Source: Planctomycetota bacterium (GTDB lineage: Bacteria; Planctomycetota; UBA1135; UBA2386). Taken from it: 64,000 nt of DNA. The notes beneath the pieces are model-generated. The model was given only the letters and a program-made list of their open reading frames with translations, was not told where the DNA came from and did not search any database. This document shows positions 1 through 64,000 of the stretch, one piece after another (within the stretch, counting starts at the first letter, position 1; every line of letters begins with the position of its first letter). The DNA is taken from the NCBI GenBank assembly GCA_025459175.1, contig JALORC010000004.1:1-64000 (forward strand), written 5' to 3'. Position numbers and translations under genes: made by a program.

Positions 1-89
1 TCCTGCCCGTGTGCCCCGACGGCTTCGACTCGATCGGCACCCGTCCGAGCCCGCTTCAGACCCGCGCTCCGCCGCGGCATGATGCGGCG

Positions 90-1094
90 ATGCTGCAGTT
101 CTCGCAGGTGATCCAAGCCGTCGATTCCCACACCGCCGGCGAACCGACCCGCATCGTGACCGGTGGCCTGCCGCCGATCGCCGGCGCCACGATGGCCGAC
201 AAGCGGCGCGTTCTGCAGACGTCGCACGACCACCTGCGCCGCGCGCTGGTGCTCGAGCCGCGCGGCCACGACGCGATCGTGCTCGCCTACCTGCTGCCGC
301 CGTGCACGCCGGGTGCGCACCTCGGCGTGGTGTTCGCGAACGATGCCGGCTACCTCGGCATGTGCGGCCACGGCGCGATCGGTGTCGCGACCACCGCCGT
401 CGCGATGGGCATGGTGCCGGCGGTCGAACCGGTGACCGAACTGGTGCTCGACACGCCGGCCGGCGCGGTGACCTGCAAGGTCGCGGTCGAGGGCGGCAAG
501 GTGCGTTCGGTGACGATCACCAACGTGCCGTCGTTCCTGTTCCGGCAGCGCGTGATCGTGCCGGTGCACGGGTTCGGCAAGGTCGCGGCCGACATCGCCT
601 ACGGCGGCAACTGGTTCGCGTTCGTCGAGGCCGACCAGCTCGGCCTGATGGTCGAGAAGGCGCACCTGCCGGTGCTGATGCAGGCGGCGATGGCGGTGCG
701 TGAGGGGCTGGTGCGCGAAGGCGTGCGCGGTCGCCATCCCGATCACGACGCCGACGAGATCATCGACCACGTCAAGCTGTTCGCGCATCTCGACGGCGAC
801 GAGCCGGGCTCGCGCGCGCTGACCCTGTGCCCCGGTGCGGCCTACGACCGTTCGCCGTGCGGCACCGGTACCTCGGCCAAGCTCGCCGTGCTGCACGGCA
901 AGGGCGAACTCGAGGTGGGCCAGTGGTTCCGTTCGCAGAGCGTGCTGGCGACCGAGTTCCGCGCCCGCGTGGTGCGCGAGACCAAGGTCGGACCGTTCGC
1001 GGCGATCGTGCCGGAAGTGCAGGGCTCGGCGTGGATCACCGGTCTGCCGACGTTCGTCATCGATCCCGACGATCCGTGTCGGTTCGGCATCTGA
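90..1094 (+). CDS. Proline racemase / 4-hydroxyproline 2-epimerase family protein
   Basis: ORF from ATG at 90; MLQFSQVIQAVDSHTAGEPTRIVTGGLP N-terminus; both cysteine motifs present (MCGHGAIG and DRSPCGTGTSAKLA). Confidence 0.86.
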   Translation: MLQFSQVIQAVDSHTAGEPTRIVTGGLPPIAGATMADKRRVLQTSHDHLRRALVLEPRGHDAIVLAYLLPPCTPGAHLGVVFANDAGYLGMCGHGAIGVATTAVAMGMVPAVEPVTELVLDTPAGAVTCKVAVEGGKVRSVTITNVPSFLFRQRVIVPVHGFGKVAADIAYGGNWFAFVEADQLGLMVEKAHLPVLMQAAMAVREGLVREGVRGRHPDHDADEIIDHVKLFAHLDGDEPGSRALTLCPGAAYDRSPCGTGTSAKLAVLHGKGELEVGQWFRSQSVLATEFRARVVRETKVGPFAAIVPEVQGSAWITGLPTFVIDPDDPCRFGI

Positions 1095-1117
1095 GCGTCG
1101 GCTATCTTCGGAGCCCG

Positions 1118-1879
1118 ATGCGCGCACTGTCCTGCCTGCTGCTGTCGAGTCTCGTCGCCTGTGTCGGCTTCCACCCGCTCGAGCCGTCCTGGCGCCGCGG
1201 CCGCCCGGTCGAAGCCGCCGCGCAGCCGGCGGTGACGCCCTGGACGACGGTCGGCTACAGCGTCGAAGGGCGACCGCTGCGGGTGTCCCGCCACGGCAGC
1301 GGCCCGCGGCGCGTGCTGTGGGTCGGCGGCATCCATGGCGACGAGCGCGAGGGCAGCGTCGCGACCGCCGAGTTGCCGGCGGCGTTCGCGGCGGTGCCGG
1401 GAGCGACGGCGGCAGTGACGCTGATCATCCTCGAGGACGCCAATCCCGATGGCTCGGCGAATCGCACGCGCGGCAACGCGCGTGGCGTCGACCTGAACCG
1501 CAACTACCCGGCGTCGAACTTCCTCGCCGGCAAGAACTACGGCGATGCACCGCTGGACCAGCCGGAGGCGCGAGTCCTGCACGACCTGATCCTGGCCGAA
1601 CGGCCGGACCTGGTGATCGTCGCGCATGCGTGGCGCGGCGACTACTTCATCAACTTCGACGGGCCCGCCGGTCCGATGGCCGAGCTGTTCGCGCAGCGCT
1701 CGAACTTCCCGGTCAAGGCCTCGGACAAATTCGCACCGACGCCCGGCTCGCTGGGTTCGTGGGTCGGGCGCACGCTGGGGTTGCCGATCCTGACGCTCGA
1801 ATACCTGCGTGGCACCGATCCGGAGATCGGTTGGGCGAACACCCGCGCGGCGATCCTCGCCGTGATCCTCGGGCGGTAG
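1118..1879 (+). CDS. Secreted/lipoprotein M14-family zinc carboxypeptidase (MpaA-like murein peptide amidase)
   Basis: In-frame ATG at 1118; LLLSSLVAC lipobox-like signal; zinc motif GGIHGDEREG; NPDGSANRTRGNARGVDLNRNYP; terminal TLEYLRG. Confidence 0.8.
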   Translation: MRALSCLLLSSLVACVGFHPLEPSWRRGRPVEAAAQPAVTPWTTVGYSVEGRPLRVSRHGSGPRRVLWVGGIHGDEREGSVATAELPAAFAAVPGATAAVTLIILEDANPDGSANRTRGNARGVDLNRNYPASNFLAGKNYGDAPLDQPEARVLHDLILAERPDLVIVAHAWRGDYFINFDGPAGPMAELFAQRSNFPVKASDKFAPTPGSLGSWVGRTLGLPILTLEYLRGTDPEIGWANTRAAILAVILGR

Positions 1880-1882
1880 GCC

Positions 1883-2890
1883 ATGCGGTGGCTCGCGTCG
1901 CGGCTGGTGTGGTCGCTGCTGATGATGCTGGCGATCACGTTCCTGACGTTCGTCGTCGTCGACAGCGCACCGATCGATCGTGCCGAGCTCGAGGTCGAGC
2001 GGGTCGCCGCCGAACGAGGCCTCGACGCGACCGAACGCGACGAGATGCTGCTGAAGCTGCGGATCCGCTACGGCCTCGTCGATGCGGAGTCCCGAGCCGC
2101 GGTGCCGCTGCTGCAGCGATATGGCGACTGGCTGTGCAGCGCGGCGATGTTGCGTCTGGGCGGGGTCGGTGACGACCATGCGGCGCTGTGGCTGCGGCTG
2201 CGGCAGGCGTTGCCGGTGACGTTGTGGATCGGCGGCCTCGCGTTGGCGCTGGCGATGGCGGGCGGCATCGTGCTCGGTACATGGGCCGGGTTGCGACCCG
2301 GTTCGCTGCGTGACCGCGTGCTGTCGAACGCGCTGCTCGTGCTGGCCGGCGTGCCCGAGTTCCTGCTGGCGACGCTGCTGGTGCTGGTGTTCTGCGTCGC
2401 GTTGCCGTGGTTGCCGATCAGCGGCCTGCACTCGCCGGGTGCCGAACGCTGGGGCATGGGCACGCAGTTGCTGGATCTCGCCCGGCACCTGCTGTTGCCG
2501 GTGCTGGTGACGGCAGTGGGGCCGCTGATGTGCGTGGCGCGATTCGTGCGCGATGCGGTCGCGCGGGCCGACCGCGCCGCGTTCACCGTCAACCTGCGGG
2601 CGCTGGGCCTGGACCCGGGGGAAGTGCGCGGGCGATTGCTCCGGCACGGTTGTGTGCCGGTCGCCACCCTCACCGGCGACCTGTTGCCGATGCTGGTCGG
2701 CGGCTCGATCGTGGTCGAGAACGTGTTCGCTCTGGACGGGCTGGGCCACCTCGCGTTCCAGGCGATGATGGGCAAGGAGCTGCCGCTGGTGATGGCGCTG
2801 CTGGTGCTCGGTGCGGCGGTGACCCTGGTCGGGCTGGTGTTGTCGGACTTGCTGCACCGGTGGCTCGATCCCCGCGTGAGGTTGTCGTGA
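1883..2890 (+). CDS. ABC transporter permease, DppB/YejB type
   Basis: N-terminal TM (WSLLMMLAITFLTFVVVDSAP), binding-protein-dependent transport fold, GGSIVVENVFALDGLGHL motif. Confidence 0.86.
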   Translation: MRWLASRLVWSLLMMLAITFLTFVVVDSAPIDRAELEVERVAAERGLDATERDEMLLKLRIRYGLVDAESRAAVPLLQRYGDWLCSAAMLRLGGVGDDHAALWLRLRQALPVTLWIGGLALALAMAGGIVLGTWAGLRPGSLRDRVLSNALLVLAGVPEFLLATLLVLVFCVALPWLPISGLHSPGAERWGMGTQLLDLARHLLLPVLVTAVGPLMCVARFVRDAVARADRAAFTVNLRALGLDPGEVRGRLLRHGCVPVATLTGDLLPMLVGGSIVVENVFALDGLGHLAFQAMMGKELPLVMALLVLGAAVTLVGLVLSDLLHRWLDPRVRLS

Positions 2891-3912
2891 CCGGCGTGAT
2901 CCATGGGGTGTTGCCGCCGCCGCCGGCCCGCCCGCGGCGAGGGTCTCGGGCGTCGTGGTGGTTCGCGGCCCTGGTGCTGTTCGTCGGCCTGTTCGCGCCA
3001 TTGCTCGCCAACGACGTGCCCCTGGTGGCGCGCGTCGACGGCGGTTGGCACTTCCCCGCCTTCGCCGACCTCGTCGGGCCGCGCCCGATCGGGCCGGGCG
3101 ACCTGTCCTGGAAACAATGGTGGTCGCGACTGGCGCCGGACGGCGACGACTTCGCCTGGATGCCGCCTTGGCCGTACGGCCCCACCGAGGTCGACCCGTC
3201 GCGGTTCAGTCAGGGGCCTTGTCTGACGCACCCACTCGGCAGCGACGACACCGGACGCGATGTGCTGTCGAGGCTGCTGCACGGCGCCGCACCGGTGGTG
3301 CAGCTCGGCGTGCCGTCGGTCACGCTCGGCGCCTTGTTGGGCACGCTGTTGGGGGCCCTGGCCGGACTGCGCCGCGGTTGGGTCGAGGTGGCGGTGCTGC
3401 GCGCGATCGAGTTGTTCTACTGCTTCCCGACCTTGCTCTTCCTGATGTTCGTCGCCGCGTTCGTGGGCAGTTCGAGCCAGGGACTGGTGCTGGTGCTGGC
3501 GGCCCTGTTCTGGACCAGTTTCGCGCGCATCGTGCGCGGCGAACTGCTCAGCCTGCGCGAGCGCGAGTTCGTGCTGGTCGCTCGTGGCCTGGGGGTCGGC
3601 GAGTGGCGCATCGTGCGGCGGCATCTGCTGCCGCTGCTGTGGGGGCGCATCGGCATGGTGGCGGCCTTCTGCATGGCGGCGGCGGTGGTCGCCGAGTCGA
3701 CGCTGTCCTTCCTCGGCCTCGGGTCGGGCAGCGAGACCAGTTCTTGGGGCACCATGCTGAGGCAGGGTGCCGACCACGCGGTGCTCGGAGGCTGGCACCT
3801 GTGGTTGTTCCCTGCCGTCGCGATCACAGCCGTGATCCTCTGCTGTCACGGAATGGCCGAAGGCATGGGGGCCGCCGAGCGGTCGCGCGCGGCCGGAGAG
3901 CCGATTGCCTAG
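2887..3912 (+). CDS. ABC transporter permease, DppC/YejE type
   Basis: GTG start overlapping the previous stop (GTGA); HPLGSDDTGRDVLSRLLHGA; periplasmic insertion after TM1 as in YejE; STLSFLGLGSGSETSSWGTML. Confidence 0.86.
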   Translation: MTGVIHGVLPPPPARPRRGSRASWWFAALVLFVGLFAPLLANDVPLVARVDGGWHFPAFADLVGPRPIGPGDLSWKQWWSRLAPDGDDFAWMPPWPYGPTEVDPSRFSQGPCLTHPLGSDDTGRDVLSRLLHGAAPVVQLGVPSVTLGALLGTLLGALAGLRRGWVEVAVLRAIELFYCFPTLLFLMFVAAFVGSSSQGLVLVLAALFWTSFARIVRGELLSLREREFVLVARGLGVGEWRIVRRHLLPLLWGRIGMVAAFCMAAAVVAESTLSFLGLGSGSETSSWGTMLRQGADHAVLGGWHLWLFPAVAITAVILCCHGMAEGMGAAERSRAAGEPIA

Positions 3913-4029
3913 CTTCCGAGTCGCCGTTGGCACGGCGTTGTCGCGCTCGTCATGCGGCGTGCGCGCCCGGTCTCAGCACTGCGGCCCCTAGGGAAGAAGG
4001 CGCGTTTGCCTCAGTACTTCCCTGTGTTG

Positions 4030-4058
4030 ACTGCAGCAGAGGCTGCAGTAGTTTTCTT
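4030..4058 (+). terminator. Candidate intrinsic terminator or leader hairpin upstream of the PEP-CTERM gene
   Basis: ACTGCAG-cagagg-CTGCAGT (7-bp perfect stem, 6-nt loop) followed by AGTTTTCTT. Confidence 0.42.
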
Positions 4059-4076
4059 CGCAACAACCTCTCTGCA

Positions 4077-4100
4077 ACGGGACGCGGTCCCGTCCGTTGC
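4077..4100 (+). other. Leader hairpin just upstream of the PEP-CTERM start
   Basis: ACGGGAC-gcg-GTCCCGT perfect 7-bp stem; the flanks GCAAC (4074-4078) and GTTGC (4096-4100) can also pair. Confidence 0.35.
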
Positions 4101-4115
4101 GGCTGACACACACCC

Positions 4116-4370
4116 ATGATCGTCGCCACGCTGCTCGTTGCTGGTCTGAACTTCGCCAGTCCGTCCGCATCCACTCTGCCGCAGATCACCCCCCAGGGCG
4201 TGCCTGCCAAGCCCCCGGCGCCGGTCATCCCGACGGCCCCGATCCGCGGTTCCATGCCGGTCTCCGGCGGCACCCCTGAGCCCGCGTCGATGTTGCTGCT
4301 GGTCGGCGGTGCGCTCGGCTACGGCGCCCACCGGCTGCGTCGCGCTCGTTCGGAATCGTCCGCGAAGTGA
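4116..4370 (+). CDS. Small PEP-CTERM sorting domain protein (84 aa)
   Basis: N-terminal signal-like MIVATLLVAGLNFASPSAS, Pro-rich middle, C-terminal GGTPEPASMLLLVGGALGYGAHRLRRARSE (PEP motif + TM + basic tail); directly precedes an exosortase. Confidence 0.8.
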   Translation: MIVATLLVAGLNFASPSASTLPQITPQGVPAKPPAPVIPTAPIRGSMPVSGGTPEPASMLLLVGGALGYGAHRLRRARSESSAK

Positions 4371-5830
4371 CGGCAGGAGTCGGTCGCGCACTGGCCGCCA
4401 CCCTGGCGGCGGTCGCCTTGCTGTGGTCCTGCCGGGAAGCGCTCGCGAGCTACCTGCTGGATCAGCACTACCAGGAGCACTTCCTCTACCTCTGGGTGTT
4501 CCTGTGCCTGGCGCTGGCGAAGACGCTGCGCCCCCCGTTCCGGGCCGGTTTCGACCCGGGGCTCGGTCGGGATCGCCTCGGACTGGCGATCGTGGCCGCC
4601 GGCTGGCTGTCCTACGCGATCAGCCAAGCCGTTGGCTCGAGCGCCATCGAGCGCACCTCGCTGGTGATCGGCATCACCGGCGTCGGTGTGCTGGCCGTGC
4701 CCGGTTGGACGGTTCGCCGCTGCCTGCAGCACGGCGCCTTGATGTTGCTCTGCTTCGGTCTGCCCTACTCCGTCTACTTCCCGTTGACGGCGCGCATGCA
4801 GTGGGGAGTCGCTCAGTGCATCGCCCTGCCGGCGCGGTTCGGCTGGGTCGACTACATCGTCGACGGGCCGGTCGTGCAGTTCCCAGGCTACCAGCTGTCG
4901 ATCACCCCCGACTGCTCCGGGCTCGGACAGTTGCTCACCTTTCTCGGCATCGCCGCGCTCGGCATCCTCGGTGGGGTCGGCAGCTGGCGTCGCAGTGCCG
5001 TGCTCCTGGCGGCGGCGGTCCTGCTGGCGTGGGTCTCCAACGTGGCCCGGGTCGCGTTGTTCGTCGCGTTGATCGCGTGCGGGTGGACCGCTTCGGTCAA
5101 TGACCCGAACTGGCATGCGGCGCTCGGCTTCCTGGTGTTCCTGCCGTTCGTCACGCTGCTGATCGGCCTCGTCCTGCGGACCCATGTCGCGCTGCCGTCG
5201 CCGGCGCCGACTGCGGTCCCCGCGGGGCGCTGGCCGATCGCGATCCTGGTGTTGCCGGTGCTGGCCGCGCACCTCTACTACACCGGCCTCGCCGAGCCTG
5301 AGTTCCCCGCTCCCGACCACTTCGCCCGCATCGAGCAGCCGCCGGGTCACCACCTCGAACAGCGCGCACCCAGCGAAGCGGACGATCGCGTCAGCTACGG
5401 CACGCGTTGGCTGGTCAATGCGCGCTTCCGGGCCGCGGATGGCAGCAGCTTCGACCTGTTCCACTACGCGACCCGCTCCCGCAGCCACCTCAGTGTGCAC
5501 AAGATCGCCGCGTGTCTGGGCGTCGAGGACCGGCGGGTGCGCTACGAGCCGCCGGTCCGGATCGATGGGCGCAGCTGGTGGCCGATCGGTCTGGACCACG
5601 ACGACCCGTCGCGGGCAGCCCACGTCTACTTCGCGTTCGAGGTCGGCGGTCGCCGGCTCGATGACTCGCCCGCCACGCAGTTCGCCGTGTTCTGGCAGCG
5701 CCTGACCGGTGGCTCATGGGAGGTGCGGTTGACCCGGGTCATGTTGCCCGGGGCGCTACCGGCCACGCCGACGGAGCACGAACGCAGGGTGCTCGGTTGG
5801 CTCGCCGGACTGACCGACGCCGAGGGCTGA
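4367..5830 (+). CDS. Exosortase family protein with C-terminal soluble domain
   Basis: Multi-TM protein with exosortase triad: PDCSGL (Cys), SNVARVALFV (Arg), NWHAALGF (His). GTG start overlaps the previous stop (GTGA). Confidence 0.86.
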   Translation: MTAGVGRALAATLAAVALLWSCREALASYLLDQHYQEHFLYLWVFLCLALAKTLRPPFRAGFDPGLGRDRLGLAIVAAGWLSYAISQAVGSSAIERTSLVIGITGVGVLAVPGWTVRRCLQHGALMLLCFGLPYSVYFPLTARMQWGVAQCIALPARFGWVDYIVDGPVVQFPGYQLSITPDCSGLGQLLTFLGIAALGILGGVGSWRRSAVLLAAAVLLAWVSNVARVALFVALIACGWTASVNDPNWHAALGFLVFLPFVTLLIGLVLRTHVALPSPAPTAVPAGRWPIAILVLPVLAAHLYYTGLAEPEFPAPDHFARIEQPPGHHLEQRAPSEADDRVSYGTRWLVNARFRAADGSSFDLFHYATRSRSHLSVHKIAACLGVEDRRVRYEPPVRIDGRSWWPIGLDHDDPSRAAHVYFAFEVGGRRLDDSPATQFAVFWQRLTGGSWEVRLTRVMLPGALPATPTEHERRVLGWLAGLTDAEG

Positions 5831-6048
5831 AAGCGGCTCTGCGGCCGCGGTCCTTGCGTCGCAAGGAAAGCGCTGCCATCGGCTCGGCCGGCTCTCGGCG
5901 CCTCTGGTCATGCCTCCGACCCCGCTGGCGACTGTCATGACCAGCGCCGACCTGGCGCCGTGGTCGTCTCATTCCGAGCCGTCAGGGGCTTGCGGCATCG
6001 TGTTGCAACCCCGATAGTATCATCCACTTACCCACATCGGCGTCGCTG

Positions 6049-6942
6049 ATGTGCGGCCCCATTCTCGCGATGTCCCTCGGGAAGCCACTCACCGAAGCAG
6101 CTGCTCCGACCGCCTCCTGCGCGTCGGCTGCCGCCTCGTCGGGCAGTGCGCTGGTCGCGAGTTCTGCAGATCCTTCCTCGGAGCTGCCCAGGGTCCCGAT
6201 CGGCGATGTGATGGTGCACGCGATTCGCGAGGCCGAATGCGTCGACCACGTGATGAAGCAGCTGGCGGCGGGCCGCGGCGGTTGGATCGCGACCGTCAAC
6301 CTCGACCACCTCTGGCGACTGCGGCGCTGCCCGCAGTTTGCGGCGGCCTACCGGGAAGTGACCGTGGTCGTCGCCGATGGCACGCCGCTGGTTTGGGCCA
6401 GCAGGCTGCAGGGTGCACCGGTGCCAGAACGGGTGGCTGGCTCCGACCTGATCCACAGCCTGACCAAGGCGGCCGGTGCGCGCGGTAGGCGAGTGTTCCT
6501 GCTCGGCGGCAATCCCGGCACCGCCGACGCCGCCGCTGCGCGCCTGCAGGCAGCGTCCCCGGGGTTGGTGATCGCCGGCACGTGTTGTCCGGAACTCGGC
6601 TTCGAGAAGAGCCCGGCGCGCATGGCGGAGTTGCGCCAGCAGCTCGCCTCCGCGCGCCCCGACATCGTCTTCGTCGCCCTCGGAGCCCCCAAGCAGGAGC
6701 TGTTCATCCAGACGGCTCGTGACGTGCTGCCGCAGGCCTGGTGGATCGGTGTCGGCATCAGCTTCAGCTTCGTGGCCGGCGAGATCCAGCGGGCCCCGCG
6801 CTGGGTGCAGCGGCTCGGGCTCGAGTGGGTGCACCGGTTGTGCCAGGAGCCGCGACGGCTGTGGAGCCGCTACCTGTGGCATGGCCCGCCGTTCGCGGCG
6901 AGATTGTTCGCGCAGTCGCTCTGGCGCCGACTGCGATCCTGA
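6049..6942 (+). CDS. WecG/TagA/CpsF family glycosyltransferase
   Basis: TVNLDHLWRLRRCPQF, VADGTPLVWASRL, VFLLGGNPGTADAAAARL, VALGAPKQELFI, GVGISFSFVAGEIQRAPRWVQRLGLEW. Confidence 0.87.
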   Translation: MCGPILAMSLGKPLTEAAAPTASCASAAASSGSALVASSADPSSELPRVPIGDVMVHAIREAECVDHVMKQLAAGRGGWIATVNLDHLWRLRRCPQFAAAYREVTVVVADGTPLVWASRLQGAPVPERVAGSDLIHSLTKAAGARGRRVFLLGGNPGTADAAAARLQAASPGLVIAGTCCPELGFEKSPARMAELRQQLASARPDIVFVALGAPKQELFIQTARDVLPQAWWIGVGISFSFVAGEIQRAPRWVQRLGLEWVHRLCQEPRRLWSRYLWHGPPFAARLFAQSLWRRLRS

Positions 6943-7001
6943 AAGGTCATCCGATCGGATGCGGCCGGGGAGGTGCGCCCCGGTAGATTCCCGCCACGTG
7001 C

Positions 7002-7982
7002 ATGAAGCCGAGCGTCGTTCCCAGCGAAGTCCCAGCAGTTGCGGCCCCGGAAACCATGGGGAAGGTCGTGCTGATCTCGCCGTGCCGCAACGAGCAGGAC
7101 TACATGCGCAAGACGCTGGAGTCGGTGGTCGGCCAGACCCATCCGCCGGCGCTCTGGGTAGTGGTCGACGACGGGTCCACCGATGCGACGCCGGCGATCC
7201 TGGCCGAGTATTGCGCGCGCTATCCGTTCCTGCGGGTCGTGCGGCGTGAGGATCGCGGCAAGCGCAGCGTCGGCCCTGGTGTGATCGAGGCGTTCTACGC
7301 CGGCCTCGACACCGTCGACCTCGGCCAGTTCGAGTTCGTCTGCAAGTTCGACCTCGACCTCGAACTGCCGCGCACCTACTTCGAGCAGGTGATCGCGCGC
7401 ATGCGCGCCGAGCCGCGACTGGGCTCGTACAGCGGCAAGCCCTTCTACCGCGACGAGCACGGCCAGGAGCAGCCGGAGTGGTGCGACGACGAGATCGTGG
7501 TCGGCATGATCAAGTTCTACCGCGTCGATTGCTTCCGACAGATCGGCGGCTTCGTGCGGCAGGTGATGTGGGACGGCATCGACAGCCATCGCTGCCGCAT
7601 GCTCGGCTGGATCGCGCGCAGCACCGGCGACCCGGCGCTGCGGTTCGAGCACCTGCGGCCGATGGGTTCGAGTGACCAGAACGTGCTGCGCGGCCGCCGG
7701 CGCCACGGACTGGGGCAGTACTTCATGGGGACGTCGTTCGCCTATCTGGCGGCCAGCGTCCTGCGGCGGCTGTTCCAGCCGCCGTACGTGATCGGTGCGC
7801 TGGCGATGTTGCAGGGCTATCTCGGCGCCTGGTGGCGCGGCGAACCACGCTACGACGACCCGACCTTCCGCAGCTTCCTCCGCCGCTATCAGTGGGGTGC
7901 GATGTTCCGCGGCAAGCGCCGCACGATCGAACGGATCGAGCGTGAGATGGAGCCGGTCTGGGCGGCGCGCCATGAACGCTGA
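7002..7982 (+). CDS. Glycosyltransferase family 2 protein
   Basis: VVLISPCRNEQDYMRKTLESVVGQTHPPALWVVVDDGSTDATPAI nucleotide-sugar-binding signature. Confidence 0.87.
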   Translation: MKPSVVPSEVPAVAAPETMGKVVLISPCRNEQDYMRKTLESVVGQTHPPALWVVVDDGSTDATPAILAEYCARYPFLRVVRREDRGKRSVGPGVIEAFYAGLDTVDLGQFEFVCKFDLDLELPRTYFEQVIARMRAEPRLGSYSGKPFYRDEHGQEQPEWCDDEIVVGMIKFYRVDCFRQIGGFVRQVMWDGIDSHRCRMLGWIARSTGDPALRFEHLRPMGSSDQNVLRGRRRHGLGQYFMGTSFAYLAASVLRRLFQPPYVIGALAMLQGYLGAWWRGEPRYDDPTFRSFLRRYQWGAMFRGKRRTIERIEREMEPVWAARHER

Positions 7983-8045
7983 CCTGCCGTCGTCGCACGG
8001 CGTCGATCGAGCGGCAGTTCGCGACGGCGGTCGCCTGGAGCCGGC

Positions 8046-9443
8046 ATGACCGCTCTGGCCCATCTGGCGTTGTTCGGTTGGATCCCGCTCGTGCTGGTGG
8101 CGTTCCTGTTCCTGCAGCCGCGGGTCGCCGTCATCGCCGCGCTGGCCGCCGGCAGCCTGTTGCTCCCGGTGTTGAGCATCCCCGTCCCGGGGCCGCTCGA
8201 CTTCGGCAAGCCGGAGGTCATCTGCGCCGCGGTGCTGATCGGCATCATCTGCTTCGACCCGCGCCGCTTGCTCGAGTACTGGCCCGACGCCATCGACGTG
8301 TTCTGGTTCACCTGGATCGCCGCCGGTGCGCTGTCGTCGTTGTCGAACGACCTCGGCGGCTACGACGCCTTCTGCGTGCTGTTGTCGCGCCTGCTGCTGT
8401 GGGGAGTGCCATACCTGGTGGGGGTGCTCTACCTCGGGACGCGCGCCGGCCTGTGTTCGATGCTGTGGGTGCTGTTCCTGTCCGGGCTCGCCTACGTGCC
8501 GCTGTGCCTGTTCGAGGTGCGGATGAGTCCGCAGCTGCACTACATGGTCTATGGCATGGCGCAGCACGCGTTCGACCAGACGATCCGTGGCGGTGGCTAT
8601 CGGCCGATGGTCTTCATGGCGCACGGGCTCGAACTGTCGCTGTGGATGGGGGCTGCCACCGTCGCCGGCTACGCGTTGTGGCGCACTTCGGCCACCGGCC
8701 GGGTGCAAGGCTTCCGCCTGGGACCGTTGGTGGCGTTGGTCGGCGTCACGCTGGTGCTGTGCAAGTCGACCGGCGCGATCTTCCTGACCGGACTCGGGCT
8801 GCTGCTGTTGTCGCCGCTGGCCCTGCCGTGGCTGCGGTTGGCCGTGCTGCTGGGCATGTTCGCCTACCTGCTGCTGCGGATGTTCGGCGACGGCGCGCTG
8901 GAGAACCTGTTGTTCGAGGTCTCCTCGCTGGTCTCCGAGGAGCGCGCCGGCTCGTTGAAGTTCCGCTTCGACAACGAGGCGATCCTGCTCGATCGGGCGT
9001 GGCAGCGGCCCTGGCTCGGCGCCGGTGGCTGGAACTTCGGCAGCCTGTCGGACCCCGAGACCGGGGAGCCGATACCGGTGACCACCGACAGCTACTGGAT
9101 CATCGCCATGGCGACCAGCGGCTTCCTCGGCTGCGTCGGCCTGGTCGGCGGGTTCTGGTCGTCGGTGTTCCGGTTCGAGGTGTCGGTGCTTCGCGAACGT
9201 CTGCAGCCGCTGGTCGAGCTGACTGCCGCCTCGGTCATCACGCTGATGATCCTCGCCGACAGCCTGGTCAATGCGTTCATCCCGCCGCTCTACGTCGCCA
9301 TCGCCGTCGGTCTCACCCGTGCGGCGTCCGGGGACGGTCCGGTAGTGGCTCCGCTGCGGGTGCCGTTCCTGCGGCCGCGATCGGCCGCCGGCGGTCTGCA
9401 GCCGCGGGTGCCGTCGGGGCGACCATGGCGCGCCGATGGATGA
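8046..9443 (+). CDS. O-antigen ligase/polymerase-like membrane protein
   Basis: Polytopic hydrophobic protein in a polysaccharide locus; LARRWLELR-type region replaced by RAWQRPWLGAGGWNFG, consistent with the Wzy_C-like family. Confidence 0.65.
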   Translation: MTALAHLALFGWIPLVLVAFLFLQPRVAVIAALAAGSLLLPVLSIPVPGPLDFGKPEVICAAVLIGIICFDPRRLLEYWPDAIDVFWFTWIAAGALSSLSNDLGGYDAFCVLLSRLLLWGVPYLVGVLYLGTRAGLCSMLWVLFLSGLAYVPLCLFEVRMSPQLHYMVYGMAQHAFDQTIRGGGYRPMVFMAHGLELSLWMGAATVAGYALWRTSATGRVQGFRLGPLVALVGVTLVLCKSTGAIFLTGLGLLLLSPLALPWLRLAVLLGMFAYLLLRMFGDGALENLLFEVSSLVSEERAGSLKFRFDNEAILLDRAWQRPWLGAGGWNFGSLSDPETGEPIPVTTDSYWIIAMATSGFLGCVGLVGGFWSSVFRFEVSVLRERLQPLVELTAASVITLMILADSLVNAFIPPLYVAIAVGLTRAASGDGPVVAPLRVPFLRPRSAAGGLQPRVPSGRPWRADG

Positions 9444-9624
9444 GCCACGGGCAGGTCGGAGGTGGGGCTCGCGACCGTTCGCGACGAGCCGAACCGTCGA
9501 TGCCAACGCCATTCCGTGCGCGCCCTGCCCGACTCAAGTGGGCGCGTCCGCCGGCCGATACCCGGCCCTGTATCGCTCTCGCCGGGACCGTTCTTGCGAG
9601 CGCAGGTCTCATCGAAGGACAACC

Positions 9625-11652
9625 TTGATTCGTCTTCCTAGCGGTGCCTCGCGTCCGTCTCTGGACCATCTCTCGTTCGGGCTCCTGCTGCTGCTGGCAG
9701 GATGTGGTTCCGGCGGGGAGGCCCGCAGCGGTGGATCCGGCGACGTGGCCTACATCGAAGTGGCCGCCGGTGACGCCTCGTTCACGCTCCAGGCCGGCGC
9801 CACCACGGCGCTGCCGTCCCATTCCTGGTTGATGAGCAACCCGAGTGCGGCGACCTACTTCTTCGAACTGCGTGTCGATCAACCGTGGGTGGTGCTGCAG
9901 ACGCCGGCGTCGGGCAGCATCGCCCCGCTGCAGGGTGCTTCCGTCACCGTCAGTCTGAGCAGCTCCGAACTCGCTGGCCTGGCGGTCGGCAACCACACGG
10001 CGACGATCCAGTTCCGCAACGCCAACGGCGACGTGGTCGACGCGACCCGCACCATCAGCCTGACCCTCACCGAGGAACCGCCGCCGCCGCCGCCGCCGCC
10101 TCCGCCGCCGCCGCCTCCGCCCCCGGGCGGTGGATCCGGTGGTGGCACATCCACGGCCGGTTGGACCCAGCTGGCGCCGAGCTCGGACAGCCTGGTGGTC
10201 TACGTCAGCAGCTCGCAGGGCAACGACGCCAACAATGGCCTCACCGAGCAGACGCCCAAGCGCACCTTGAATGCCGCCAAGGCACTGCTGCGCGACGGCT
10301 TCCCGGACTGGATGCGCCTGAAGAAGGGCGATGTCTGGAACGAGGGCATCGGCAGCTGGAGCAAGCGGGGACGCAGCATCACCGAGCCCCAGGTCATCAC
10401 CAGCTATGGCACCGGCGCGCGGCCGCTGCTGAGCACCGGCGGCCTGGGTGCGGTGTCGGGATCGACCGCGGGCATCAAGCCGTTCCTGGCCATCACCGAC
10501 CTCCATTGTCGAGGTCGTGAGGGCGCGCCGACGAGCAACCCGGTCGCGTTCTTCTTCCTGTCGCCGGTCGAGGGCCTGCTGATCGAAGGCTGCATGATCG
10601 AGCGCTACAACGTCGGCATCGTCGTGCAGGGCTTCGACGGCAGGTTCCGCAACGTGCGGTTGCGTCGCAACGTGATCGTCGACCAGTACTCGACCGACGT
10701 CGCGCACTCGGCCGGCACCTACCTTTCCAACATCGACGACCTGCTGATCGAGGGCAACATCTTCGACCGCAACGGTTGGATCCCGGGTGTGCCCGAGGCA
10801 ACGCCACCGACGGTGTTCCGTCATCACATCTACATCCAGACCGACTGCACGAACTCGACGGTTCGTGGCAACTACCTGCTCAACTCGACCGCCAACGCCC
10901 TGTCGCAGCGCTCGTACGGTGTGGTCGAGGACAACATCTGCGCCCGCAACTCGATCGCGCTGCTGTTGATCGGCAACGGTGGCGGTACCGGCATCGTGCG
11001 CCGCAACATCGTGATGGACGGCAAGGACATCGATACCGCCAACCCGCGTGGCTGGGGCATCGACATCAAGATGGTCACCAACGGCGTCGTCGCCGACAAC
11101 CTGATCACCAACAACACCGGCGGCACGTTCCCGATCGCGATGCTGATCGACACACCGGGTGGAGCCATCAACGGGCTGCGTATCGAGCGCAACGTGTTCC
11201 ACAACTGGCGCGGCGGTATCCGGGTCAACGGCAACGGCTCGGCGCTCACCAACGTGCGCCTGATCGACAACCACATGCAGGACGTGTTCATGACCGCGCC
11301 GTTGCTCGTGCACGTCGAGACGAGCACCGTGGCCTCGATCATCGAGTCGCGCGGCAACCGCCTGCACCGGCAGCTGGGCTCGGTGAACTGGATCGCGAAC
11401 GGCCCGACCGAGATCTCGCCGTCGCAGTGGTGGGGTCAGCTCGGCGACACCACCTCGACGATGCAGCAGGTCGCCTACACGAATGCGGGTCGCAACCTGG
11501 CGACCTATCACGAGTCGCTCGGCAAGACCGCGACGCTCGACGCGTTCATCACCGAGTTGCGCAAGCAATCGAAGGACAACTGGCGCGTCGACTACGACCA
11601 GGCGACCGTCGCCACCTGGATCCGCGCCGGCTACAACATGACCGTCCAGTGA
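9625..11652 (+). CDS. Lipoprotein with BACON-like domain, polyproline linker and right-handed beta-helix domain
   Basis: FGLLLLLAGCGSGG lipobox; Ig-like repeat (PWVVLQTPASGSIAPLQGASVTVSLSS); P16 linker; multiple beta-helix coils (RNVIVDQ, GNIFDRNG, GNYLLNS, DNLITNN, RNVFHNW). TTG start proposed. Confidence 0.72.
   Translation: MIRLPSGASRPSLDHLSFGLLLLLAGCGSGGEARSGGSGDVAYIEVAAGDASFTLQAGATTALPSHSWLMSNPSAATYFFELRVDQPWVVLQTPASGSIAPLQGASVTVSLSSSELAGLAVGNHTATIQFRNANGDVVDATRTISLTLTEEPPPPPPPPPPPPPPPPGGGSGGGTSTAGWTQLAPSSDSLVVYVSSSQGNDANNGLTEQTPKRTLNAAKALLRDGFPDWMRLKKGDVWNEGIGSWSKRGRSITEPQVITSYGTGARPLLSTGGLGAVSGSTAGIKPFLAITDLHCRGREGAPTSNPVAFFFLSPVEGLLIEGCMIERYNVGIVVQGFDGRFRNVRLRRNVIVDQYSTDVAHSAGTYLSNIDDLLIEGNIFDRNGWIPGVPEATPPTVFRHHIYIQTDCTNSTVRGNYLLNSTANALSQRSYGVVEDNICARNSIALLLIGNGGGTGIVRRNIVMDGKDIDTANPRGWGIDIKMVTNGVVADNLITNNTGGTFPIAMLIDTPGGAINGLRIERNVFHNWRGGIRVNGNGSALTNVRLIDNHMQDVFMTAPLLVHVETSTVASIIESRGNRLHRQLGSVNWIANGPTEISPSQWWGQLGDTTSTMQQVAYTNAGRNLATYHESLGKTATLDAFITELRKQSKDNWRVDYDQATVATWIRAGYNMTVQ
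10078..10127 (+). repeat. CCG-rich trinucleotide repeat encoding a polyproline linker
   Basis: (CCG)n/(CCT) tract encoding 16 consecutive prolines. Confidence 0.9.
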
Positions 11653-11686
11653 GGACGGCGACCCGCCGGCGTGACTGCCGGCGCGG

Positions 11687-13633
11687 TCACATGCGCAGGC
11701 CGTGGCGCTGGCACCAGCGCAGCAGCACGAACACCGCCCAGATGCGCGACCAGTACATCCCGGGCGCCTGCTGCAGGAACGAGCGCCACAGCCGCCCGAC
11801 GGTGTCGTGATCGAGGCCCGCTGCGGCGCAGGCCGCGCGGTCGGCCAGCACCTCGGCGACGCCGTCCTTCAGGCGTTGCCGGCACCAGAGTTCCATCGGC
11901 AGCGCGAAGCCTGACTTCGGCCGGTCGAACACCTCGGGCGTGACCTTGCCGAGCGCCAGTTCGCGCAGCAGCATCTTCCGGCCGAGCGGCTCGAACCGGC
12001 GCACCGCGTCGACGCCGGCCGCGGCCTCCACGACGCGGTGATCGAGCAGCGGCACGCGCACCTCGAGCGACACCGCCATGCTGGACCAGTCGGTGTCGCG
12101 CAGCAGCCGTTCGCCGAGGAAGCTCTGTTGCTCCAGCAGCGACACCGCGTGCAGCGACGGTTGGTCGGCGACGAGTTCTCGCAACTCGGTGGCGCGTTCG
12201 TGCGGCAGGCCGAGCCAGGTGGTCTGCGGCCGTCCTTCGCGCAGTCGACGATGGATGTCAGCGGTGAACAGCGCGTAGTGGGTCTGGTACGCGCACAGCA
12301 GGCTGCCGTCGCCGTCGAGCACGTCGCCGAGCTTGCCCCACCGGGTCTGCGGTGGCACCTCGCCGAAGCGCCCCATGCGCCAGCGGGCGGCGGCGCCAGC
12401 TGCGGCCCGGCGCAGTCCGGCTGGCACCCATCGCGTCGTGCGGGCCGCTCGTGCGGCCCGCGGCACGTCGACGAAGCTGCGGTAGCCACCGAACAGTTCG
12501 TCGCCGCCCGTGCCCGCCAGCGCCACCGTCATGCCGTGGTCGCGCACCGCTCGGCTGACGAACCAGCTGTTGATGCCGTCGAAGGTCGGTTGGTCCATCG
12601 CCGCCAACGCGGCCTCGATGCCGTCACCGAAGGCCTGTTCCGTGAGCCGGATGTCCTTGTGCTCGGTGCCGAGTTGCCGCGCCACCTCGATGGCGTGCTT
12701 CGACTCGTCGTAGGCCGCTTCGTCGAACGAGATGTTGAACGTGCGCAGCGAGCCGGCCCCGGCTGGAGAGAGTTCCGCGGCCATCGCCGCGATCGCGCTC
12801 GAGTCGACGCCACCCGAGAGGAACACGCCGAGCGGGACGTCGGCGAGCAGGTGCTGGCGGATCGACGTCTGCAGTTCGTGACGCAGCGTGTCGACCGCGG
12901 CCGGCCCCGGGACCGCATTGCGTGCGCTCGGCGGCTGCCAGTAACGACGTGGTGTGAACGTCGGGTCGTCGGGGTCGATCCGGCACCAGGTGCCGGGCGG
13001 CATCAGCTCGACGCCGGCGACCAGGGTGTGCGGGCCGATCGTGAAGCCGTGCCACAGGTAGCTGTCGACGGCGACCGGGTCGAGCGTTCGCCCGGTGCAA
13101 CCGGAGGCGAGCAGCGAGCGCAGTTCCGAGGCGAACACGAGCCGTCGCTTGCCGTCCGCTGCGGCGCCAACGGTGACATACAGCGGCTTGATGCCGAGCC
13201 GGTCGCGCGCCATCAGCACGGTCCGGCTGCCGGCATCCCAGATCACGAAGGCGAACATGCCGCGCAACCGATCGAGCACACCCTCGCCCCAGCGGCGGTA
13301 ACCGGCCAGCACCACTTCGGTGTCGCTGCGCGAGGCGAACCGGACCCCGGCCGACTCGAGCTCCTGCCGCAGCTCCAGGAAGTTGTAGATCTCGCCGTTG
13401 AAGACGATGCAGTTGCCCGTCGACGGGTCGTGCATCGGCTGGTGGCCATGGCCCGACACATCGAGGATGGCGAGGCGGCGGAAGCCGAAGGCGGCACCGG
13501 CCGATCCGGTCGGCCCGGATTGCCAGGCGCCATCGTCATCCGGGCCACGGTGCCGCTGGCTCTTGCTGGCGGCATCGACGGCCGCGATCAGGGTCGGGCT
13601 CAGCGAGCCGATGGCGCCGGCGATACCGCACAT
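11687..13633 (-). CDS. asnB: Asparagine synthase (glutamine-hydrolyzing)
   Basis: MCGIAGAIG with Cys2 nucleophile; GQPMHDPSTGNCIVFNGEIYNFLELR; synthase motif GVFLSGGVDSSAIAAMAAEL. Confidence 0.95.
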   Translation of the reverse strand: MCGIAGAIGSLSPTLIAAVDAASKSQRHRGPDDDGAWQSGPTGSAGAAFGFRRLAILDVSGHGHQPMHDPSTGNCIVFNGEIYNFLELRQELESAGVRFASRSDTEVVLAGYRRWGEGVLDRLRGMFAFVIWDAGSRTVLMARDRLGIKPLYVTVGAAADGKRRLVFASELRSLLASGCTGRTLDPVAVDSYLWHGFTIGPHTLVAGVELMPPGTWCRIDPDDPTFTPRRYWQPPSARNAVPGPAAVDTLRHELQTSIRQHLLADVPLGVFLSGGVDSSAIAAMAAELSPAGAGSLRTFNISFDEAAYDESKHAIEVARQLGTEHKDIRLTEQAFGDGIEAALAAMDQPTFDGINSWFVSRAVRDHGMTVALAGTGGDELFGGYRSFVDVPRAARAARTTRWVPAGLRRAAAGAAARWRMGRFGEVPPQTRWGKLGDVLDGDGSLLCAYQTHYALFTADIHRRLREGRPQTTWLGLPHERATELRELVADQPSLHAVSLLEQQSFLGERLLRDTDWSSMAVSLEVRVPLLDHRVVEAAAGVDAVRRFEPLGRKMLLRELALGKVTPEVFDRPKSGFALPMELWCRQRLKDGVAEVLADRAACAAAGLDHDTVGRLWRSFLQQAPGMYWSRIWAVFVLLRWCQRHGLRM

Positions 13634-13801
13634 GTCACGTTCCGGAGTGGCGCGGAGCGGGGCCGCAGACGGCGGCGGAGCGGCGACGTGGCATGTCGGC
13701 ACGATCGCAAGTTCGTGTTCCGCGCGCAAGGGCGCGATGCCGGGCGGGTGCCAGCCGCCACCAGGAATGTGCTTCTGACGCGGCCCTCCAGTGGATAAAT
13801 C

Positions 13802-14527
13802 ATGGCCGTGAATTCGATCTCCCGTTGGTGGTGGGTGGTGCTGTCGCTGGCGCTGGCATCGTGCTCCGCGACCGGTTACCAGATCGCGGATCTGGCCGCC
13901 GAGATCAACGCGACACGCGACGCCGGCCGCACCCTGGTCGCCCCGGGCGACACGATCCGCCTGACCTTTCCGTACAAGCTGGAATGGAACCAGACGGTGT
14001 TGGTCCGCAGCGACGGCTACGCGACCTTCTATGCCGTCGACGACGTCGCGGTCGCCGGTCTGAAGCTGGCGGACCTGGATGCGCGCCTGTCGGCGCTCTA
14101 CGTCAAGCTGGCGGTGCCGAACGCGGACCAGTTGACCGTCGACATCACCCAGCCGGCGTCGCCGTCGAGTGCGGGGGCCGGTGGTGAGAGCATGTTCGTG
14201 GTCGGTGAGGTCGAGCGGCCGGGTCCGATCGTGCTGGCCGGGCGTTCGATGACCCTGTTCGAGGCGATCGCCGCCGCCGGTGGCCACCGGAAGGCCTCGG
14301 CCAACCTGCACAACACGATCCTGGTCCGGCGCCTCGCCTCGGGCGAGATGCGTTCCTGGCGGCTCGATGCCGATATCTATCGCTGGGGTCGGCAGCCGCC
14401 GATCTACCTGCAACCGCGCGATGTCGTGTTCGTGCCGAACACCGCAGTCGACGAGGTCAACATCTGGGTGGACAAGTACATCCGCCAGATGATCCCGCTG
14501 CCGACCCTGTTCCCGCCCGCTGGCTGA
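13802..14527 (+). CDS. Polysaccharide export outer-membrane lipoprotein (Wza/SLBB-like)
   Basis: LALASCSATG lipobox; GDTIRLTFPYKLEWNQTVLVRSDGYATF; SLBB segment MFVVGEVERPGPIVLAGRSMTLFEAIAAAGG. Confidence 0.85.
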   Translation: MAVNSISRWWWVVLSLALASCSATGYQIADLAAEINATRDAGRTLVAPGDTIRLTFPYKLEWNQTVLVRSDGYATFYAVDDVAVAGLKLADLDARLSALYVKLAVPNADQLTVDITQPASPSSAGAGGESMFVVGEVERPGPIVLAGRSMTLFEAIAAAGGHRKASANLHNTILVRRLASGEMRSWRLDADIYRWGRQPPIYLQPRDVVFVPNTAVDEVNIWVDKYIRQMIPLPTLFPPAG

Positions 14528-16794
14528 TGTGCGACGACATGGAAACCGAAACTCGACCTGCCAACCAGACCGGCCGTACCCTGCTGCCGGTGATGCTGGC
14601 CGGGATCTGGCGACACCGAGGTTGGGTGATCGCGGCGATGATGGTCGGTGGCGCGTTCGGGGTGTTCCGCGCCGTGGTCACGCCGAGCCAGTATCGATCG
14701 AGCGGCAAGCTGTTCGTGCGACCTGGCGTGCGCGAGAACATGCAGCCGGATGCGGCCTTCGCGGGTGGCGGCAGCAATGCCTCGCGCATGTCCGGGAGCC
14801 GTGAGGCCATCCTCACCGAGATGCAGGTGCTGTCGTCGCCGGACCTGTTCGACCTGGTGGTCGAGGACATCGGTCCCGACGAGATCCTGGCGCCGTTCGA
14901 GCCGCCCCCCGCTGGCCCCGGTGGGACCTCCTGGCACGCAGGCCTGATGCACTCGTTCCAGCGCTGGTGGTTCGGCTCCGGCGAGGTGCCGGGCCAGGGC
15001 GACAAGGAGCAGCGCTTCCGTGCCGCCAGCGCGTTGCTGTTCCGCACCGTGATCATCGTGCCGGAGGCCGGCACCAGCGTGATCACCGTCTATTACGTGT
15101 CGAGCTCTCCGGAGCGCGCGCGCACCGTCGTCGACGGCGTGCTCGAGGCGGCACAGAAGAAGCACCAGATCACGTTCGAGGGGATGTCGGGCGTCGCCAA
15201 GGTCGAGGACGAGCTCCGTACCAACGAGAAGCTCGCGGTCGAGGCCGAGACGGCATTGCGTGAGTTCAAGCGGGACAAGGGCATCTACGACTTCCATTCG
15301 CAGCAGGGTGCCTTGCAGTCCTACCTGAGCGACCTCGATCGCCAGATCGACACCATCGATCTCGATACCAAGCGGCGTCTCTCCGAGAAGCAGGCCCTGG
15401 ACCTGATGCTCCCCAAGATCCCGCCGGAGCGCATCGCCCCCGGCTCGGACTCGTTCGTGGTCAACCCGGACTACGAGATGTTCAGTCAGCAGCTGAACCA
15501 CCTGCGGGAGTCGGATCTCGCGCTGGAGTATGCTCGCAACGTCACCATCAGCGGTCCGGCCTACGAGAATCGCAAGCGGGACCTCGCCGGCCGTATCGCG
15601 ATCCTCGAAGCTCGACTGGAAACCGAGAAGAAGCAGATCAAGCTGGACGGTTCGATCGAGAAGAACCCCGAGTACGCGCGGGTCGAGTCGCGGCTGGCCG
15701 ACATCGAGGTGGAACTCAAGGGGCTCGAGTCGCAGCGGACGCAGGTGGACAATCTCCGCAAGTCGCAACGCAAGGCGTTCGAGTCGCTGGAGGCCCTGGC
15801 GCCGTCGTTCCGGGAGCTGGATCTCGATGCGAAGCAGAAGCGGGCGACGGCAGATCGGCTCGCCGAGCACGTCTTCAACATGAAGGCCGTGCAGCGGCTC
15901 GAGCAGCTCAACTTGAGCAACATCCAGGTCATGCAGTCCGGCTCGCTGGAGCCCGACAAGATCGCGCCGCGCCGCACCTGGCTGGTGACCATCGGCGTGT
16001 TCTTCGGGGCGGCGTTCGGCCTCGCCATGACCGCGCTCTGGTCGCTGTTCGACTCGAAGGTGCGGATCGCCGCTGACGTGAAGCGGCTCGGCATCCCGCC
16101 GCACCAGACGCTGATCGGGCGGGTCGACAGCGATGCGCCGGGCCCAGGCTCGCGGGTGCCGGTTGCGTTCGCCGACCTTCGCAGCGACATCGCCCACTTC
16201 TGGGCGGCGCTGCCGTACGAGCGCGGCACCAAGGACGGCCTGAAGATCGCGTGTCTCGCCTGCGGCGATGCCATGGCCGGGCGGGCCACGGCGGCGATGG
16301 CGCTCGGCCTCGCCATTCACGGCGGCGAGCGTGTTGCCCACGTCACGACTTCGCCGTCGGCGTCCTGGCTGGCGGTGCGCCTGGGGCTGTCGCCGCGGCG
16401 CGGTTGGAGCGAGGTGGTGGCCGGCAAGGCGCGCGCCGCCGACGTGGCGACACCGACCGCCGTTGCCGGGCTGGACCACTTCGGCATCGGTGAATGGCGC
16501 GGTGAAGGCGCCCCGGTGCCAGGTCCTGCGTTCCTCGAGTTCCTCGCCGAGCTGAGCCGCTCCTATCGCTTCGTGGTCATCGAACTGCCGGACCTCGAGA
16601 TCGATCCGTCGGGTCGTTCGGTGCTCGGTGCGATCGACGGCGTGCAGCTGGTGGTGCGTTCGGCCAGGTGCCGGAAGGGCGACTTCCGGCGCGCGATGCT
16701 GGCCGTCGCTGCGTCCGGCTGCCGTCTGCTCGGTTGCATCCTGCAGCCGGAGACCGGCGTCGAGAACAAGCCGGCCAAGGTCGCGTCGTCGTGA
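14527..16794 (+). CDS. Wzz-type chain-length/polysaccharide co-polymerase with C-terminal BY-kinase-like domain lacking catalytic motifs
   Basis: N-terminal TM + Wzz region, long coiled coil, second TM (TWLVTIGVFFGAAFGLAMTAL), then P-loop-like fold with degenerate motifs; TGATG overlap with the upstream gene. Confidence 0.84.
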   Translation: MCDDMETETRPANQTGRTLLPVMLAGIWRHRGWVIAAMMVGGAFGVFRAVVTPSQYRSSGKLFVRPGVRENMQPDAAFAGGGSNASRMSGSREAILTEMQVLSSPDLFDLVVEDIGPDEILAPFEPPPAGPGGTSWHAGLMHSFQRWWFGSGEVPGQGDKEQRFRAASALLFRTVIIVPEAGTSVITVYYVSSSPERARTVVDGVLEAAQKKHQITFEGMSGVAKVEDELRTNEKLAVEAETALREFKRDKGIYDFHSQQGALQSYLSDLDRQIDTIDLDTKRRLSEKQALDLMLPKIPPERIAPGSDSFVVNPDYEMFSQQLNHLRESDLALEYARNVTISGPAYENRKRDLAGRIAILEARLETEKKQIKLDGSIEKNPEYARVESRLADIEVELKGLESQRTQVDNLRKSQRKAFESLEALAPSFRELDLDAKQKRATADRLAEHVFNMKAVQRLEQLNLSNIQVMQSGSLEPDKIAPRRTWLVTIGVFFGAAFGLAMTALWSLFDSKVRIAADVKRLGIPPHQTLIGRVDSDAPGPGSRVPVAFADLRSDIAHFWAALPYERGTKDGLKIACLACGDAMAGRATAAMALGLAIHGGERVAHVTTSPSASWLAVRLGLSPRRGWSEVVAGKARAADVATPTAVAGLDHFGIGEWRGEGAPVPGPAFLEFLAELSRSYRFVVIELPDLEIDPSGRSVLGAIDGVQLVVRSARCRKGDFRRAMLAVAASGCRLLGCILQPETGVENKPAKVASS

Positions 16795-16834
16795 TGACGG
16801 CCGGCGCCATTCCCCGGTTGCCAGCGGTCGACTG

Positions 16835-17911
16835 ATGGCTCCCGTCGCTTCGTCGCCTCGTCCGGCAGGTGACAAGGGGCCGCCGCCGTCGGCGATCGAC
16901 ATCGGCGTGGTCGTGATCGGGCGCAACGAGGGCGAACGTCTGCGTCGTTGCCTGCGTTCACTCGGCGAACGGGTGCGCCGCACGGTCTACGTCGACTCCG
17001 GTTCGACCGACGACAGCGTCGCGTTCGCGCGTGGACTCGGGGCCGCGGTGGTGGCGCTCGACACCTCGATCCCGTTCACCGCGGCGCGCGCTCGCAACGA
17101 GGGCTTTGCCGCGTTCCATGTCGATGGTGGCGACGGCCCGGAGTTCGTGCAGTTCGTCGACGGCGACTGCGAAGTGGAGGATGGCTGGATCGAACGGGCC
17201 GCCGCCGAGCTGCGACAGCGCGACGACGTCGCGGTGGTGTTCGGCCGCCGGCGCGAGCGTTCGCCGGAGGTTTCGCCCTACAACCGCCTGTGTGACCTCG
17301 AATGGGACGTGCCGCCGGGTGAGGTCCTGTCGTGCGGCGGCGACGCACTGATGCGAGGCAAGGCGCTGCGATCCGTCGATGGCTTCGACGCCCGACTGAT
17401 CGCCGGCGAGGAACCGGATCTGTGCCTGCGTTTGCGCGAGCACGGCTGGCGGATCCTCTGCATCGCGGCACCGATGACGGTGCACGATGCCGCGCTGCAC
17501 CGGTTCGCACAGTGGTGGCGCCGGGCACTGCGTGCCGGTTACGTCGAGGCCGAGGGCCTCGCCGACCACGGCAACCGCTATCCGCGTCGCCGTTCCGTCT
17601 GGAGCAACCTGTTCTGGGTGCTGGTGGTCGCGTTCGGCAGCCTTGTCGTCGTCGCGTGGTGTCTGTGGCACGGTCAACGACTGGCTGCGGCCGCTGCGCT
17701 GCTGGCGGCGATGTCGCTCCACGTCGTGTCATGGTGGCGGATCCGCGGCGGTGCACTGCGCCGCTGGTCGCCGCGCGACGCGACGCTCTATGCGACCTTC
17801 TGTGTGCTGGCTCGCTGGCCGGCGGTGCAAGGCATGATGGTCTACTGCTGGCGCCGGCTGTGGCGCCACGAGCGGCGGCTCATCGAGTACAAGCAGGGAC
17901 CGCCGCGCTGA
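16835..17911 (+). CDS. Glycosyltransferase family 2 protein
   Basis: IGVVVIGRNEGERLRRCLRSLGERVRRTVYVDSGSTDDSV; VQFVDGDCEVEDGWI; C-terminal TM segments. Confidence 0.85.
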   Translation: MAPVASSPRPAGDKGPPPSAIDIGVVVIGRNEGERLRRCLRSLGERVRRTVYVDSGSTDDSVAFARGLGAAVVALDTSIPFTAARARNEGFAAFHVDGGDGPEFVQFVDGDCEVEDGWIERAAAELRQRDDVAVVFGRRRERSPEVSPYNRLCDLEWDVPPGEVLSCGGDALMRGKALRSVDGFDARLIAGEEPDLCLRLREHGWRILCIAAPMTVHDAALHRFAQWWRRALRAGYVEAEGLADHGNRYPRRRSVWSNLFWVLVVAFGSLVVVAWCLWHGQRLAAAAALLAAMSLHVVSWWRIRGGALRRWSPRDATLYATFCVLARWPAVQGMMVYCWRRLWRHERRLIEYKQGPPR

Positions 17912-18206
17912 ACGAGGCATGGTCGGGCGCCGACCAGATTGCCGCGGCCCTGGCCGTCGTGCACAGAGGTGTCGGTGAACGGCCCTCCGTCGTGGCCATG
18001 CAGGCGATGGCAAGGCCGGGTCCGGTCGTCGCGCACGCTGCTGCTGCTGTCGCGGCCACCGCGTCGTGGCGGGTGCGAGCGACATCGCCGGCGCCGAGAG
18101 CCCGGGCCCAGCCAGTTGACGCCAATCCCCGCAACTGGTCACCTGCTCGGCCGCGCTTTCCTGGCCGTGTCGCGCTCGGGGCGAACTCCGGCCGATGCCC
18201 TGATCC

Positions 18207-19139
18207 ATGGTTCCCGACCTCTCGATCGTCGTGCTGTCGTGGAACACGGCGGACCTGCTGCATGCTTGCCTGCGGTCGCTCCAGGCGGACAGCTCGGCGC
18301 TGACACGTGAGATCATCGTCGTCGACAATGCGAGTGCCGATCGTTCGGCCGACATGGTGGCAGAACGGTTCCCGGCCGCGAAGCTGATCCGCAATCCTGC
18401 CAACCTCCTCTACTCGGAGGGCAACAACATCGGGGCGCGGGCGGCGAGCGGGCGGTTCCTGTGTTTGCTGAACTCGGATACCGAAGTGTCGCCCGGTGCG
18501 CTCGATCAGTTGGTCGGATACCTGCAGCAGCACTCCGACTGTGGGATGGTCGGACCGAAGCTGGTGAATCCGGATGGCAGTGTGCAGACCGGTTGCCGTC
18601 GGTTCCCGACCCTGGCGGAGGCTTTCTGGGCGTGGGGCTGGCTGCGGCGGACCGGGCCTGGCCGGCGCGCCGAGGCCAGGGCGCGCATGCAGGATTTCGA
18701 TCACCTGACCAGCCGCGACGTCGAGCAGCCGCTCGGTGCCTGCATGATGTTGCACCGCGAGGAGTTCCTGCGCCTGGGTGGGCTCGATCCGGTGTTGAGC
18801 CTGTTCTACAACGACGTCGACCTCTGCCTGCAGCTGGCGCACCGCGGTCGACGGGTGCACTACCTCGCATCGGCGGTGGTGATGCACCATCACGGCGCGT
18901 CGACCAAGAAGCGCGTGGAGGAGTTCGGCAGTCCGCTGTGGAACTCCAATCGCATCGCGTTCTATCGCAAGCATCACGGCTGGCTCGCGGCGCTCGCCGT
19001 GCGCGGCATGCTCTTGCTGTCGCTGGTCTGCATGTTCTTCCGCATCCTGCTCGGCCGGCGCAGCTGGGCCGAGAAACGTGAGGTGCTCGGGCGGTTCCGG
19101 ACGTTCGCGTCCCGCAGCCTCCGGGGAGGCCGCTCGTGA
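18207..19139 (+). CDS. Glycosyltransferase family 2 protein (rhamnosyltransferase-like)
   Basis: LSIVVLSWNTADLLHACLRSLQ; IVVDNASADRSADMV; LLNSDTEVSPGAL; ACMMLHREEFLRLGGLDPVLSLFYNDVDLC. Confidence 0.88.
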   Translation: MVPDLSIVVLSWNTADLLHACLRSLQADSSALTREIIVVDNASADRSADMVAERFPAAKLIRNPANLLYSEGNNIGARAASGRFLCLLNSDTEVSPGALDQLVGYLQQHSDCGMVGPKLVNPDGSVQTGCRRFPTLAEAFWAWGWLRRTGPGRRAEARARMQDFDHLTSRDVEQPLGACMMLHREEFLRLGGLDPVLSLFYNDVDLCLQLAHRGRRVHYLASAVVMHHHGASTKKRVEEFGSPLWNSNRIAFYRKHHGWLAALAVRGMLLLSLVCMFFRILLGRRSWAEKREVLGRFRTFASRSLRGGRS

Positions 19140-19185
19140 CCGAGGTCGTCGACGAGCCGTTCGTGGGGCGCCGTGGGGTGTCGTC

Positions 19186-20487
19186 GTGAGCCGGCCCGAG
19201 GCGCGCTACCTGATGGTGCTGCCGGTGCCGTTCCGGCCGCTCGGCCGCGGCAGGTTCGCCGTCGAGAGCGCGTTCGCCGAGCATCTTCGCCTGTTGCTGC
19301 AAAGTCTGCGGCCGCAGGTGGAGCGCATCGAGGTGCTGGCGCCGGTGATGGACCAGAAGTCGTTCGATGCCCTGCACACCTCGCTGGCCGAGTTGCACGA
19401 AGAGCGCGACGGAGTCGAGTTCACGCCCGCCTATTCGTTGCCGCGCGGCACGCTGCATCATCTGTTCGCCTTGCCGCGGCTCGCCTGGATGCTCTGGCGC
19501 GCGGTCGGGCGCTGCGGCTACGTGCACGGTGGCCCGTCCTCGCTGACGCGACCCTTCCAGAACCTGGCGCTGTTGTTCGGCTGGATGCGTCGCCGCACCA
19601 CCGTGTTCGTCACCGACATCGACCAGCGCGAATCCCCGCGCATGAGCCTGTCGACCGGGATCTGCTCGTACGGCGCCTATCTCCGGGCTCACTACGTGCA
19701 TCGCCCCTGGTTCGTGCTGCAGCTGTGGCTCGCGGTCCGACTCTGCTCGACGCTGTTCCTGAAGGGGCGGGCGTTGGTCGCCGACTACGGGCGCGGCCTT
19801 TCTCACGTGCACTACCTGCTCGACTGCGCGCATTCACGGGATCACGTGCTGGCCGCGGATCGGTTGGCGGCCAAATGCCGGCGCATCGCCGACGAACGGC
19901 GGCCGCTGCGCGCCTGCTACTTCGGGCGTCTGGTCGCCTACAAGGGCGTCGACCGGATGCTGTCGGCGATCGCGATCGCGTGTCAGGGCGGCGCCGACAT
20001 CACGTTCGATGTCTACGGTGCCGGCGAGTGCGAGCCGGCGCTGCGCCTGCAGGTTGCCCAGCTCGGTCTGGAGCAGGTCGTGTCCTTCCACGGCCCGAAA
20101 CCCTATGGCCACGAGCTCTTCGCCGAGCTGGAGCAGTGCGACCTGCTGCTGGCCGCCGGATTGGCCCAGGACACCCCGCGCAGCGCGATCGATGCGCAGG
20201 CGGCGGGGATGGGTGTTCTGGCCTTCAATACCTACTACTACCGCGAGCTGCAGCAGCAGGGAGCCGGGGTGGAGCTGGTGCAGTGGCCCGATGTCGCGGC
20301 GCTGGCAGTGGCGCTGCAAGGCCTCGCCGGGCACCGCGATCGCGTGGCGGCGCTGTCGCGGCGAGCGATCGAGTTCGCGCGGCACAACACCCAGGAGGAC
20401 TGGTTGCGCCTGCGTGCCCAGTGGACCCTCGGCAGGTCAGCGGCGGCAGCTCCGGCGCCTGCCGCAGTGCCGTCTCAGCGGACGTAG
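19186..20487 (+). CDS. Glycosyltransferase family 4 (GT-B) protein
   Basis: FGRLVAYKGVDRMLSAIAIACQGGADITFDVYGAGECEPALR; GT-B C-terminal region ending AGLAQDTPRSAIDAQAAGMGVLAF. GTG start proposed. Confidence 0.82.
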   Translation: MSRPEARYLMVLPVPFRPLGRGRFAVESAFAEHLRLLLQSLRPQVERIEVLAPVMDQKSFDALHTSLAELHEERDGVEFTPAYSLPRGTLHHLFALPRLAWMLWRAVGRCGYVHGGPSSLTRPFQNLALLFGWMRRRTTVFVTDIDQRESPRMSLSTGICSYGAYLRAHYVHRPWFVLQLWLAVRLCSTLFLKGRALVADYGRGLSHVHYLLDCAHSRDHVLAADRLAAKCRRIADERRPLRACYFGRLVAYKGVDRMLSAIAIACQGGADITFDVYGAGECEPALRLQVAQLGLEQVVSFHGPKPYGHELFAELEQCDLLLAAGLAQDTPRSAIDAQAAGMGVLAFNTYYYRELQQQGAGVELVQWPDVAALAVALQGLAGHRDRVAALSRRAIEFARHNTQEDWLRLRAQWTLGRSAAAAPAPAAVPSQRT

Positions 20488-21908
20488 TGCGTCGCCGTGT
20501 TGGTGAGCACGTGCGCGGAGGTCGTCAGATCCAGCCGCAGCGCCTGCGCATGCAGGGGCAGGCCGACGAAGGCCGGCGCGGGCGCCAGCGAGAGGCCCTG
20601 GTAGACCCGTTGGTCCGCGGCGACGAACTGCAGCGGCAACAGCGCATCGGCGGGGGTGCCGATCATGCCCCACTGGGTCGGGATGCCGGGCTGGAACAGC
20701 GTCATGCCGAGCCAGGGCACCAGCAGGTCGCCATTGTTGCCGGTCATGCCGAGGGTCAGCGAGCCACCCGACGACGGTCCGGTCACTGCCATCATGCTCA
20801 GCGACGGCGTCGGGGTGGCGCTGTAGACGTAGCGCGCCACGCTGTTGGCGCCGTTCAGCGACTGCCCGTGCAGGATCCACAGGTTGCCGTCCGGGCCGAG
20901 CTGGATGTCGAACGAGTTCGAGTGGTCCGCGAACATCGTGTTCGACAGCACGGTGCTGCCGTCCGCCGACAGCACGATGCGGCGCACGGTGCCGTCCAGC
21001 CAGTGGCACAAGAACAGATTGCCTTCGTAGCCGGCCGGGTAGTTCGTGCCGGTGTACGACGTGATGCCCGTCAGCACCGGCTGCTGGGTGTAGGTCGCGA
21101 TCGGGTTGATGAACGGCTGCGGGGCGGTGGCACCCTCGTACTGCGGGTAGCCGTAGTTGCCGCCGGCGACGATGCGATTGAGCTCGTCGCCGATCAGGTA
21201 GCCGTTCTCGCTCGAGTAGATCGTGCCCAGCGTGTGGTGCGAGGTGATGCCGAAGCAGTTGCGGATGCCGCGCGCGAACACGGGGCTGCCGGGGAACGGG
21301 TTGTCGCTCGGCACCGTGAGGTTCGGCACGTCGAAGCGCAGGATCTTGCCGGGCCAGACGTTGACGTTCTGGGGCGTCGCGTTGTTGTCGCCGTCGCCGA
21401 CCGAGACGTAGAGCTTGCCGTCGAAGCCGAACGTCATGCGGCCGCCGTTGTGCGTGCGCGTGCCGCTGGTGGGCATCGCCCCGTTGGGGCTGAGCACCGT
21501 GAACTGCGTGCCCGTGCCGCCGATGTCGCTGACCCGCGCGATGCGGTTCTGGCTGCCGTTCGGATCGGTGTAGAACAGGTAGACGTGGCGGTTGCTCAGG
21601 AACTGCGGATCGACGGCGATGCCGAGCAGCCCGCTCTCCCCGGTCGGCATCGACGTGTAGCCGATCTGGAACCACGGCTGCGCCTGCAGGGTGCCGTTCT
21701 GGATCAGGCGGACGTTGCCGGTGCGCCGCTCGCAGACGAACAGGCGGCCATCCGGGGCGAACGCCATCGAGCAGGCGTTGTCGAGCCCGCCGGTGACGAC
21801 AGGCTGGAACTGGAACCCGCTTGGCAGGCTTTGCGCCGGAGCGATAGAGGCGATCAGCGGTAGCAGCGCGAGAGCGGCGCGGCAGCGATTCAGGGACCAG
21901 AGTTGCAT
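20475..21908 (-). CDS. Secreted PQQ-dependent glucose/sorbosone dehydrogenase-like beta-propeller protein with extra C-terminal module
   Basis: Signal peptide; NACSMAFAPDGRLFVCERRTGNVRLIQNG; ESGLLGIAVDPQF; HNGGRMTFGFDGKLYVSVGDGDN; GNPFPGSPVFARGIRNCFGITSH. Confidence 0.84.
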   Translation of the reverse strand: MQLWSLNRCRAALALLPLIASIAPAQSLPSGFQFQPVVTGGLDNACSMAFAPDGRLFVCERRTGNVRLIQNGTLQAQPWFQIGYTSMPTGESGLLGIAVDPQFLSNRHVYLFYTDPNGSQNRIARVSDIGGTGTQFTVLSPNGAMPTSGTRTHNGGRMTFGFDGKLYVSVGDGDNNATPQNVNVWPGKILRFDVPNLTVPSDNPFPGSPVFARGIRNCFGITSHHTLGTIYSSENGYLIGDELNRIVAGGNYGYPQYEGATAPQPFINPIATYTQQPVLTGITSYTGTNYPAGYEGNLFLCHWLDGTVRRIVLSADGSTVLSNTMFADHSNSFDIQLGPDGNLWILHGQSLNGANSVARYVYSATPTPSLSMMAVTGPSSGGSLTLGMTGNNGDLLVPWLGMTLFQPGIPTQWGMIGTPADALLPLQFVAADQRVYQGLSLAPAPAFVGLPLHAQALRLDLTTSAHVLTNTATHYVR

Positions 21909-22104
21909 AGGCAGGCGCGAATACGCAACCACCCCAGGCTGCCGGTCAGACTTAGTCCGGGCCTTTTCTACCTTTCTCCTCCCACTGATGCGTCGGGCAG
22001 GAACTGGTCCAGAATTTCCCCTACGCCGAGGGCTGCGGTTGCTGGATGCAGAAAATTCAGCCGCGCGATTGTGTCTAGTGTGCTAGCTGTGCTAGAACAG
22101 TTGG

Positions 22105-22506
22105 GTGATCCTACGAATCGACCCTCGCGCCGCCGAGCCGCTGTACGAGCAGGTGGTGTTCGCGGTGAAGAACGCGGTCGCCAAGGGCACCGCCAAGGCC
22201 GGCGATCGACTCCCGAGCGTGCGGGAACTCGCGCGCGACCTGGCGATCAATCCGAACACGGTCGTGCGGGCGTATGAGCTGTTGGAGCGCGAAGGGGTCA
22301 TCGTGCGGCGGCAGGGCGCGGGTTGCTTCCTGACCGGGCACCACAGTCATCTGTCGACGCACGAGCGCCGCAAGCAACTGCACGACCTGCTGGCGCGCGC
22401 GGTCACCGAGGCCTTCCACCTCGGCTTCCAGGCCGCCGACATCGAGAAGGTGATGGCGGCGTGTCTGGAGGAAGTCTCGTTCCCCGAGCGCAAGGAGCAC
22501 TCATGA
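22105..22506 (+). CDS. GntR-family transcriptional regulator, YtrA subfamily
   Basis: MILRIDPRAAEPLYEQVVFAVKNAVAKGTAKAGDRLPSVRELARDLAINPNTVVRAYELLEREGVI; short C-terminal region typical of YtrA. Confidence 0.9.
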   Translation: MILRIDPRAAEPLYEQVVFAVKNAVAKGTAKAGDRLPSVRELARDLAINPNTVVRAYELLEREGVIVRRQGAGCFLTGHHSHLSTHERRKQLHDLLARAVTEAFHLGFQAADIEKVMAACLEEVSFPERKEHS

Positions 22507-22529
22507 GCGATGTCGTCGTTCGCGCGTGA
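22503..22529 (+). pseudogene. Eight-codon relic (MSDVVVRA*) of a gene formerly coupled to gntR
   Basis: ATGA-overlapping ORF ATG AGC GAT GTC GTC GTT CGC GCG TGA; resembles an ABC ATPase N-terminus; ends 10 bp from the moaA stop. Confidence 0.4.
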
Positions 22530-22538
22530 GCAGCCCGC

Positions 22539-23564
22539 TCAGCCGCCGCGCGTGTGCATCTCGAGATGCGGGTCCTGCCGCAGCGTGCTGACCGGCGCCA
22601 TCGGCATCCGCAACGGCATCGCCGCGCGTTCTTCGGCGCCGCGATCGGTTCGCCCGGTCCACACGTCGAGGATCGTCTGCCGGATCACCGCGTCGCTGGC
22701 GCCGCCGCGCAGCAGCGCGCGCAGGTCCGTGCCGGTGGTCGCGTAGAGGCACGTGTACCACATGCCGTCCGCGGTCAGTCGCGCGCGATCGCACGTCGCG
22801 CAGAACGGTTGCGTCACCGAACTGATGATGCCGAACGTGGTGCCGTCCCCGAGCCGGAACCGTTCCGCCGGCGCGCTGTCGGTGCGCGGCAGTTCGGTGA
22901 TCGGCCCGTGGCTCGCGGCCAGCAGCTCCAGCATGCGCGCGCGAGAGACGACCCGATCCAGCCGCCAGTGCGTGGCGCCACCGACGTCCATGTATTCGAT
23001 GAAGCGCAGCTCCGCGCCGACCGAACGGGCGTAGCCGAGCAGCGCCGCCAGCTCGCCGTCGTTGACGCCGGCGATCACGACGGTGTCGATCTTCAGCTCC
23101 TCGAAGCCGGCCTCGCGCGCGGCCTGGATGCCGTCGAGCACGCGGTGATGGTCCGGCCGTCGCGATAGCATCTTGAACGTCTCGGCATCGAGCGTGTCGA
23201 GGCTCACCGTCAGCCGATGCAGACCCGCCTCACGCAGCGCCCGGGCGTGTTCGCGCAGCAGCACGCCGTTGCTGGTCATCGCCAGATCGCGCAGCGCGGG
23301 CCGCTGCGCCAGCATGCGCACCAGCACCGGCAGCTCGGCGCGCAGCAGCGGTTCGCCGCCGGTCAGCCGCACCTTGTCGACCCCGAGCGTGACGAAGATG
23401 TCGACCAACCGCATCGTCTCCTCGAACGTGAGCACGTTCGACTTCGGCAGCCAGACATACTCCTCCTCGGGCATGCAGTACTGGCAGCGCAGGTTGCAGC
23501 GGTCGGTCACCGACAGGCGCAGGTTGCGCAGCGGGCGGCCGAAGCGATCGGGGACGGGAGGCAT
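22539..23564 (-). CDS. moaA: GTP 3',8-cyclase MoaA (radical SAM)
   Basis: RFGRPLRNLRLSVTDRCNLRCQYCMPEE; KVRLTGGEPLLR; C-terminal cluster CATCDRARLTADGMWYTCLYA. Confidence 0.93.
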   Translation of the reverse strand: MPPVPDRFGRPLRNLRLSVTDRCNLRCQYCMPEEEYVWLPKSNVLTFEETMRLVDIFVTLGVDKVRLTGGEPLLRAELPVLVRMLAQRPALRDLAMTSNGVLLREHARALREAGLHRLTVSLDTLDAETFKMLSRRPDHHRVLDGIQAAREAGFEELKIDTVVIAGVNDGELAALLGYARSVGAELRFIEYMDVGGATHWRLDRVVSRARMLELLAASHGPITELPRTDSAPAERFRLGDGTTFGIISSVTQPFCATCDRARLTADGMWYTCLYATTGTDLRALLRGGASDAVIRQTILDVWTGRTDRGAEERAAMPLRMPMAPVSTLRQDPHLEMHTRGG

Positions 23565-23641
23565 GCGGGGGTGAGGACCATACCCGCGCGGCCTGGCAGG
23601 GGAACCGCCTCGCTCCGCCGCGCCGCCGGGGTGCCGGAAGC

Positions 23642-25405
23642 TCACTCGGGCAGGCGAGCCACCGCGTGGCGCAGGCTCGACAGCAGCGGCGGTGGCGGTG
23701 GGGCCTGCAGTTCCGGGTCGATCGGTGGCAGCGGCAGCTTCAGCAACTGCTGCAGTGCGGCCGCCGCGGCATGGCGGTTCGGCTCCGGGGCACCCTGGTC
23801 GGCGAGCAGGTCGACCAGCTGCTCGGCCACGTCGCGCTGCGGGCGCCGCACCAGCGCGTTCCACAGCGTCGGCGACAGCGGCTGTCGGCGCAGCGCGCGC
23901 GCCAGCTCCGGGCCGCCGTGGCGCACCAGCGCCAGCGCCTGCACGTCGACCCGCGCTGCCTCCTGTTCGACCGCGCGCACGACCTCGGCGATGTCGCGAT
24001 CGAACTCGCGTCCGAATGCCAGCGTCAGCACCTGCTGCAGCACCCGATCGCTGTCGTCGAGGCGCTGGCAGGTGCCCTTGCCGGCGTCGGCGATGCCCTC
24101 GAACGCCTCGTGCGTGTCGGCGCCGGCTTGATCGGGCGAGGTCACCAGCGTGTGCACGAACGACCTGCCGTTGCCCGCGAACGCGCGCACCTCGCCGAGC
24201 AACGACTGCAGGTCGGCCTCGTGCGGTGGGGCGTCGCCGGCCAGCACCACGACGCGGCGGGCGCCCGGACGCCAGTGCTGCGCGAAGGCGCCCTGCAGGC
24301 CGGCGCGCACGTCCTCGGGACGATCGCCGCCGCCCTCGGCAGTCACGTGCTGCATGAAGTTCAGCGCCCGCCACGGATCGATGCCCAGCGGCATCTGCCG
24401 CACGACGTAGCGCTCGCGGGTGCCGCGGTCGCGGTAGGTGACGAGGCCGATGCGGGCATCCGGCACCAGCGTGCGCAGCACCTGCAGCATCTGCGTGATG
24501 CTCGACTTGGTGTCGTGGATGGTGCGGGTCATCGAGCCGGTGCTGTCGAACACGAACACGATCTCGAGCCCGCTCTTGCGCAGTTCGCCGACGGTGCGCT
24601 GGAAGCCGGCGGAGCCGGCGCCGGTCCGATCGCCGCCGACCGCGAACGCGCCGGTCGGGGGCGCGCGGCGGCCGATGGGCGCCAGGTCGCGCGGCAGTTC
24701 GGGCGGGCGTGGCGCCGCGGCGTCGGCCGAACTGATCGGCACCACTTCGACCGGCGCCGGGGGATCCGGGGTCGCCAGATTCGCGAACGGCTCCGCTTCG
24801 GGTTCCGGCACCACCGCGGGCGGTGCCGGTGGCTCCTCGAAGCGGTCCGATTGCTCGCCCTGCCACTCGATGTCGACCGTCGCGCGCTGCCGGCCGGAGA
24901 CCGACGGCAAAGGCATGCTCAGCCAAAGCAACAGCAGCACCAGCAGGTGCACCGCCACCGACAGCGCGAGCCACGGCGCGCGCCGCAGTTCGCCGGCCAT
25001 CAGGTCCTGGAACGTCACCGGCTCGTGCCGCAGCGCCCGCGCCGCGATGCGCACCGTGCGGTGGGCCGCGGCCAGCCGCAGCGTCGGCACCGGCACCAGC
25101 ATCGCCTCGCCGTGGTCGGGCACCACCAGGGCCTCCGCGCTTTCGCCCAGGCGCAGCAGGTCGCCGATCGCCAGCGGCGCACGTTCGATCCGGCTGTCGT
25201 TGCGCCAACAGCCGCCCTCGGCCGCCAGCGCCACGATTTCGGCGCCATCCGGTCGCACCGTGATCCGGGCATGGTGCCCCAGCGCGCCGTGTCGCAGGCG
25301 GAAGTCGCAGTCCGGCGCGCTGCCGAGCAGGTAGTCGCGGCCGGGCTCGAGGGCGTGATCCTGGGCGCCGAGCCGCAGCGCTAGCAGGGGGGAGGCGGGG
25401 GCCAC
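23642..25405 (-). CDS. FHA-like domain + TM + von Willebrand factor A domain protein
   Basis: N-terminal GRDYLLGSAPDCDFRLRHGALGHHARITVRPDG; TM WLALSVAVHLLVLLLLWLSM; VWA MIDAS-like IVFVFDSTGSMTRTIHDTKSSI. GTG start proposed. Confidence 0.78.
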   Translation of the reverse strand: MAPASPLLALRLGAQDHALEPGRDYLLGSAPDCDFRLRHGALGHHARITVRPDGAEIVALAAEGGCWRNDSRIERAPLAIGDLLRLGESAEALVVPDHGEAMLVPVPTLRLAAAHRTVRIAARALRHEPVTFQDLMAGELRRAPWLALSVAVHLLVLLLLWLSMPLPSVSGRQRATVDIEWQGEQSDRFEEPPAPPAVVPEPEAEPFANLATPDPPAPVEVVPISSADAAAPRPPELPRDLAPIGRRAPPTGAFAVGGDRTGAGSAGFQRTVGELRKSGLEIVFVFDSTGSMTRTIHDTKSSITQMLQVLRTLVPDARIGLVTYRDRGTRERYVVRQMPLGIDPWRALNFMQHVTAEGGGDRPEDVRAGLQGAFAQHWRPGARRVVVLAGDAPPHEADLQSLLGEVRAFAGNGRSFVHTLVTSPDQAGADTHEAFEGIADAGKGTCQRLDDSDRVLQQVLTLAFGREFDRDIAEVVRAVEQEAARVDVQALALVRHGGPELARALRRQPLSPTLWNALVRRPQRDVAEQLVDLLADQGAPEPNRHAAAAALQQLLKLPLPPIDPELQAPPPPPLLSSLRHAVARLPE

Positions 25406-25489
25406 GATCAGGTTGTATCGCCAATAGCACCGAACGGGCCGAAGTTGCGCCGCGGCCCCGCTCCGGCCACCATGGCCTTCGCGTTCATG

Positions 25490-26170
25490 AGCTTGAAGAT
25501 CATCGGCGGCGTCTATGGCGGCAGGGTCCTGCGTTCGGTGCGTGGGCTCGGCACGCGCCCGTTGCTGGGTCAGGTCCGCGAATCTTTGTTCAACATCCTG
25601 CAGGAAGAGATCCCGGGGGCGATCGTCTGGGACCTGTTCGCCGGCACCGGCGCGTCCGGCATGGAGGCTTTGTCGCGCGGCGCGGAGCGGGTGCTGTTCG
25701 CCGAGAAGAACGGCAAGGCGCTCGACGTGCTGCGCGGCAATCTGCAGATGCTCGGCCCCGACGCGGTCGCGCGCGCACTGGTGCAGAAGTGCGATGCGTG
25801 GGATCCGCCGCCGATGACCGAGGCGGTGTTCGGCGTGCAGCGGCACGACGAGGACGCCGATCCCACCGTCGATGCCGAGATCGCACCCGATGTGGTGTTC
25901 CTCGATCCGCCGTACGCGCTGGTCGCCGAGGACCCGGTCAAGTCGATGGCGCGGGCGCGCAAGCTGCTCGATCGCACCGCGCCGAACGGTTGCGTCGTGT
26001 TCCACTTCGAGGCCGGGGTGCTCGACGAGGACGACTTCGACGGCGACCTCGACATCGATCTGCGCGAATGGGGATCGACCGCGATCGCGATGCTGTGGCG
26101 CAAGGGGCAGGCCCCGGAGCGCATGCAGCGCCGTTGGGCGAAGGAACGCGAGCGCGCGCAGGACGATTGA
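25490..26170 (+). CDS. rsmD: RsmD-family 16S rRNA (guanine966-N2)-methyltransferase
   Basis: LKIIGGVYGGRVLRSVRGLGTRPLLGQVRESLFNIL; VWDLFAGTGASGMEALSRGAERVLFAEKN; VVFLDPPYAL. Confidence 0.88.
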   Translation, partial: SLKIIGGVYGGRVLRSVRGLGTRPLLGQVRESLFNILQEEIPGAIVWDLFAGTGASGMEALSRGAERVLFAEKNGKALDVLRGNLQMLGPDAVARALVQKCDAWDPPPMTEAVFGVQRHDEDADPTVDAEIAPDVVFLDPPYALVAEDPVKSMARARKLLDRTAPNGCVVFHFEAGVLDEDDFDGDLDIDLREWGSTAIAMLWRKGQAPERMQRRWAKERERAQDD

Positions 26171-26197
26171 GTCCCGCGGCGCGGACCGCGACTTCGG

Positions 26198-27298
26198 TCA
26201 CTGACCGATGACGAGGCGCAGCGCGTTGCTGAGTCCCTGGTACGGTGGATACGCCATCGGCAGCAGGTCGAGCACCAGTGCCTGCACGTGCAGTTCGATG
26301 CCGAACGCGCTCGGCGGCAGCCCGGCCAGCGACAGCGGTATCGGGGTGGCGATGATCTGCGTCGACAGCAGCCAGAGCACCGGCATCTGCAGCGTGTCGA
26401 TGCGTTCCTGGCAGGCCTGGCCGGCATATGGCGGCAGGATCGACGGCAGGCCTGGTGGCGCCGCCGCGGCGCTGAAGCCGACCAGCACGAACTCGCCGTA
26501 GATGCCGGTGGTGTGATCGACGGCGAGGCCGAACTGGGCGCTGCCGAGCAGCGGCTGCTGGATCGCGCGCAGCACCGGCGCACCGAGCAGGTGATGGCCG
26601 GGCAGCGCGCACGGCGTGCCGTAGCTCTCGACCAGCGCGCCGTCGATGTTGGGTTGCAGCGGCGTCGGCGTGTTGTCGACGAACCACTGCTGGTCGGCGA
26701 ACGTCACCGTGCCGATGGTCGCCGCGTTGCGGGCCGTGCTGGTCGTGGGCGCCGGCGACGGGGTCGCGCGGCCGGGTTGCCAGCGGCCCGCGGCGACCGC
26801 CATCCACTCGTACGAGAACGAGTGCTCGCCCCAGCCGACCCAGTCCTCGACGATCGTCGGGTCGTTCATGTCCTCGTTCTGCTGCGAGCGCAGCAGGCCG
26901 AGCGCGCCGCGATCGTCACGCAGCGTCGAGCCACCGAGGCCGAACAGGAAGCCGTACGGCGAGGTGCCGGTCCACAGTTCGCCGGCCACCGGTGCGGTCG
27001 ACGGCGCGACCTGGTACCAGTGCACGCGCAGGAACGCGCCCGCGGCCAGCGTCGTACCGGCGGGGAACGGCCACCAGTGATTGCGGGCCATGCCGGCGCT
27101 GCGGGTCGTGTAGTGCAGCGACCACTGCGACAGGTCGGCCGGGCCGGAGCCGCGGTTGTGCAGTTCGATCCAGCGCTCGCCGGCATCGGCGCGGAACTCG
27201 TTGAGGAGCACCTGCTGGGCCGTCGAGACTCCCGACAGACAGAGGCAGAGAATGGTGGCGAACGCGGCATTGCCGCTGGCGATCGTCGTATTGGGCAT
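26198..27298 (-). CDS. Secreted lamin-tail-like domain protein with C-terminal beta-rich module
   Basis: Signal peptide; VLLNEFRADAGERWIELHNRGSGPADLSQWSLHYT lamin-tail motif; C-terminal FGIELHVQALVLDLLPMAYPPYQGLSNALRLVIGQ. Confidence 0.7.
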   Translation of the reverse strand: MPNTTIASGNAAFATILCLCLSGVSTAQQVLLNEFRADAGERWIELHNRGSGPADLSQWSLHYTTRSAGMARNHWWPFPAGTTLAAGAFLRVHWYQVAPSTAPVAGELWTGTSPYGFLFGLGGSTLRDDRGALGLLRSQQNEDMNDPTIVEDWVGWGEHSFSYEWMAVAAGRWQPGRATPSPAPTTSTARNAATIGTVTFADQQWFVDNTPTPLQPNIDGALVESYGTPCALPGHHLLGAPVLRAIQQPLLGSAQFGLAVDHTTGIYGEFVLVGFSAAAAPPGLPSILPPYAGQACQERIDTLQMPVLWLLSTQIIATPIPLSLAGLPPSAFGIELHVQALVLDLLPMAYPPYQGLSNALRLVIGQ

Positions 27299-27487
27299 CG
27301 GGTCGACCTGGGCGTGTCGAGATGTGCACCGGTTCGGAAGCCGGGGGCGAGCGGCTGGAGCCGGCGGTGGATGTCCCGGCGACGTGGCGGGATCCTGGCT
27401 GGGGCCCCGCGGCGCTCTCACGGCGGAACTCGGCGGGCCGGTGTCGGTCAAGCCGGGACCGGGACCGGGCCGATAGCGGAGCGTGCC

Positions 27488-27706
27488 GTGGGCATCCACG
27501 GCACTTCCTCGCAACCTGGTCCAGCACCCGTGCCGAAGCCGCCGTCCGAAGCCATCGAGCGCATCGTCGAAGAACTGATGGATCGCAACCTGTCGAAACA
27601 GGAGCGGATCCTACGACTGCGCGAGCTGGCGAAATCGGGCGACGACGTCCCGGCCGAATTGATGGACCAGGCCCTGCGGAAGTTGATGGAGCGGATCACC
27701 GAGTGA
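27488..27706 (+). CDS. Small conserved-looking helical protein (72 aa), function unknown
   Basis: GTG-started ORF MGIHGTSSQPGPAPVPKPPSEAIERIVEELMDRNLSKQERILRLRELAKSGDDVPAELMDQALRKLMERITE; strongly helical composition. Confidence 0.42.
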   Translation: MGIHGTSSQPGPAPVPKPPSEAIERIVEELMDRNLSKQERILRLRELAKSGDDVPAELMDQALRKLMERITE

Positions 27707-27744
27707 CCGCGCACCTTTCGTCCACTGAATCGACCGGAACAGCC

Positions 27745-28563
27745 ATGAGAACCGCGTTGTTCGTTTCCTTCCTGCTCGGTGTCGCGGCGCTTCCTGCGCA
27801 GGATCGCGAGTTCGGCACCGCCGTCCAGACCACGTTGACGCAGATCCGCGCGGACGCCGATGCGTTCAAGAACGTCAAGGTCTCGTTCACGGTGCAGTTC
27901 ACCTCGCTGGGCAAGATCAGCAATCCGTTCTTCACGAAGTTCACGCCGACCGACTTCGCCAACTTCTACGCCTGGGGCGACGAGCAGCCGATCTGGCAGG
28001 AGAAGGCCTACAACGACGTCTTCGGCATGCTCTTCCTGAGCAAGATGCACCCGAAGCTCGAGCAGCTCTACGAGCTCCGGCTCTATCAGCGCATCAAGGT
28101 CACCGGCGTCACCCGCAACACCTTCCAGAACATGCCCTGGATCGAGGTCACCGACTTCGAGATCGAGGACGGCCAGCTCGACACGGCGGTGCTCACGCAC
28201 CTGTACCGCGGCGAGAAGATGATGGACCAGCGGCTGTGGCAGCGCGCGATCGCCGAGCTGTCGCTGGCGCCCGGTGACGGCGTGCCGCAGACGGCGCTGC
28301 GCGCCGCGCACCGCAACCTCGGCATCTGCCTGCTGCGCATGGGCGAACCCGAGTCGGCGATCGGCTACCTGGAATCGGCGGCCGGCATGAGTCCGCGGCA
28401 GGATCTCGAGATCGAGAACCTGCTGGCGGTCGCTCGCAGCCAGCCCGAGCAGGCCCTCGATCGCACGGTCGATTCGCGCAGCCTGAAGGACAGCGAGCGC
28501 CCGATGTGGGAAGCGTTCGACGCCGACAAGAGCCGTCGCGCCACCACCAAGCTGATGCGCTGA
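27745..28563 (+). CDS. Secreted protein with C-terminal TPR-like region
   Basis: Signal MRTALFVSFLLGVAALPAQ; TPR-like AHRNLGICLLRMGEPESAIGYLESAAGMSPRQD. Confidence 0.68.
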   Translation: MRTALFVSFLLGVAALPAQDREFGTAVQTTLTQIRADADAFKNVKVSFTVQFTSLGKISNPFFTKFTPTDFANFYAWGDEQPIWQEKAYNDVFGMLFLSKMHPKLEQLYELRLYQRIKVTGVTRNTFQNMPWIEVTDFEIEDGQLDTAVLTHLYRGEKMMDQRLWQRAIAELSLAPGDGVPQTALRAAHRNLGICLLRMGEPESAIGYLESAAGMSPRQDLEIENLLAVARSQPEQALDRTVDSRSLKDSERPMWEAFDADKSRRATTKLMR

Positions 28564-28643
28564 GTTCGCCGGGCGCCCGGAACCTGGGCGCCGCGGCTGA
28601 AAATCGCACCCCGGCGGGGCATTGTGGTGGGTCCTCCCGGCCC

Positions 28644-29573
28644 ATGACGACTGCCTCCCTGCCCGTGTCACCCCCTGCGTCGCTGCGCGGCCCGTTCCGG
28701 CTGTGCCTGGCGATCCTGGTCATGGCCACGGTCACGATCATCAAGGGGGCGATGACCACGAGCACCAACTCCGGGCTCGCGTATCCCGACTACCCGTTGT
28801 CGGCAGGTCAGTTGATGCCGGAGAGCAGCTACACGACGCTGTCCGGCTTCCTAGAGCACTTCCACCGGCTGGCGGCGGCGAGCACCGGGCTGATGGCGCT
28901 CGGGCTGGCGTTGTGGCTCTACTACGGGCGCCGCGGTAACCGGCAGGTGCGCCGCACGGCCTGGATCGGCGGCTTCCTGCTGCTCGCGCAGGCGCTGTTC
29001 GGTGGCTTCGGCGTGCTGCTGAAGCTGCCGGCGGTCACCTCGGTGACCCATGCGACGCTGGCGCAGCTGACGCTGGCGACGTTCGCGTGGCTGTCGTACC
29101 AGCTGTCCGATCGCTATCGCGACACGGCGCCACTGACCGACGTGCCGCCCGGTGCGGGTCGCAAGCTGGCGCTGTTCGCGCTGGTGATGCTGGTGATGCA
29201 GACCGTGGTCGGCGCGCTGGCGCGCCACACCAACAGCTCGCACGCCCTGTGGACCCACGTCGGCAACGCCTTCGTCGTGTTCGTCGTCGCGACGATCGCC
29301 ACCGCGTTCGCGGTCGGACGCTTGGCCAAGGCGCCGGGCGTGGCCTCGGTCGCGCGCTGGATCGTCGGGTTGATGATGCTGCAGATCGCGCTCGGCTTCG
29401 TCGTGCTCGCGGTCCGCGACCCGGCGGGCAAGGCCGCGATGACCACCGACCGGCTCGGCACCGCGGCGGTGATCTCGACCCATGTCGTGATCGGTGCGGC
29501 GCTGACGGTGCTGATGGCGGTGCTGTGGGCCCACGTGCATCGCGCGACGCGCCGCGAAGGCCGCCTCGCATGA
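28644..29573 (+). CDS. ctaA: COX15/CtaA-family heme A synthase
   Basis: Polytopic protein with conserved His pairs (EHFHRLAAAS, VTHATLAQLTL, RHTNSSHALWTHVGN, STHVVIGAAL); next to ctaB. Confidence 0.88.
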   Translation: MTTASLPVSPPASLRGPFRLCLAILVMATVTIIKGAMTTSTNSGLAYPDYPLSAGQLMPESSYTTLSGFLEHFHRLAAASTGLMALGLALWLYYGRRGNRQVRRTAWIGGFLLLAQALFGGFGVLLKLPAVTSVTHATLAQLTLATFAWLSYQLSDRYRDTAPLTDVPPGAGRKLALFALVMLVMQTVVGALARHTNSSHALWTHVGNAFVVFVVATIATAFAVGRLAKAPGVASVARWIVGLMMLQIALGFVVLAVRDPAGKAAMTTDRLGTAAVISTHVVIGAALTVLMAVLWAHVHRATRREGRLA

Positions 29574-30490
29574 CCGGTTCGCCGGGCGGCAAGCTGCGCG
29601 CCTACTGGGAACTCGGCAAACCGCGGCTGTCGCTGCTGGCCGTGTTCGCGGTGGTGGCCGGCGTCTACATGGGTTGGCCGGCCAAGGGCACCCATCCGCC
29701 GGCCGACCTGCTGCTGGCGACCACGATCGGCACGTTCCTGGCGGCGATCGGTTCGGCGTCGCTGAACATGTACCGCGAGCGCCATCTCGACCCGCTGATG
29801 CAGCGCACGCAGGGGCGCCCATTGCCGAGCGGGCGGCTGACGCCGCGCGCGGTGCTGGTGTTCGGCCTGGTCACCGCCGTGCTCGGGGTGTTGTCGGTGC
29901 TGATCGGCGCGTCGCCGCTGGCCGCCGACGGTTCGCGGCCGGTCGGCGCCTGGAACTGGGTCGCCGGCGGGCTCAGCGCCACCATCGTGCTCAGCTACGT
30001 GCTGATCTACACGCCGATGAAGGTGCGCACGCCGCTCAACACGCTGGTCGGTGCGATCCCGGGCGCGCTGCCGCCGGTCGTCGGACACGCGGCGGCGGTC
30101 GGCGAACTGGCGCTGCCGCAGGCGGTGCTGTTCGCGATCCTGTTCTGCTGGCAGATCCCGCACTTCCTGGCCATCGCCTGGCGCTACCGCGACGACTACG
30201 CGCGCGCCGGCATGCGCATGCTGCCGGTGCTCGACCCGACCGGTTACCGCACCGCGCTGACGATGCTGGTCTACGTCGCCGGCCTCGGCATCGCCAGTTT
30301 CCTGCCGTTCTTCACCCGCATGTGCGACGAGCGCTACGCGGTGGCGGCGTTCCTGCTCGACGTGCTGTTCTTCGTGCCGACGGTGTTCGCGGCGTTGACC
30401 CGCCGCGACCGTGCGATGCGGATGACCTTCCTGACCTCGATCGTCTACCTGCCGCTGCTGTTCGTGGCGATGGTGCTGACGCGCCGCTGA
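29570..30490 (+). CDS. ctaB: Protoheme IX farnesyltransferase (heme O synthase)
   Basis: YWELGKPRLSLLAVFAVVAGVYMG; NMYRERHLDPLMQRTQGRPLPSGRL; YTPMKVRTPLNTLVGAIPGALPPVVGHAA; ATGA overlap with ctaA. Confidence 0.94.
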   Translation: MTGSPGGKLRAYWELGKPRLSLLAVFAVVAGVYMGWPAKGTHPPADLLLATTIGTFLAAIGSASLNMYRERHLDPLMQRTQGRPLPSGRLTPRAVLVFGLVTAVLGVLSVLIGASPLAADGSRPVGAWNWVAGGLSATIVLSYVLIYTPMKVRTPLNTLVGAIPGALPPVVGHAAAVGELALPQAVLFAILFCWQIPHFLAIAWRYRDDYARAGMRMLPVLDPTGYRTALTMLVYVAGLGIASFLPFFTRMCDERYAVAAFLLDVLFFVPTVFAALTRRDRAMRMTFLTSIVYLPLLFVAMVLTRR

Positions 30491-30513
30491 GAACCAGACC
30501 AGAGATTCCGCCC

Positions 30514-30939
30514 ATGCTCGCCCAGTTCGACTTCCAGGTGCTGGTCCACGTCGACGCGCTGCTCAACGCGCTGGCGTTCGTGTTCCTGTGTGCGGCGCTG
30601 GTCGCGATCAAGCGCGGCAACGTCGAGCTGCACAAGAAGCTGATCTTCGTCGCGGTCGGCTTCTCGGCGGCGTTCCTCGCCTGCTACCTGACCTACCACT
30701 TCACGGTGCCGTCGAAGAAGTTCGTGCACGAGGGCTGGATCCGGCCGGTCTACTTCACGCTGCTGATCTCGCACATCATCCTGGCGGTGGTGCAGGTGCC
30801 GCTGATCCTGCGCACGCTGTATCTCGGGCTGAAGGACCGCCGGGCGCAGCACAAGAAGTGGGCCAAGGTGACGACGCCGATCTGGCTCTACGTGTCGATC
30901 ACCGGCGTGATCGTCTACTGGCTGGCCTTCCACTACTGA
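30514..30939 (+). CDS. DUF420 (CtaM-like) membrane protein
   Basis: LVHVDALLNALAFVFLCAALVAIKRGNVELHKKLIFVAVGFSAAFLACYLTYHF; downstream of ctaAB. Confidence 0.86.
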   Translation: MLAQFDFQVLVHVDALLNALAFVFLCAALVAIKRGNVELHKKLIFVAVGFSAAFLACYLTYHFTVPSKKFVHEGWIRPVYFTLLISHIILAVVQVPLILRTLYLGLKDRRAQHKKWAKVTTPIWLYVSITGVIVYWLAFHY

Positions 30940-30955
30940 GCCCTGGCGAACGAAC

Positions 30956-31474
30956 GTGGCCGACAAGCGCCGTTTCGAACTGCTCGCCGACCTGGTGACG
31001 ACCCACTTCCCGGGGTGTCGCCGCGCGTTCGACATCGCCGGCGGCATGGGCAAGCTGAACGCGGCGATGACCGCGCGCGGGCTCGACGTGACGACGTTCG
31101 ACAAGCGCTGGAAGCGCGAGGACGTCAACTACGCGCAGCGGCTGTTCACGCTCGACGAGCCGTGCGACTGCGACCTGCTGGTCGGCATGCATCCCGACGG
31201 CGCCACGCGGATCATCGTCGAGTATGCGGCGAAGCACCGCCGGCCGTTCGCGATCGTGCCGTGCTGCTCGGACAACGGCATGCCCTACAAGCCGTGGATG
31301 CGGCACCTGACCGAGCTCGGTGAGCAGCTGGGGCTCGCGGTCGAGGAGCAGGCGCTGCCGATGCAGGGGCGGGCGCGCGTGCTGGTCGGGCGGCCGGTCG
31401 GCAGTTCTCGCTCCACGGTCGCAACAGAACCGACCGGAACCACGGCTGACACCGTCCCCTCGAGTCGGAACTAG
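30956..31474 (+). CDS. SAM-dependent methyltransferase-like protein with unusual C-terminal tail
   Basis: AFDIAGGMGKLNAAMTARGLDVTTFDKRW; LLVGMHPDGATRIIVEYA; IVPCCSDNGMPYKPWMRHL. GTG start proposed. Confidence 0.65.
   Translation: MADKRRFELLADLVTTHFPGCRRAFDIAGGMGKLNAAMTARGLDVTTFDKRWKREDVNYAQRLFTLDEPCDCDLLVGMHPDGATRIIVEYAAKHRRPFAIVPCCSDNGMPYKPWMRHLTELGEQLGLAVEEQALPMQGRARVLVGRPVGSSRSTVATEPTGTTADTVPSSRN
31277..31315 (+). repeat. Copy A of a 39-bp near-identical direct repeat (inside the methyltransferase CDS)
   Basis: ggcatgccctAcaaGccgtggatgcggcacctgaccgag; 37/39 identical to 33164-33202. Confidence 0.9.
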
Positions 31475-33003
31475 AACCGGCCCAGGGTGAGCTGCAGGCG
31501 CCCCGTGGTGGTCAATGCGATGGCGGTGCCGACGGGCGAGAATTCGAACACGTCGACATGGTGGTAGACAGGCAACGCGACCAGAGCGGGCACCAACGGC
31601 AGCGCGACGCTCGACACGACCTCTCCGGCCGTCGGCACCAGCAACTCGGTCAGGTCGGCAAACAGCAGTCCATCGCAGCCAGCCCCGGCGAAGGGAAACA
31701 CGGCGGCCAGCGGCACGGTGGTCGGCGACAGGCTCGTAACCGCCAGCGCCAGTGCCGAGGTCGGCACTGCGGTGGTCACCGCGCGGAACGTGCTGCCGAG
31801 CCAGGGCAGCGACGAGGCGGTCAGGGTGTGCACACCGAGCGAGCCTGCGCAGCCGCTGCCGACGTCGGCGACGCTCGCAGGGCAGGTCGACGTGTACTCG
31901 GCCAACGTATGAGGCGGGCCGAAGCCGCTGTATCCGCCGACCAGCAACCGCCCGTCCGGTTGCATCGACAGTGCATTTGCCGAAAGTGTCGTTGGCAGCG
32001 GCGCCCAGCTGCTGCCATCGCCACGCAGCACTTCGTTGGCGCCACCCGCGACGCGCGACACGCCACTGCCGCCCACGACCAGGTCCCCGTTCGGCAGATC
32101 TGCCATCGCCAGCACGATGTGGCTGCCGGTGGCGGCCGGATGGAGCAAAGGGCCGAACGGCTGCCAGGCGCTGCCGTTCCAGCGGCGCACGAAGGGCTCA
32201 CGCTGCGACGAGAGATAGATCGGCGCGTGGCCGCCGACGAGCAGGTCGCCGTTGCTGCGCACGAACAGCTGTCGCGGCCCCGTGTTCCATCCCGACTGCA
32301 CCATGCCGGTATTCATCGCTACCCACGTGCCGCCACTGAAGCGTTGCACCGACAGCCCCCCGCCGGTGGCAGCCAGTTCGCCGTTCGGCAGGTTGGCCAA
32401 GCCTTGTACCAGTGGCGGCGGTCCATAGATCGACGACGCGCCGGGGATCCCGGCCCCCAGCGCGGACCAAGCCGCGCCGTCCCACGCGGCGATGTTGTTG
32501 ACGGCGACGGCACCTGCATTCAGGAAGCTACCGCCGGCAACCAGGTGCCCGTTCGGCCGCACCAGCAGCGCCTGCACACCGAACAACCACGACACCTGGA
32601 TGCCAGTCAGGCCGGGACCGAGCGACGACCACGCGGTGCCGTCCCAGCGCGCGATGTTCGCAGCGGCGACTCCGCCTGCTTGCGTGAACCTGCCGCCGGC
32701 CACCAAGTCGCCGTTCGGCATCACCGCCAGGCAGTTGACGACGCCATCGATGCCGGTGCCCAGCGGCAACCAGATCCCACCGCTGCGGATCGCGATGTTG
32801 CTGGCGACTGCACCCCCGTAGCTGGTGAACACGCCAGCCACGACCAGGTCGCCGTTCGGCAGGTTCGCGATCGCGTTGACAGCCACATCGGTGCCGGTGT
32901 GCGCAATGGTCGGCGTCAGTTGCAGCGAGCACTGGCTGCGCATCGTCGGGGCGAGCAGCACGAGCGCGGCGAACGGGAACGCGGCGGGAATGTTCATGGC
33001 CAT
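31471..33003 (-). CDS. Secreted delta-60/Kelch-like beta-propeller repeat protein with C-terminal beta-rich module
   Basis: Signal peptide; repeats ANLPNGDLVVAGVFTSYGGAVASNIAIRSGGIWLPLG, VMPNGDLVAGGRFTQAGGVAAANIARWDGTAWSSLG, LVRPNGHLVAGGSFLNAGAVAVNNIAAWDGAAWSALG. Confidence 0.82.
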   Translation of the reverse strand: MAMNIPAAFPFAALVLLAPTMRSQCSLQLTPTIAHTGTDVAVNAIANLPNGDLVVAGVFTSYGGAVASNIAIRSGGIWLPLGTGIDGVVNCLAVMPNGDLVAGGRFTQAGGVAAANIARWDGTAWSSLGPGLTGIQVSWLFGVQALLVRPNGHLVAGGSFLNAGAVAVNNIAAWDGAAWSALGAGIPGASSIYGPPPLVQGLANLPNGELAATGGGLSVQRFSGGTWVAMNTGMVQSGWNTGPRQLFVRSNGDLLVGGHAPIYLSSQREPFVRRWNGSAWQPFGPLLHPAATGSHIVLAMADLPNGDLVVGGSGVSRVAGGANEVLRGDGSSWAPLPTTLSANALSMQPDGRLLVGGYSGFGPPHTLAEYTSTCPASVADVGSGCAGSLGVHTLTASSLPWLGSTFRAVTTAVPTSALALAVTSLSPTTVPLAAVFPFAGAGCDGLLFADLTELLVPTAGEVVSSVALPLVPALVALPVYHHVDVFEFSPVGTAIALTTTGRLQLTLGRF

Positions 33004-33163
33004 TGTGGAGGTTGCTGCGGGGTGGGACGGCGACCGGAGACGAACTGGAGCAAGTAGTGCGCCACGAGCGCAAGCCACTGCCGATGGGGGGGGCTTCGAC
33101 CTCAGCCGTCGGAATGCCGGTAACGCGGCGACGTTCTCGTCGCTGGATCGACGGGTCGAACTC

Positions 33164-33202
33164 GGCATGCCCTGCAATCCGTGGATGCGGCACCTGACCG
33201 AG
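33164..33202 (+). repeat. Copy B of a 39-bp near-identical direct repeat (methyltransferase-derived relic)
   Basis: ggcatgccctGcaaTccgtggatgcggcacctgaccgag; encodes GMPCNPWMRHLTE vs GMPYKPWMRHLTE in copy A, same codon phase. Confidence 0.9.
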
Positions 33203-33250
33203 GGCCACCATGGCCGAATCTTCGGCCCGCGGCTCGAATGGTCGGTGCGC

Positions 33251-34321
33251 ATGCCCCGCCCTCTCGTCGCCGTGATCGCCGTTTCGCTCGTCGCCGCCAC
33301 CGGCTGGTTGCTGTTCCGCGGCAGCGGTGGCAAGCCGCGCACCGATACCGCCGCGGTCACGGTCACACGCGGCACCGTGATCCGGCGCGCCGTGGCGTCG
33401 GGCCAGGTCGACCCGGCCCAGGAGACCCAGGTCAACACGCAGTTGGCGGGCTTCGTGCGCACCGTGCACACCCGGCTCGGCGCCAAGGTCGCGGCCGGGG
33501 ACCCGATCGCCGAAGTGTGGCCGGCGCTGACCGAACAGGACCTGTTGCGGGCCGAGCGGGGCTTGCAACAGGCGATCGAGGGTGAGGAGGCGGCGCGCGA
33601 GTTCCACGACGGGCGGCACCTGTTGGCCGGGCTCACGCGCATGATGCAGGGCGAACGCAACCTCGATCGCATGCAGCGTTCGGCCGAACGCGGGCGGCGC
33701 TCCGCCGAGGAGTCGCTGCGGCTGCTGCGCGAGGGCAAGGTCGAGATCGACGGGCGCATCATCGACTTCGTGGTCAGGGCGCCGGTCGCCGGCCACGTGC
33801 TGCAATTGGTTCGGCAGGGCGACCCGATCACGCCGGCCAGCAACTATGGCCTCGGCACCGTGGTGGCCGTGATCGGGGACCTCGACCAGCCGGTCTTTCG
33901 CGGCACCTGCGACGAGCTCGACATCGGCCGATTGCGGGTCGGCATGACGGCCAGGGTGACGTTGGCGGCGCTGGCGGGCGTCGAACTCGCGGGCACCGTG
34001 GCCGAGCTGGGGTTGCGGGCCCGGCGCGTCGACAACGCAGCGTCGTTCGACGTGCGCATCGCCCTGACCGTGCCCCCGGACGTGCTGCTTCGCGCCGGCT
34101 ACTCGGCGGTGGCCGAGGTCGAGGTCGCACGCGTCACCGACGTGCTGGTGTTGCCGGAACGATGCCTCGTGCATCGCGACGGGCGCACCTTCGTGCAGGT
34201 GCGTGCCGCCGATGGTGCCGTGCAGGAGCGCGCGGTCCGGCCCGGGTTGGGCGACGGGTTGTCGATCGAGATCGTCGAAGGCGTCGCCGAGGGCGACCTG
34301 GTGGTCGAGCCGGGGCGCTGA
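33251..34321 (+). CDS. Efflux RND/MacA-like periplasmic adaptor subunit
   Basis: Single N-terminal TM; RRAVASGQVDPAQETQVNTQLAGFVRTVHTRLGAKVAAGDPIAEV; alpha-hairpin; VRAPVAGHVLQLVRQGDPITPAS. Confidence 0.85.
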   Translation: MPRPLVAVIAVSLVAATGWLLFRGSGGKPRTDTAAVTVTRGTVIRRAVASGQVDPAQETQVNTQLAGFVRTVHTRLGAKVAAGDPIAEVWPALTEQDLLRAERGLQQAIEGEEAAREFHDGRHLLAGLTRMMQGERNLDRMQRSAERGRRSAEESLRLLREGKVEIDGRIIDFVVRAPVAGHVLQLVRQGDPITPASNYGLGTVVAVIGDLDQPVFRGTCDELDIGRLRVGMTARVTLAALAGVELAGTVAELGLRARRVDNAASFDVRIALTVPPDVLLRAGYSAVAEVEVARVTDVLVLPERCLVHRDGRTFVQVRAADGAVQERAVRPGLGDGLSIEIVEGVAEGDLVVEPGR

Positions 34322-34324
34322 ACG

Positions 34325-35557
34325 ATGCTGGCCGACACATTGCGGGAGCTGCGCGGCGAGTTGCGCGCCCAGAAGCTGCGCACCGCGCTGTCGCTGCTCG
34401 GCATCGGCTGGGGCACGATGGCGCTGCTGTTGCTGCTCGCATTCTCGTTCGGCTTCGAGGAGTTGTTCGCCGAACGGCAGCGCGGGCTCGGCAATGGCAT
34501 CGCGATCGCCTGGCCCGAGCGGACCACGATGCCGGCGCGTGGCTTCCCGTCCGGCCGTGAGCTCGTGGTCCATCGCGACGACCTGCTCGCCGTGCAGCCG
34601 TCGCTGCGCCATTGCGCGGCGCTCAGCGCCGAGTTCGCCGTGCGCGAACGCATCACCATCGGTGGCACGGTGCTGCAGGTGCCGATCTCGGGCGTCGAGC
34701 CGGTGTTCGCGACGCTGCGTTCGCTGTCGCCGCAGCCCGGGGGCCGCTTCCCGAACGACCGCGACAGCGAGCTCGCCGCGCGTGTGGTGTTCCTCGGCGA
34801 TGCGTTGGCGCGCACGTTGTTCCCCGGTCAGGATCCGGTCGGCAGGACACTGTCATTGCGCGGCCGGTCGTTCACCGTGGTCGGTGTGCTGCAGTCGAAG
34901 CTGCAGGACAGCGACTACGGCGGCCAGGACCAGGACCGCGCCTGGATCCCGGCCACCACGTTCCTGCAGAGCTTCGGGCGGCGCCCGATCAGCAACCTCG
35001 TCTGTCGCGGTGTCGATCCGGCCCGGCCCGAGGCCTGCACCACCGAACTGGTCGCTGCGCTGGCGGCGCGATTGCAGTTCGATCCGGCCGACAGCGCGGC
35101 GTTGTCGGTGTGGGACACGACCGAACAGCAGCGGATGATGTTCTACATCTTCCTGGGCTTTCACCTGATGTTGGCGATCGGTGGTGCCTTCACGTTGCTG
35201 GTCGGTGGCCTCGGTGTCGGCCACCTGATGCAGCTGATGGTGCGGCGACGCATCGGCGAGATCGGGCTCAAACTGGCGGTAGGAGCCGCGCCGGCGCGCA
35301 TCCGCAGCGAGTGGCTGCTGCAGGCGCTGGCGCTGGTGATCGCCGGGGCCGGCGGCGGTGCGCTGCTGGCGCTGCTGGTGATCGTCGCGGTGCGCGCCTC
35401 GCCGGCCACCGAGGCGGTCGGTCGGCCGTTCGTGCCGTTGCCGGTGGCCGCGGCGACCGCGGCGCTGTTGGCGATCGTCGCGTTCGTCGCCGGCTATCTG
35501 CCGGCGCGAAGGGCCGCGGCGATGGATCCGGTGGTCGCGCTGCGGGGCGGGCGATGA
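34325..35557 (+). CDS. MacB-like ABC transporter permease (FtsX domain)
   Basis: LRAQKLRTALSLLGIGWGTMALLLLLAFSFGFEE; MacB_PCD-like region; C-terminal FtsX motif with PARRAAAMDPVVALRGG. Confidence 0.87.
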   Translation: MLADTLRELRGELRAQKLRTALSLLGIGWGTMALLLLLAFSFGFEELFAERQRGLGNGIAIAWPERTTMPARGFPSGRELVVHRDDLLAVQPSLRHCAALSAEFAVRERITIGGTVLQVPISGVEPVFATLRSLSPQPGGRFPNDRDSELAARVVFLGDALARTLFPGQDPVGRTLSLRGRSFTVVGVLQSKLQDSDYGGQDQDRAWIPATTFLQSFGRRPISNLVCRGVDPARPEACTTELVAALAARLQFDPADSAALSVWDTTEQQRMMFYIFLGFHLMLAIGGAFTLLVGGLGVGHLMQLMVRRRIGEIGLKLAVGAAPARIRSEWLLQALALVIAGAGGGALLALLVIVAVRASPATEAVGRPFVPLPVAAATAALLAIVAFVAGYLPARRAAAMDPVVALRGGR

Positions 35558-36781
35558 ACGAGTTGCTCGAGCTCTGGCGCGAGGTGTGGTGGCATCGCGC
35601 CCGCCTGCTACCGGTGGTGCTGGGGCTGTGCTTCGGCACGCTGGGACTGTCGGTGCTGCTCGCATTCGGCGATGGCTTCGACGAAGCCGTGCGTGCCAGC
35701 CTCGCCCGTTCCGGCGATCACATGCTGCGCTGGTCGGCCGGCGCCACGTCGCTGCCGTTCGATGGTCGACCCGCCGGTCAGTCGCAGCGCCTCGAGGTGC
35801 GCCAGTTGGATGCGGTCGCGGCGGTGCCAGGCGTGGTCGCGGTGAGCCCGCACCGGTCGTTCTTCGAACGCATGGTGAGCGACTCCGGTCGGGTCACCAA
35901 TGCCTCGGTCGCTGCGGTCGGCGCGCGCTGGCCGGAGGTGCGAGGTTGCGCGGTGGCGTCCGGCGGCCGCTTCCTGTCGCCGCTCGACGAGGCCGAGCGC
36001 CGGCGCGTCGCGGTCATCGGCGCCACGCTGGCCCGGCGGCTGTTCGACCGCGATGACGTGGTAGGCCGCTCGTTGCGCGTGTTCGACCGCTCCTTCGTGA
36101 TCGTCGGGGTGCTGCCGGCGACGGTGCAGATGATGAACTACAACGGCGACGACGCCGAGCGCCTGTTCGTGCCCTACGCGACGCTGCAGGCGATGTTCGG
36201 CCTGCGTTCCGTCGAACGCATCCTCGCACGCATCGACCCGCAGACGACGCCGGCCGCGGCCGAAGCCAGCCAGCGGTCGGCGTTGGCCAAGAGCCTCGGG
36301 TTCTCGCCCGCGGATCGCACGGCGGTGAACCTCGTCAATCACGCGCGCAAGGCCGGCGAGATCGGCGCCATCGTCAGCGGCGTGCGCACGTTCTTGTTCC
36401 TGGTCGGCCTGCTCGGGCTGCTGGTGGCGGCGGTCGGCGTCGCCAACATGACCTTCGTGCTGGTCGAGGAACGCATTCCCGAGCTCGGCCTGCGCCAGGC
36501 GCTCGGCGCCACACCGCGACAGATCCGGCAGCGGCAACTGCTCGAGACCGCGGTCGTGGTGGCGGTCGGTGGTGGCCTCGGCCTGTTGCTCGCGGCGCTC
36601 GTGTTGTGGGGCATCAACCAGTTGCCGCTCGATCCGATGGCCAAGGGTTATCTCGGCGAACCACTGCTGGCGCCGGCCACGGCGCTGTTCATCGCTGGCC
36701 TGCTGGGTCTGTGCGCCGGTGTCGCCGGCTGGTATCCCGCCGCGCGCGCTGCCGCGGTGCAACCGATGGAGGCGCTGCGCC

Positions 36782-36789
<8 letters not shown>
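35554..36789 (+). CDS. MacB-like ABC transporter permease (second)
   Basis: VLLAFGDGFDEAVRASLARSGDHML; EERIPELGLRQALGATPRQIRQRQLLETAVV; YPAARAAAVQPMEALRHD; ATGA overlap with the previous gene. Confidence 0.87.
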
Positions 36790-37456
<667 letters not shown>

Positions 37457-37567
37457 GTTCGCTGTCCGGCGACACCGGATTTCCGGCCAAGTGCCACCTC
37501 GCCCCGACTTCGTGCCACTGAGCATTGGCGAACGGCCACGAAGTTAGGTATCCATTAGGGTTCTGCC

Positions 37568-39295
37568 ATGCTGCACACCTTACATATCCAGAACATCGCC
37601 TTGCTGGAGCGCGCCGAGCTCCGGCTCGCCGAAGGGCTGACGGTGATCTCCGGCGAAACCGGCGGCGGCAAGTCGCTGCTGATCCGCGCGCTCGAGCTGC
37701 TGCGCGGCGAGAAGATCCCCGGCTCGCTGGTTCGCCACGGCGCCGACGAACTGCAGGTCGACGGCGAGTTCCGGCTCGGCACCGGCGAACGCAGCGTCAC
37801 CATCGCGCGGCTGGTGCACGACCTGTGCGGCGGGGTGGTCGAGGACGATCTGCTGCTGGTGACCCGCATCGTCGATCGCCTGGGACGCACCCGCTGCCGG
37901 ATCGGTGGCCGGCCGGCGACGCTGTCGGCGCTGCGCGAGGTCGGCGCGATGCTGCTCGAGATCCACGGCCAGGGCGACTCGCGCGCGCTGATGCGGCCCG
38001 AGACGCAGTGCGAGACGCTCGACGCGTTCGCCAACACGAGTCCGCTGCGGCGCGAGTTCGCGCAGGCGCTGCAACACGCGCGCGCGCTGCAGCAGCGGCT
38101 GCGTTCGTTGACCGACGGCGAACGCGAACGGCGGCAGCGGCTCGAGTTCCTGCGCTTCCAGCACCAGGCGATGAGCGAGCTGCAGCTCGGCGAGGGCGAG
38201 CTCGCCGAGCTCGAGCAGGAGCACCAGCTGCTCGGCAACCTCGACGGCATGCGCCAGCAGCTCGACGAGGCGCTCGAGGTGATGCAGGACGGCGAGGACA
38301 ACGTCGGCGACCAGGTGGCGCGCGCGCTGCGCGCGGTGCAGGGTGCGGCGGCGATCGATCGCCGGCTCGAGGAAGCCGCCGAACAGTTGGCGCAGATCGA
38401 CGAGCTGGTGGCCGACGTGTGCCGCAAGCTGCAGTCGGGCCAGGCCCGGCTCGATCTCGATCCGGCGCGCATGCAGGCGGTGCAAGAACGGCTCGACGAA
38501 GTGCACACCGCGCTGAAGCGCTTCGGGCCGACCGAGGCCGATCTGCGGCGCAACCTCGCCAAGGTCGCGGCCGAGCTCGCCGCCGCCGAGGGCAAGGACA
38601 GCGATCCGGCGCTGCTGGCGGCCGAGCTGCAGCAGGCCACCGAGGCCGCGGCCGCCGTCGGGCGCAAGCTGCTGCGCGCGCGGCACAAGGCGGCGGGGCC
38701 GTTCAGCAAGGCGATCGTCGCCGAACTGAAGGATCTCGGCATGCCGCACACCGAGGTGCGGGTGGCGATGGCGACCGAGTTCGAGGTGGCGACGCTGCTC
38801 CAGCACGCCAACGAGCACGGGCCGGTGCCGGTCGATCTCGAGGTGCGCATCAACCCCGGCGAGCCGTTCCACTCGATGCGCGACACCGCGTCCGGCGGCG
38901 AACTGGCGCGCATCGTGCTGGCGGTCAAGAAGACGCTGGCCGACCAGGATCGGGTGCCGCTGCTGGTGTTCGACGAGATCGATGCCGAGATCGGCGGGCG
39001 GCTCGGGCTCGCGGTCGGCAAGAAGCTGCACGAGGTGGCGCGCCATCATCAGGTGGTGATCGTCACGCACCTGGCGCCGGTGGCGGCGTTCGCACAGCAC
39101 CACTTCCTGGTCAACAAGCTGGTCGACGGCACCGGCAGCGACGAACGCACGCGATCGAGTGTGCGGCTGCTGGCGGCGAACGAGGTCGAGCGCGAGCTGG
39201 CGGCGATGGCGATCGGCGATGGTGCGGATGCGGCGGCGCTGCAGCAGGCGGCGCGGTTGGTGGCGACGGCGAAGGCGCGGGCGGCGGCTGGCTGA
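37568..39295 (+). CDS. recN: DNA repair protein RecN
   Basis: MLHTLHIQNIALLERAELRLAEGLTVISGETGGGKSLLIRALELL; long coiled coil; DTASGGELARIVLAVK; VFDEIDAEIGGRLGLAVGKKL. Confidence 0.93.
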   Translation: MLHTLHIQNIALLERAELRLAEGLTVISGETGGGKSLLIRALELLRGEKIPGSLVRHGADELQVDGEFRLGTGERSVTIARLVHDLCGGVVEDDLLLVTRIVDRLGRTRCRIGGRPATLSALREVGAMLLEIHGQGDSRALMRPETQCETLDAFANTSPLRREFAQALQHARALQQRLRSLTDGERERRQRLEFLRFQHQAMSELQLGEGELAELEQEHQLLGNLDGMRQQLDEALEVMQDGEDNVGDQVARALRAVQGAAAIDRRLEEAAEQLAQIDELVADVCRKLQSGQARLDLDPARMQAVQERLDEVHTALKRFGPTEADLRRNLAKVAAELAAAEGKDSDPALLAAELQQATEAAAAVGRKLLRARHKAAGPFSKAIVAELKDLGMPHTEVRVAMATEFEVATLLQHANEHGPVPVDLEVRINPGEPFHSMRDTASGGELARIVLAVKKTLADQDRVPLLVFDEIDAEIGGRLGLAVGKKLHEVARHHQVVIVTHLAPVAAFAQHHFLVNKLVDGTGSDERTRSSVRLLAANEVERELAAMAIGDGADAAALQQAARLVATAKARAAAG

Positions 39296-39327
39296 GCGCG
39301 GCACTGCGGGCCGCAGTCGCCAGGAGC

Positions 39328-40452
39328 TCACGGGTCGAGGCTGGCGAGGATGCGCACGTACGACGCATGCCGCGCCGCGTCGATGCGCCCGGCGCCGACC
39401 GCTTCGAGCACGGCACAGCCGGGTTCATCGACGTGCTTGCAGTCGCCGAAGCGGCAGTTGGCCACGAACGGCGCGAACTCCTCGAAGCCGGCTCGCACTT
39501 CGTCGGCAGTGCACGGACCGAGGCCGAACTCACGTACGCCCGGGGTGTCGATGAGCCGCGTGCCGTCGTCGAGTCGCCGCAGGCTCGACGCAGACGTCGT
39601 GTGGCGCCCTTTGCCGTCGTGCGCGCGCACCGCGCCGGTGCGGCGGTCGCCGCCGGGGTCGAGCGCGTTCGCGAGCGCCGACTTGCCGACGCCCGAGTGA
39701 CCGACGAACACGCAGGTCTTGCCGGCGAGGTGGTCGCGCAGTGCGGGCAAGCCGAGGCCGAGCCTCGCCGAGCAATGGAACACCGGCACAGCCGTCGTCA
39801 CATACGGCATCATCGTCGCCGCGAGCGATGCGTCCGCGGCCCCGCCGGGCAGCAGGTCGACCTTGTTGACGCAGAGCGCCGCGGCAACTCCTCCCCGGGC
39901 GAGCGCCAGCAGGCAGCGATCGATCAGGCCCGGCCGCAGTCCTGACTCCGACGCCGCGACGACGATCACCGCGACGTCGACGTTCGCCGCCAGCAGCAGT
40001 TCGCGGTGTGGGTTGCCGGGGTCCGGCCGCGCGAGCCAGCTGCGCCGCGGCAGCAGCATGCGGATGCGCGGTGGCCCTGCGGTCGCCTGCACCGCGACCT
40101 CGTCGCCGACGCACAGCCGGAAGTTCGGGTCGAGCAACAGCTCGCCGGCGATGCGTGCGGTGGTGCCATCGTCCAGTTCGATGCGGCCTTGATGCACGGC
40201 GGCCACCGTCGCCCGGGGCAGGTCCGTGGACCCCGCCGTCGCCGCCGGTCGCGCCGGCTCGGCTCGCCGGATCTTTGCGAACGGTTCGTCGTCCTCGTCC
40301 CAATCGCGACGCGTGCGCTCGTGGCGCTGTTGCGTCGCTCGCCTAGCCTTGCTCTCCTGCTTGCGCCGCTGCTGCTCGTCGCGGCCAACCTGTCGCTTCA
40401 TGAAGCGCGCCGCTGCCGCGCGAAGCGCTTCCTTGTCCTGCTCGCTGCCCAT
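39328..40452 (-). CDS. rsgA: Ribosome small subunit-dependent GTPase A
   Basis: CVNKVDLL; FVGHSGVGKSALANAL; HTTSASSLRRLDDGTRLIDTPGVREFGLG; zinc motif CRFGDCKHVDEPGCAV. Confidence 0.93.
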   Translation of the reverse strand: MGSEQDKEALRAAAARFMKRQVGRDEQQRRKQESKARRATQQRHERTRRDWDEDDEPFAKIRRAEPARPAATAGSTDLPRATVAAVHQGRIELDDGTTARIAGELLLDPNFRLCVGDEVAVQATAGPPRIRMLLPRRSWLARPDPGNPHRELLLAANVDVAVIVVAASESGLRPGLIDRCLLALARGGVAAALCVNKVDLLPGGAADASLAATMMPYVTTAVPVFHCSARLGLGLPALRDHLAGKTCVFVGHSGVGKSALANALDPGGDRRTGAVRAHDGKGRHTTSASSLRRLDDGTRLIDTPGVREFGLGPCTADEVRAGFEEFAPFVANCRFGDCKHVDEPGCAVLEAVGAGRIDAARHASYVRILASLDP

Positions 40453-40722
40453 GACACTGTCTCCGTCACCGAACCTACGTGGGTCGAATGCGCATCCCGG
40501 CGGTACGCAGCGGTGCCCTGAGGCGTGGAACTGCGTTGGACGGGAAGCGCCCTGGATCTGCCGCTCGCCGAGCGAGCGGCTGGTTCAGGCGGTGGCGACG
40601 AGTGTCATCAGTCGGCCAAGGTAGCGGGTGGGCTGTTGGATCGGCAAGGGCATCGCTGCCAGGCTGGTCCGTGCACGTTGCTCAGGCCGAGCCGGCTGCA
40701 CCTTGCGGCGTCCATCCGCTCT

Positions 40723-41784
40723 TCACGCTAGTTCGTACCAGGCGCCACGGGCCCGGCCCCGCAGCATCAGTTGCCCACCGGCCACCAGCTGCTTCAGATG
40801 CAGCTTCACGGTGTTGCGGTTCGCTCCGTGCAGGGCGACGACATCGCGCACGGTCACCCGCCCGCGCTCGCGGACCAAGGCAAGGATCGCGGCCGTCAGC
40901 GGCGCCTGCGGGGCCAGGGCCCGCTCGCGCTCCAGCCGATGCTGCAGCACGTTCTTCTGCTCGATGAGACACTGCACGAAGAACGTCACCCAGTCTTCGA
41001 GCTGCGGCTCGTCGGTCGACCAGGACACCTGGGCGCGGCGCAGCAGCTCGTAGTAGGCATCCTTGTTGTGCTCGACGACTCGCTCGAGCGACGCGAAGCG
41101 AACGTGGTCGTAGCCAGCTCGCAGCAGCAGCAGCGTGGTGAGCACGCGCGACAACCTGCCGTTGCCGTCCTGGAACGGGTGGATCGCCAGGAAGCGCACC
41201 ACGAACAGCGCGATCACGAAGATCGGGTGGTGCTCGTTCGCCGTCAGCGCGGCACGAGCCGCGGTGAGCAGCGCCTCCATCTCGCGCGGCGTCTCGTGCG
41301 GCGGTGTGGTCGCGAGCAGGATGCCGAGGCTGCGACCACTCGCGTCGATCGCCTCGATGCTGTTCGGGCGACGCTTGTAGGCGCCGCGGTGCGCCGAGTC
41401 GGCAGCGCAGGGACCCAGCAGCACGCCGTGCAGCTGCAGGATGTGGTTCTCGGTCGGAGTCAGCGCCGCGAAGGACTCGAACACCAGGTCCATGGCTGCG
41501 GCGTAGCCGGCCACTTCCTGCTCATCGCGGGTATGCAGCGTCGCGGTGGCGACGTGGCGCAGCAGGTCGTGCACCTGATCGTCGGTCAGGGTGACCCCTT
41601 CGATGCGGGTCGACGAAGCCACCGACTCGACGGTGGCGATGCGCTGCAGACTGCTGAGCCGATCGGGCGTCAGGTTGCGCAGCGCCTGCCAGCTCCCCTT
41701 GAACTCGTCGAGCTCGGCCACCCGCCGGAGCAAGGTCGAGCTGGGGCGCAGGCGGTTGAGCTGCCTATCCATCGTGGCACCCAT
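40723..41784 (-). CDS. Fic/DOC family protein (class II-like)
   Basis: Fic motif HPFQDGNGRLSRVL; N-terminal inhibitory-type SSTRIEG; C-terminal winged-helix-like TVRDVVALHGANRNTVKLHLKQLVAGGQL. Confidence 0.92.
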   Translation of the reverse strand: MGATMDRQLNRLRPSSTLLRRVAELDEFKGSWQALRNLTPDRLSSLQRIATVESVASSTRIEGVTLTDDQVHDLLRHVATATLHTRDEQEVAGYAAAMDLVFESFAALTPTENHILQLHGVLLGPCAADSAHRGAYKRRPNSIEAIDASGRSLGILLATTPPHETPREMEALLTAARAALTANEHHPIFVIALFVVRFLAIHPFQDGNGRLSRVLTTLLLLRAGYDHVRFASLERVVEHNKDAYYELLRRAQVSWSTDEPQLEDWVTFFVQCLIEQKNVLQHRLERERALAPQAPLTAAILALVRERGRVTVRDVVALHGANRNTVKLHLKQLVAGGQLMLRGRARGAWYELA

Positions 41785-41809
41785 GAATACCCATTTCGAC
41801 CGCTACGGA

Positions 41810-41833
41810 ATGGATATTTACGGGCATATTCAT
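41810..41833 (-). promoter_or_regulatory. AT-rich imperfect inverted repeat upstream of fic (candidate operator)
   Basis: ATGGATAT-n8-ATATTCAT (one mismatch), about 26-50 bp upstream of the fic start; a third half-site ATGAATAC lies near 41783. Confidence 0.35.
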
Positions 41834-41972
41834 GGTTCTCGGCGCCTACACGGTGGGCCGGTGGAGCTGGAGGGCCGGCCGGCGGCTCGGGCCAGCGCGA
41901 CCTGGCCGTTCGCAGGAATCGGGGACAGGAATCGGGGAAACGGCGGCCTGAGAGCTGGCTAGCAGACGCCTC

Positions 41973-43304
41973 ATGCGACCGTTCGCGGCAACCCTGACGA
42001 TGCTCCTGTCGTTCGCGGCACTCGCGGCGGGACAGGAACGGGCGCCGCGACTCGTCCTCGAGCACGAGTTCGTGCTGCGGGGAGGTGCGTGCCGATGCCT
42101 TGCCTGGTCGCACGACGGCAACCACATCGCCTCGGGTGGTGAGGCGCGCGACGTGCAGGTGATCGACGCGATGACGGGCGAGGTCGTGCGCGAGTTGCTC
42201 GACCACGGTCGCGAGGTGCCGAACCTCGTGTTCGCGCCGGACGATGCGCGCCTGCTGATCGGCGCGCCGGACCAGCCCGCGTTCGCCTTGGATTGCGCGA
42301 CCGGTCGGGTTGTCGGCGACATGGGGCATGCGCCGCGGCTCGTCCTCCCCGGCTGGGTGCAGGAGGCCGCCGCAGGCGCGCCGGCGGCGGTCGCTCCGGA
42401 CGGCGAACGTTGGGTGTGCGCGCGCAACGGGCAGCTCGAGTTCCATCGGCGGCACGAGTTGCTGCGGCGGGTGCCGCTGACGCATCGCGCGCCGATCGCC
42501 GATGGCAGCGTGACCGCGGACGGCAAATACGTGGCGTTGGCCGGGCCGCGTGGCCTTGTCACGGTCCTGCGCCGCGCCGATGGCGCGGTCGTCGCACTGC
42601 CGATCGCGTTGCGCGGCACGCCGATCGACCATCGCGACGGTCCAGAGCTGGCGCTGCTGCAGGAGCCACCATCGCCCGGTGGTGGCTGGTTCCCGTTGGC
42701 GTCGCCGGAGGGGACGGAGTGGCGCCGCGGCGTCGTCGTGCTCTGGTCGATCGATGCGATGCGCGCCGGCGAGAAGGGCGTGGTCCGTGAGTGGAGCGTG
42801 CCGCGGCACCCGGCGCGCGATCCGTTCGTCGAGAGGCCGCGAGTGCCGTCGCCCGATGGCGTGAGGTCCTGCTCGCTCGACATGGTGGTCGAAGTCTGCG
42901 GTCCCGGTCTCACGACCCTGCGGCTGTTCGATCGCGACGACGCTCCCGTGCGGTCCTTCGACCTTGTCGGTTGCGGGTTCGAGGCGGCCTGGTCCCCGGC
43001 GAGCGACGCGATCGCCGTTCTCGCCAACCGACTGCACGTCTGCCCCGCAACGGCTACCGGTGATGCGCTGGAGATCTCCGACCGATGCACGGCGTTCATG
43101 TGGCTCGACGCACGGCAACTCGTGTTCGCGGAGCTGCGCGGCGACACCGTGACTCTGCTGCTGCGAACGATCGGTGCACCTGGAGCGACCGACCGGCTCG
43201 TGGTGCCCGGCCCGATCGTCACCGATCTCCGCGTCGTGGCGAACGGCACCCGTGCACTGCTGTTGCGCAGGAACAGCGCGGTCCTCGTGCGTATCGACGA
43301 CTGA
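41973..43304 (+). CDS. Secreted WD40-like beta-propeller protein, function unknown
   Basis: Signal peptide MRPFAATLTMLLSFAALAAG; CLAWSHDGNHIASGGEARDVQVIDAMTGEVVRELLDHGREVPNLVFAPDDARLLIG. Confidence 0.7.
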   Translation: MRPFAATLTMLLSFAALAAGQERAPRLVLEHEFVLRGGACRCLAWSHDGNHIASGGEARDVQVIDAMTGEVVRELLDHGREVPNLVFAPDDARLLIGAPDQPAFALDCATGRVVGDMGHAPRLVLPGWVQEAAAGAPAAVAPDGERWVCARNGQLEFHRRHELLRRVPLTHRAPIADGSVTADGKYVALAGPRGLVTVLRRADGAVVALPIALRGTPIDHRDGPELALLQEPPSPGGGWFPLASPEGTEWRRGVVVLWSIDAMRAGEKGVVREWSVPRHPARDPFVERPRVPSPDGVRSCSLDMVVEVCGPGLTTLRLFDRDDAPVRSFDLVGCGFEAAWSPASDAIAVLANRLHVCPATATGDALEISDRCTAFMWLDARQLVFAELRGDTVTLLLRTIGAPGATDRLVVPGPIVTDLRVVANGTRALLLRRNSAVLVRIDD

Positions 43305-43339
43305 GCGAGCGGGAAGTTCTCGTCGGCGAGGAACCGCAT
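43304..43339 (-). pseudogene. 5' remnant of a DUF5615 (PIN-like) toxin-type gene
   Basis: Three bp after the DUF433 stop: MRFLADENFPLA, a typical DUF5615 N-terminus; similarity ends at the stop codon of the convergent WD40-like gene. Confidence 0.55.
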
Positions 43340-43342
43340 CGA

Positions 43343-43573
43343 TCAGGCCGGCAGCGGATAGACCTTCTCATCACGCAGCAAGGCGGCGGCGTAGCCACAG
43401 CACGCGCGGATTTCGTCGCGCTCCAGGCCGGTGTATTGCGCGCAGATCTGTTCGTCGCTCCAGCCTTGGGCCAGCAGGTCGAGCACGAAGTCGACACCGA
43501 TCCTCGTGCCGCGAATCACGGGCTTGCCGAGCAGGATCTTGGCGTCGATCGCGATGCGGCCGCTCGTCGTCAT
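43343..43573 (-). CDS. DUF433 domain protein (antitoxin-like)
   Basis: MTTSGRIAIDAKILLGKPVIRGTRIGVDFVLDLLAQGWSDEQICAQYTGLERDEIRACCGYAAALL. Confidence 0.88.
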   Translation of the reverse strand: MTTSGRIAIDAKILLGKPVIRGTRIGVDFVLDLLAQGWSDEQICAQYTGLERDEIRACCGYAAALLRDEKVYPLPA

Positions 43574-43888
43574 GGGCGCGAGTCTGGCATGGGACGGCAG
43601 GGTCGGCCTGCGGCCTGGTCTGCGCTCGCGGCACCTTGCTGCGCCGTCTGGACAGGCACTGCAGGTGACCGTCGCGTCGGTGGCCTTGGCGACCACCGCG
43701 GGTCGCCGCAGGTGGCCGATTTCCGGCTCAACACGGCGCCAGTGGCGGCGTTGCCTGCGCCCTCGCGGCGGTTTCTGGTCTCCAGTCGAGGCCACCGAGT
43801 GCCGATGTCATGGCGGTTTCCGTGCCGCTGTGTTGCTCGGCAGCCCGCCGCCGCTGTACAGCTTCCTACGCATTCCCCCGTGTCCATC

Positions 43889-44692
43889 ATGAATCCCAAG
43901 CTGATCCCCGGGCTCGTCACGAGCCTTCTCGTCTTCGCCGCCTGCACGTCCTCGAGCGAGTCCGCCAATCGCGACCAGATGACCGCGATGGTCGGCAATT
44001 ACGAGCCGCCCGGCCCCGGGGTCGTTCGCGTGCGCGCCGGTGTGCCGGCGTTCCAGAAGAGCGACAAGCTGACCGGTGACATGGCCGAGGTCGCCGCCGA
44101 CCAGTTGGTGTCGCTGCTGGTCAACACCGAACGCTTCGACGTCGTCGAGCGCAACCAGCTCGAGGCGCTGCTGAAGGAGCAGGGCCTCGAAGGCATCGTG
44201 CGCAGCGGCGAACTGGCGCAGCCGGCGCAGGTGCGCGGCATCGACCTGATGCTGCTCGGCAAGGTCACCAACTTCCGCGTCAAGGCCGAGAAGACCAGCA
44301 AGGGCTTCAACCTCGGCAGCATCCCGATCCCCGGCACGCGCGGCGCGCTCGGCCTGTTCGACATCAACGACAAGAACAGCAAGATCCAGGTCGACGTCGG
44401 TGTCGATCTGCGGCTGGTCGACCCGACCACCGGCTCGGTGGTCGCCGCCAACTTCTCCGAGTACCAGCGCGTCGACTCGCTCGGCTCGATGGGCGTGTCG
44501 ATCCTCGGCGCCAACTCGCAGGCCGATGCCGAGCTGTCGGTCGACGCCGACAGCCAGGGCAAGATCCTGCGTCTGGCCCTCGACGACTGCATCCGCAAGA
44601 TGATGCCGAAGGTCGACCGCGCGCTGATCGCCCGCGCCAAGGCCGAGGCGGCGAAGGCGCCCGCGGCCGCTCCGGCCGAGCAGCCCAAGTAG
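43889..44692 (+). CDS. CsgG/HfaB-family lipoprotein
   Basis: LLVFAACTSSSES lipobox; ADQLVSLLVNTERFDVVERNQLEALLKEQGLEGIVRSGELAQPAQVRGIDLMLLGKVTNF. Confidence 0.86.
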   Translation: MNPKLIPGLVTSLLVFAACTSSSESANRDQMTAMVGNYEPPGPGVVRVRAGVPAFQKSDKLTGDMAEVAADQLVSLLVNTERFDVVERNQLEALLKEQGLEGIVRSGELAQPAQVRGIDLMLLGKVTNFRVKAEKTSKGFNLGSIPIPGTRGALGLFDINDKNSKIQVDVGVDLRLVDPTTGSVVAANFSEYQRVDSLGSMGVSILGANSQADAELSVDADSQGKILRLALDDCIRKMMPKVDRALIARAKAEAAKAPAAAPAEQPK

Positions 44693-44707
44693 GCGGGCGG
44701 ACACGTC

Positions 44708-44735
44708 ATACGCAGAGTGCTCGGACTCTGCGTAT
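44708..44735. terminator. Perfect inverted repeat downstream of the CsgG-like gene (terminator candidate)
   Basis: ATACGCAGAGT-gctcgg-ACTCTGCGTAT (11-bp stem, 6-nt loop), 15 bp after the stop; no T-tract. Confidence 0.42.
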
Positions 44736-44914
44736 AACCGGATCGAGGGCTACGGCTGGGACGGGTGTCGTGCAGCAGGCGAAGGTCGGGCGCGGCCGAA
44801 CTGCTCGCCGAGGCGCTCGCCGGATAGCGCGTTCCGGTTCGGGTTGGCGATGGCCGAGGTCGTGGCCGGCTCCGTATAACCGGCGCCCCGCGCCCGGCCC
44901 GGCGCCGCCCTCTC

Positions 44915-46978
44915 ATGAACCAGCCTGCCGCTCCGCAGCGTCCCCTCGTCGGCCCCGAACGCAGCCTGCCCGAGATCACCGTCAAGGCGGTCGTGCTCGG
45001 CGTGCTGCTGGCGATGCTGATGGCCGCCGCCAACGCCTATCTGGGCCTGCGCGTCGGCATGACCGTCGCGGCGTCGATCCCGGCGTCGGCGATCTCGCTC
45101 GGGGTGCTGCGCTGGTTCCGCCGCAGCAACATCCTCGAGAACAACCAGGTGCAGACGATCGCGTCGGCGGGTGCGTCGACGGTGTCGGGCGTGATCTTCA
45201 CCGTGCCGGCGCTGGTGATGATGGGGGCGTGGCAGGGTTACGACTACTGGCCGATTCTCTTGATGGTGTGCGTCGGCGGCATCATGGGCGTCGTCTTCAC
45301 GACGCCGCTGCGCCGTGCGCTGATCGTCGATGCCGGGTTGACGTTCCCCGAGGGTCTGGCGACGGCGCAGGTGCTGAAGACCGGTGGCGTCGCGCGCGGT
45401 GAGGACGCGACGCCGGCCGACAATGCGGCGAACGCGGCCACCAGCGGTCTCGGCTTCAAGCTGCTGCTCGAGGCCAGCGCGCTCGGCGCGGTGCTGCGAC
45501 TGTTCGAGGGCGGCTTCAAGCTGTTGGCCGCCGAGGTCGCCACCGTGAAGTCGCTGCTCGGTGGCAAGTGGTTGTTCATGGCGGACGCGTCGTTGCAGCC
45601 GAGTCTGCTCGGCATCGGCTTCATCGTCGGGCCGAACATCGGCACGCTGATGATGTCCGGCGCCGTGCTCGGCACCTTGGTCGGCGTGCCGCTCAACTGG
45701 TTGCTCAACGGCGATGCGTTGATGGCGAAGGTGGGCATCGCCGCCGGCACGCCGTGGAGCGCGTTCACGGAGGACCAGTGGTCCGACCTCGCCGGCGCAT
45801 CGTGGAAGCAGTGCCGCCGCGTCGGCATCGGCTGCATGTTGGTCGGCGGCGTATGGTCGCTGATCTCGTTGCTCGGGCCGATCAAGAACGGTCTGCGCGC
45901 GAGCTTGGCGGCGTTTCGTGCGCAACGAAGCGGCGAGAGTGCCGGCGCGCCGCGCACCGAGCTCGACACGCCGTTGCCGTTCCTGCTGCTGACCGCCGCG
46001 GTCATGACGGTTCCGCTGTTCTTCGCGTTCTGGTCGGCGCTCGGTGACTACGACGGCAAGCTGCTGGTGTCGCTGGTGCTGACCGTGCTGATGCTCGGCT
46101 TCGGCTTCCTGTTCGCGAGCGTCGCCGGCTACATGGCCGGGCTCGTCGGCAGCTCGAACAACCCGGTGTCGGGTGTCACCATGGCGACCGTCGTCGTCAG
46201 CTCGCTGCTGTTGGTGCAGCTGATGGGCACTGACGGCATCGCGGCAAAGGTCGGGCCGGCCGCGGTCATCTACCTGGCGGCGTTCATCTGCACCGGCGCC
46301 TGCATCGCCGGCGACAATCTTCAAGACCTGAAGTGTGGCCACATCGTCGGCGCGACCCCGTGGAAGCAGCAGGTCTGCCTGGTGATCGGCACCATCGCGT
46401 CCGCGGCCGTGATCCCTCTGGTGCTCGGCCTGCTCGACCGCGCCGAGGGCATCGGGCGCGCCGTACAGGAAGGAGTGAAGCCGCTGTCGGCGCCGCAGGC
46501 GTCGCTGATGCGCGATCTGTCCACCGGCATCTTCGGCAGCGGCGACGTCGACTGGAACTTCATCCTGATGGGCTGCGTGCTCGCCGTCGGCATCATCGCC
46601 CTCGACGAGTGGCTGAAGCGCCGCAAGGCCTCGTTCCGCACACCGATCCTGGCGGTCGCGGTCGGCATCTACCTGTCGTTCGGGCTGTCGGTCCTGATCT
46701 TCCTCGGCGGTCTGCTGGCGTGGATCGTCAAGCGCAGGTTCGCACCGAGGACGGAGGCCGAACACGTCGCGCTGGAGAACTCCGGCATGCTGCTGGCCTC
46801 CGGCCTGATCACCGGCGAGGCCATCATGAGCGTCGGCATCGCCGCCGTGATGGTGGCCGCACCGAACCTGATCAGCGGTCACGCCGGCAGCTGGGGCGGG
46901 GCGGCGGCCCTGTCCGTCGCCATCATCTTGATCGTCTACCTCTACGTGCGCACGCTCGGTGCCGCCCGTCGCATGTGA
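44915..46978 (+). CDS. OPT family oligopeptide transporter
   Basis: LPEITVKAVVLGVLLAMLMAAANAYLGLRVGMTVAASIPASAISLGVLR; SSNNPVSGVTMATVVVSSLLL; GDNLQDLKCGHIVGATPWKQQ. Confidence 0.93.
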   Translation: MNQPAAPQRPLVGPERSLPEITVKAVVLGVLLAMLMAAANAYLGLRVGMTVAASIPASAISLGVLRWFRRSNILENNQVQTIASAGASTVSGVIFTVPALVMMGAWQGYDYWPILLMVCVGGIMGVVFTTPLRRALIVDAGLTFPEGLATAQVLKTGGVARGEDATPADNAANAATSGLGFKLLLEASALGAVLRLFEGGFKLLAAEVATVKSLLGGKWLFMADASLQPSLLGIGFIVGPNIGTLMMSGAVLGTLVGVPLNWLLNGDALMAKVGIAAGTPWSAFTEDQWSDLAGASWKQCRRVGIGCMLVGGVWSLISLLGPIKNGLRASLAAFRAQRSGESAGAPRTELDTPLPFLLLTAAVMTVPLFFAFWSALGDYDGKLLVSLVLTVLMLGFGFLFASVAGYMAGLVGSSNNPVSGVTMATVVVSSLLLVQLMGTDGIAAKVGPAAVIYLAAFICTGACIAGDNLQDLKCGHIVGATPWKQQVCLVIGTIASAAVIPLVLGLLDRAEGIGRAVQEGVKPLSAPQASLMRDLSTGIFGSGDVDWNFILMGCVLAVGIIALDEWLKRRKASFRTPILAVAVGIYLSFGLSVLIFLGGLLAWIVKRRFAPRTEAEHVALENSGMLLASGLITGEAIMSVGIAAVMVAAPNLISGHAGSWGGAAALSVAIILIVYLYVRTLGAARRM

Positions 46979-47083
46979 TCGGCGGGTGCCACGCAGCAGC
47001 TGCCCTGCCCATGGATCTCTGCATGGCGCCCGCCCCTGGCCCCGGTTAGAACTGCGGACTTCGCCCTGCCGAACCCCGCCGCC

Positions 47084-48052
47084 TTGATCCCGCCGCTCGA
47101 GCCCTTCCTGGTAGAACGAATCCTGATGCCCAAGGTCTGGGGCGGCAGGGCCCTGGACCGGGTGCTCGGCATCGAGCTGCCGGCCGGCGAAGCGATCGGC
47201 GAGACGTGGGAACTCTACGACCGCCCCGAGGGCAGCAGCCGCTTGCGCGGCAGCGCCCGCACGCTCGCCGAACTGATGCGCGACCCGGTGCCACTGGTCG
47301 GCCGCGGCGTGCCGCTCGGCCACGGCGGCACGTTCCCGCTGCTGTTGAAGTTCCTCGATGCGCGCGACGCGCTGTCGGTGCAGGTGCATCCCGACGATGC
47401 CGCGGCGCGGCTCGATGGCGACACCGGCAAGAACGAGTGCTGCGTCGTGCTCGAGGCCGGACCCGATGCGCGCATCGTGCGCGGGTTCCGCCAAGGCGTC
47501 ACCGCGGCCGAGTTCGCCGCCAAGGCCGCCACCGCCGAGGTCGAGGCGCTGCTGTGCGCGTTCCGCCCCGAGGTCGGCGACACGATCCACATCCCGCCGG
47601 GCACCGTGCATGCGATCGGGCCGGACGTCGTGGTGTTCGAGGTGCAGCAGAACAGCGACCTCACCTATCGCCTCTACGACTGGGGGCGCGGCCGCCAGGT
47701 GCACGTCGACAAGGCGCTGCAGCACGCGCGCGTCGAACCGGTCGCGGCGGCGCGCCCGGTGGTGCAGCCGAAGGTGCTCGCCGACGACGGCGTGCAGCTG
47801 ATCGCGACCCGCGACTTCCGCGTGCGCCGCTACTCGATCCGCCAGTCGTTGCGGCTCGCGACCGAGGCGCGGTTCGTCACCGTCACCGTGATCGCCGGCA
47901 AGGGCACGCTGACGTGGCCCGGTCAGCGCACGTTCGGTTCGCTGTCGCTGGCGACCGGCGACACCGCGGTGGTGCCCGCGTGCATCGCCGGCTTCGAACT
48001 CGTGCCGAACGAGCACCTCAACATCATGATCTGCGATCCAGGAGTCGGCTGA
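47084..48052 (+). CDS. manA: Class I mannose-6-phosphate isomerase
   Basis: PKVWGGRALDRVLG; FPLLLKFLDARDALSVQVHPDD; GKNECCVVLEAGPDA; IHIPPGTVHAIG. TTG start. Confidence 0.9.
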   Translation: MIPPLEPFLVERILMPKVWGGRALDRVLGIELPAGEAIGETWELYDRPEGSSRLRGSARTLAELMRDPVPLVGRGVPLGHGGTFPLLLKFLDARDALSVQVHPDDAAARLDGDTGKNECCVVLEAGPDARIVRGFRQGVTAAEFAAKAATAEVEALLCAFRPEVGDTIHIPPGTVHAIGPDVVVFEVQQNSDLTYRLYDWGRGRQVHVDKALQHARVEPVAAARPVVQPKVLADDGVQLIATRDFRVRRYSIRQSLRLATEARFVTVTVIAGKGTLTWPGQRTFGSLSLATGDTAVVPACIAGFELVPNEHLNIMICDPGVG

Positions 48053-49143
48053 TGGCCAAGCGTCACGAAGACCGTCAGCCGGGCGAACGATTCCGGCGCG
48101 AGGCCGGGCCGGGCAAGAGTGGCGGCGGCGACCGCCCGCGGCCGCCGGGTGCGTTCCGGCCGGGTGGCAAGCGGCCCGGTGGTTCGCGACCGGGTGGTTC
48201 TCGACCGGGTGGTTCTCGACCCGGTGGCTCGCGGCCGGGCGGCGCGCGGCCGGATGCGCCGCGGAACGACGGCCCACGACCCGACGGCCCGCGCCCCGAG
48301 CTGCGCCGTCCGGTCCGCGTCAGCAAGCGTCGCACCCAAGGCCTCGTCGTCACGCCGGCCGGTGCGCCGGACGCGGGGCCGAAGGACGGCAAGGTCCGGC
48401 TCAATCACTTCCTGGCGATGAGCGGCGTCTGCAGCCGCCGCGCCGCCGATGCGCTGATCAAGGGCGGACGCGTCGAGGTCAACGGCGAGCTGGTGCGTGA
48501 ACTCGGTGTGCGCGTCGATCCCGAGCACGACGACGTGCGGTTCGACGGCAGCCGCGTGCAGCCCGAGCGGCCGACCTACGTGCTGTTCAACAAGCCGGCC
48601 GGCGTCGTCTGCACCAACGCGCGCCACGAGCAGAAGAAGCGCGTCATCGACTTCCTGCCGCAGGTGAAGGGCCGCCTGTTCACGGTCGGTCGGCTCGACC
48701 TCGACAGCGAGGGTCTGATCCTGCTGACCAACGACGGCTCGTTCGCGCTCGAGATGACGCATCCGCGCTACGGCGTGCCCAAGCTCTACGCGATCGTGCT
48801 GCGCGGTCGCGTCGAGCAGCAGGACCTCGACAAGGCGCGCGGTGGCGTGTGGCTCGCCGAGGGCCCGACCGCCGGCATGAACGCCAAGGTCGAGCGCACC
48901 GGCAAGGACAAGACGCACCTGAAGGTCACCTTGCGCGAGGGCAAGAACCGCGAGATCCGCCGCGTGTTCGCGAAGCTCGGCTTCCCGGTGCTCGAGCTCA
49001 AGCGCATCCGCATCGGCGATCTCAACCTCCACGGGCTGAAGCCGGGCATGTGGCGCTTCCTGCAGAAGCACGAGGTGGCCGAGCTGCGCGCGGTCGCGCG
49101 CCAGAAGGACGACGTCAAGCGTTACGAGGGGGCCGAGTCATGA
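48052..49143 (+). CDS. RsuA/RluB-family pseudouridine synthase with low-complexity N-terminal extension
   Basis: S4 domain VRLNHFLAMSGVCSRRAADALIKGGRVEVNG; catalytic GRLDLDSEGLILLTNDG; RPGGS-repeat N-terminal tail. Confidence 0.92.
   Translation: MAKRHEDRQPGERFRREAGPGKSGGGDRPRPPGAFRPGGKRPGGSRPGGSRPGGSRPGGSRPGGARPDAPRNDGPRPDGPRPELRRPVRVSKRRTQGLVVTPAGAPDAGPKDGKVRLNHFLAMSGVCSRRAADALIKGGRVEVNGELVRELGVRVDPEHDDVRFDGSRVQPERPTYVLFNKPAGVVCTNARHEQKKRVIDFLPQVKGRLFTVGRLDLDSEGLILLTNDGSFALEMTHPRYGVPKLYAIVLRGRVEQQDLDKARGGVWLAEGPTAGMNAKVERTGKDKTHLKVTLREGKNREIRRVFAKLGFPVLELKRIRIGDLNLHGLKPGMWRFLQKHEVAELRAVARQKDDVKRYEGAES
48157..48255 (+). repeat. 15-bp tandem repeats encoding (RPGGS)n
   Basis: cgaccgggtggttct-type units; GKRPGGSRPGGSRPGGSRPGGSRPGGARP. 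Confidence 0.85.
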
Positions 49144-50609
49144 GTGCATCGATGCTGCCGGACGTCGAGGTCGTCGAACTCGACAACGGCTTCAAGGCGC
49201 TGCTGGTCGAGCGCGGTCCGTTGCCGGTGGTCGCGTCGCTGCTGTGGTATCGCGTCGGCTCGCGCGACGAGCACACCGGCGAGACCGGCGTGTCGCACTT
49301 CCTCGAACACATGATGTTCAAGGGCACCGAGCAGTTCGCGAAGGGGCAGATCGACCTGCAGACCAGCAAGATGGGCGGCAGCAACAACGCCTTCACCGAC
49401 AACGACAGCACCGCCTACTACTTCGCGCTGGCGGCCGATCGTTGGGAGACCGCGCTCGAGATCGAGGCCAGTCGCATGCGCAACTGCCTGCTCGATCCGC
49501 ACGAGTTCGCCAGCGAGAAGAACGTCGTGCTCGAGGAGCTGGCGATGGGCGAGGACGACCCGTGGCGTCCGCTCTACCAGGCCACCGAGACCCTGCTCTA
49601 CCAGGTGCACCCGTACCACCATCCGGTGATCGGCTACCGCCAGGATCTCGAGCGGCTGTCGGCGCAGCAGATGCGCGACTACTACGCGCGCCACTACGGC
49701 CCCAACCGCGCCTTCCTGGTGATCGTCGGCAACATCGATCGCGCGCGCACCGCGGCCCGCATCCGCGAGCTGTTCGGTTCGCTGCCGCGCGTCGCCGAGC
49801 GGGTCGAGCCGCTGAAGGAGCCGCCCGCGCAGGGCGAACGCCGCGCCGTGCTGCGCACGCCGCACTCGGTGACGCGGCTGTGTATCGGTTTCCCGACCTG
49901 CCGCATCGGCGAGCGCGACGACTACGCGCTCGACGTGCTCGCGCACGACCTCGGCAACAGCAAGAACAGCCGTCTCTACCGGCGGCTGGTCATGAAGGAC
50001 GAGTTGGTCACCGACGTCAACGTGATGAACGAGACGCGGCAGGATCCCGGGGCCCTGTTCGTGCTGTGCGAGCTGCGTGACGGCGTCAAGCCGGCCGTGG
50101 TCGAGGCCGCCGTGCGCGAGGAGATCGCGGCCCAGATCGCCGAGGGCGTCGCCAAGAAGGACCTGCAGCGCATCCGCGCCCAGATCCGCGCGTCGTTCCT
50201 GTTCCAGGACGAGTCGGTGCTCGACCTGGCGATGAAGCTCGGCCGTTTCGAGGCCGGCACTCCCGACGGCTTTCGCACGCTCGAGACGGTGCTGCCGACC
50301 TACGAGTCGCTGACGTCGGACGAGCTGCGCGCGGTCGCGGCCAAGTACCTCGACTTCGAGCGCGCGGCGGTGGTGTGGGCGATGCCCGGTCAGGCCGCCG
50401 CGGAAGGTCGCGCGGCCAAGGCGAAGGACGGCAAGCGCAAGGCGCGGCCGGTGGCGAAGAAGGCGGCGCCGGTCGCGGCGGTCGTCGGTACCGGGCGCAA
50501 GGCCGGCAAGGTCGCGGCCAAGGTCAAGGCCAAGGTGAAGGTCGGACCGAAGGCCGGCCCCGAGCGCCAGACCAAGGGCAAATCGAAGCAGCGAGGCAAG
50601 CGAGCATGA
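49140..50609 (+). CDS. M16 family zinc metallopeptidase (catalytic subunit) with Lys/Ala-rich tail
   Basis: GVSHFLEHMMFKGT (HxxEH) with downstream Glu (EEL); tail KAKDGKRKARPVAKKAAPVAAVV...KGKSKQRGKRA; ATGA overlap with the previous gene. Confidence 0.92.
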   Translation: MSASMLPDVEVVELDNGFKALLVERGPLPVVASLLWYRVGSRDEHTGETGVSHFLEHMMFKGTEQFAKGQIDLQTSKMGGSNNAFTDNDSTAYYFALAADRWETALEIEASRMRNCLLDPHEFASEKNVVLEELAMGEDDPWRPLYQATETLLYQVHPYHHPVIGYRQDLERLSAQQMRDYYARHYGPNRAFLVIVGNIDRARTAARIRELFGSLPRVAERVEPLKEPPAQGERRAVLRTPHSVTRLCIGFPTCRIGERDDYALDVLAHDLGNSKNSRLYRRLVMKDELVTDVNVMNETRQDPGALFVLCELRDGVKPAVVEAAVREEIAAQIAEGVAKKDLQRIRAQIRASFLFQDESVLDLAMKLGRFEAGTPDGFRTLETVLPTYESLTSDELRAVAAKYLDFERAAVVWAMPGQAAAEGRAAKAKDGKRKARPVAKKAAPVAAVVGTGRKAGKVAAKVKAKVKVGPKAGPERQTKGKSKQRGKRA

Positions 50610-51856
50610 GCGTTCCGATCCGTCTGTCGATCGCCGAACGCGAACTCGCTTCCGGCCTCACCCTGCTGGCCGTGCACAACCCGGGCGTGCAGACGTTCGC
50701 GTGCGCGGTGTCGCTCGACGTCCGGGCCGGCGACGAACCCGCCGATCGTCCCGGTCTCGCCAACATGGTCGGTGAGTGCCTCGACGAAGGCACGCGCCAC
50801 TACGACGCGATCGAGCTGGCGACCGCCGTCGAGAGCATCGGCGGCATGATGGAGGGCAACCACCGCGGCGGCGTGGTGATGACTCCCGCCGACGCGCACA
50901 AGGAAGCGACCGCGCTGCTGCGCGAGCTGGTGCTCGAGCCCGAGTTCCCGGGCCGCGAGGTGCGGCGCGTGCAGGCCGAGGTGCTGACCGAGATCAAGGC
51001 CGACGACGACGACCCGCGCGCGGTCGCTTCGCGTCGGTTCCGCAAGGAGGTCTACGGCGATCACCCGCTGGGCCGGCCCTCGCAGGGCACCGCGAAGAGC
51101 GTCGCGCGGCTGAAGCCGAAGGATCTGCGCACGTTCCACGAGCAGTGGTTCCGGCCGCAGGGCGGCTACGTGGCCGCGGCCGGTCCCGAGGATCCCGAAC
51201 GCACGCTCGATCGGCTCGAGAAGGCGTTCGGCAGCTTCCGCGGCAAGGCGCCGAAGCACGGTCCGACGCCGGACGTCGAGCTCGCCGCCAGCGGGCGCGA
51301 TGCGCACCTGCCGATGCCCCGCGAGCAGGTGCACGTGTTCCTCGGTCACGTCGGCATCCGCCGCACGCACCCGGACTTCTACGTGCTGTCGGTGATGGAC
51401 CACATCCTCGGCACCGGCCCGGGCTTCACGTCGCGGTGCTCGCGCAAGCTGCGCGACGAACAGGGCCTGTGCTACGCGGTCAGCGCCGGCATCACCGGCA
51501 GCGCCGGCGAGGAACCCGGCACGTTCACGGCCTACATCGGCACCTCGCCCGAGCACCGGCAGCGCGCGATCGACGGCTTCCTCGACGAGATCCGCCGCAT
51601 CCGCAGCGAGCCGCCGAGCGCGCAGGAGCTGCAGGACGTCAAGGACTACCTGACGGGCAGCTTCGTGTTCGGCCTCGAACGCAACAGCAACCTCGCCGCC
51701 TACGCGATCCGCGCACGCCGCTTCGGGCTCGGCTTCGACTTCCTCCAGCGTTACCCGGACCTGATCCGCGCGATCGATGCCGAGCAGGTCCGCGACGCCG
51801 CCGAGCGGCACCTGCACCCCGATCGCCTGGTCGTCATCAGCGCCGGCGCTTCCTGA
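50606..51856 (+). CDS. M16 family peptidase-like protein (non-catalytic partner)
   Basis: M16 fold (GDEPADRPGLANMVGECLDEGT) with HxxEH absent; ATGA overlap with the catalytic subunit. Confidence 0.9.
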   Translation: MSVPIRLSIAERELASGLTLLAVHNPGVQTFACAVSLDVRAGDEPADRPGLANMVGECLDEGTRHYDAIELATAVESIGGMMEGNHRGGVVMTPADAHKEATALLRELVLEPEFPGREVRRVQAEVLTEIKADDDDPRAVASRRFRKEVYGDHPLGRPSQGTAKSVARLKPKDLRTFHEQWFRPQGGYVAAAGPEDPERTLDRLEKAFGSFRGKAPKHGPTPDVELAASGRDAHLPMPREQVHVFLGHVGIRRTHPDFYVLSVMDHILGTGPGFTSRCSRKLRDEQGLCYAVSAGITGSAGEEPGTFTAYIGTSPEHRQRAIDGFLDEIRRIRSEPPSAQELQDVKDYLTGSFVFGLERNSNLAAYAIRARRFGLGFDFLQRYPDLIRAIDAEQVRDAAERHLHPDRLVVISAGAS

Positions 51857-51864
51857 GCACTGCC

Positions 51865-52659
51865 ATGGCCACGCCGTCGTTCGCCGAAGTCATCGACATC
51901 CTGCACGAGATCGCGCCGCTGGAGCTGGCCGCCGACTGGGACAACGTCGGTGTCGTGCTGCAGCCGCGGAAGAAGCCGGGCAAGGTCGCGCGCGTGCTGT
52001 TGACGATCGACCTGTCGCCGGCGGTCGTCGCCGAGGCGAAGTCGCTGCGTGCCGAGCTGGTGATGTCCTACCACCCGCCGATCTTCCAGCCGCTGAAGCG
52101 CCTCGCCGCCGACGGTGGCACGCAGGAAGCGCTGCTGGCGGCGGCCGCGGCCGGCATCGCCGTCTACTCGCCGCACACCGCACTCGACGCGGCGCCGAGC
52201 GGGCTCGGTGACTGGCTGGTCGAACAGGTGCTCGGTGGCGATGCGCCGAAGGAGCTGCGCCCGCTCGGCGACGGCGAGTTCGGTCGCTTCGTCGAACTGC
52301 GCGCGCCGCTGTCGTTCGCGACCTTGTTGCAGCGCTGCAAGCGCCGGTTCGGCGTGCGCTCGCTGCGCACAGCGCGGCCGGAGCGCGCGGCAGCGAAGGT
52401 GCGCACGATCGCGGTCGCGGCGGGGGCAGGTGGTTCGCTGCTGCGCGGCTGCGGCGCCGACGTCGCGGTCACCGGCGAACTGTCGCACCACGACGCGCTG
52501 GCGGCGATCGCGGCCGGCACCTCGGTCGTGCTCGCCGGCCACAGCAACACCGAACGCGGCTTCCTGAAGGTGCTGCAGCGGCGCCTGCGGGAGTCGTTCG
52601 ACGGGGATCTGGATGTGCGGGTAGCGAAGAGCGATCGCGATCCGTTCGCGACGGTCTGA
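51865..52659 (+). CDS. Nif3-like dinuclear metal center protein (YbgI family)
   Basis: IAPLELAADWDNVGVVLQPR; ELVMSYHPPIFQPLKRL; YSPHTALDAAPSGLGDWL; HSNTERGFL. Confidence 0.9.
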   Translation: MATPSFAEVIDILHEIAPLELAADWDNVGVVLQPRKKPGKVARVLLTIDLSPAVVAEAKSLRAELVMSYHPPIFQPLKRLAADGGTQEALLAAAAAGIAVYSPHTALDAAPSGLGDWLVEQVLGGDAPKELRPLGDGEFGRFVELRAPLSFATLLQRCKRRFGVRSLRTARPERAAAKVRTIAVAAGAGGSLLRGCGADVAVTGELSHHDALAAIAAGTSVVLAGHSNTERGFLKVLQRRLRESFDGDLDVRVAKSDRDPFATV

Positions 52660-52997
52660 GGCAAGTCGCGGCGCCTGGTCGGGGATGTGCTGTAGGTGAT
52701 CGACCTGTCCGCGTAGCGACAGTCCCGGTCGTCGAGCCTGTGTTGCCGACGGATGGCCGTTGCGCGAGCGCCGAGCCGCTACAGGAAGTCCGCGATGGGA
52801 GCCGGCACGAGGGCAAGACCCTAGGCAATCATCGGTGGCTCGCAGGCCGTGTGGATCCTCAAGCGCGCGCAAACGGATCGACGATTGCCGAGGTCGGTGT
52901 CCGCTCGGAGGCGGCGGCGCCGGCCCAGGACCAGGAGAGGCCGCATTCGGCAACCGCACGGTCCTCGGCGTGAGCCTCGCCCAGGACCTGGCTGACG

Positions 52998-54215
52998 ATG
53001 AAGTACATCATGCTGATCATCGGTGCGGCACTCGCGTCGTTGCAGACAGTGCGTGCCCAGGATCCGCTGCAGGCCGAGATCGATGCTCTCAAGCGTCGCG
53101 TCGGGGAGCTCGAGGATGCGCAGGCGGCGCATCTGGAGGGTGTTTCCGGTCGGGCACTCGTACAAGCCTACTCGGCCCGGAGCTTCGACTTCGGTGGGCA
53201 CCTGACGTCATTGTTCGCTTGGATACGCGGCGAATCGGGGTCGGCCACCGGACACGTCGCCAGCCTGGTCGAGCTGTCGATGAAGGCGCGGATCGATGAT
53301 CACTGGTCCGTGTTCGCCACGCCGGGCTTCTACACCTTCAACGGCGGCCTGATCGACGATCCAGCCACGCCGGCGACACCCGGCGATCCTGCTTTCACGC
53401 CCGACGACGACAGCCAGCGGGTGTTCCTCTCCCGCCTCGTCACCGAATGGAAGAGCAGCGATGCCCTGCTGCTGCGCGGTGGTGTCGTCGGTTCGCCGCA
53501 CGGGGTCACCAACCGCGAGTACTTCCTGCCCTCGCGCATCATCGGGCAGGCCAATCTGCACACGCGCCATTTCCTGATCAACTCGCTCTACCCGCAGCTT
53601 TTCCAGGGCGTGGCGGCGACCGGCAAGTGCTCGATCGGCCGCGACTGGGTCGAATACGATGCCTACTTCGGGGTCGATCCGGACCTGCCGTCCGACGGCC
53701 TAGGTGGCGCGCGTCTCGGTTATCACTTCTCCGAACTCGGTCTCACGGTCGCCGTCGACTACGGTCGTGGCACGCGTCCGGACGACGACGACGCGTCGAC
53801 GAACTTCGGCTATCTGCAGGCCCCTTTCGCCGGCATGTTCAATGTCGGCCGCGACTACCAGTTCGGGGGCATCGACTTCGACCTGCGCAAAGGCAGTCTG
53901 CTGGCGCGGGCCGAACTCTACTACTCGGCCGAACGCGGCTTCGAGGACCAGCGTGCCGCGTCGTTCGAGGGCTCTTGGTTCTTCCTCCCGGAATGGTCCG
54001 TCAGCTATCGGTTCGACTGGTACGAGCGTGGTGAGGACTTCGACGTGTTCGCCGCCGGCGTCGTCGACCTCGGCACCTCGACCGAGCACGTGGTCGGCTT
54101 GTCGTTCAATCCGGACGAGTCGATTCGCCTGCGACTCGACTGGCACCACAACAACCTGCCGGCCAGCGACGACGTCGTCGACTACGTCAACTTCAGCTGG
54201 TCGGTCAGCTTCTGA
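52998..54215 (+). CDS. Outer-membrane porin-like beta-barrel protein
   Basis: Signal peptide; coiled coil LQAEIDALKRRVGELEDAQ; repeated aromatic beta-strands; terminal FSWSVSF. Confidence 0.75.
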   Translation: MKYIMLIIGAALASLQTVRAQDPLQAEIDALKRRVGELEDAQAAHLEGVSGRALVQAYSARSFDFGGHLTSLFAWIRGESGSATGHVASLVELSMKARIDDHWSVFATPGFYTFNGGLIDDPATPATPGDPAFTPDDDSQRVFLSRLVTEWKSSDALLLRGGVVGSPHGVTNREYFLPSRIIGQANLHTRHFLINSLYPQLFQGVAATGKCSIGRDWVEYDAYFGVDPDLPSDGLGGARLGYHFSELGLTVAVDYGRGTRPDDDDASTNFGYLQAPFAGMFNVGRDYQFGGIDFDLRKGSLLARAELYYSAERGFEDQRAASFEGSWFFLPEWSVSYRFDWYERGEDFDVFAAGVVDLGTSTEHVVGLSFNPDESIRLRLDWHHNNLPASDDVVDYVNFSWSVSF

Positions 54216-54233
54216 CCAACGCGGAGGACACTC

Positions 54234-54680
54234 ATGCACATCGTCGCTGCCTGGTTCGCCTTCGTGCTGGCCGCCGTCCTGCAGGAGCCGGCCGGGGGCG
54301 GGAAGTCCGGCTACGTGGTTGTCGTGAATGCGGCCAACTCGTGCGTCCAGACCGGCAAGGACGCGGCGGCGACCACGAAGAAGCTGTTCCTGAAGGAGAT
54401 GACCCAGTGGCCGGGCGGCGTCGAGGCGCGGCCCTATGGTCGGGTGGCGACCGGCCCCGAGCACGCGGCGTTCATGCGCGAGGTGCTGGGCATGACCGAT
54501 GCCGAGCTGGCCCGGCACTGGCTCAGGATGAAGAACATGGATGGAACGACTCCGCCGAAGGACGTCGACACCGACCGCATGGTCCTCAAGTACGTCGCCA
54601 AGCACGACGGCGCATTCGGCATCGTTCGCGCCGACGCCGTGAAGGGTGTGGCCGGCGTGAAGGTCTTGTTCGAGTTCTGA
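54234..54680 (+). CDS. Small PstS/PBP-like periplasmic protein
   Basis: Secretion signal; GYVVVVNAANSCVQTGKDAAATTKKLFLKEMTQWPGG; HDGAFGIVRADAVKGVAGVKVL, as in short phosphate-binding-protein-like proteins. Confidence 0.6.
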   Translation: MHIVAAWFAFVLAAVLQEPAGGGKSGYVVVVNAANSCVQTGKDAAATTKKLFLKEMTQWPGGVEARPYGRVATGPEHAAFMREVLGMTDAELARHWLRMKNMDGTTPPKDVDTDRMVLKYVAKHDGAFGIVRADAVKGVAGVKVLFEF

Positions 54681-54801
54681 TCGTGGCAAGGGTCCACAAC
54701 CGTGGTGAACGGTGGTGCCGCGCCACCTTCCGTGCCAGATCGGGTCTCCTGCCCCGAGTGCGATGGGGTATCGAGCGGCATGGCGCGGTGGAGGCACCCC
54801 C

Positions 54802-56655
54802 ATGTCCCTGACCTGGAAGCTCATCTTCGGCTTCCTGTTCGCCCTGGTCCTGCAGGTGGTCCAGATGCTGACGTCGGGCTACTTCACGGCCCGCATGCAG
54901 GCGGCGTCGGAGCAGGTATCGGATGCGCTGACGTCGTCGCTGGCGGTGCAGGCCGCGATCGATGCCACGCGTGAGATCCAGCGGCGGGTCGATGGCGAGA
55001 TCGGGGGCCGCTCCGCGTTCGATCTCTCGGTCGGCAGGGTCTATGTCGACGAGTTGCAGCAGCAAGTGGCAGGGTTGGCGAGTTCGCTCGACACCGGGCA
55101 GTGGCAGGGCCTCGACATCCTGCGGCGTTGTCTGGACAAGGTGGACCTGGGGATGCGCGAGCTGGTCACCGATGGTCCCGGGGAAGCCCGACGCGACGGT
55201 CTCCTGTTCCTGTCCGATGACGTGCTCGAGCTGGAACAGGCGCTGTTTCGCACTCAGGTGCGCGTCCGCGAAGTCGGCCGACGCGGCGTCGCGGTGGAGC
55301 GCTCGGTGCACGACCTGCCGTTCCGCGCCGCGATGGCGATCACCCTGGCCGGTGTCGTGGTGATGGCGGCGTTCGTGCTCTGGTACAAGCGGCAGATGGT
55401 CGTGCCGATCCAGCGGGCATGGGCCGAACTCGAGCAGCGCGTGCAGGATCGCACTGCGGAGCTCGCCGCCGCGCGTGATGCCGCCTTCGCCGCCAATCGG
55501 ACCAAGACCGCGTTCCTGGCGAACATCAGCCACGAACTGCGAACCCCGATGACGGCGATCGTCGGCTTCTCCGAGCTGCTGGCGGAGTGCCCGACGGGCA
55601 GCGAGGGAGTCCGGTTGCAGGGCGAGGCCATCGCGACCGTGCGTCGCAACGCCCACGCCCTGGTTGCCATCGTCAACGACCTGCTGGACATGTCGAAGCT
55701 CGAGGCCGGCAAGCTGCAGGTCGAGCCCGTCGTGTGTTCGCCACTACAGGTCGTCGACGACGTGCTCGGCCTGATGCGTGCCAAGGCGGATGCGGCGGGA
55801 GTCGTGCTGCGTTCCGTCGTCCCGCAGCCCGTGCCGGTGAGCATCCGGACCGATCCAATGCGTCTGCGCCAGATCCTGCTCAACCTGATCGACAACGCGA
55901 TCAAGTTCAGCGGCGGCGGAGAGGTCACCGTCACGATCGGGCTGGTCGTCGACAGCGATCCGCCGAAGCTCTCCATCGAGGTTGCCGATCGCGGCATCGG
56001 CATGTCGGGCGCCGTGCTGGCAAGGCTGTTCCAGCCGTTCGAGCAGGCGGATGTGTCGATCACGCGCCGTTACGGGGGGACCGGTCTCGGGCTCGCGATC
56101 TCGAGGCAGCTCGCCAATCTGCTCGGTGGGGATCTGGTCGCCACCAGCGTGGTCGGCGAGGGATCGAAGTTCTGCCTCCAGATCACCACGGGTCCGTTGG
56201 CGGGGGTGGAGATGACGCGCACCGCCGTGCTCCAGCCGGCGCCGGCAGCGAAGGCACCGCGTCAACTCGACGGCACCTCGGTGCTCCTGGTGGAGGACGG
56301 CCCCGACAACCAACGTCTGGTTCGGCACGTGCTCGAGCGCGCCGGTTGCCGCGTCGAGATCGCCGGCAACGGTCAGGAGTGTCTCGATCGCATGGCGCAG
56401 CCCACGGCAGCGTTCGATGTGGTGCTGATGGACATGCAGATGCCCGTCATGGACGGCATCACTGCCACCCGCACGCTGCGAGCGGGCGGGTGCAAGGTGC
56501 CGATCCTCTCGCTCACGGCGAACGCGATGCAGGTCGATCGCGATGCGGCACTGGCAGCCGGCTGCGACGCGTTCCTCACCAAGCCGATCGATCGCAAGTT
56601 GCTGGTGGCCACCATTGCCGAGTGGCGCGGACGCGGCGCCCCGGTCAGGGCCTGA
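54802..56655 (+). CDS. Membrane hybrid sensor histidine kinase with C-terminal receiver
   Basis: Two TMs; H-box FLANISHELRTPMTAIVGFSELL; N/G boxes; receiver VLLVEDGPDNQRLVRHVLERAGC...DVVLMDMQMPVMDG. Confidence 0.94.
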   Translation: MSLTWKLIFGFLFALVLQVVQMLTSGYFTARMQAASEQVSDALTSSLAVQAAIDATREIQRRVDGEIGGRSAFDLSVGRVYVDELQQQVAGLASSLDTGQWQGLDILRRCLDKVDLGMRELVTDGPGEARRDGLLFLSDDVLELEQALFRTQVRVREVGRRGVAVERSVHDLPFRAAMAITLAGVVVMAAFVLWYKRQMVVPIQRAWAELEQRVQDRTAELAAARDAAFAANRTKTAFLANISHELRTPMTAIVGFSELLAECPTGSEGVRLQGEAIATVRRNAHALVAIVNDLLDMSKLEAGKLQVEPVVCSPLQVVDDVLGLMRAKADAAGVVLRSVVPQPVPVSIRTDPMRLRQILLNLIDNAIKFSGGGEVTVTIGLVVDSDPPKLSIEVADRGIGMSGAVLARLFQPFEQADVSITRRYGGTGLGLAISRQLANLLGGDLVATSVVGEGSKFCLQITTGPLAGVEMTRTAVLQPAPAAKAPRQLDGTSVLLVEDGPDNQRLVRHVLERAGCRVEIAGNGQECLDRMAQPTAAFDVVLMDMQMPVMDGITATRTLRAGGCKVPILSLTANAMQVDRDAALAAGCDAFLTKPIDRKLLVATIAEWRGRGAPVRA

Positions 56656-56708
56656 CCCGTCACCGATCGCGGCTGCCCGGGTCGGTCCCCGATCGCGGTT
56701 GGCGCGGG

Positions 56709-58058
56709 CTACGTCTCGGCCGGTCGCTCCTCGGGCTTGCGGATCGCGTGGCGGAACACGTAGTTGACGATCGGGATGCCCAGGATCAGGCCCCAGACGC
56801 CGAACAGCTTGCCGCCGATGGTCAGCACGATCAGCACCAGCACCGGGTTCATGTGCATGTGGTGCCCGTAGATCTGCGGGTTCAGCACGTAGGTCTCGAG
56901 CGCGTGCACGAGGCAGATCATCAGGATCGCCAGCACCATCGTCGACACGCCGCCGGACTGCAGCGCCAGCAGGCAGATCGGCGTCGAGCTGAGGAACGTG
57001 CCGACCACCGGGATGAAGCTGCACACGAACACGATCGCCGACAGCACCAGCATGCTCTGTGTGAGGCCGAGCATCCACAGGCCGAGCGAGGTCAGGATCG
57101 TGTTGCAGATGGCGATGAACAGCTGCGCCTCGAGCGCGCGGCCGAGCACGCGGCCGAAGCCGGCGATGTTGTCGGCGACCTCGTCGTAGATGAAGCCGAT
57201 CTTGGTGTTGGCGAGGCCGGTGATGCCGCGGCGGATCTTCGACAGGTCGAGCACGATCAGGAACGAGAACAGCAGCGACAGCAGGAACGACGACGCGTAG
57301 CCGATCACCGACTGCCCGATCTCGAGCGGGTTCTTGGCCAGCGACTCGATCACGTTGTTGAGCAGATCCCGCACGATGAACAGGTTCTCCGGCAGCTTCT
57401 CGGCCGGCTTCTCGCTGTCGGCGGGGCTGCCATCGGCATTGCCGTTGGTGCCGTCCTTCGGATCGGTCGGCAATGGCTTGCCGTCGCGGTCCGCGCCGGT
57501 CTTCGGCGACCCGTCCTCGGGTCGGCGTTCCGAGCCGTCCGCGGGCTTGCCGTCCTCCGGGGTCGGCTCGGGCGGCTTCGGCCGCGGGATCGTGCCCGGG
57601 ACCTTGTTGTCGCCGAACGCCGTGATCGGGTCCGGCAGCCCGGTGCCCTGCTGGTGCTTGGCGAGGCTCTTGTAGAGCGCCGGATACTGCTTCAGGAACT
57701 TGCTGAGTTCCTGGTCGCCCTGCTTGATGTACTTCTCACGGTTCTCCCAGAACGTGTTCGCCTGCGACTGGATCTCGGGCACCAGCGTGAAGCCGGTCGC
57801 GAACAGCGTGCCCAGGAACACCAGGCCGACGATGATCACGCGCGCCGGCCGGTTCTTGATCCGGTGCGCCAGCCCGTCGACGCCGTGCGCCTGGATGTAG
57901 GCGAACACGAACGTCATGAACACCAGCAGCAGGAACGGGCGCAGCACGTAGAGCACCGCGATCAACAGGCCCCACACGAACGCGCGTGTGGTCAGCGAGA
58001 AGATGCGGTCCCACGGCGGGGGGAGAGTCTTTTCCGGGTGTTCCGAGGCGGACGGCAT
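56709..58058 (-). CDS. AI-2E/PerM family transporter with long acidic/Pro insertion
   Basis: RPFLLLVFMTFVFAYI; multiple TMs; VVGTFLSSTPICLLAL; LEPQIYGHHMHMNPVLVLIVLTIGGKLFGVWGLILGIPI-type C-terminus. Confidence 0.88.
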   Translation of the reverse strand: MPSASEHPEKTLPPPWDRIFSLTTRAFVWGLLIAVLYVLRPFLLLVFMTFVFAYIQAHGVDGLAHRIKNRPARVIIVGLVFLGTLFATGFTLVPEIQSQANTFWENREKYIKQGDQELSKFLKQYPALYKSLAKHQQGTGLPDPITAFGDNKVPGTIPRPKPPEPTPEDGKPADGSERRPEDGSPKTGADRDGKPLPTDPKDGTNGNADGSPADSEKPAEKLPENLFIVRDLLNNVIESLAKNPLEIGQSVIGYASSFLLSLLFSFLIVLDLSKIRRGITGLANTKIGFIYDEVADNIAGFGRVLGRALEAQLFIAICNTILTSLGLWMLGLTQSMLVLSAIVFVCSFIPVVGTFLSSTPICLLALQSGGVSTMVLAILMICLVHALETYVLNPQIYGHHMHMNPVLVLIVLTIGGKLFGVWGLILGIPIVNYVFRHAIRKPEERPAET

Positions 58059-58257
58059 GCCGGCGCGACGGTACGCAGGCCGACGCGGGCGCGCCAGACA
58101 CGTCCTGGATTGCCCGTGTCGGCCTCCGGTCGTTGCCATCGGCCGCTGGCGCGTCCCCCCGACCAGCCGGCGGCCGCGCGGCGTACTGCTCGCGACCAGC
58201 GGCGCCGGGTGCGCGCCCGGGCCTTGCATCCTCGGCGGGGGCCAGTAACCAAGCGCC

Positions 58258-61200
58258 ATGCCGCGTTCTGTCATCGTCGCGCTGGTGCTGGCGGCCGCCT
58301 GTTCAAAGGCGCCCGAGCCGCAGCCAACCCTCCTGGCCTCGCCGTTGCGCGACCGCAGCGCGGCCGCCGGCCCGCGGTTCACCAAGGTCGATCCGGCCAC
58401 CTCGGGCCTGGTGTTCCAGAACGAACTGCGCCGCGAGAACGTCGTCGCCTACGTCTACTCCGGCGCCGGCCTCGCGGTCGGTGACTACGACGGCGACGGC
58501 TTGCCCGACGTCTACATGGTGTCGCAGGACGGGCCGAACCGCTTGTTCCGCCAGACGGCGCCGCTGCGCTTCGAGGACGTCACCGAGCGGGCCGGTGGGC
58601 TCGATGGTGGAGACGCATGGGGCAACGCGGCGTCGTTCGCCGATGTCGACAACGACGGCGACCTCGATCTCTACGTGTGCAACCTCGAGTCGCCGAACCT
58701 GCTCTACGTCAATCGCGGCGACGGCACGTTCGAGGAGAAGGCGGGGCCGTTCGGGCTCGGGCTCAGTGCTGCCAGCATGGGCTGCGCGTTCGCCGACTAC
58801 GACAACGACGGCGATCTCGATCTGTACGTGCTGACCAACCGCGTGCTGAAGCACCGGTTGCCCGACGAGATCGTCGCCGGCATCACGCTGCCGAAGGCGA
58901 TGCGCAAGACCAAGGCGGAGCTGCTGCCGCCGTATCCGAGCTTCGCGCGCGACGAGCGCGGGAGCCTGGTGGTGCCGAAGGGCTACGAGGACCACTTCTT
59001 CACCGAGCCGGGGTCGCCGGCGCCGTTCCAGGCCGGGCAACGCGATCGCCTGTTCCGCAACGACGGCTACGCCAACTGGGTCGACGTCACCAAGGAGGCG
59101 GGCATCGCCGATCACGGCAACGGCCTGTCGGTGGTGTGGTGGGATTTCGACGGCGATGGTCGCCTCGATCTGTACGTCGCCAACGACTTCCAGTCGCCGG
59201 ACCAGCTCTACCACAATCGCGGCGACGGGCGCTTCGTCGACGTGACCGAGGAGCGGCTGCCGCACACCGCGTTCTTCGGCATGGGCGCCGACTTCGGCGA
59301 CCTCGACGGCGACGGCCGTGCGGACCTCTGCGTCGCCGACATGTCGAGCACGCAGCACTACTGGGGCAAGATGCTGATGGGCAGCATGGACCAGCACCGC
59401 TGGTTCCTGATGCACGCGCGGCCGCAGCAGTACATGCGCAACGCGCTGTACGTGAACACCGGCACCGACCGGTTCCTCGAGGCCGCGCACCAGGCGGGCC
59501 TCGCCAGCAGCGACTGGACCTGGTCGGTGCGTTTGTGTGATCTCGACGACGACGGGCGGCTCGACTTCTTCGCCACCAACGGCATCCCGGTGTTCACCGA
59601 CAACCCGGACACCGGCGAACGCTTCGACCGGCTCTGGCAGCAGGGCGAGCAGAAGCAGGCGATCGAGCTGTTCCGCGCGATCCCGAGCGTCGCCGAGCAG
59701 AACGTCGCCCGCCGCAACGCCGGTGACCTGAAGTTCACCGACATGGGTGCCGCCTGGGGGCTCGACGAGAGCAGTGTCGCGCACGGAGCGGTGGTCTGCG
59801 ATCTCGATCGCGATGGCGACCTCGACGTGATCACCAACAACCTGAACGCGCCGTGCAGCCTGTTCGAGAACCGCGGCGCCGATGCGCATCGGGTCCTGGT
59901 GGAGCTGCAGGGGGTGCAGAGCAATCGCCGCGGGGTCGGCGCCAGCATCATGGTGACCGCGGGAGGCAGCACGCAGACGGCGCTGGTGTCGCCGACGCGC
60001 GGCTACATGAGTGCCGGTGAGCCGGTGACGCACTTCGGGCTCGGCACCGCGACCGCGATCGAGCAGCTGACCGTGCGCTGGCCGAGCGGGGTCGTGCAGA
60101 CGTTCGCCGGACTCGCGGTCGATCAGCGCTACACGATCCGCGAGGCCGGAACGCCGACGTCCTCCGCACCCGCGGGCACGCCGCCGATGCCGATGTTCAC
60201 CGCCGGCGAGTTGCCGGTGCGCCACGTCGAGCGCGAGTTCGACGACTTCGCGGCGCAGCCGCTGCTGCCGCATCGACTGTCGCGGCTCGGTCCCGGGATG
60301 GCCAGCGGGGATGTCGACGGCGACGGCCGCGACGAGCTGTGGATCGGCGGTGCCGCTGGGCAGGCGGGAACGCTGTTGCGCACCGGGATCGACGGCAAGC
60401 ACGTGCCGATCGCCGGCCCCTGGCGCGAGCATGCCGAGTGCGAGGACATGGGTGCCTGCTTCGTCGACTTCGATCGAGACGGCGATCTCGACCTCTACGT
60501 CGCCAGCGGCGGTGTCGAGGCGGAGGAAGGATCCGCGGCGTTGCGTGACCGGCTCTACGAGAACGACGGCAAGGGCGCCTTCACAGTGGCGCGCGCGGGC
60601 GTGCTGCCCGACACGGCAACCAGCAGCAGCTGTGTCACCGCGGCGGACTTCGATCGCGACGGCGATCTCGACCTGTTCGTCGGCGGCCGCGTCGAGCCGG
60701 GCCGCTTCCCGCGCGCGCCCGACAGCCGGCTGCTGCGCAACGACGACGGCCGCTTCGTCGACGCGACCGAGGCGCTGCTGCCGGCACTGCGCGACGTCGG
60801 CATGGTGACGGCGGCGGTGTGGAGCGATCTCGACGGCGACGGCTTCCAGGATCTCGCGGTCGCCGGGCAGTGGTGGCCGCTGCGTGTGTTCCGCAACGAC
60901 GCCGGCAAGGGCTTCGTCGAGCGCACCAAGGAACTCGGCTTCGAGGCCGTGCGCGGCCAGTGGAACGGTCTCGCCGCCGCCGATCTCGACGGCGACGGCG
61001 ACATGGATCTGGTGGCCGGCAACCTCGGCCTCAACACGAAGTACAAGGCCACCGCCGAGAAACCGCTGCGCCTGTTCGCGCGCGACTTCGACGACAACGG
61101 CACGCTCGACGTCATCGAGGGCAAGCAGACCGCCGACGGCGTGCTGCCGGTGCGCGGGCTGTCGTGCAGCAGCCAGGCGATGCCGTTCGTGCGCGAGAAG

Positions 61201-61923
61201 TTCCCGACCTACGACGCGTTCGCGCGCGCCAACCTGGCGCAGATCTACGGCGACGACCGGCTGTCGATGAGCTACGCGCTGGTGTGCAACGAGCTGCAGC
61301 ACATCGTGTTCGACAACCGCGGCGATCGCTTCGTCGCGATGCCGCTGCCTTCCCGCGCGCAGCTGTCGCCGGTGTTCGGCATCGGCATCGCCGACTTCGA
61401 CGGTGACGGGCTGCAGGACCTGGTGCTGGCGCAGAACTTCTTCTCGCCCGAACCGGAGACCGGTCGTTTCGACGGCGGGCTCGGCGTGCTGCTGCGCGGT
61501 CGCGGCGGTCTGCAGTTCGAGGCGGTGCCGGCGGATCGTTCCGGCATCGTCATGCCCGAGGACGGCAAGGCGCTGCTGGTCACGGACCTCGACGGCAACG
61601 GCGTGCCGGACTTCGCCTGTGCGACCAACGACGGGCCGGTGCGCACGTTCGTCGGCACCGGCAAGCCGGGCCTCGCGGTGCGACTGCGTGGTGCCGCCGG
61701 CAATCCGACCGCGATCGGCGCCACGATCGAGTTGGTCGCGAAGGACGGCAGCGTGCAACGTCGGGAGCTCGCCGCCGGCAGCGGCTACCTGACGCAGGGG
61801 CCGGCGGTGGCGTGGTTCGCGCCGGCGAGCGCCGGCTCGCGGCTGCGCGTGCGCTGGCCGGACGGTGCGAGCAGCGAGCACGCGGTCGAGGTGACGACCG
61901 GTGAGCTCGTCATCGCGCGCTGA
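58258..61923 (+). CDS. CRTAC1-like FG-GAP/VCBS repeat protein with ASPIC/UnbV domains (lipoprotein)
   Basis: LVLAAACSKAPEP signal; many D-x-D-x-DG repeats; ASPIC-type GVGASIMVTAGGSTQTALVSPTRGYMSAGEPVTHFGLG and AIGATIELVAKDGSVQRRELAAGSGYLTQG. Confidence 0.92.
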   Translation: MPRSVIVALVLAAACSKAPEPQPTLLASPLRDRSAAAGPRFTKVDPATSGLVFQNELRRENVVAYVYSGAGLAVGDYDGDGLPDVYMVSQDGPNRLFRQTAPLRFEDVTERAGGLDGGDAWGNAASFADVDNDGDLDLYVCNLESPNLLYVNRGDGTFEEKAGPFGLGLSAASMGCAFADYDNDGDLDLYVLTNRVLKHRLPDEIVAGITLPKAMRKTKAELLPPYPSFARDERGSLVVPKGYEDHFFTEPGSPAPFQAGQRDRLFRNDGYANWVDVTKEAGIADHGNGLSVVWWDFDGDGRLDLYVANDFQSPDQLYHNRGDGRFVDVTEERLPHTAFFGMGADFGDLDGDGRADLCVADMSSTQHYWGKMLMGSMDQHRWFLMHARPQQYMRNALYVNTGTDRFLEAAHQAGLASSDWTWSVRLCDLDDDGRLDFFATNGIPVFTDNPDTGERFDRLWQQGEQKQAIELFRAIPSVAEQNVARRNAGDLKFTDMGAAWGLDESSVAHGAVVCDLDRDGDLDVITNNLNAPCSLFENRGADAHRVLVELQGVQSNRRGVGASIMVTAGGSTQTALVSPTRGYMSAGEPVTHFGLGTATAIEQLTVRWPSGVVQTFAGLAVDQRYTIREAGTPTSSAPAGTPPMPMFTAGELPVRHVEREFDDFAAQPLLPHRLSRLGPGMASGDVDGDGRDELWIGGAAGQAGTLLRTGIDGKHVPIAGPWREHAECEDMGACFVDFDRDGDLDLYVASGGVEAEEGSAALRDRLYENDGKGAFTVARAGVLPDTATSSSCVTAADFDRDGDLDLFVGGRVEPGRFPRAPDSRLLRNDDGRFVDATEALLPALRDVGMVTAAVWSDLDGDGFQDLAVAGQWWPLRVFRNDAGKGFVERTKELGFEAVRGQWNGLAAADLDGDGDMDLVAGNLGLNTKYKATAEKPLRLFARDFDDNGTLDVIEGKQTADGVLPVRGLSCSSQAMPFVREKFPTYDAFARANLAQIYGDDRLSMSYALVCNELQHIVFDNRGDRFVAMPLPSRAQLSPVFGIGIADFDGDGLQDLVLAQNFFSPEPETGRFDGGLGVLLRGRGGLQFEAVPADRSGIVMPEDGKALLVTDLDGNGVPDFACATNDGPVRTFVGTGKPGLAVRLRGAAGNPTAIGATIELVAKDGSVQRRELAAGSGYLTQGPAVAWFAPASAGSRLRVRWPDGASSEHAVEVTTGELVIAR

Positions 61924-61941
61924 CCTCGTGGCCCGCGGTGG

Positions 61942-63168
61942 TCACCGGATCGCGTTCTGCCACAGCTCGCACAACACCGCGGCTTCGCGCCGCACGTCGT
62001 GCGAGCGGGCGACGCGCGCGCGGCCGGCGGCACCGAGTCGCTCCACCTGGGGCGTGGCCATCGTCAGCAACTCCTGCATCGCATCCGCCAGCTGGTCGGC
62101 GCTACCGGCCGTGACCAGCCAGCCGTTCTGGCCGGGCTCGACCAGTTCGGGAATGCCGGCGATGCGAGTCGCGATCGCCGGTCGGCCGCGCGCCAGTGCC
62201 TCCATCAGCACCACCGGCAGGCCTTCGGCAAAGCTCGGGACGACCAGGCCGCGCGTGCGGTCCAGATGGTCGCGGATCTGCTCCGCATTGCGCCAGCCGG
62301 CGAACTCGATCCGCTGGTCGAGCCCGTGCTCGGTGACCCGGCCCCGCACCCACGGCTCGAGCGGGCCGCCACCGACCAGGGTCATGTGCCACTCGAGCCC
62401 GCGCGCTTGCAGCAGGCTGCACGCGGCCAGCAGCACCGGGATGCCCTTCTCCTCGACCATGCGGCCGATCCACAGCAGGCTCGGTGGCGCCGGCACCGGC
62501 AGCGGCGGTGGCAGCAGGAAGCGTTCGTCGACGCCGCAGCGGACCACCTGCACCTTGCGCCACTGGTCGATCGGCGTGTAGCGGCACAGCTGGCTGCGGC
62601 CGAAGTCGCTGATCGCCACGACCGCGGTCGCCTGGGTGATCTTGTCGCGCAGGTTGATGCCACCCGGCCGTTCGAACTCCTCGGGGCCGTGTGCGGTGAA
62701 CGTGAACGGCGGTCCACCCAGCGCCGTGCACAGCAGCGCGACGTCGGTCGAGTTGGTGCCGAAGTGGGCGTGCACGAAGCGGGCTCGCGAATCGAGGGCG
62801 CGCAGCAGGCGGCACGCCTCGAGCAGGTAGATCAGCTGTCGCAGCAGGCCGCGGTCGGATCGACGGCCCAGCCGGAACGTCAGCGCCATCGTGCGCAGCA
62901 ACCGCAGCGGTCGCCGCACGGCGACCGCCAGCAGGGACCACAGCAGCGGCAGCGCGCCGCCGGCCAGCAGCACCTGCGTGCGCCGTTGTTCGTCGGCGTC
63001 GGCGTCGTTGCCGGGCGTGACCTGGCCGGGGCGGACCGAGAACCGTTGCACGACGACGCCGAGCTGTTCGAGCGCCAGGATCTCGCGCCGGATGAACGAG
63101 TGGCTCGGTGCCGGGTAGCGGTTGACGACGTAGGCGACGACCAGTGGTGTGGACGGCGTGGTGCTCAT
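61942..63168 (-). CDS. Glycosyltransferase family 4 protein
   Basis: VVAYVVNRYPAPSHSFIRREILALEQLGVVV; HFGTNSTDVALLC; LLWIGRMVEEKGIPVLLAACSLL; VVPSFAEGLPVVLMEALARGRPAIATRIAGIPELV. Confidence 0.9.
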   Translation of the reverse strand: MSTTPSTPLVVAYVVNRYPAPSHSFIRREILALEQLGVVVQRFSVRPGQVTPGNDADADEQRRTQVLLAGGALPLLWSLLAVAVRRPLRLLRTMALTFRLGRRSDRGLLRQLIYLLEACRLLRALDSRARFVHAHFGTNSTDVALLCTALGGPPFTFTAHGPEEFERPGGINLRDKITQATAVVAISDFGRSQLCRYTPIDQWRKVQVVRCGVDERFLLPPPLPVPAPPSLLWIGRMVEEKGIPVLLAACSLLQARGLEWHMTLVGGGPLEPWVRGRVTEHGLDQRIEFAGWRNAEQIRDHLDRTRGLVVPSFAEGLPVVLMEALARGRPAIATRIAGIPELVEPGQNGWLVTAGSADQLADAMQELLTMATPQVERLGAAGRARVARSHDVRREAAVLCELWQNAIR

Positions 63169-63473
63169 CCGCTGGCCTGACCGTTCGTGGATCGTGGCAG
63201 GCGATGCCGGCCCGGGCTCGTTCCGAAGAAGTTGTTCACCGCGTGCTGGAGAGTCGATCGAGCTCGGTGCGTGCCGCGGGACGAGGCTGCAGAGCGAGCG
63301 CGCGCAAGCTATCGCGGTGGCTCGGGAGTGCCCAGCTTCGGTGTCGAATCGCGACCGCGGAGGCCTGTTTCGCAGTTGGTCCTGGCCGTGATGCTGGCCC
63401 TGGGCGTCCTTGACCAGGTTCCGCCCAGTTTCCATGATCCCACAGCGCTCGGTAGTCGGACGAGAACATCAGC

Positions 63474-64000
63474 TTGCAGAGCTTGCCCATCCACGGCTCG
63501 GAGTTGCGACGCCTCGTGGCGCTGCAACAGAAGGCATATGCCCTGCTGCGCTGGCTCGCCGAGCAGGTGGATGCCGGCAATGTCGTGCCCGACGGCGTGC
63601 ACAGCGACGATCCCGACCCCGCGGCCGTCGCTTCGACCGCACACGCATGGCTGCAAGCCAACCTGCCGCGGGTCCCGTGGCAACTGCGCCCCCGCAACGA
63701 CGAGAGCGAAGTCGTCGGCCACCTGTTCGCGTCGTTGTTGGTGACCTCGCACGAGGTCGCCGAACAGCGCGCTCTGCGGGCTTCGCCGTCGGGGTGCAGG
63801 TGCCCGATGTGTCTGCGCCTGGTCCCCGGTTCTCACCTGATTCCGCGGCGGACCGATCGTCGCGACGAACGGCGGGCGCGGGCGCTGCAGTTCGATCATG
63901 TGGCGCGGCTCGCCGCGGGGCTCGGCGTCGACCTGACCGAGGCGGCGATCGACGAGCTGCTCGACGACCGCGCGCTGCAGCCGGCACTGGCGATGGCGAC
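63474..64000 (+). CDS. Hypothetical protein, truncated by the window end
   Basis: Frame open to the window edge after an in-frame TAG at 63453; TTG start proposed; CRCPMCLRLVPGSHLIPRR motif. Confidence 0.45.
   Translation, partial: MQSLPIHGSELRRLVALQQKAYALLRWLAEQVDAGNVVPDGVHSDDPDPAAVASTAHAWLQANLPRVPWQLRPRNDESEVVGHLFASLLVTSHEVAEQRALRASPSGCRCPMCLRLVPGSHLIPRRTDRRDERRARALQFDHVARLAAGLGVDLTEAAIDELLDDRALQPALAMA

Follow-up and report, generated by a model that had tools for sequence, protein, structure and literature searches.

A divergent planctomycete exosortase encoded beside a very small PEP-CTERM protein, its putative dedicated substrate

Among described systems, the closest point of comparison for the locus considered here is provided by the exosortases of the EpsH/XrtA type and their PEP-CTERM targets (TIGR02602, TIGR02595, PF07589 and PF09721). 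In the model proposed for exosortases, the target enters by means of a signal peptide, is anchored by a C-terminal helix, is cleaved by the cysteine of the enzyme and is transferred to a periplasmic nucleophile (PMC1569441), and the final acceptor is not known for this class of enzymes (PMC1569441, PMC12188702). Another point of reference is the dedicated sorting system, a single target encoded beside its enzyme, which was defined for rhombosortase/GlyGly-CTERM (PMC3237569). Likewise, the flavobacterial XrtF, as cited in PMC12188702, is a variant exosortase encoded next to a partner gene and is linked to biofilm formation. The window studied here (the whole stretch of 64,000 nucleotides of planctomycete DNA that was analysed) shares with the EpsH/XrtA type the enzyme family with its Cys, Arg and His residues, the tripartite tail of the target and the surrounding EPS genes (Wza, a chain-length determinant, asparagine synthase and glycosyltransferases). 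However, whereas EpsH/XrtA-type enzymes have many larger, unlinked targets each, here the one or two targets are tiny, linked and marked by the distinct tail GGTP[EA]P, and the enzyme lies under the cut-offs of TIGR02602 and of every subtype model. From XrtF, whose targets are not known as far as the citing article relates, it differs in that the neighbour of the exosortase itself bears a sorting tail. With the rhombosortase systems it shares the co-localisation rule, one target beside one enzyme, and since such an arrangement is by definition a dedicated system, the principle is already known. What is unusual, apart from the enzyme being an exosortase instead of a rhomboid protease, is that the target has no functional domain and is cut down to signal, linker and tail, that a separate general exosortase system coexists, and that the enzyme clade is claimed by no NCBIfam subtype model.

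The putative dedicated substrate is an 84-aa protein, MIVATLLVAGLNFASPSASTLPQITPQGVPAKPPAPVIPTAPIRGSMPVSGGTPEPASMLLLVGGALGYGAHRLRRARSESSAK, encoded on the plus strand at 4116-4370, with the ATG at 4116 being the sole possible start that follows the preceding in-frame stop and still lies ahead of the hydrophobic segment. This N-terminal segment (residues 1-19; 4116-4172) is a putative Sec signal peptide of uncertain cleavage site, recognised by its hydrophobic peak and a crude -3/-1 rule only, and is short and devoid of a basic n-region. It is followed by a Pro-rich linker (residues 20-52; 4173-4271), which is predicted to become the mature peptide and contains a QG and a GG that are conserved in our alignment of the mini-proteins, and by a PEP-CTERM sorting tail (4272-4367) comprising TPEP, a hydrophobic helix (about 4284-4328) and a basic end. 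With these three elements the tail scores above the curated cut-offs of both PF07589 (21.4 versus 20.7 bits) and TIGR02595 (17.5 versus 16 bits). An earlier note on this DNA had described an 84-aa ORF whose PEP-CTERM tail overlaps the exosortase start by GTGA, and its positions and overlap were confirmed; that it noticed no other such tail in the window agrees with this protein being the sole match over cut-off on the whole contig. Similarly, its estimate of about 35 Pro-rich residues left after processing agrees with the 32-33 residues that we count from a plausible signal peptide to TPEP (9 of 32 being Pro).

The adjoining gene (4367-5830, plus strand) codes for an exosortase of 487 aa from a divergent clade. 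Its GTG start codon at 4367 lies in a GTGA (4367-4370) held in common with the stop of the mini-ORF at 4368-4370. The enzyme exceeds the cut-offs of PF09721 (67.7 versus 25.7 bits) and TIGR04178 (43.9 versus 23), and falls below those of TIGR02602 (63 bits against 105.55) and of all named subtypes in NCBIfam 20 (XrtA, XrtB, XrtD, XrtV, XrtW, XrtZ and others), the best subtype scores being 54 against 400 bits for XrtD and 44 against 208 for XrtA. The catalytic residues C183 (4913-4915), R228 (5048-5050) and H250 (5114-5116) are aligned and invariant across 20 exosortases. The protein ends in a C-terminal domain of about 200 aa that matches no NCBIfam or Pfam family, EpsI (TIGR02914) included, and in hhalign this domain weakly resembled (E 0.011, probability 3.8%) the EpsI-like C-terminus that the main exosortases have. 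An AlphaFold2 model from a 4-sequence alignment was poor (pLDDT 63.8), and sequence and fold searches of the PDB returned nothing usable. The closest named relatives come from Planctomycetota MAGs, one of them labelled Phycisphaerales. In the exosortase tree the five window-type enzymes form a single 100/100 clade on a long branch, with about 20% identity to the general ones.

These five enzymes come from five of the 154 genomes of the class, all carriers of the pair belonging to one family; they span four genera (by the labels of the tool used) and are 36-53% identical. One or two tiny ORFs lie directly upstream of the exosortase in every one of the five, the host included. The four other carriers have one or two mini-ORFs of 68-92 aa with the tail GGTP[EA]P: a single one of 72-92 aa immediately upstream in G149, G122 and G130, and two in tandem (81 and 68 aa) in G128, whose exosortase is 40% identical; their starts were chosen by hand as the ATG before the hydrophobic segment. 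The earlier note had proposed to check whether the small ORF is conserved beside exosortases of this subtype; it is so in all four, and because the orthologues occupy the same place the mini-ORF is not a chance reading frame. The five orthologous mini-ORFs and the window copy all score over the TIGR02595 cut-off, and all six have a hydrophobic N-terminus. In their alignment (A1) Q27-G28, GGTP-P, two Leu, G64, Y69 and R73 are invariant, and the linker between the conserved ends is hypervariable. The codons of the tail show 30, 23 and 67 differences, of 138 each, at positions 1, 2 and 3, with the third position varying most, which is a purifying-type pattern. An A1 profile search of the 154 genomes, in which the best first-look candidates per genome were scored, recovered six sequences at 71 bits or more, all adjoining window-type exosortases, and no seventh copy, the next best scoring 31.4 bits; as the six are the profile's own seeds, the informative part is that there were no further copies. 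Nor did 395 evenly sampled genomes of the phylum yield a further relative, in a sample that need not include every carrier. Start and stop overlap or are separated by at most 6 nt in four genomes, with gaps of 2 nt in G122 and 6 nt in G149, and in G130 an overlapping start (TTGA) is likewise available. From the overlap we infer translational coupling of mini-ORF and exosortase. A sigma-54 promoter like that of floc-forming PEP-CTERM genes was considered for the pair and rejected: the best upstream matches were mostly no better than shuffled sequence and their positions were not shared.

In the window the pair stands at the head of a stretch of EPS genes. On the plus strand these are a WecG/TagA/CpsF glycosyltransferase (6049-6942; PF03808), a family 2 glycosyltransferase (7002-7982; PF00535), a Wzy_C/O-antigen ligase-like membrane protein (8046-9443; PF04932), a 43% identical homologue of which adjoins the pair in G122, and a right-handed beta-helix protein (9436-11652; PF13229); an asparagine synthase-type amidotransferase follows on the minus strand (11687-13543, start estimated from the domain match; PF00733, PF13537). 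Further along, again on the plus strand, are a Wza-type polysaccharide export protein (13802-14527; PF02563) and a Wzz/Wzc-like chain-length determinant with a kinase-like C-terminus (14527-16794; TIGR03007 at E 1.2e-17, below cut-off), both with homologues in G122, and another family 2 glycosyltransferase (18207-19139; PF00535). In G122 the Wzy, Wza and chain-length homologues lie within about 13 kb. A 2127-aa ORF with an N-terminus that by eye is polyketide synthase-like (L056, 6130-12513) is situated there between the exosortase/Wzy and the Wza/chain-length genes. The flanks examined in G149, G130 and G128 hold no homologues of the window's EPS genes, so that such genes flank the pair in two of the five genomes. 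The link to adjacent EPS genes that the earlier note drew accordingly holds, as gene neighbourhood, for the window and G122 and was not found in the flanks of the other three. The absence of such homologues from three loci indicates that the pair behaves as a two-gene unit able to sit outside such loci, and that dependence of the product on the EPS of neighbouring genes is not the rule.

The host assembly is a MAG of 7.55 Mb, 93.75% complete and 5.78% contaminated. Contamination of the window contig was considered and dismissed: RecN at 37568-39292 is 76-85% identical to that of congeners, which makes the contig resident. Genome-wide there are six PEP-CTERM matches over cut-off and two exosortases. 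Besides the window protein, the matches are on C206, C64, C23 (two) and C84, of which the last two are short contigs. Those of C206 (116 aa as read) and C64 (110 aa) are small PEP-CTERM proteins and are resident, since counterparts occur in many family members. The two ordinary PEP-CTERM proteins of C23 (2.8 kb; L001) are probably foreign contaminants, as the ClpB of this contig is an extra copy beside ClpB-type paralogues common to congeners, and C84 (7.9 kb), with one match of similarly ordinary tail, is suspected to be foreign from its tail type only. The second exosortase, of C140, is only about 20% identical to the window enzyme and lies at a separate locus; it exceeds the cut-off of TIGR02602, resembles EpsI (below cut-off) at its C-terminus and, by eye from the translations, has glycosyltransferase-like, polysaccharide-deacetylase-like and asparagine-synthase-like neighbours. 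It is an ordinary exosortase in its own EPS locus. The family's general system comprises about two PEP-CTERM proteins per genome, many of them small. One recurrent form is the C206 protein (L002, about 5005-5355, minus strand), with a lipobox-like N-terminus (e.g. LAACADHSG), a linker that is mostly rich in Gly and a tail of the form VPEP[GS]T, and with counterparts across the family (L036, L038, L039, L043, L045, L047, L049-L051 and L054); judged by eye, it is possibly both lipidated and exosortase-sorted. The C64 protein (L004, 5590-5922, plus strand) represents a second family-wide form (L035, L037, L040, L042, L044, L046, L048, L052 and L053), which in L040 seemingly has about 8-11 residues between signal peptide and tail.

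The sorting tails of the family are of two types, GGTP[EA]P for the window type and VPEP/VPQP for the general type. They are 33-35% identical between types, as against 62% among window-type tails and 66-73% within the general set of the same family, and leave-one-out profiles assign all 27 of 27 tails to the correct type. Shared descent contributes to this separation, which hence supports orthogonality without proving recognition; the likeness of the orthologous tails could itself reflect descent rather than recognition by the enzyme. Window-type tails number one per window-type exosortase in four genomes, with the tandem pair in G128. The one-substrate system proposed by the earlier note therefore stands for this exosortase type, for which no other tail was found, and not for the genome, which also has the C140 enzyme and the C206 and C64 proteins; given the incompleteness of the MAG and the scoring of best candidates only, further substrates may have been missed. 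What that note had named as telling against its proposal, dozens of PEP-CTERM proteins and a small ORF that is not conserved, contrasts with the six matches and conserved mini-ORF observed.

Taken together, we favour, at a probability of roughly 70%, the reading that exosortase and mini-substrate in the window form a dedicated cassette that exists alongside a general system, with a short envelope- or EPS-linked peptide as its end product. Relatives that have retained the pair possess the separate general system as well, so that it looks like a private enzyme-substrate pair, and from sequence we infer that the 84-aa protein is the cognate substrate of the adjacent exosortase. It would enter the Sec pathway and shed its signal peptide, with the C-terminal helix keeping it anchored and TPEP facing the periplasm. 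The exosortase would then cut the tail with its cysteine, freeing a disordered Pro/Gly-rich peptide of roughly 20-40 residues that would probably be passed on to a nucleophile in the periplasm, either a glycan or a lipid belonging to the envelope or EPS. Rather than being an enzyme, such a peptide might be a small link or tag, perhaps the carrier, primer or anchor suggested by the earlier note, and the close spacing of the genes would keep substrate and enzyme in step.

The strict coupling to the enzyme, the near lack of a mature domain and the tandem mini-ORFs of G128 would suit a small membrane partner that is not cleaved and acts as an assembly factor, regulator or inhibitor, filling the active site of the exosortase by imitating a substrate tail. 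We consider this unlikely, as the mini-protein has cleavable-looking sites in its N-terminal hydrophobic segment and a complete tail over cut-off, and these genomes yielded no other protein with a window-type tail that the enzyme could process. It is a little harder still to regard the exosortase as a general enzyme that is redundant and acts on the remaining PEP-CTERM proteins of the host too, with the adjacency being historical: both sorting signals do have the architecture of PEP-CTERM and fall within a single broad family, but most relatives in the family carry the other PEP-CTERM proteins with a single exosortase, of the main type, and the tail types separate fully. Finally, the freed peptide might be not an envelope link but a secreted signal or inhibitor matured by the adjoining membrane cysteine protease, formally like AgrD/AgrB. 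A tiny precursor with a hypervariable core between conserved ends, adjoined by a dedicated membrane cysteine peptidase, fits this proposal; however, an unsystematic look beside the pair recognised no receptor kinase, immunity gene or exporter, and studies of exosortase systems have so far dealt with EPS and surface proteins (PMC12188702), making the proposal quite improbable.

The dedicated cassette that we prefer can be compared with the definition in PMC3237569: the genes are side by side at all five loci and a single target is found, with the tandem of G128 stretching the definition. Elsewhere in the class, small PEP-CTERM ORFs also occur beside other exosortase types (L016, L017, L019, L023, L024, L031 and L032), with clusters of three tiny ones near the exosortase in L017 and L024; from the coordinates, the genes at most of these loci converge rather than overlap. 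A different dedicated-looking arrangement, in which the PEP-CTERM tail ends a long protein beside the exosortase, is seen in L018, L020, L021, L022, L029, L030, L033 and L034.

A natural, movable two-gene unit with a mature peptide of 20-40 residues is a good handle on the exosortase acceptor, since the small size of the product makes direct mass spectrometry of its C-terminal modification feasible, and the two tail types within one genome allow a clean test of exosortase specificity. More broadly, and as a rather doubtful conjecture, the exosortase product in this planctomycete lineage may be a minimal peptide link, made as signal, disordered linker and tail, whose new C-terminus is joined to an EPS or envelope acceptor. 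The window pair would then provide a private channel, orthogonal to that of the general system, and the unlinked, lipobox-like C206 version would form a lipid-peptide-polysaccharide tether, comparable in principle to Braun lipoprotein though serving EPS.
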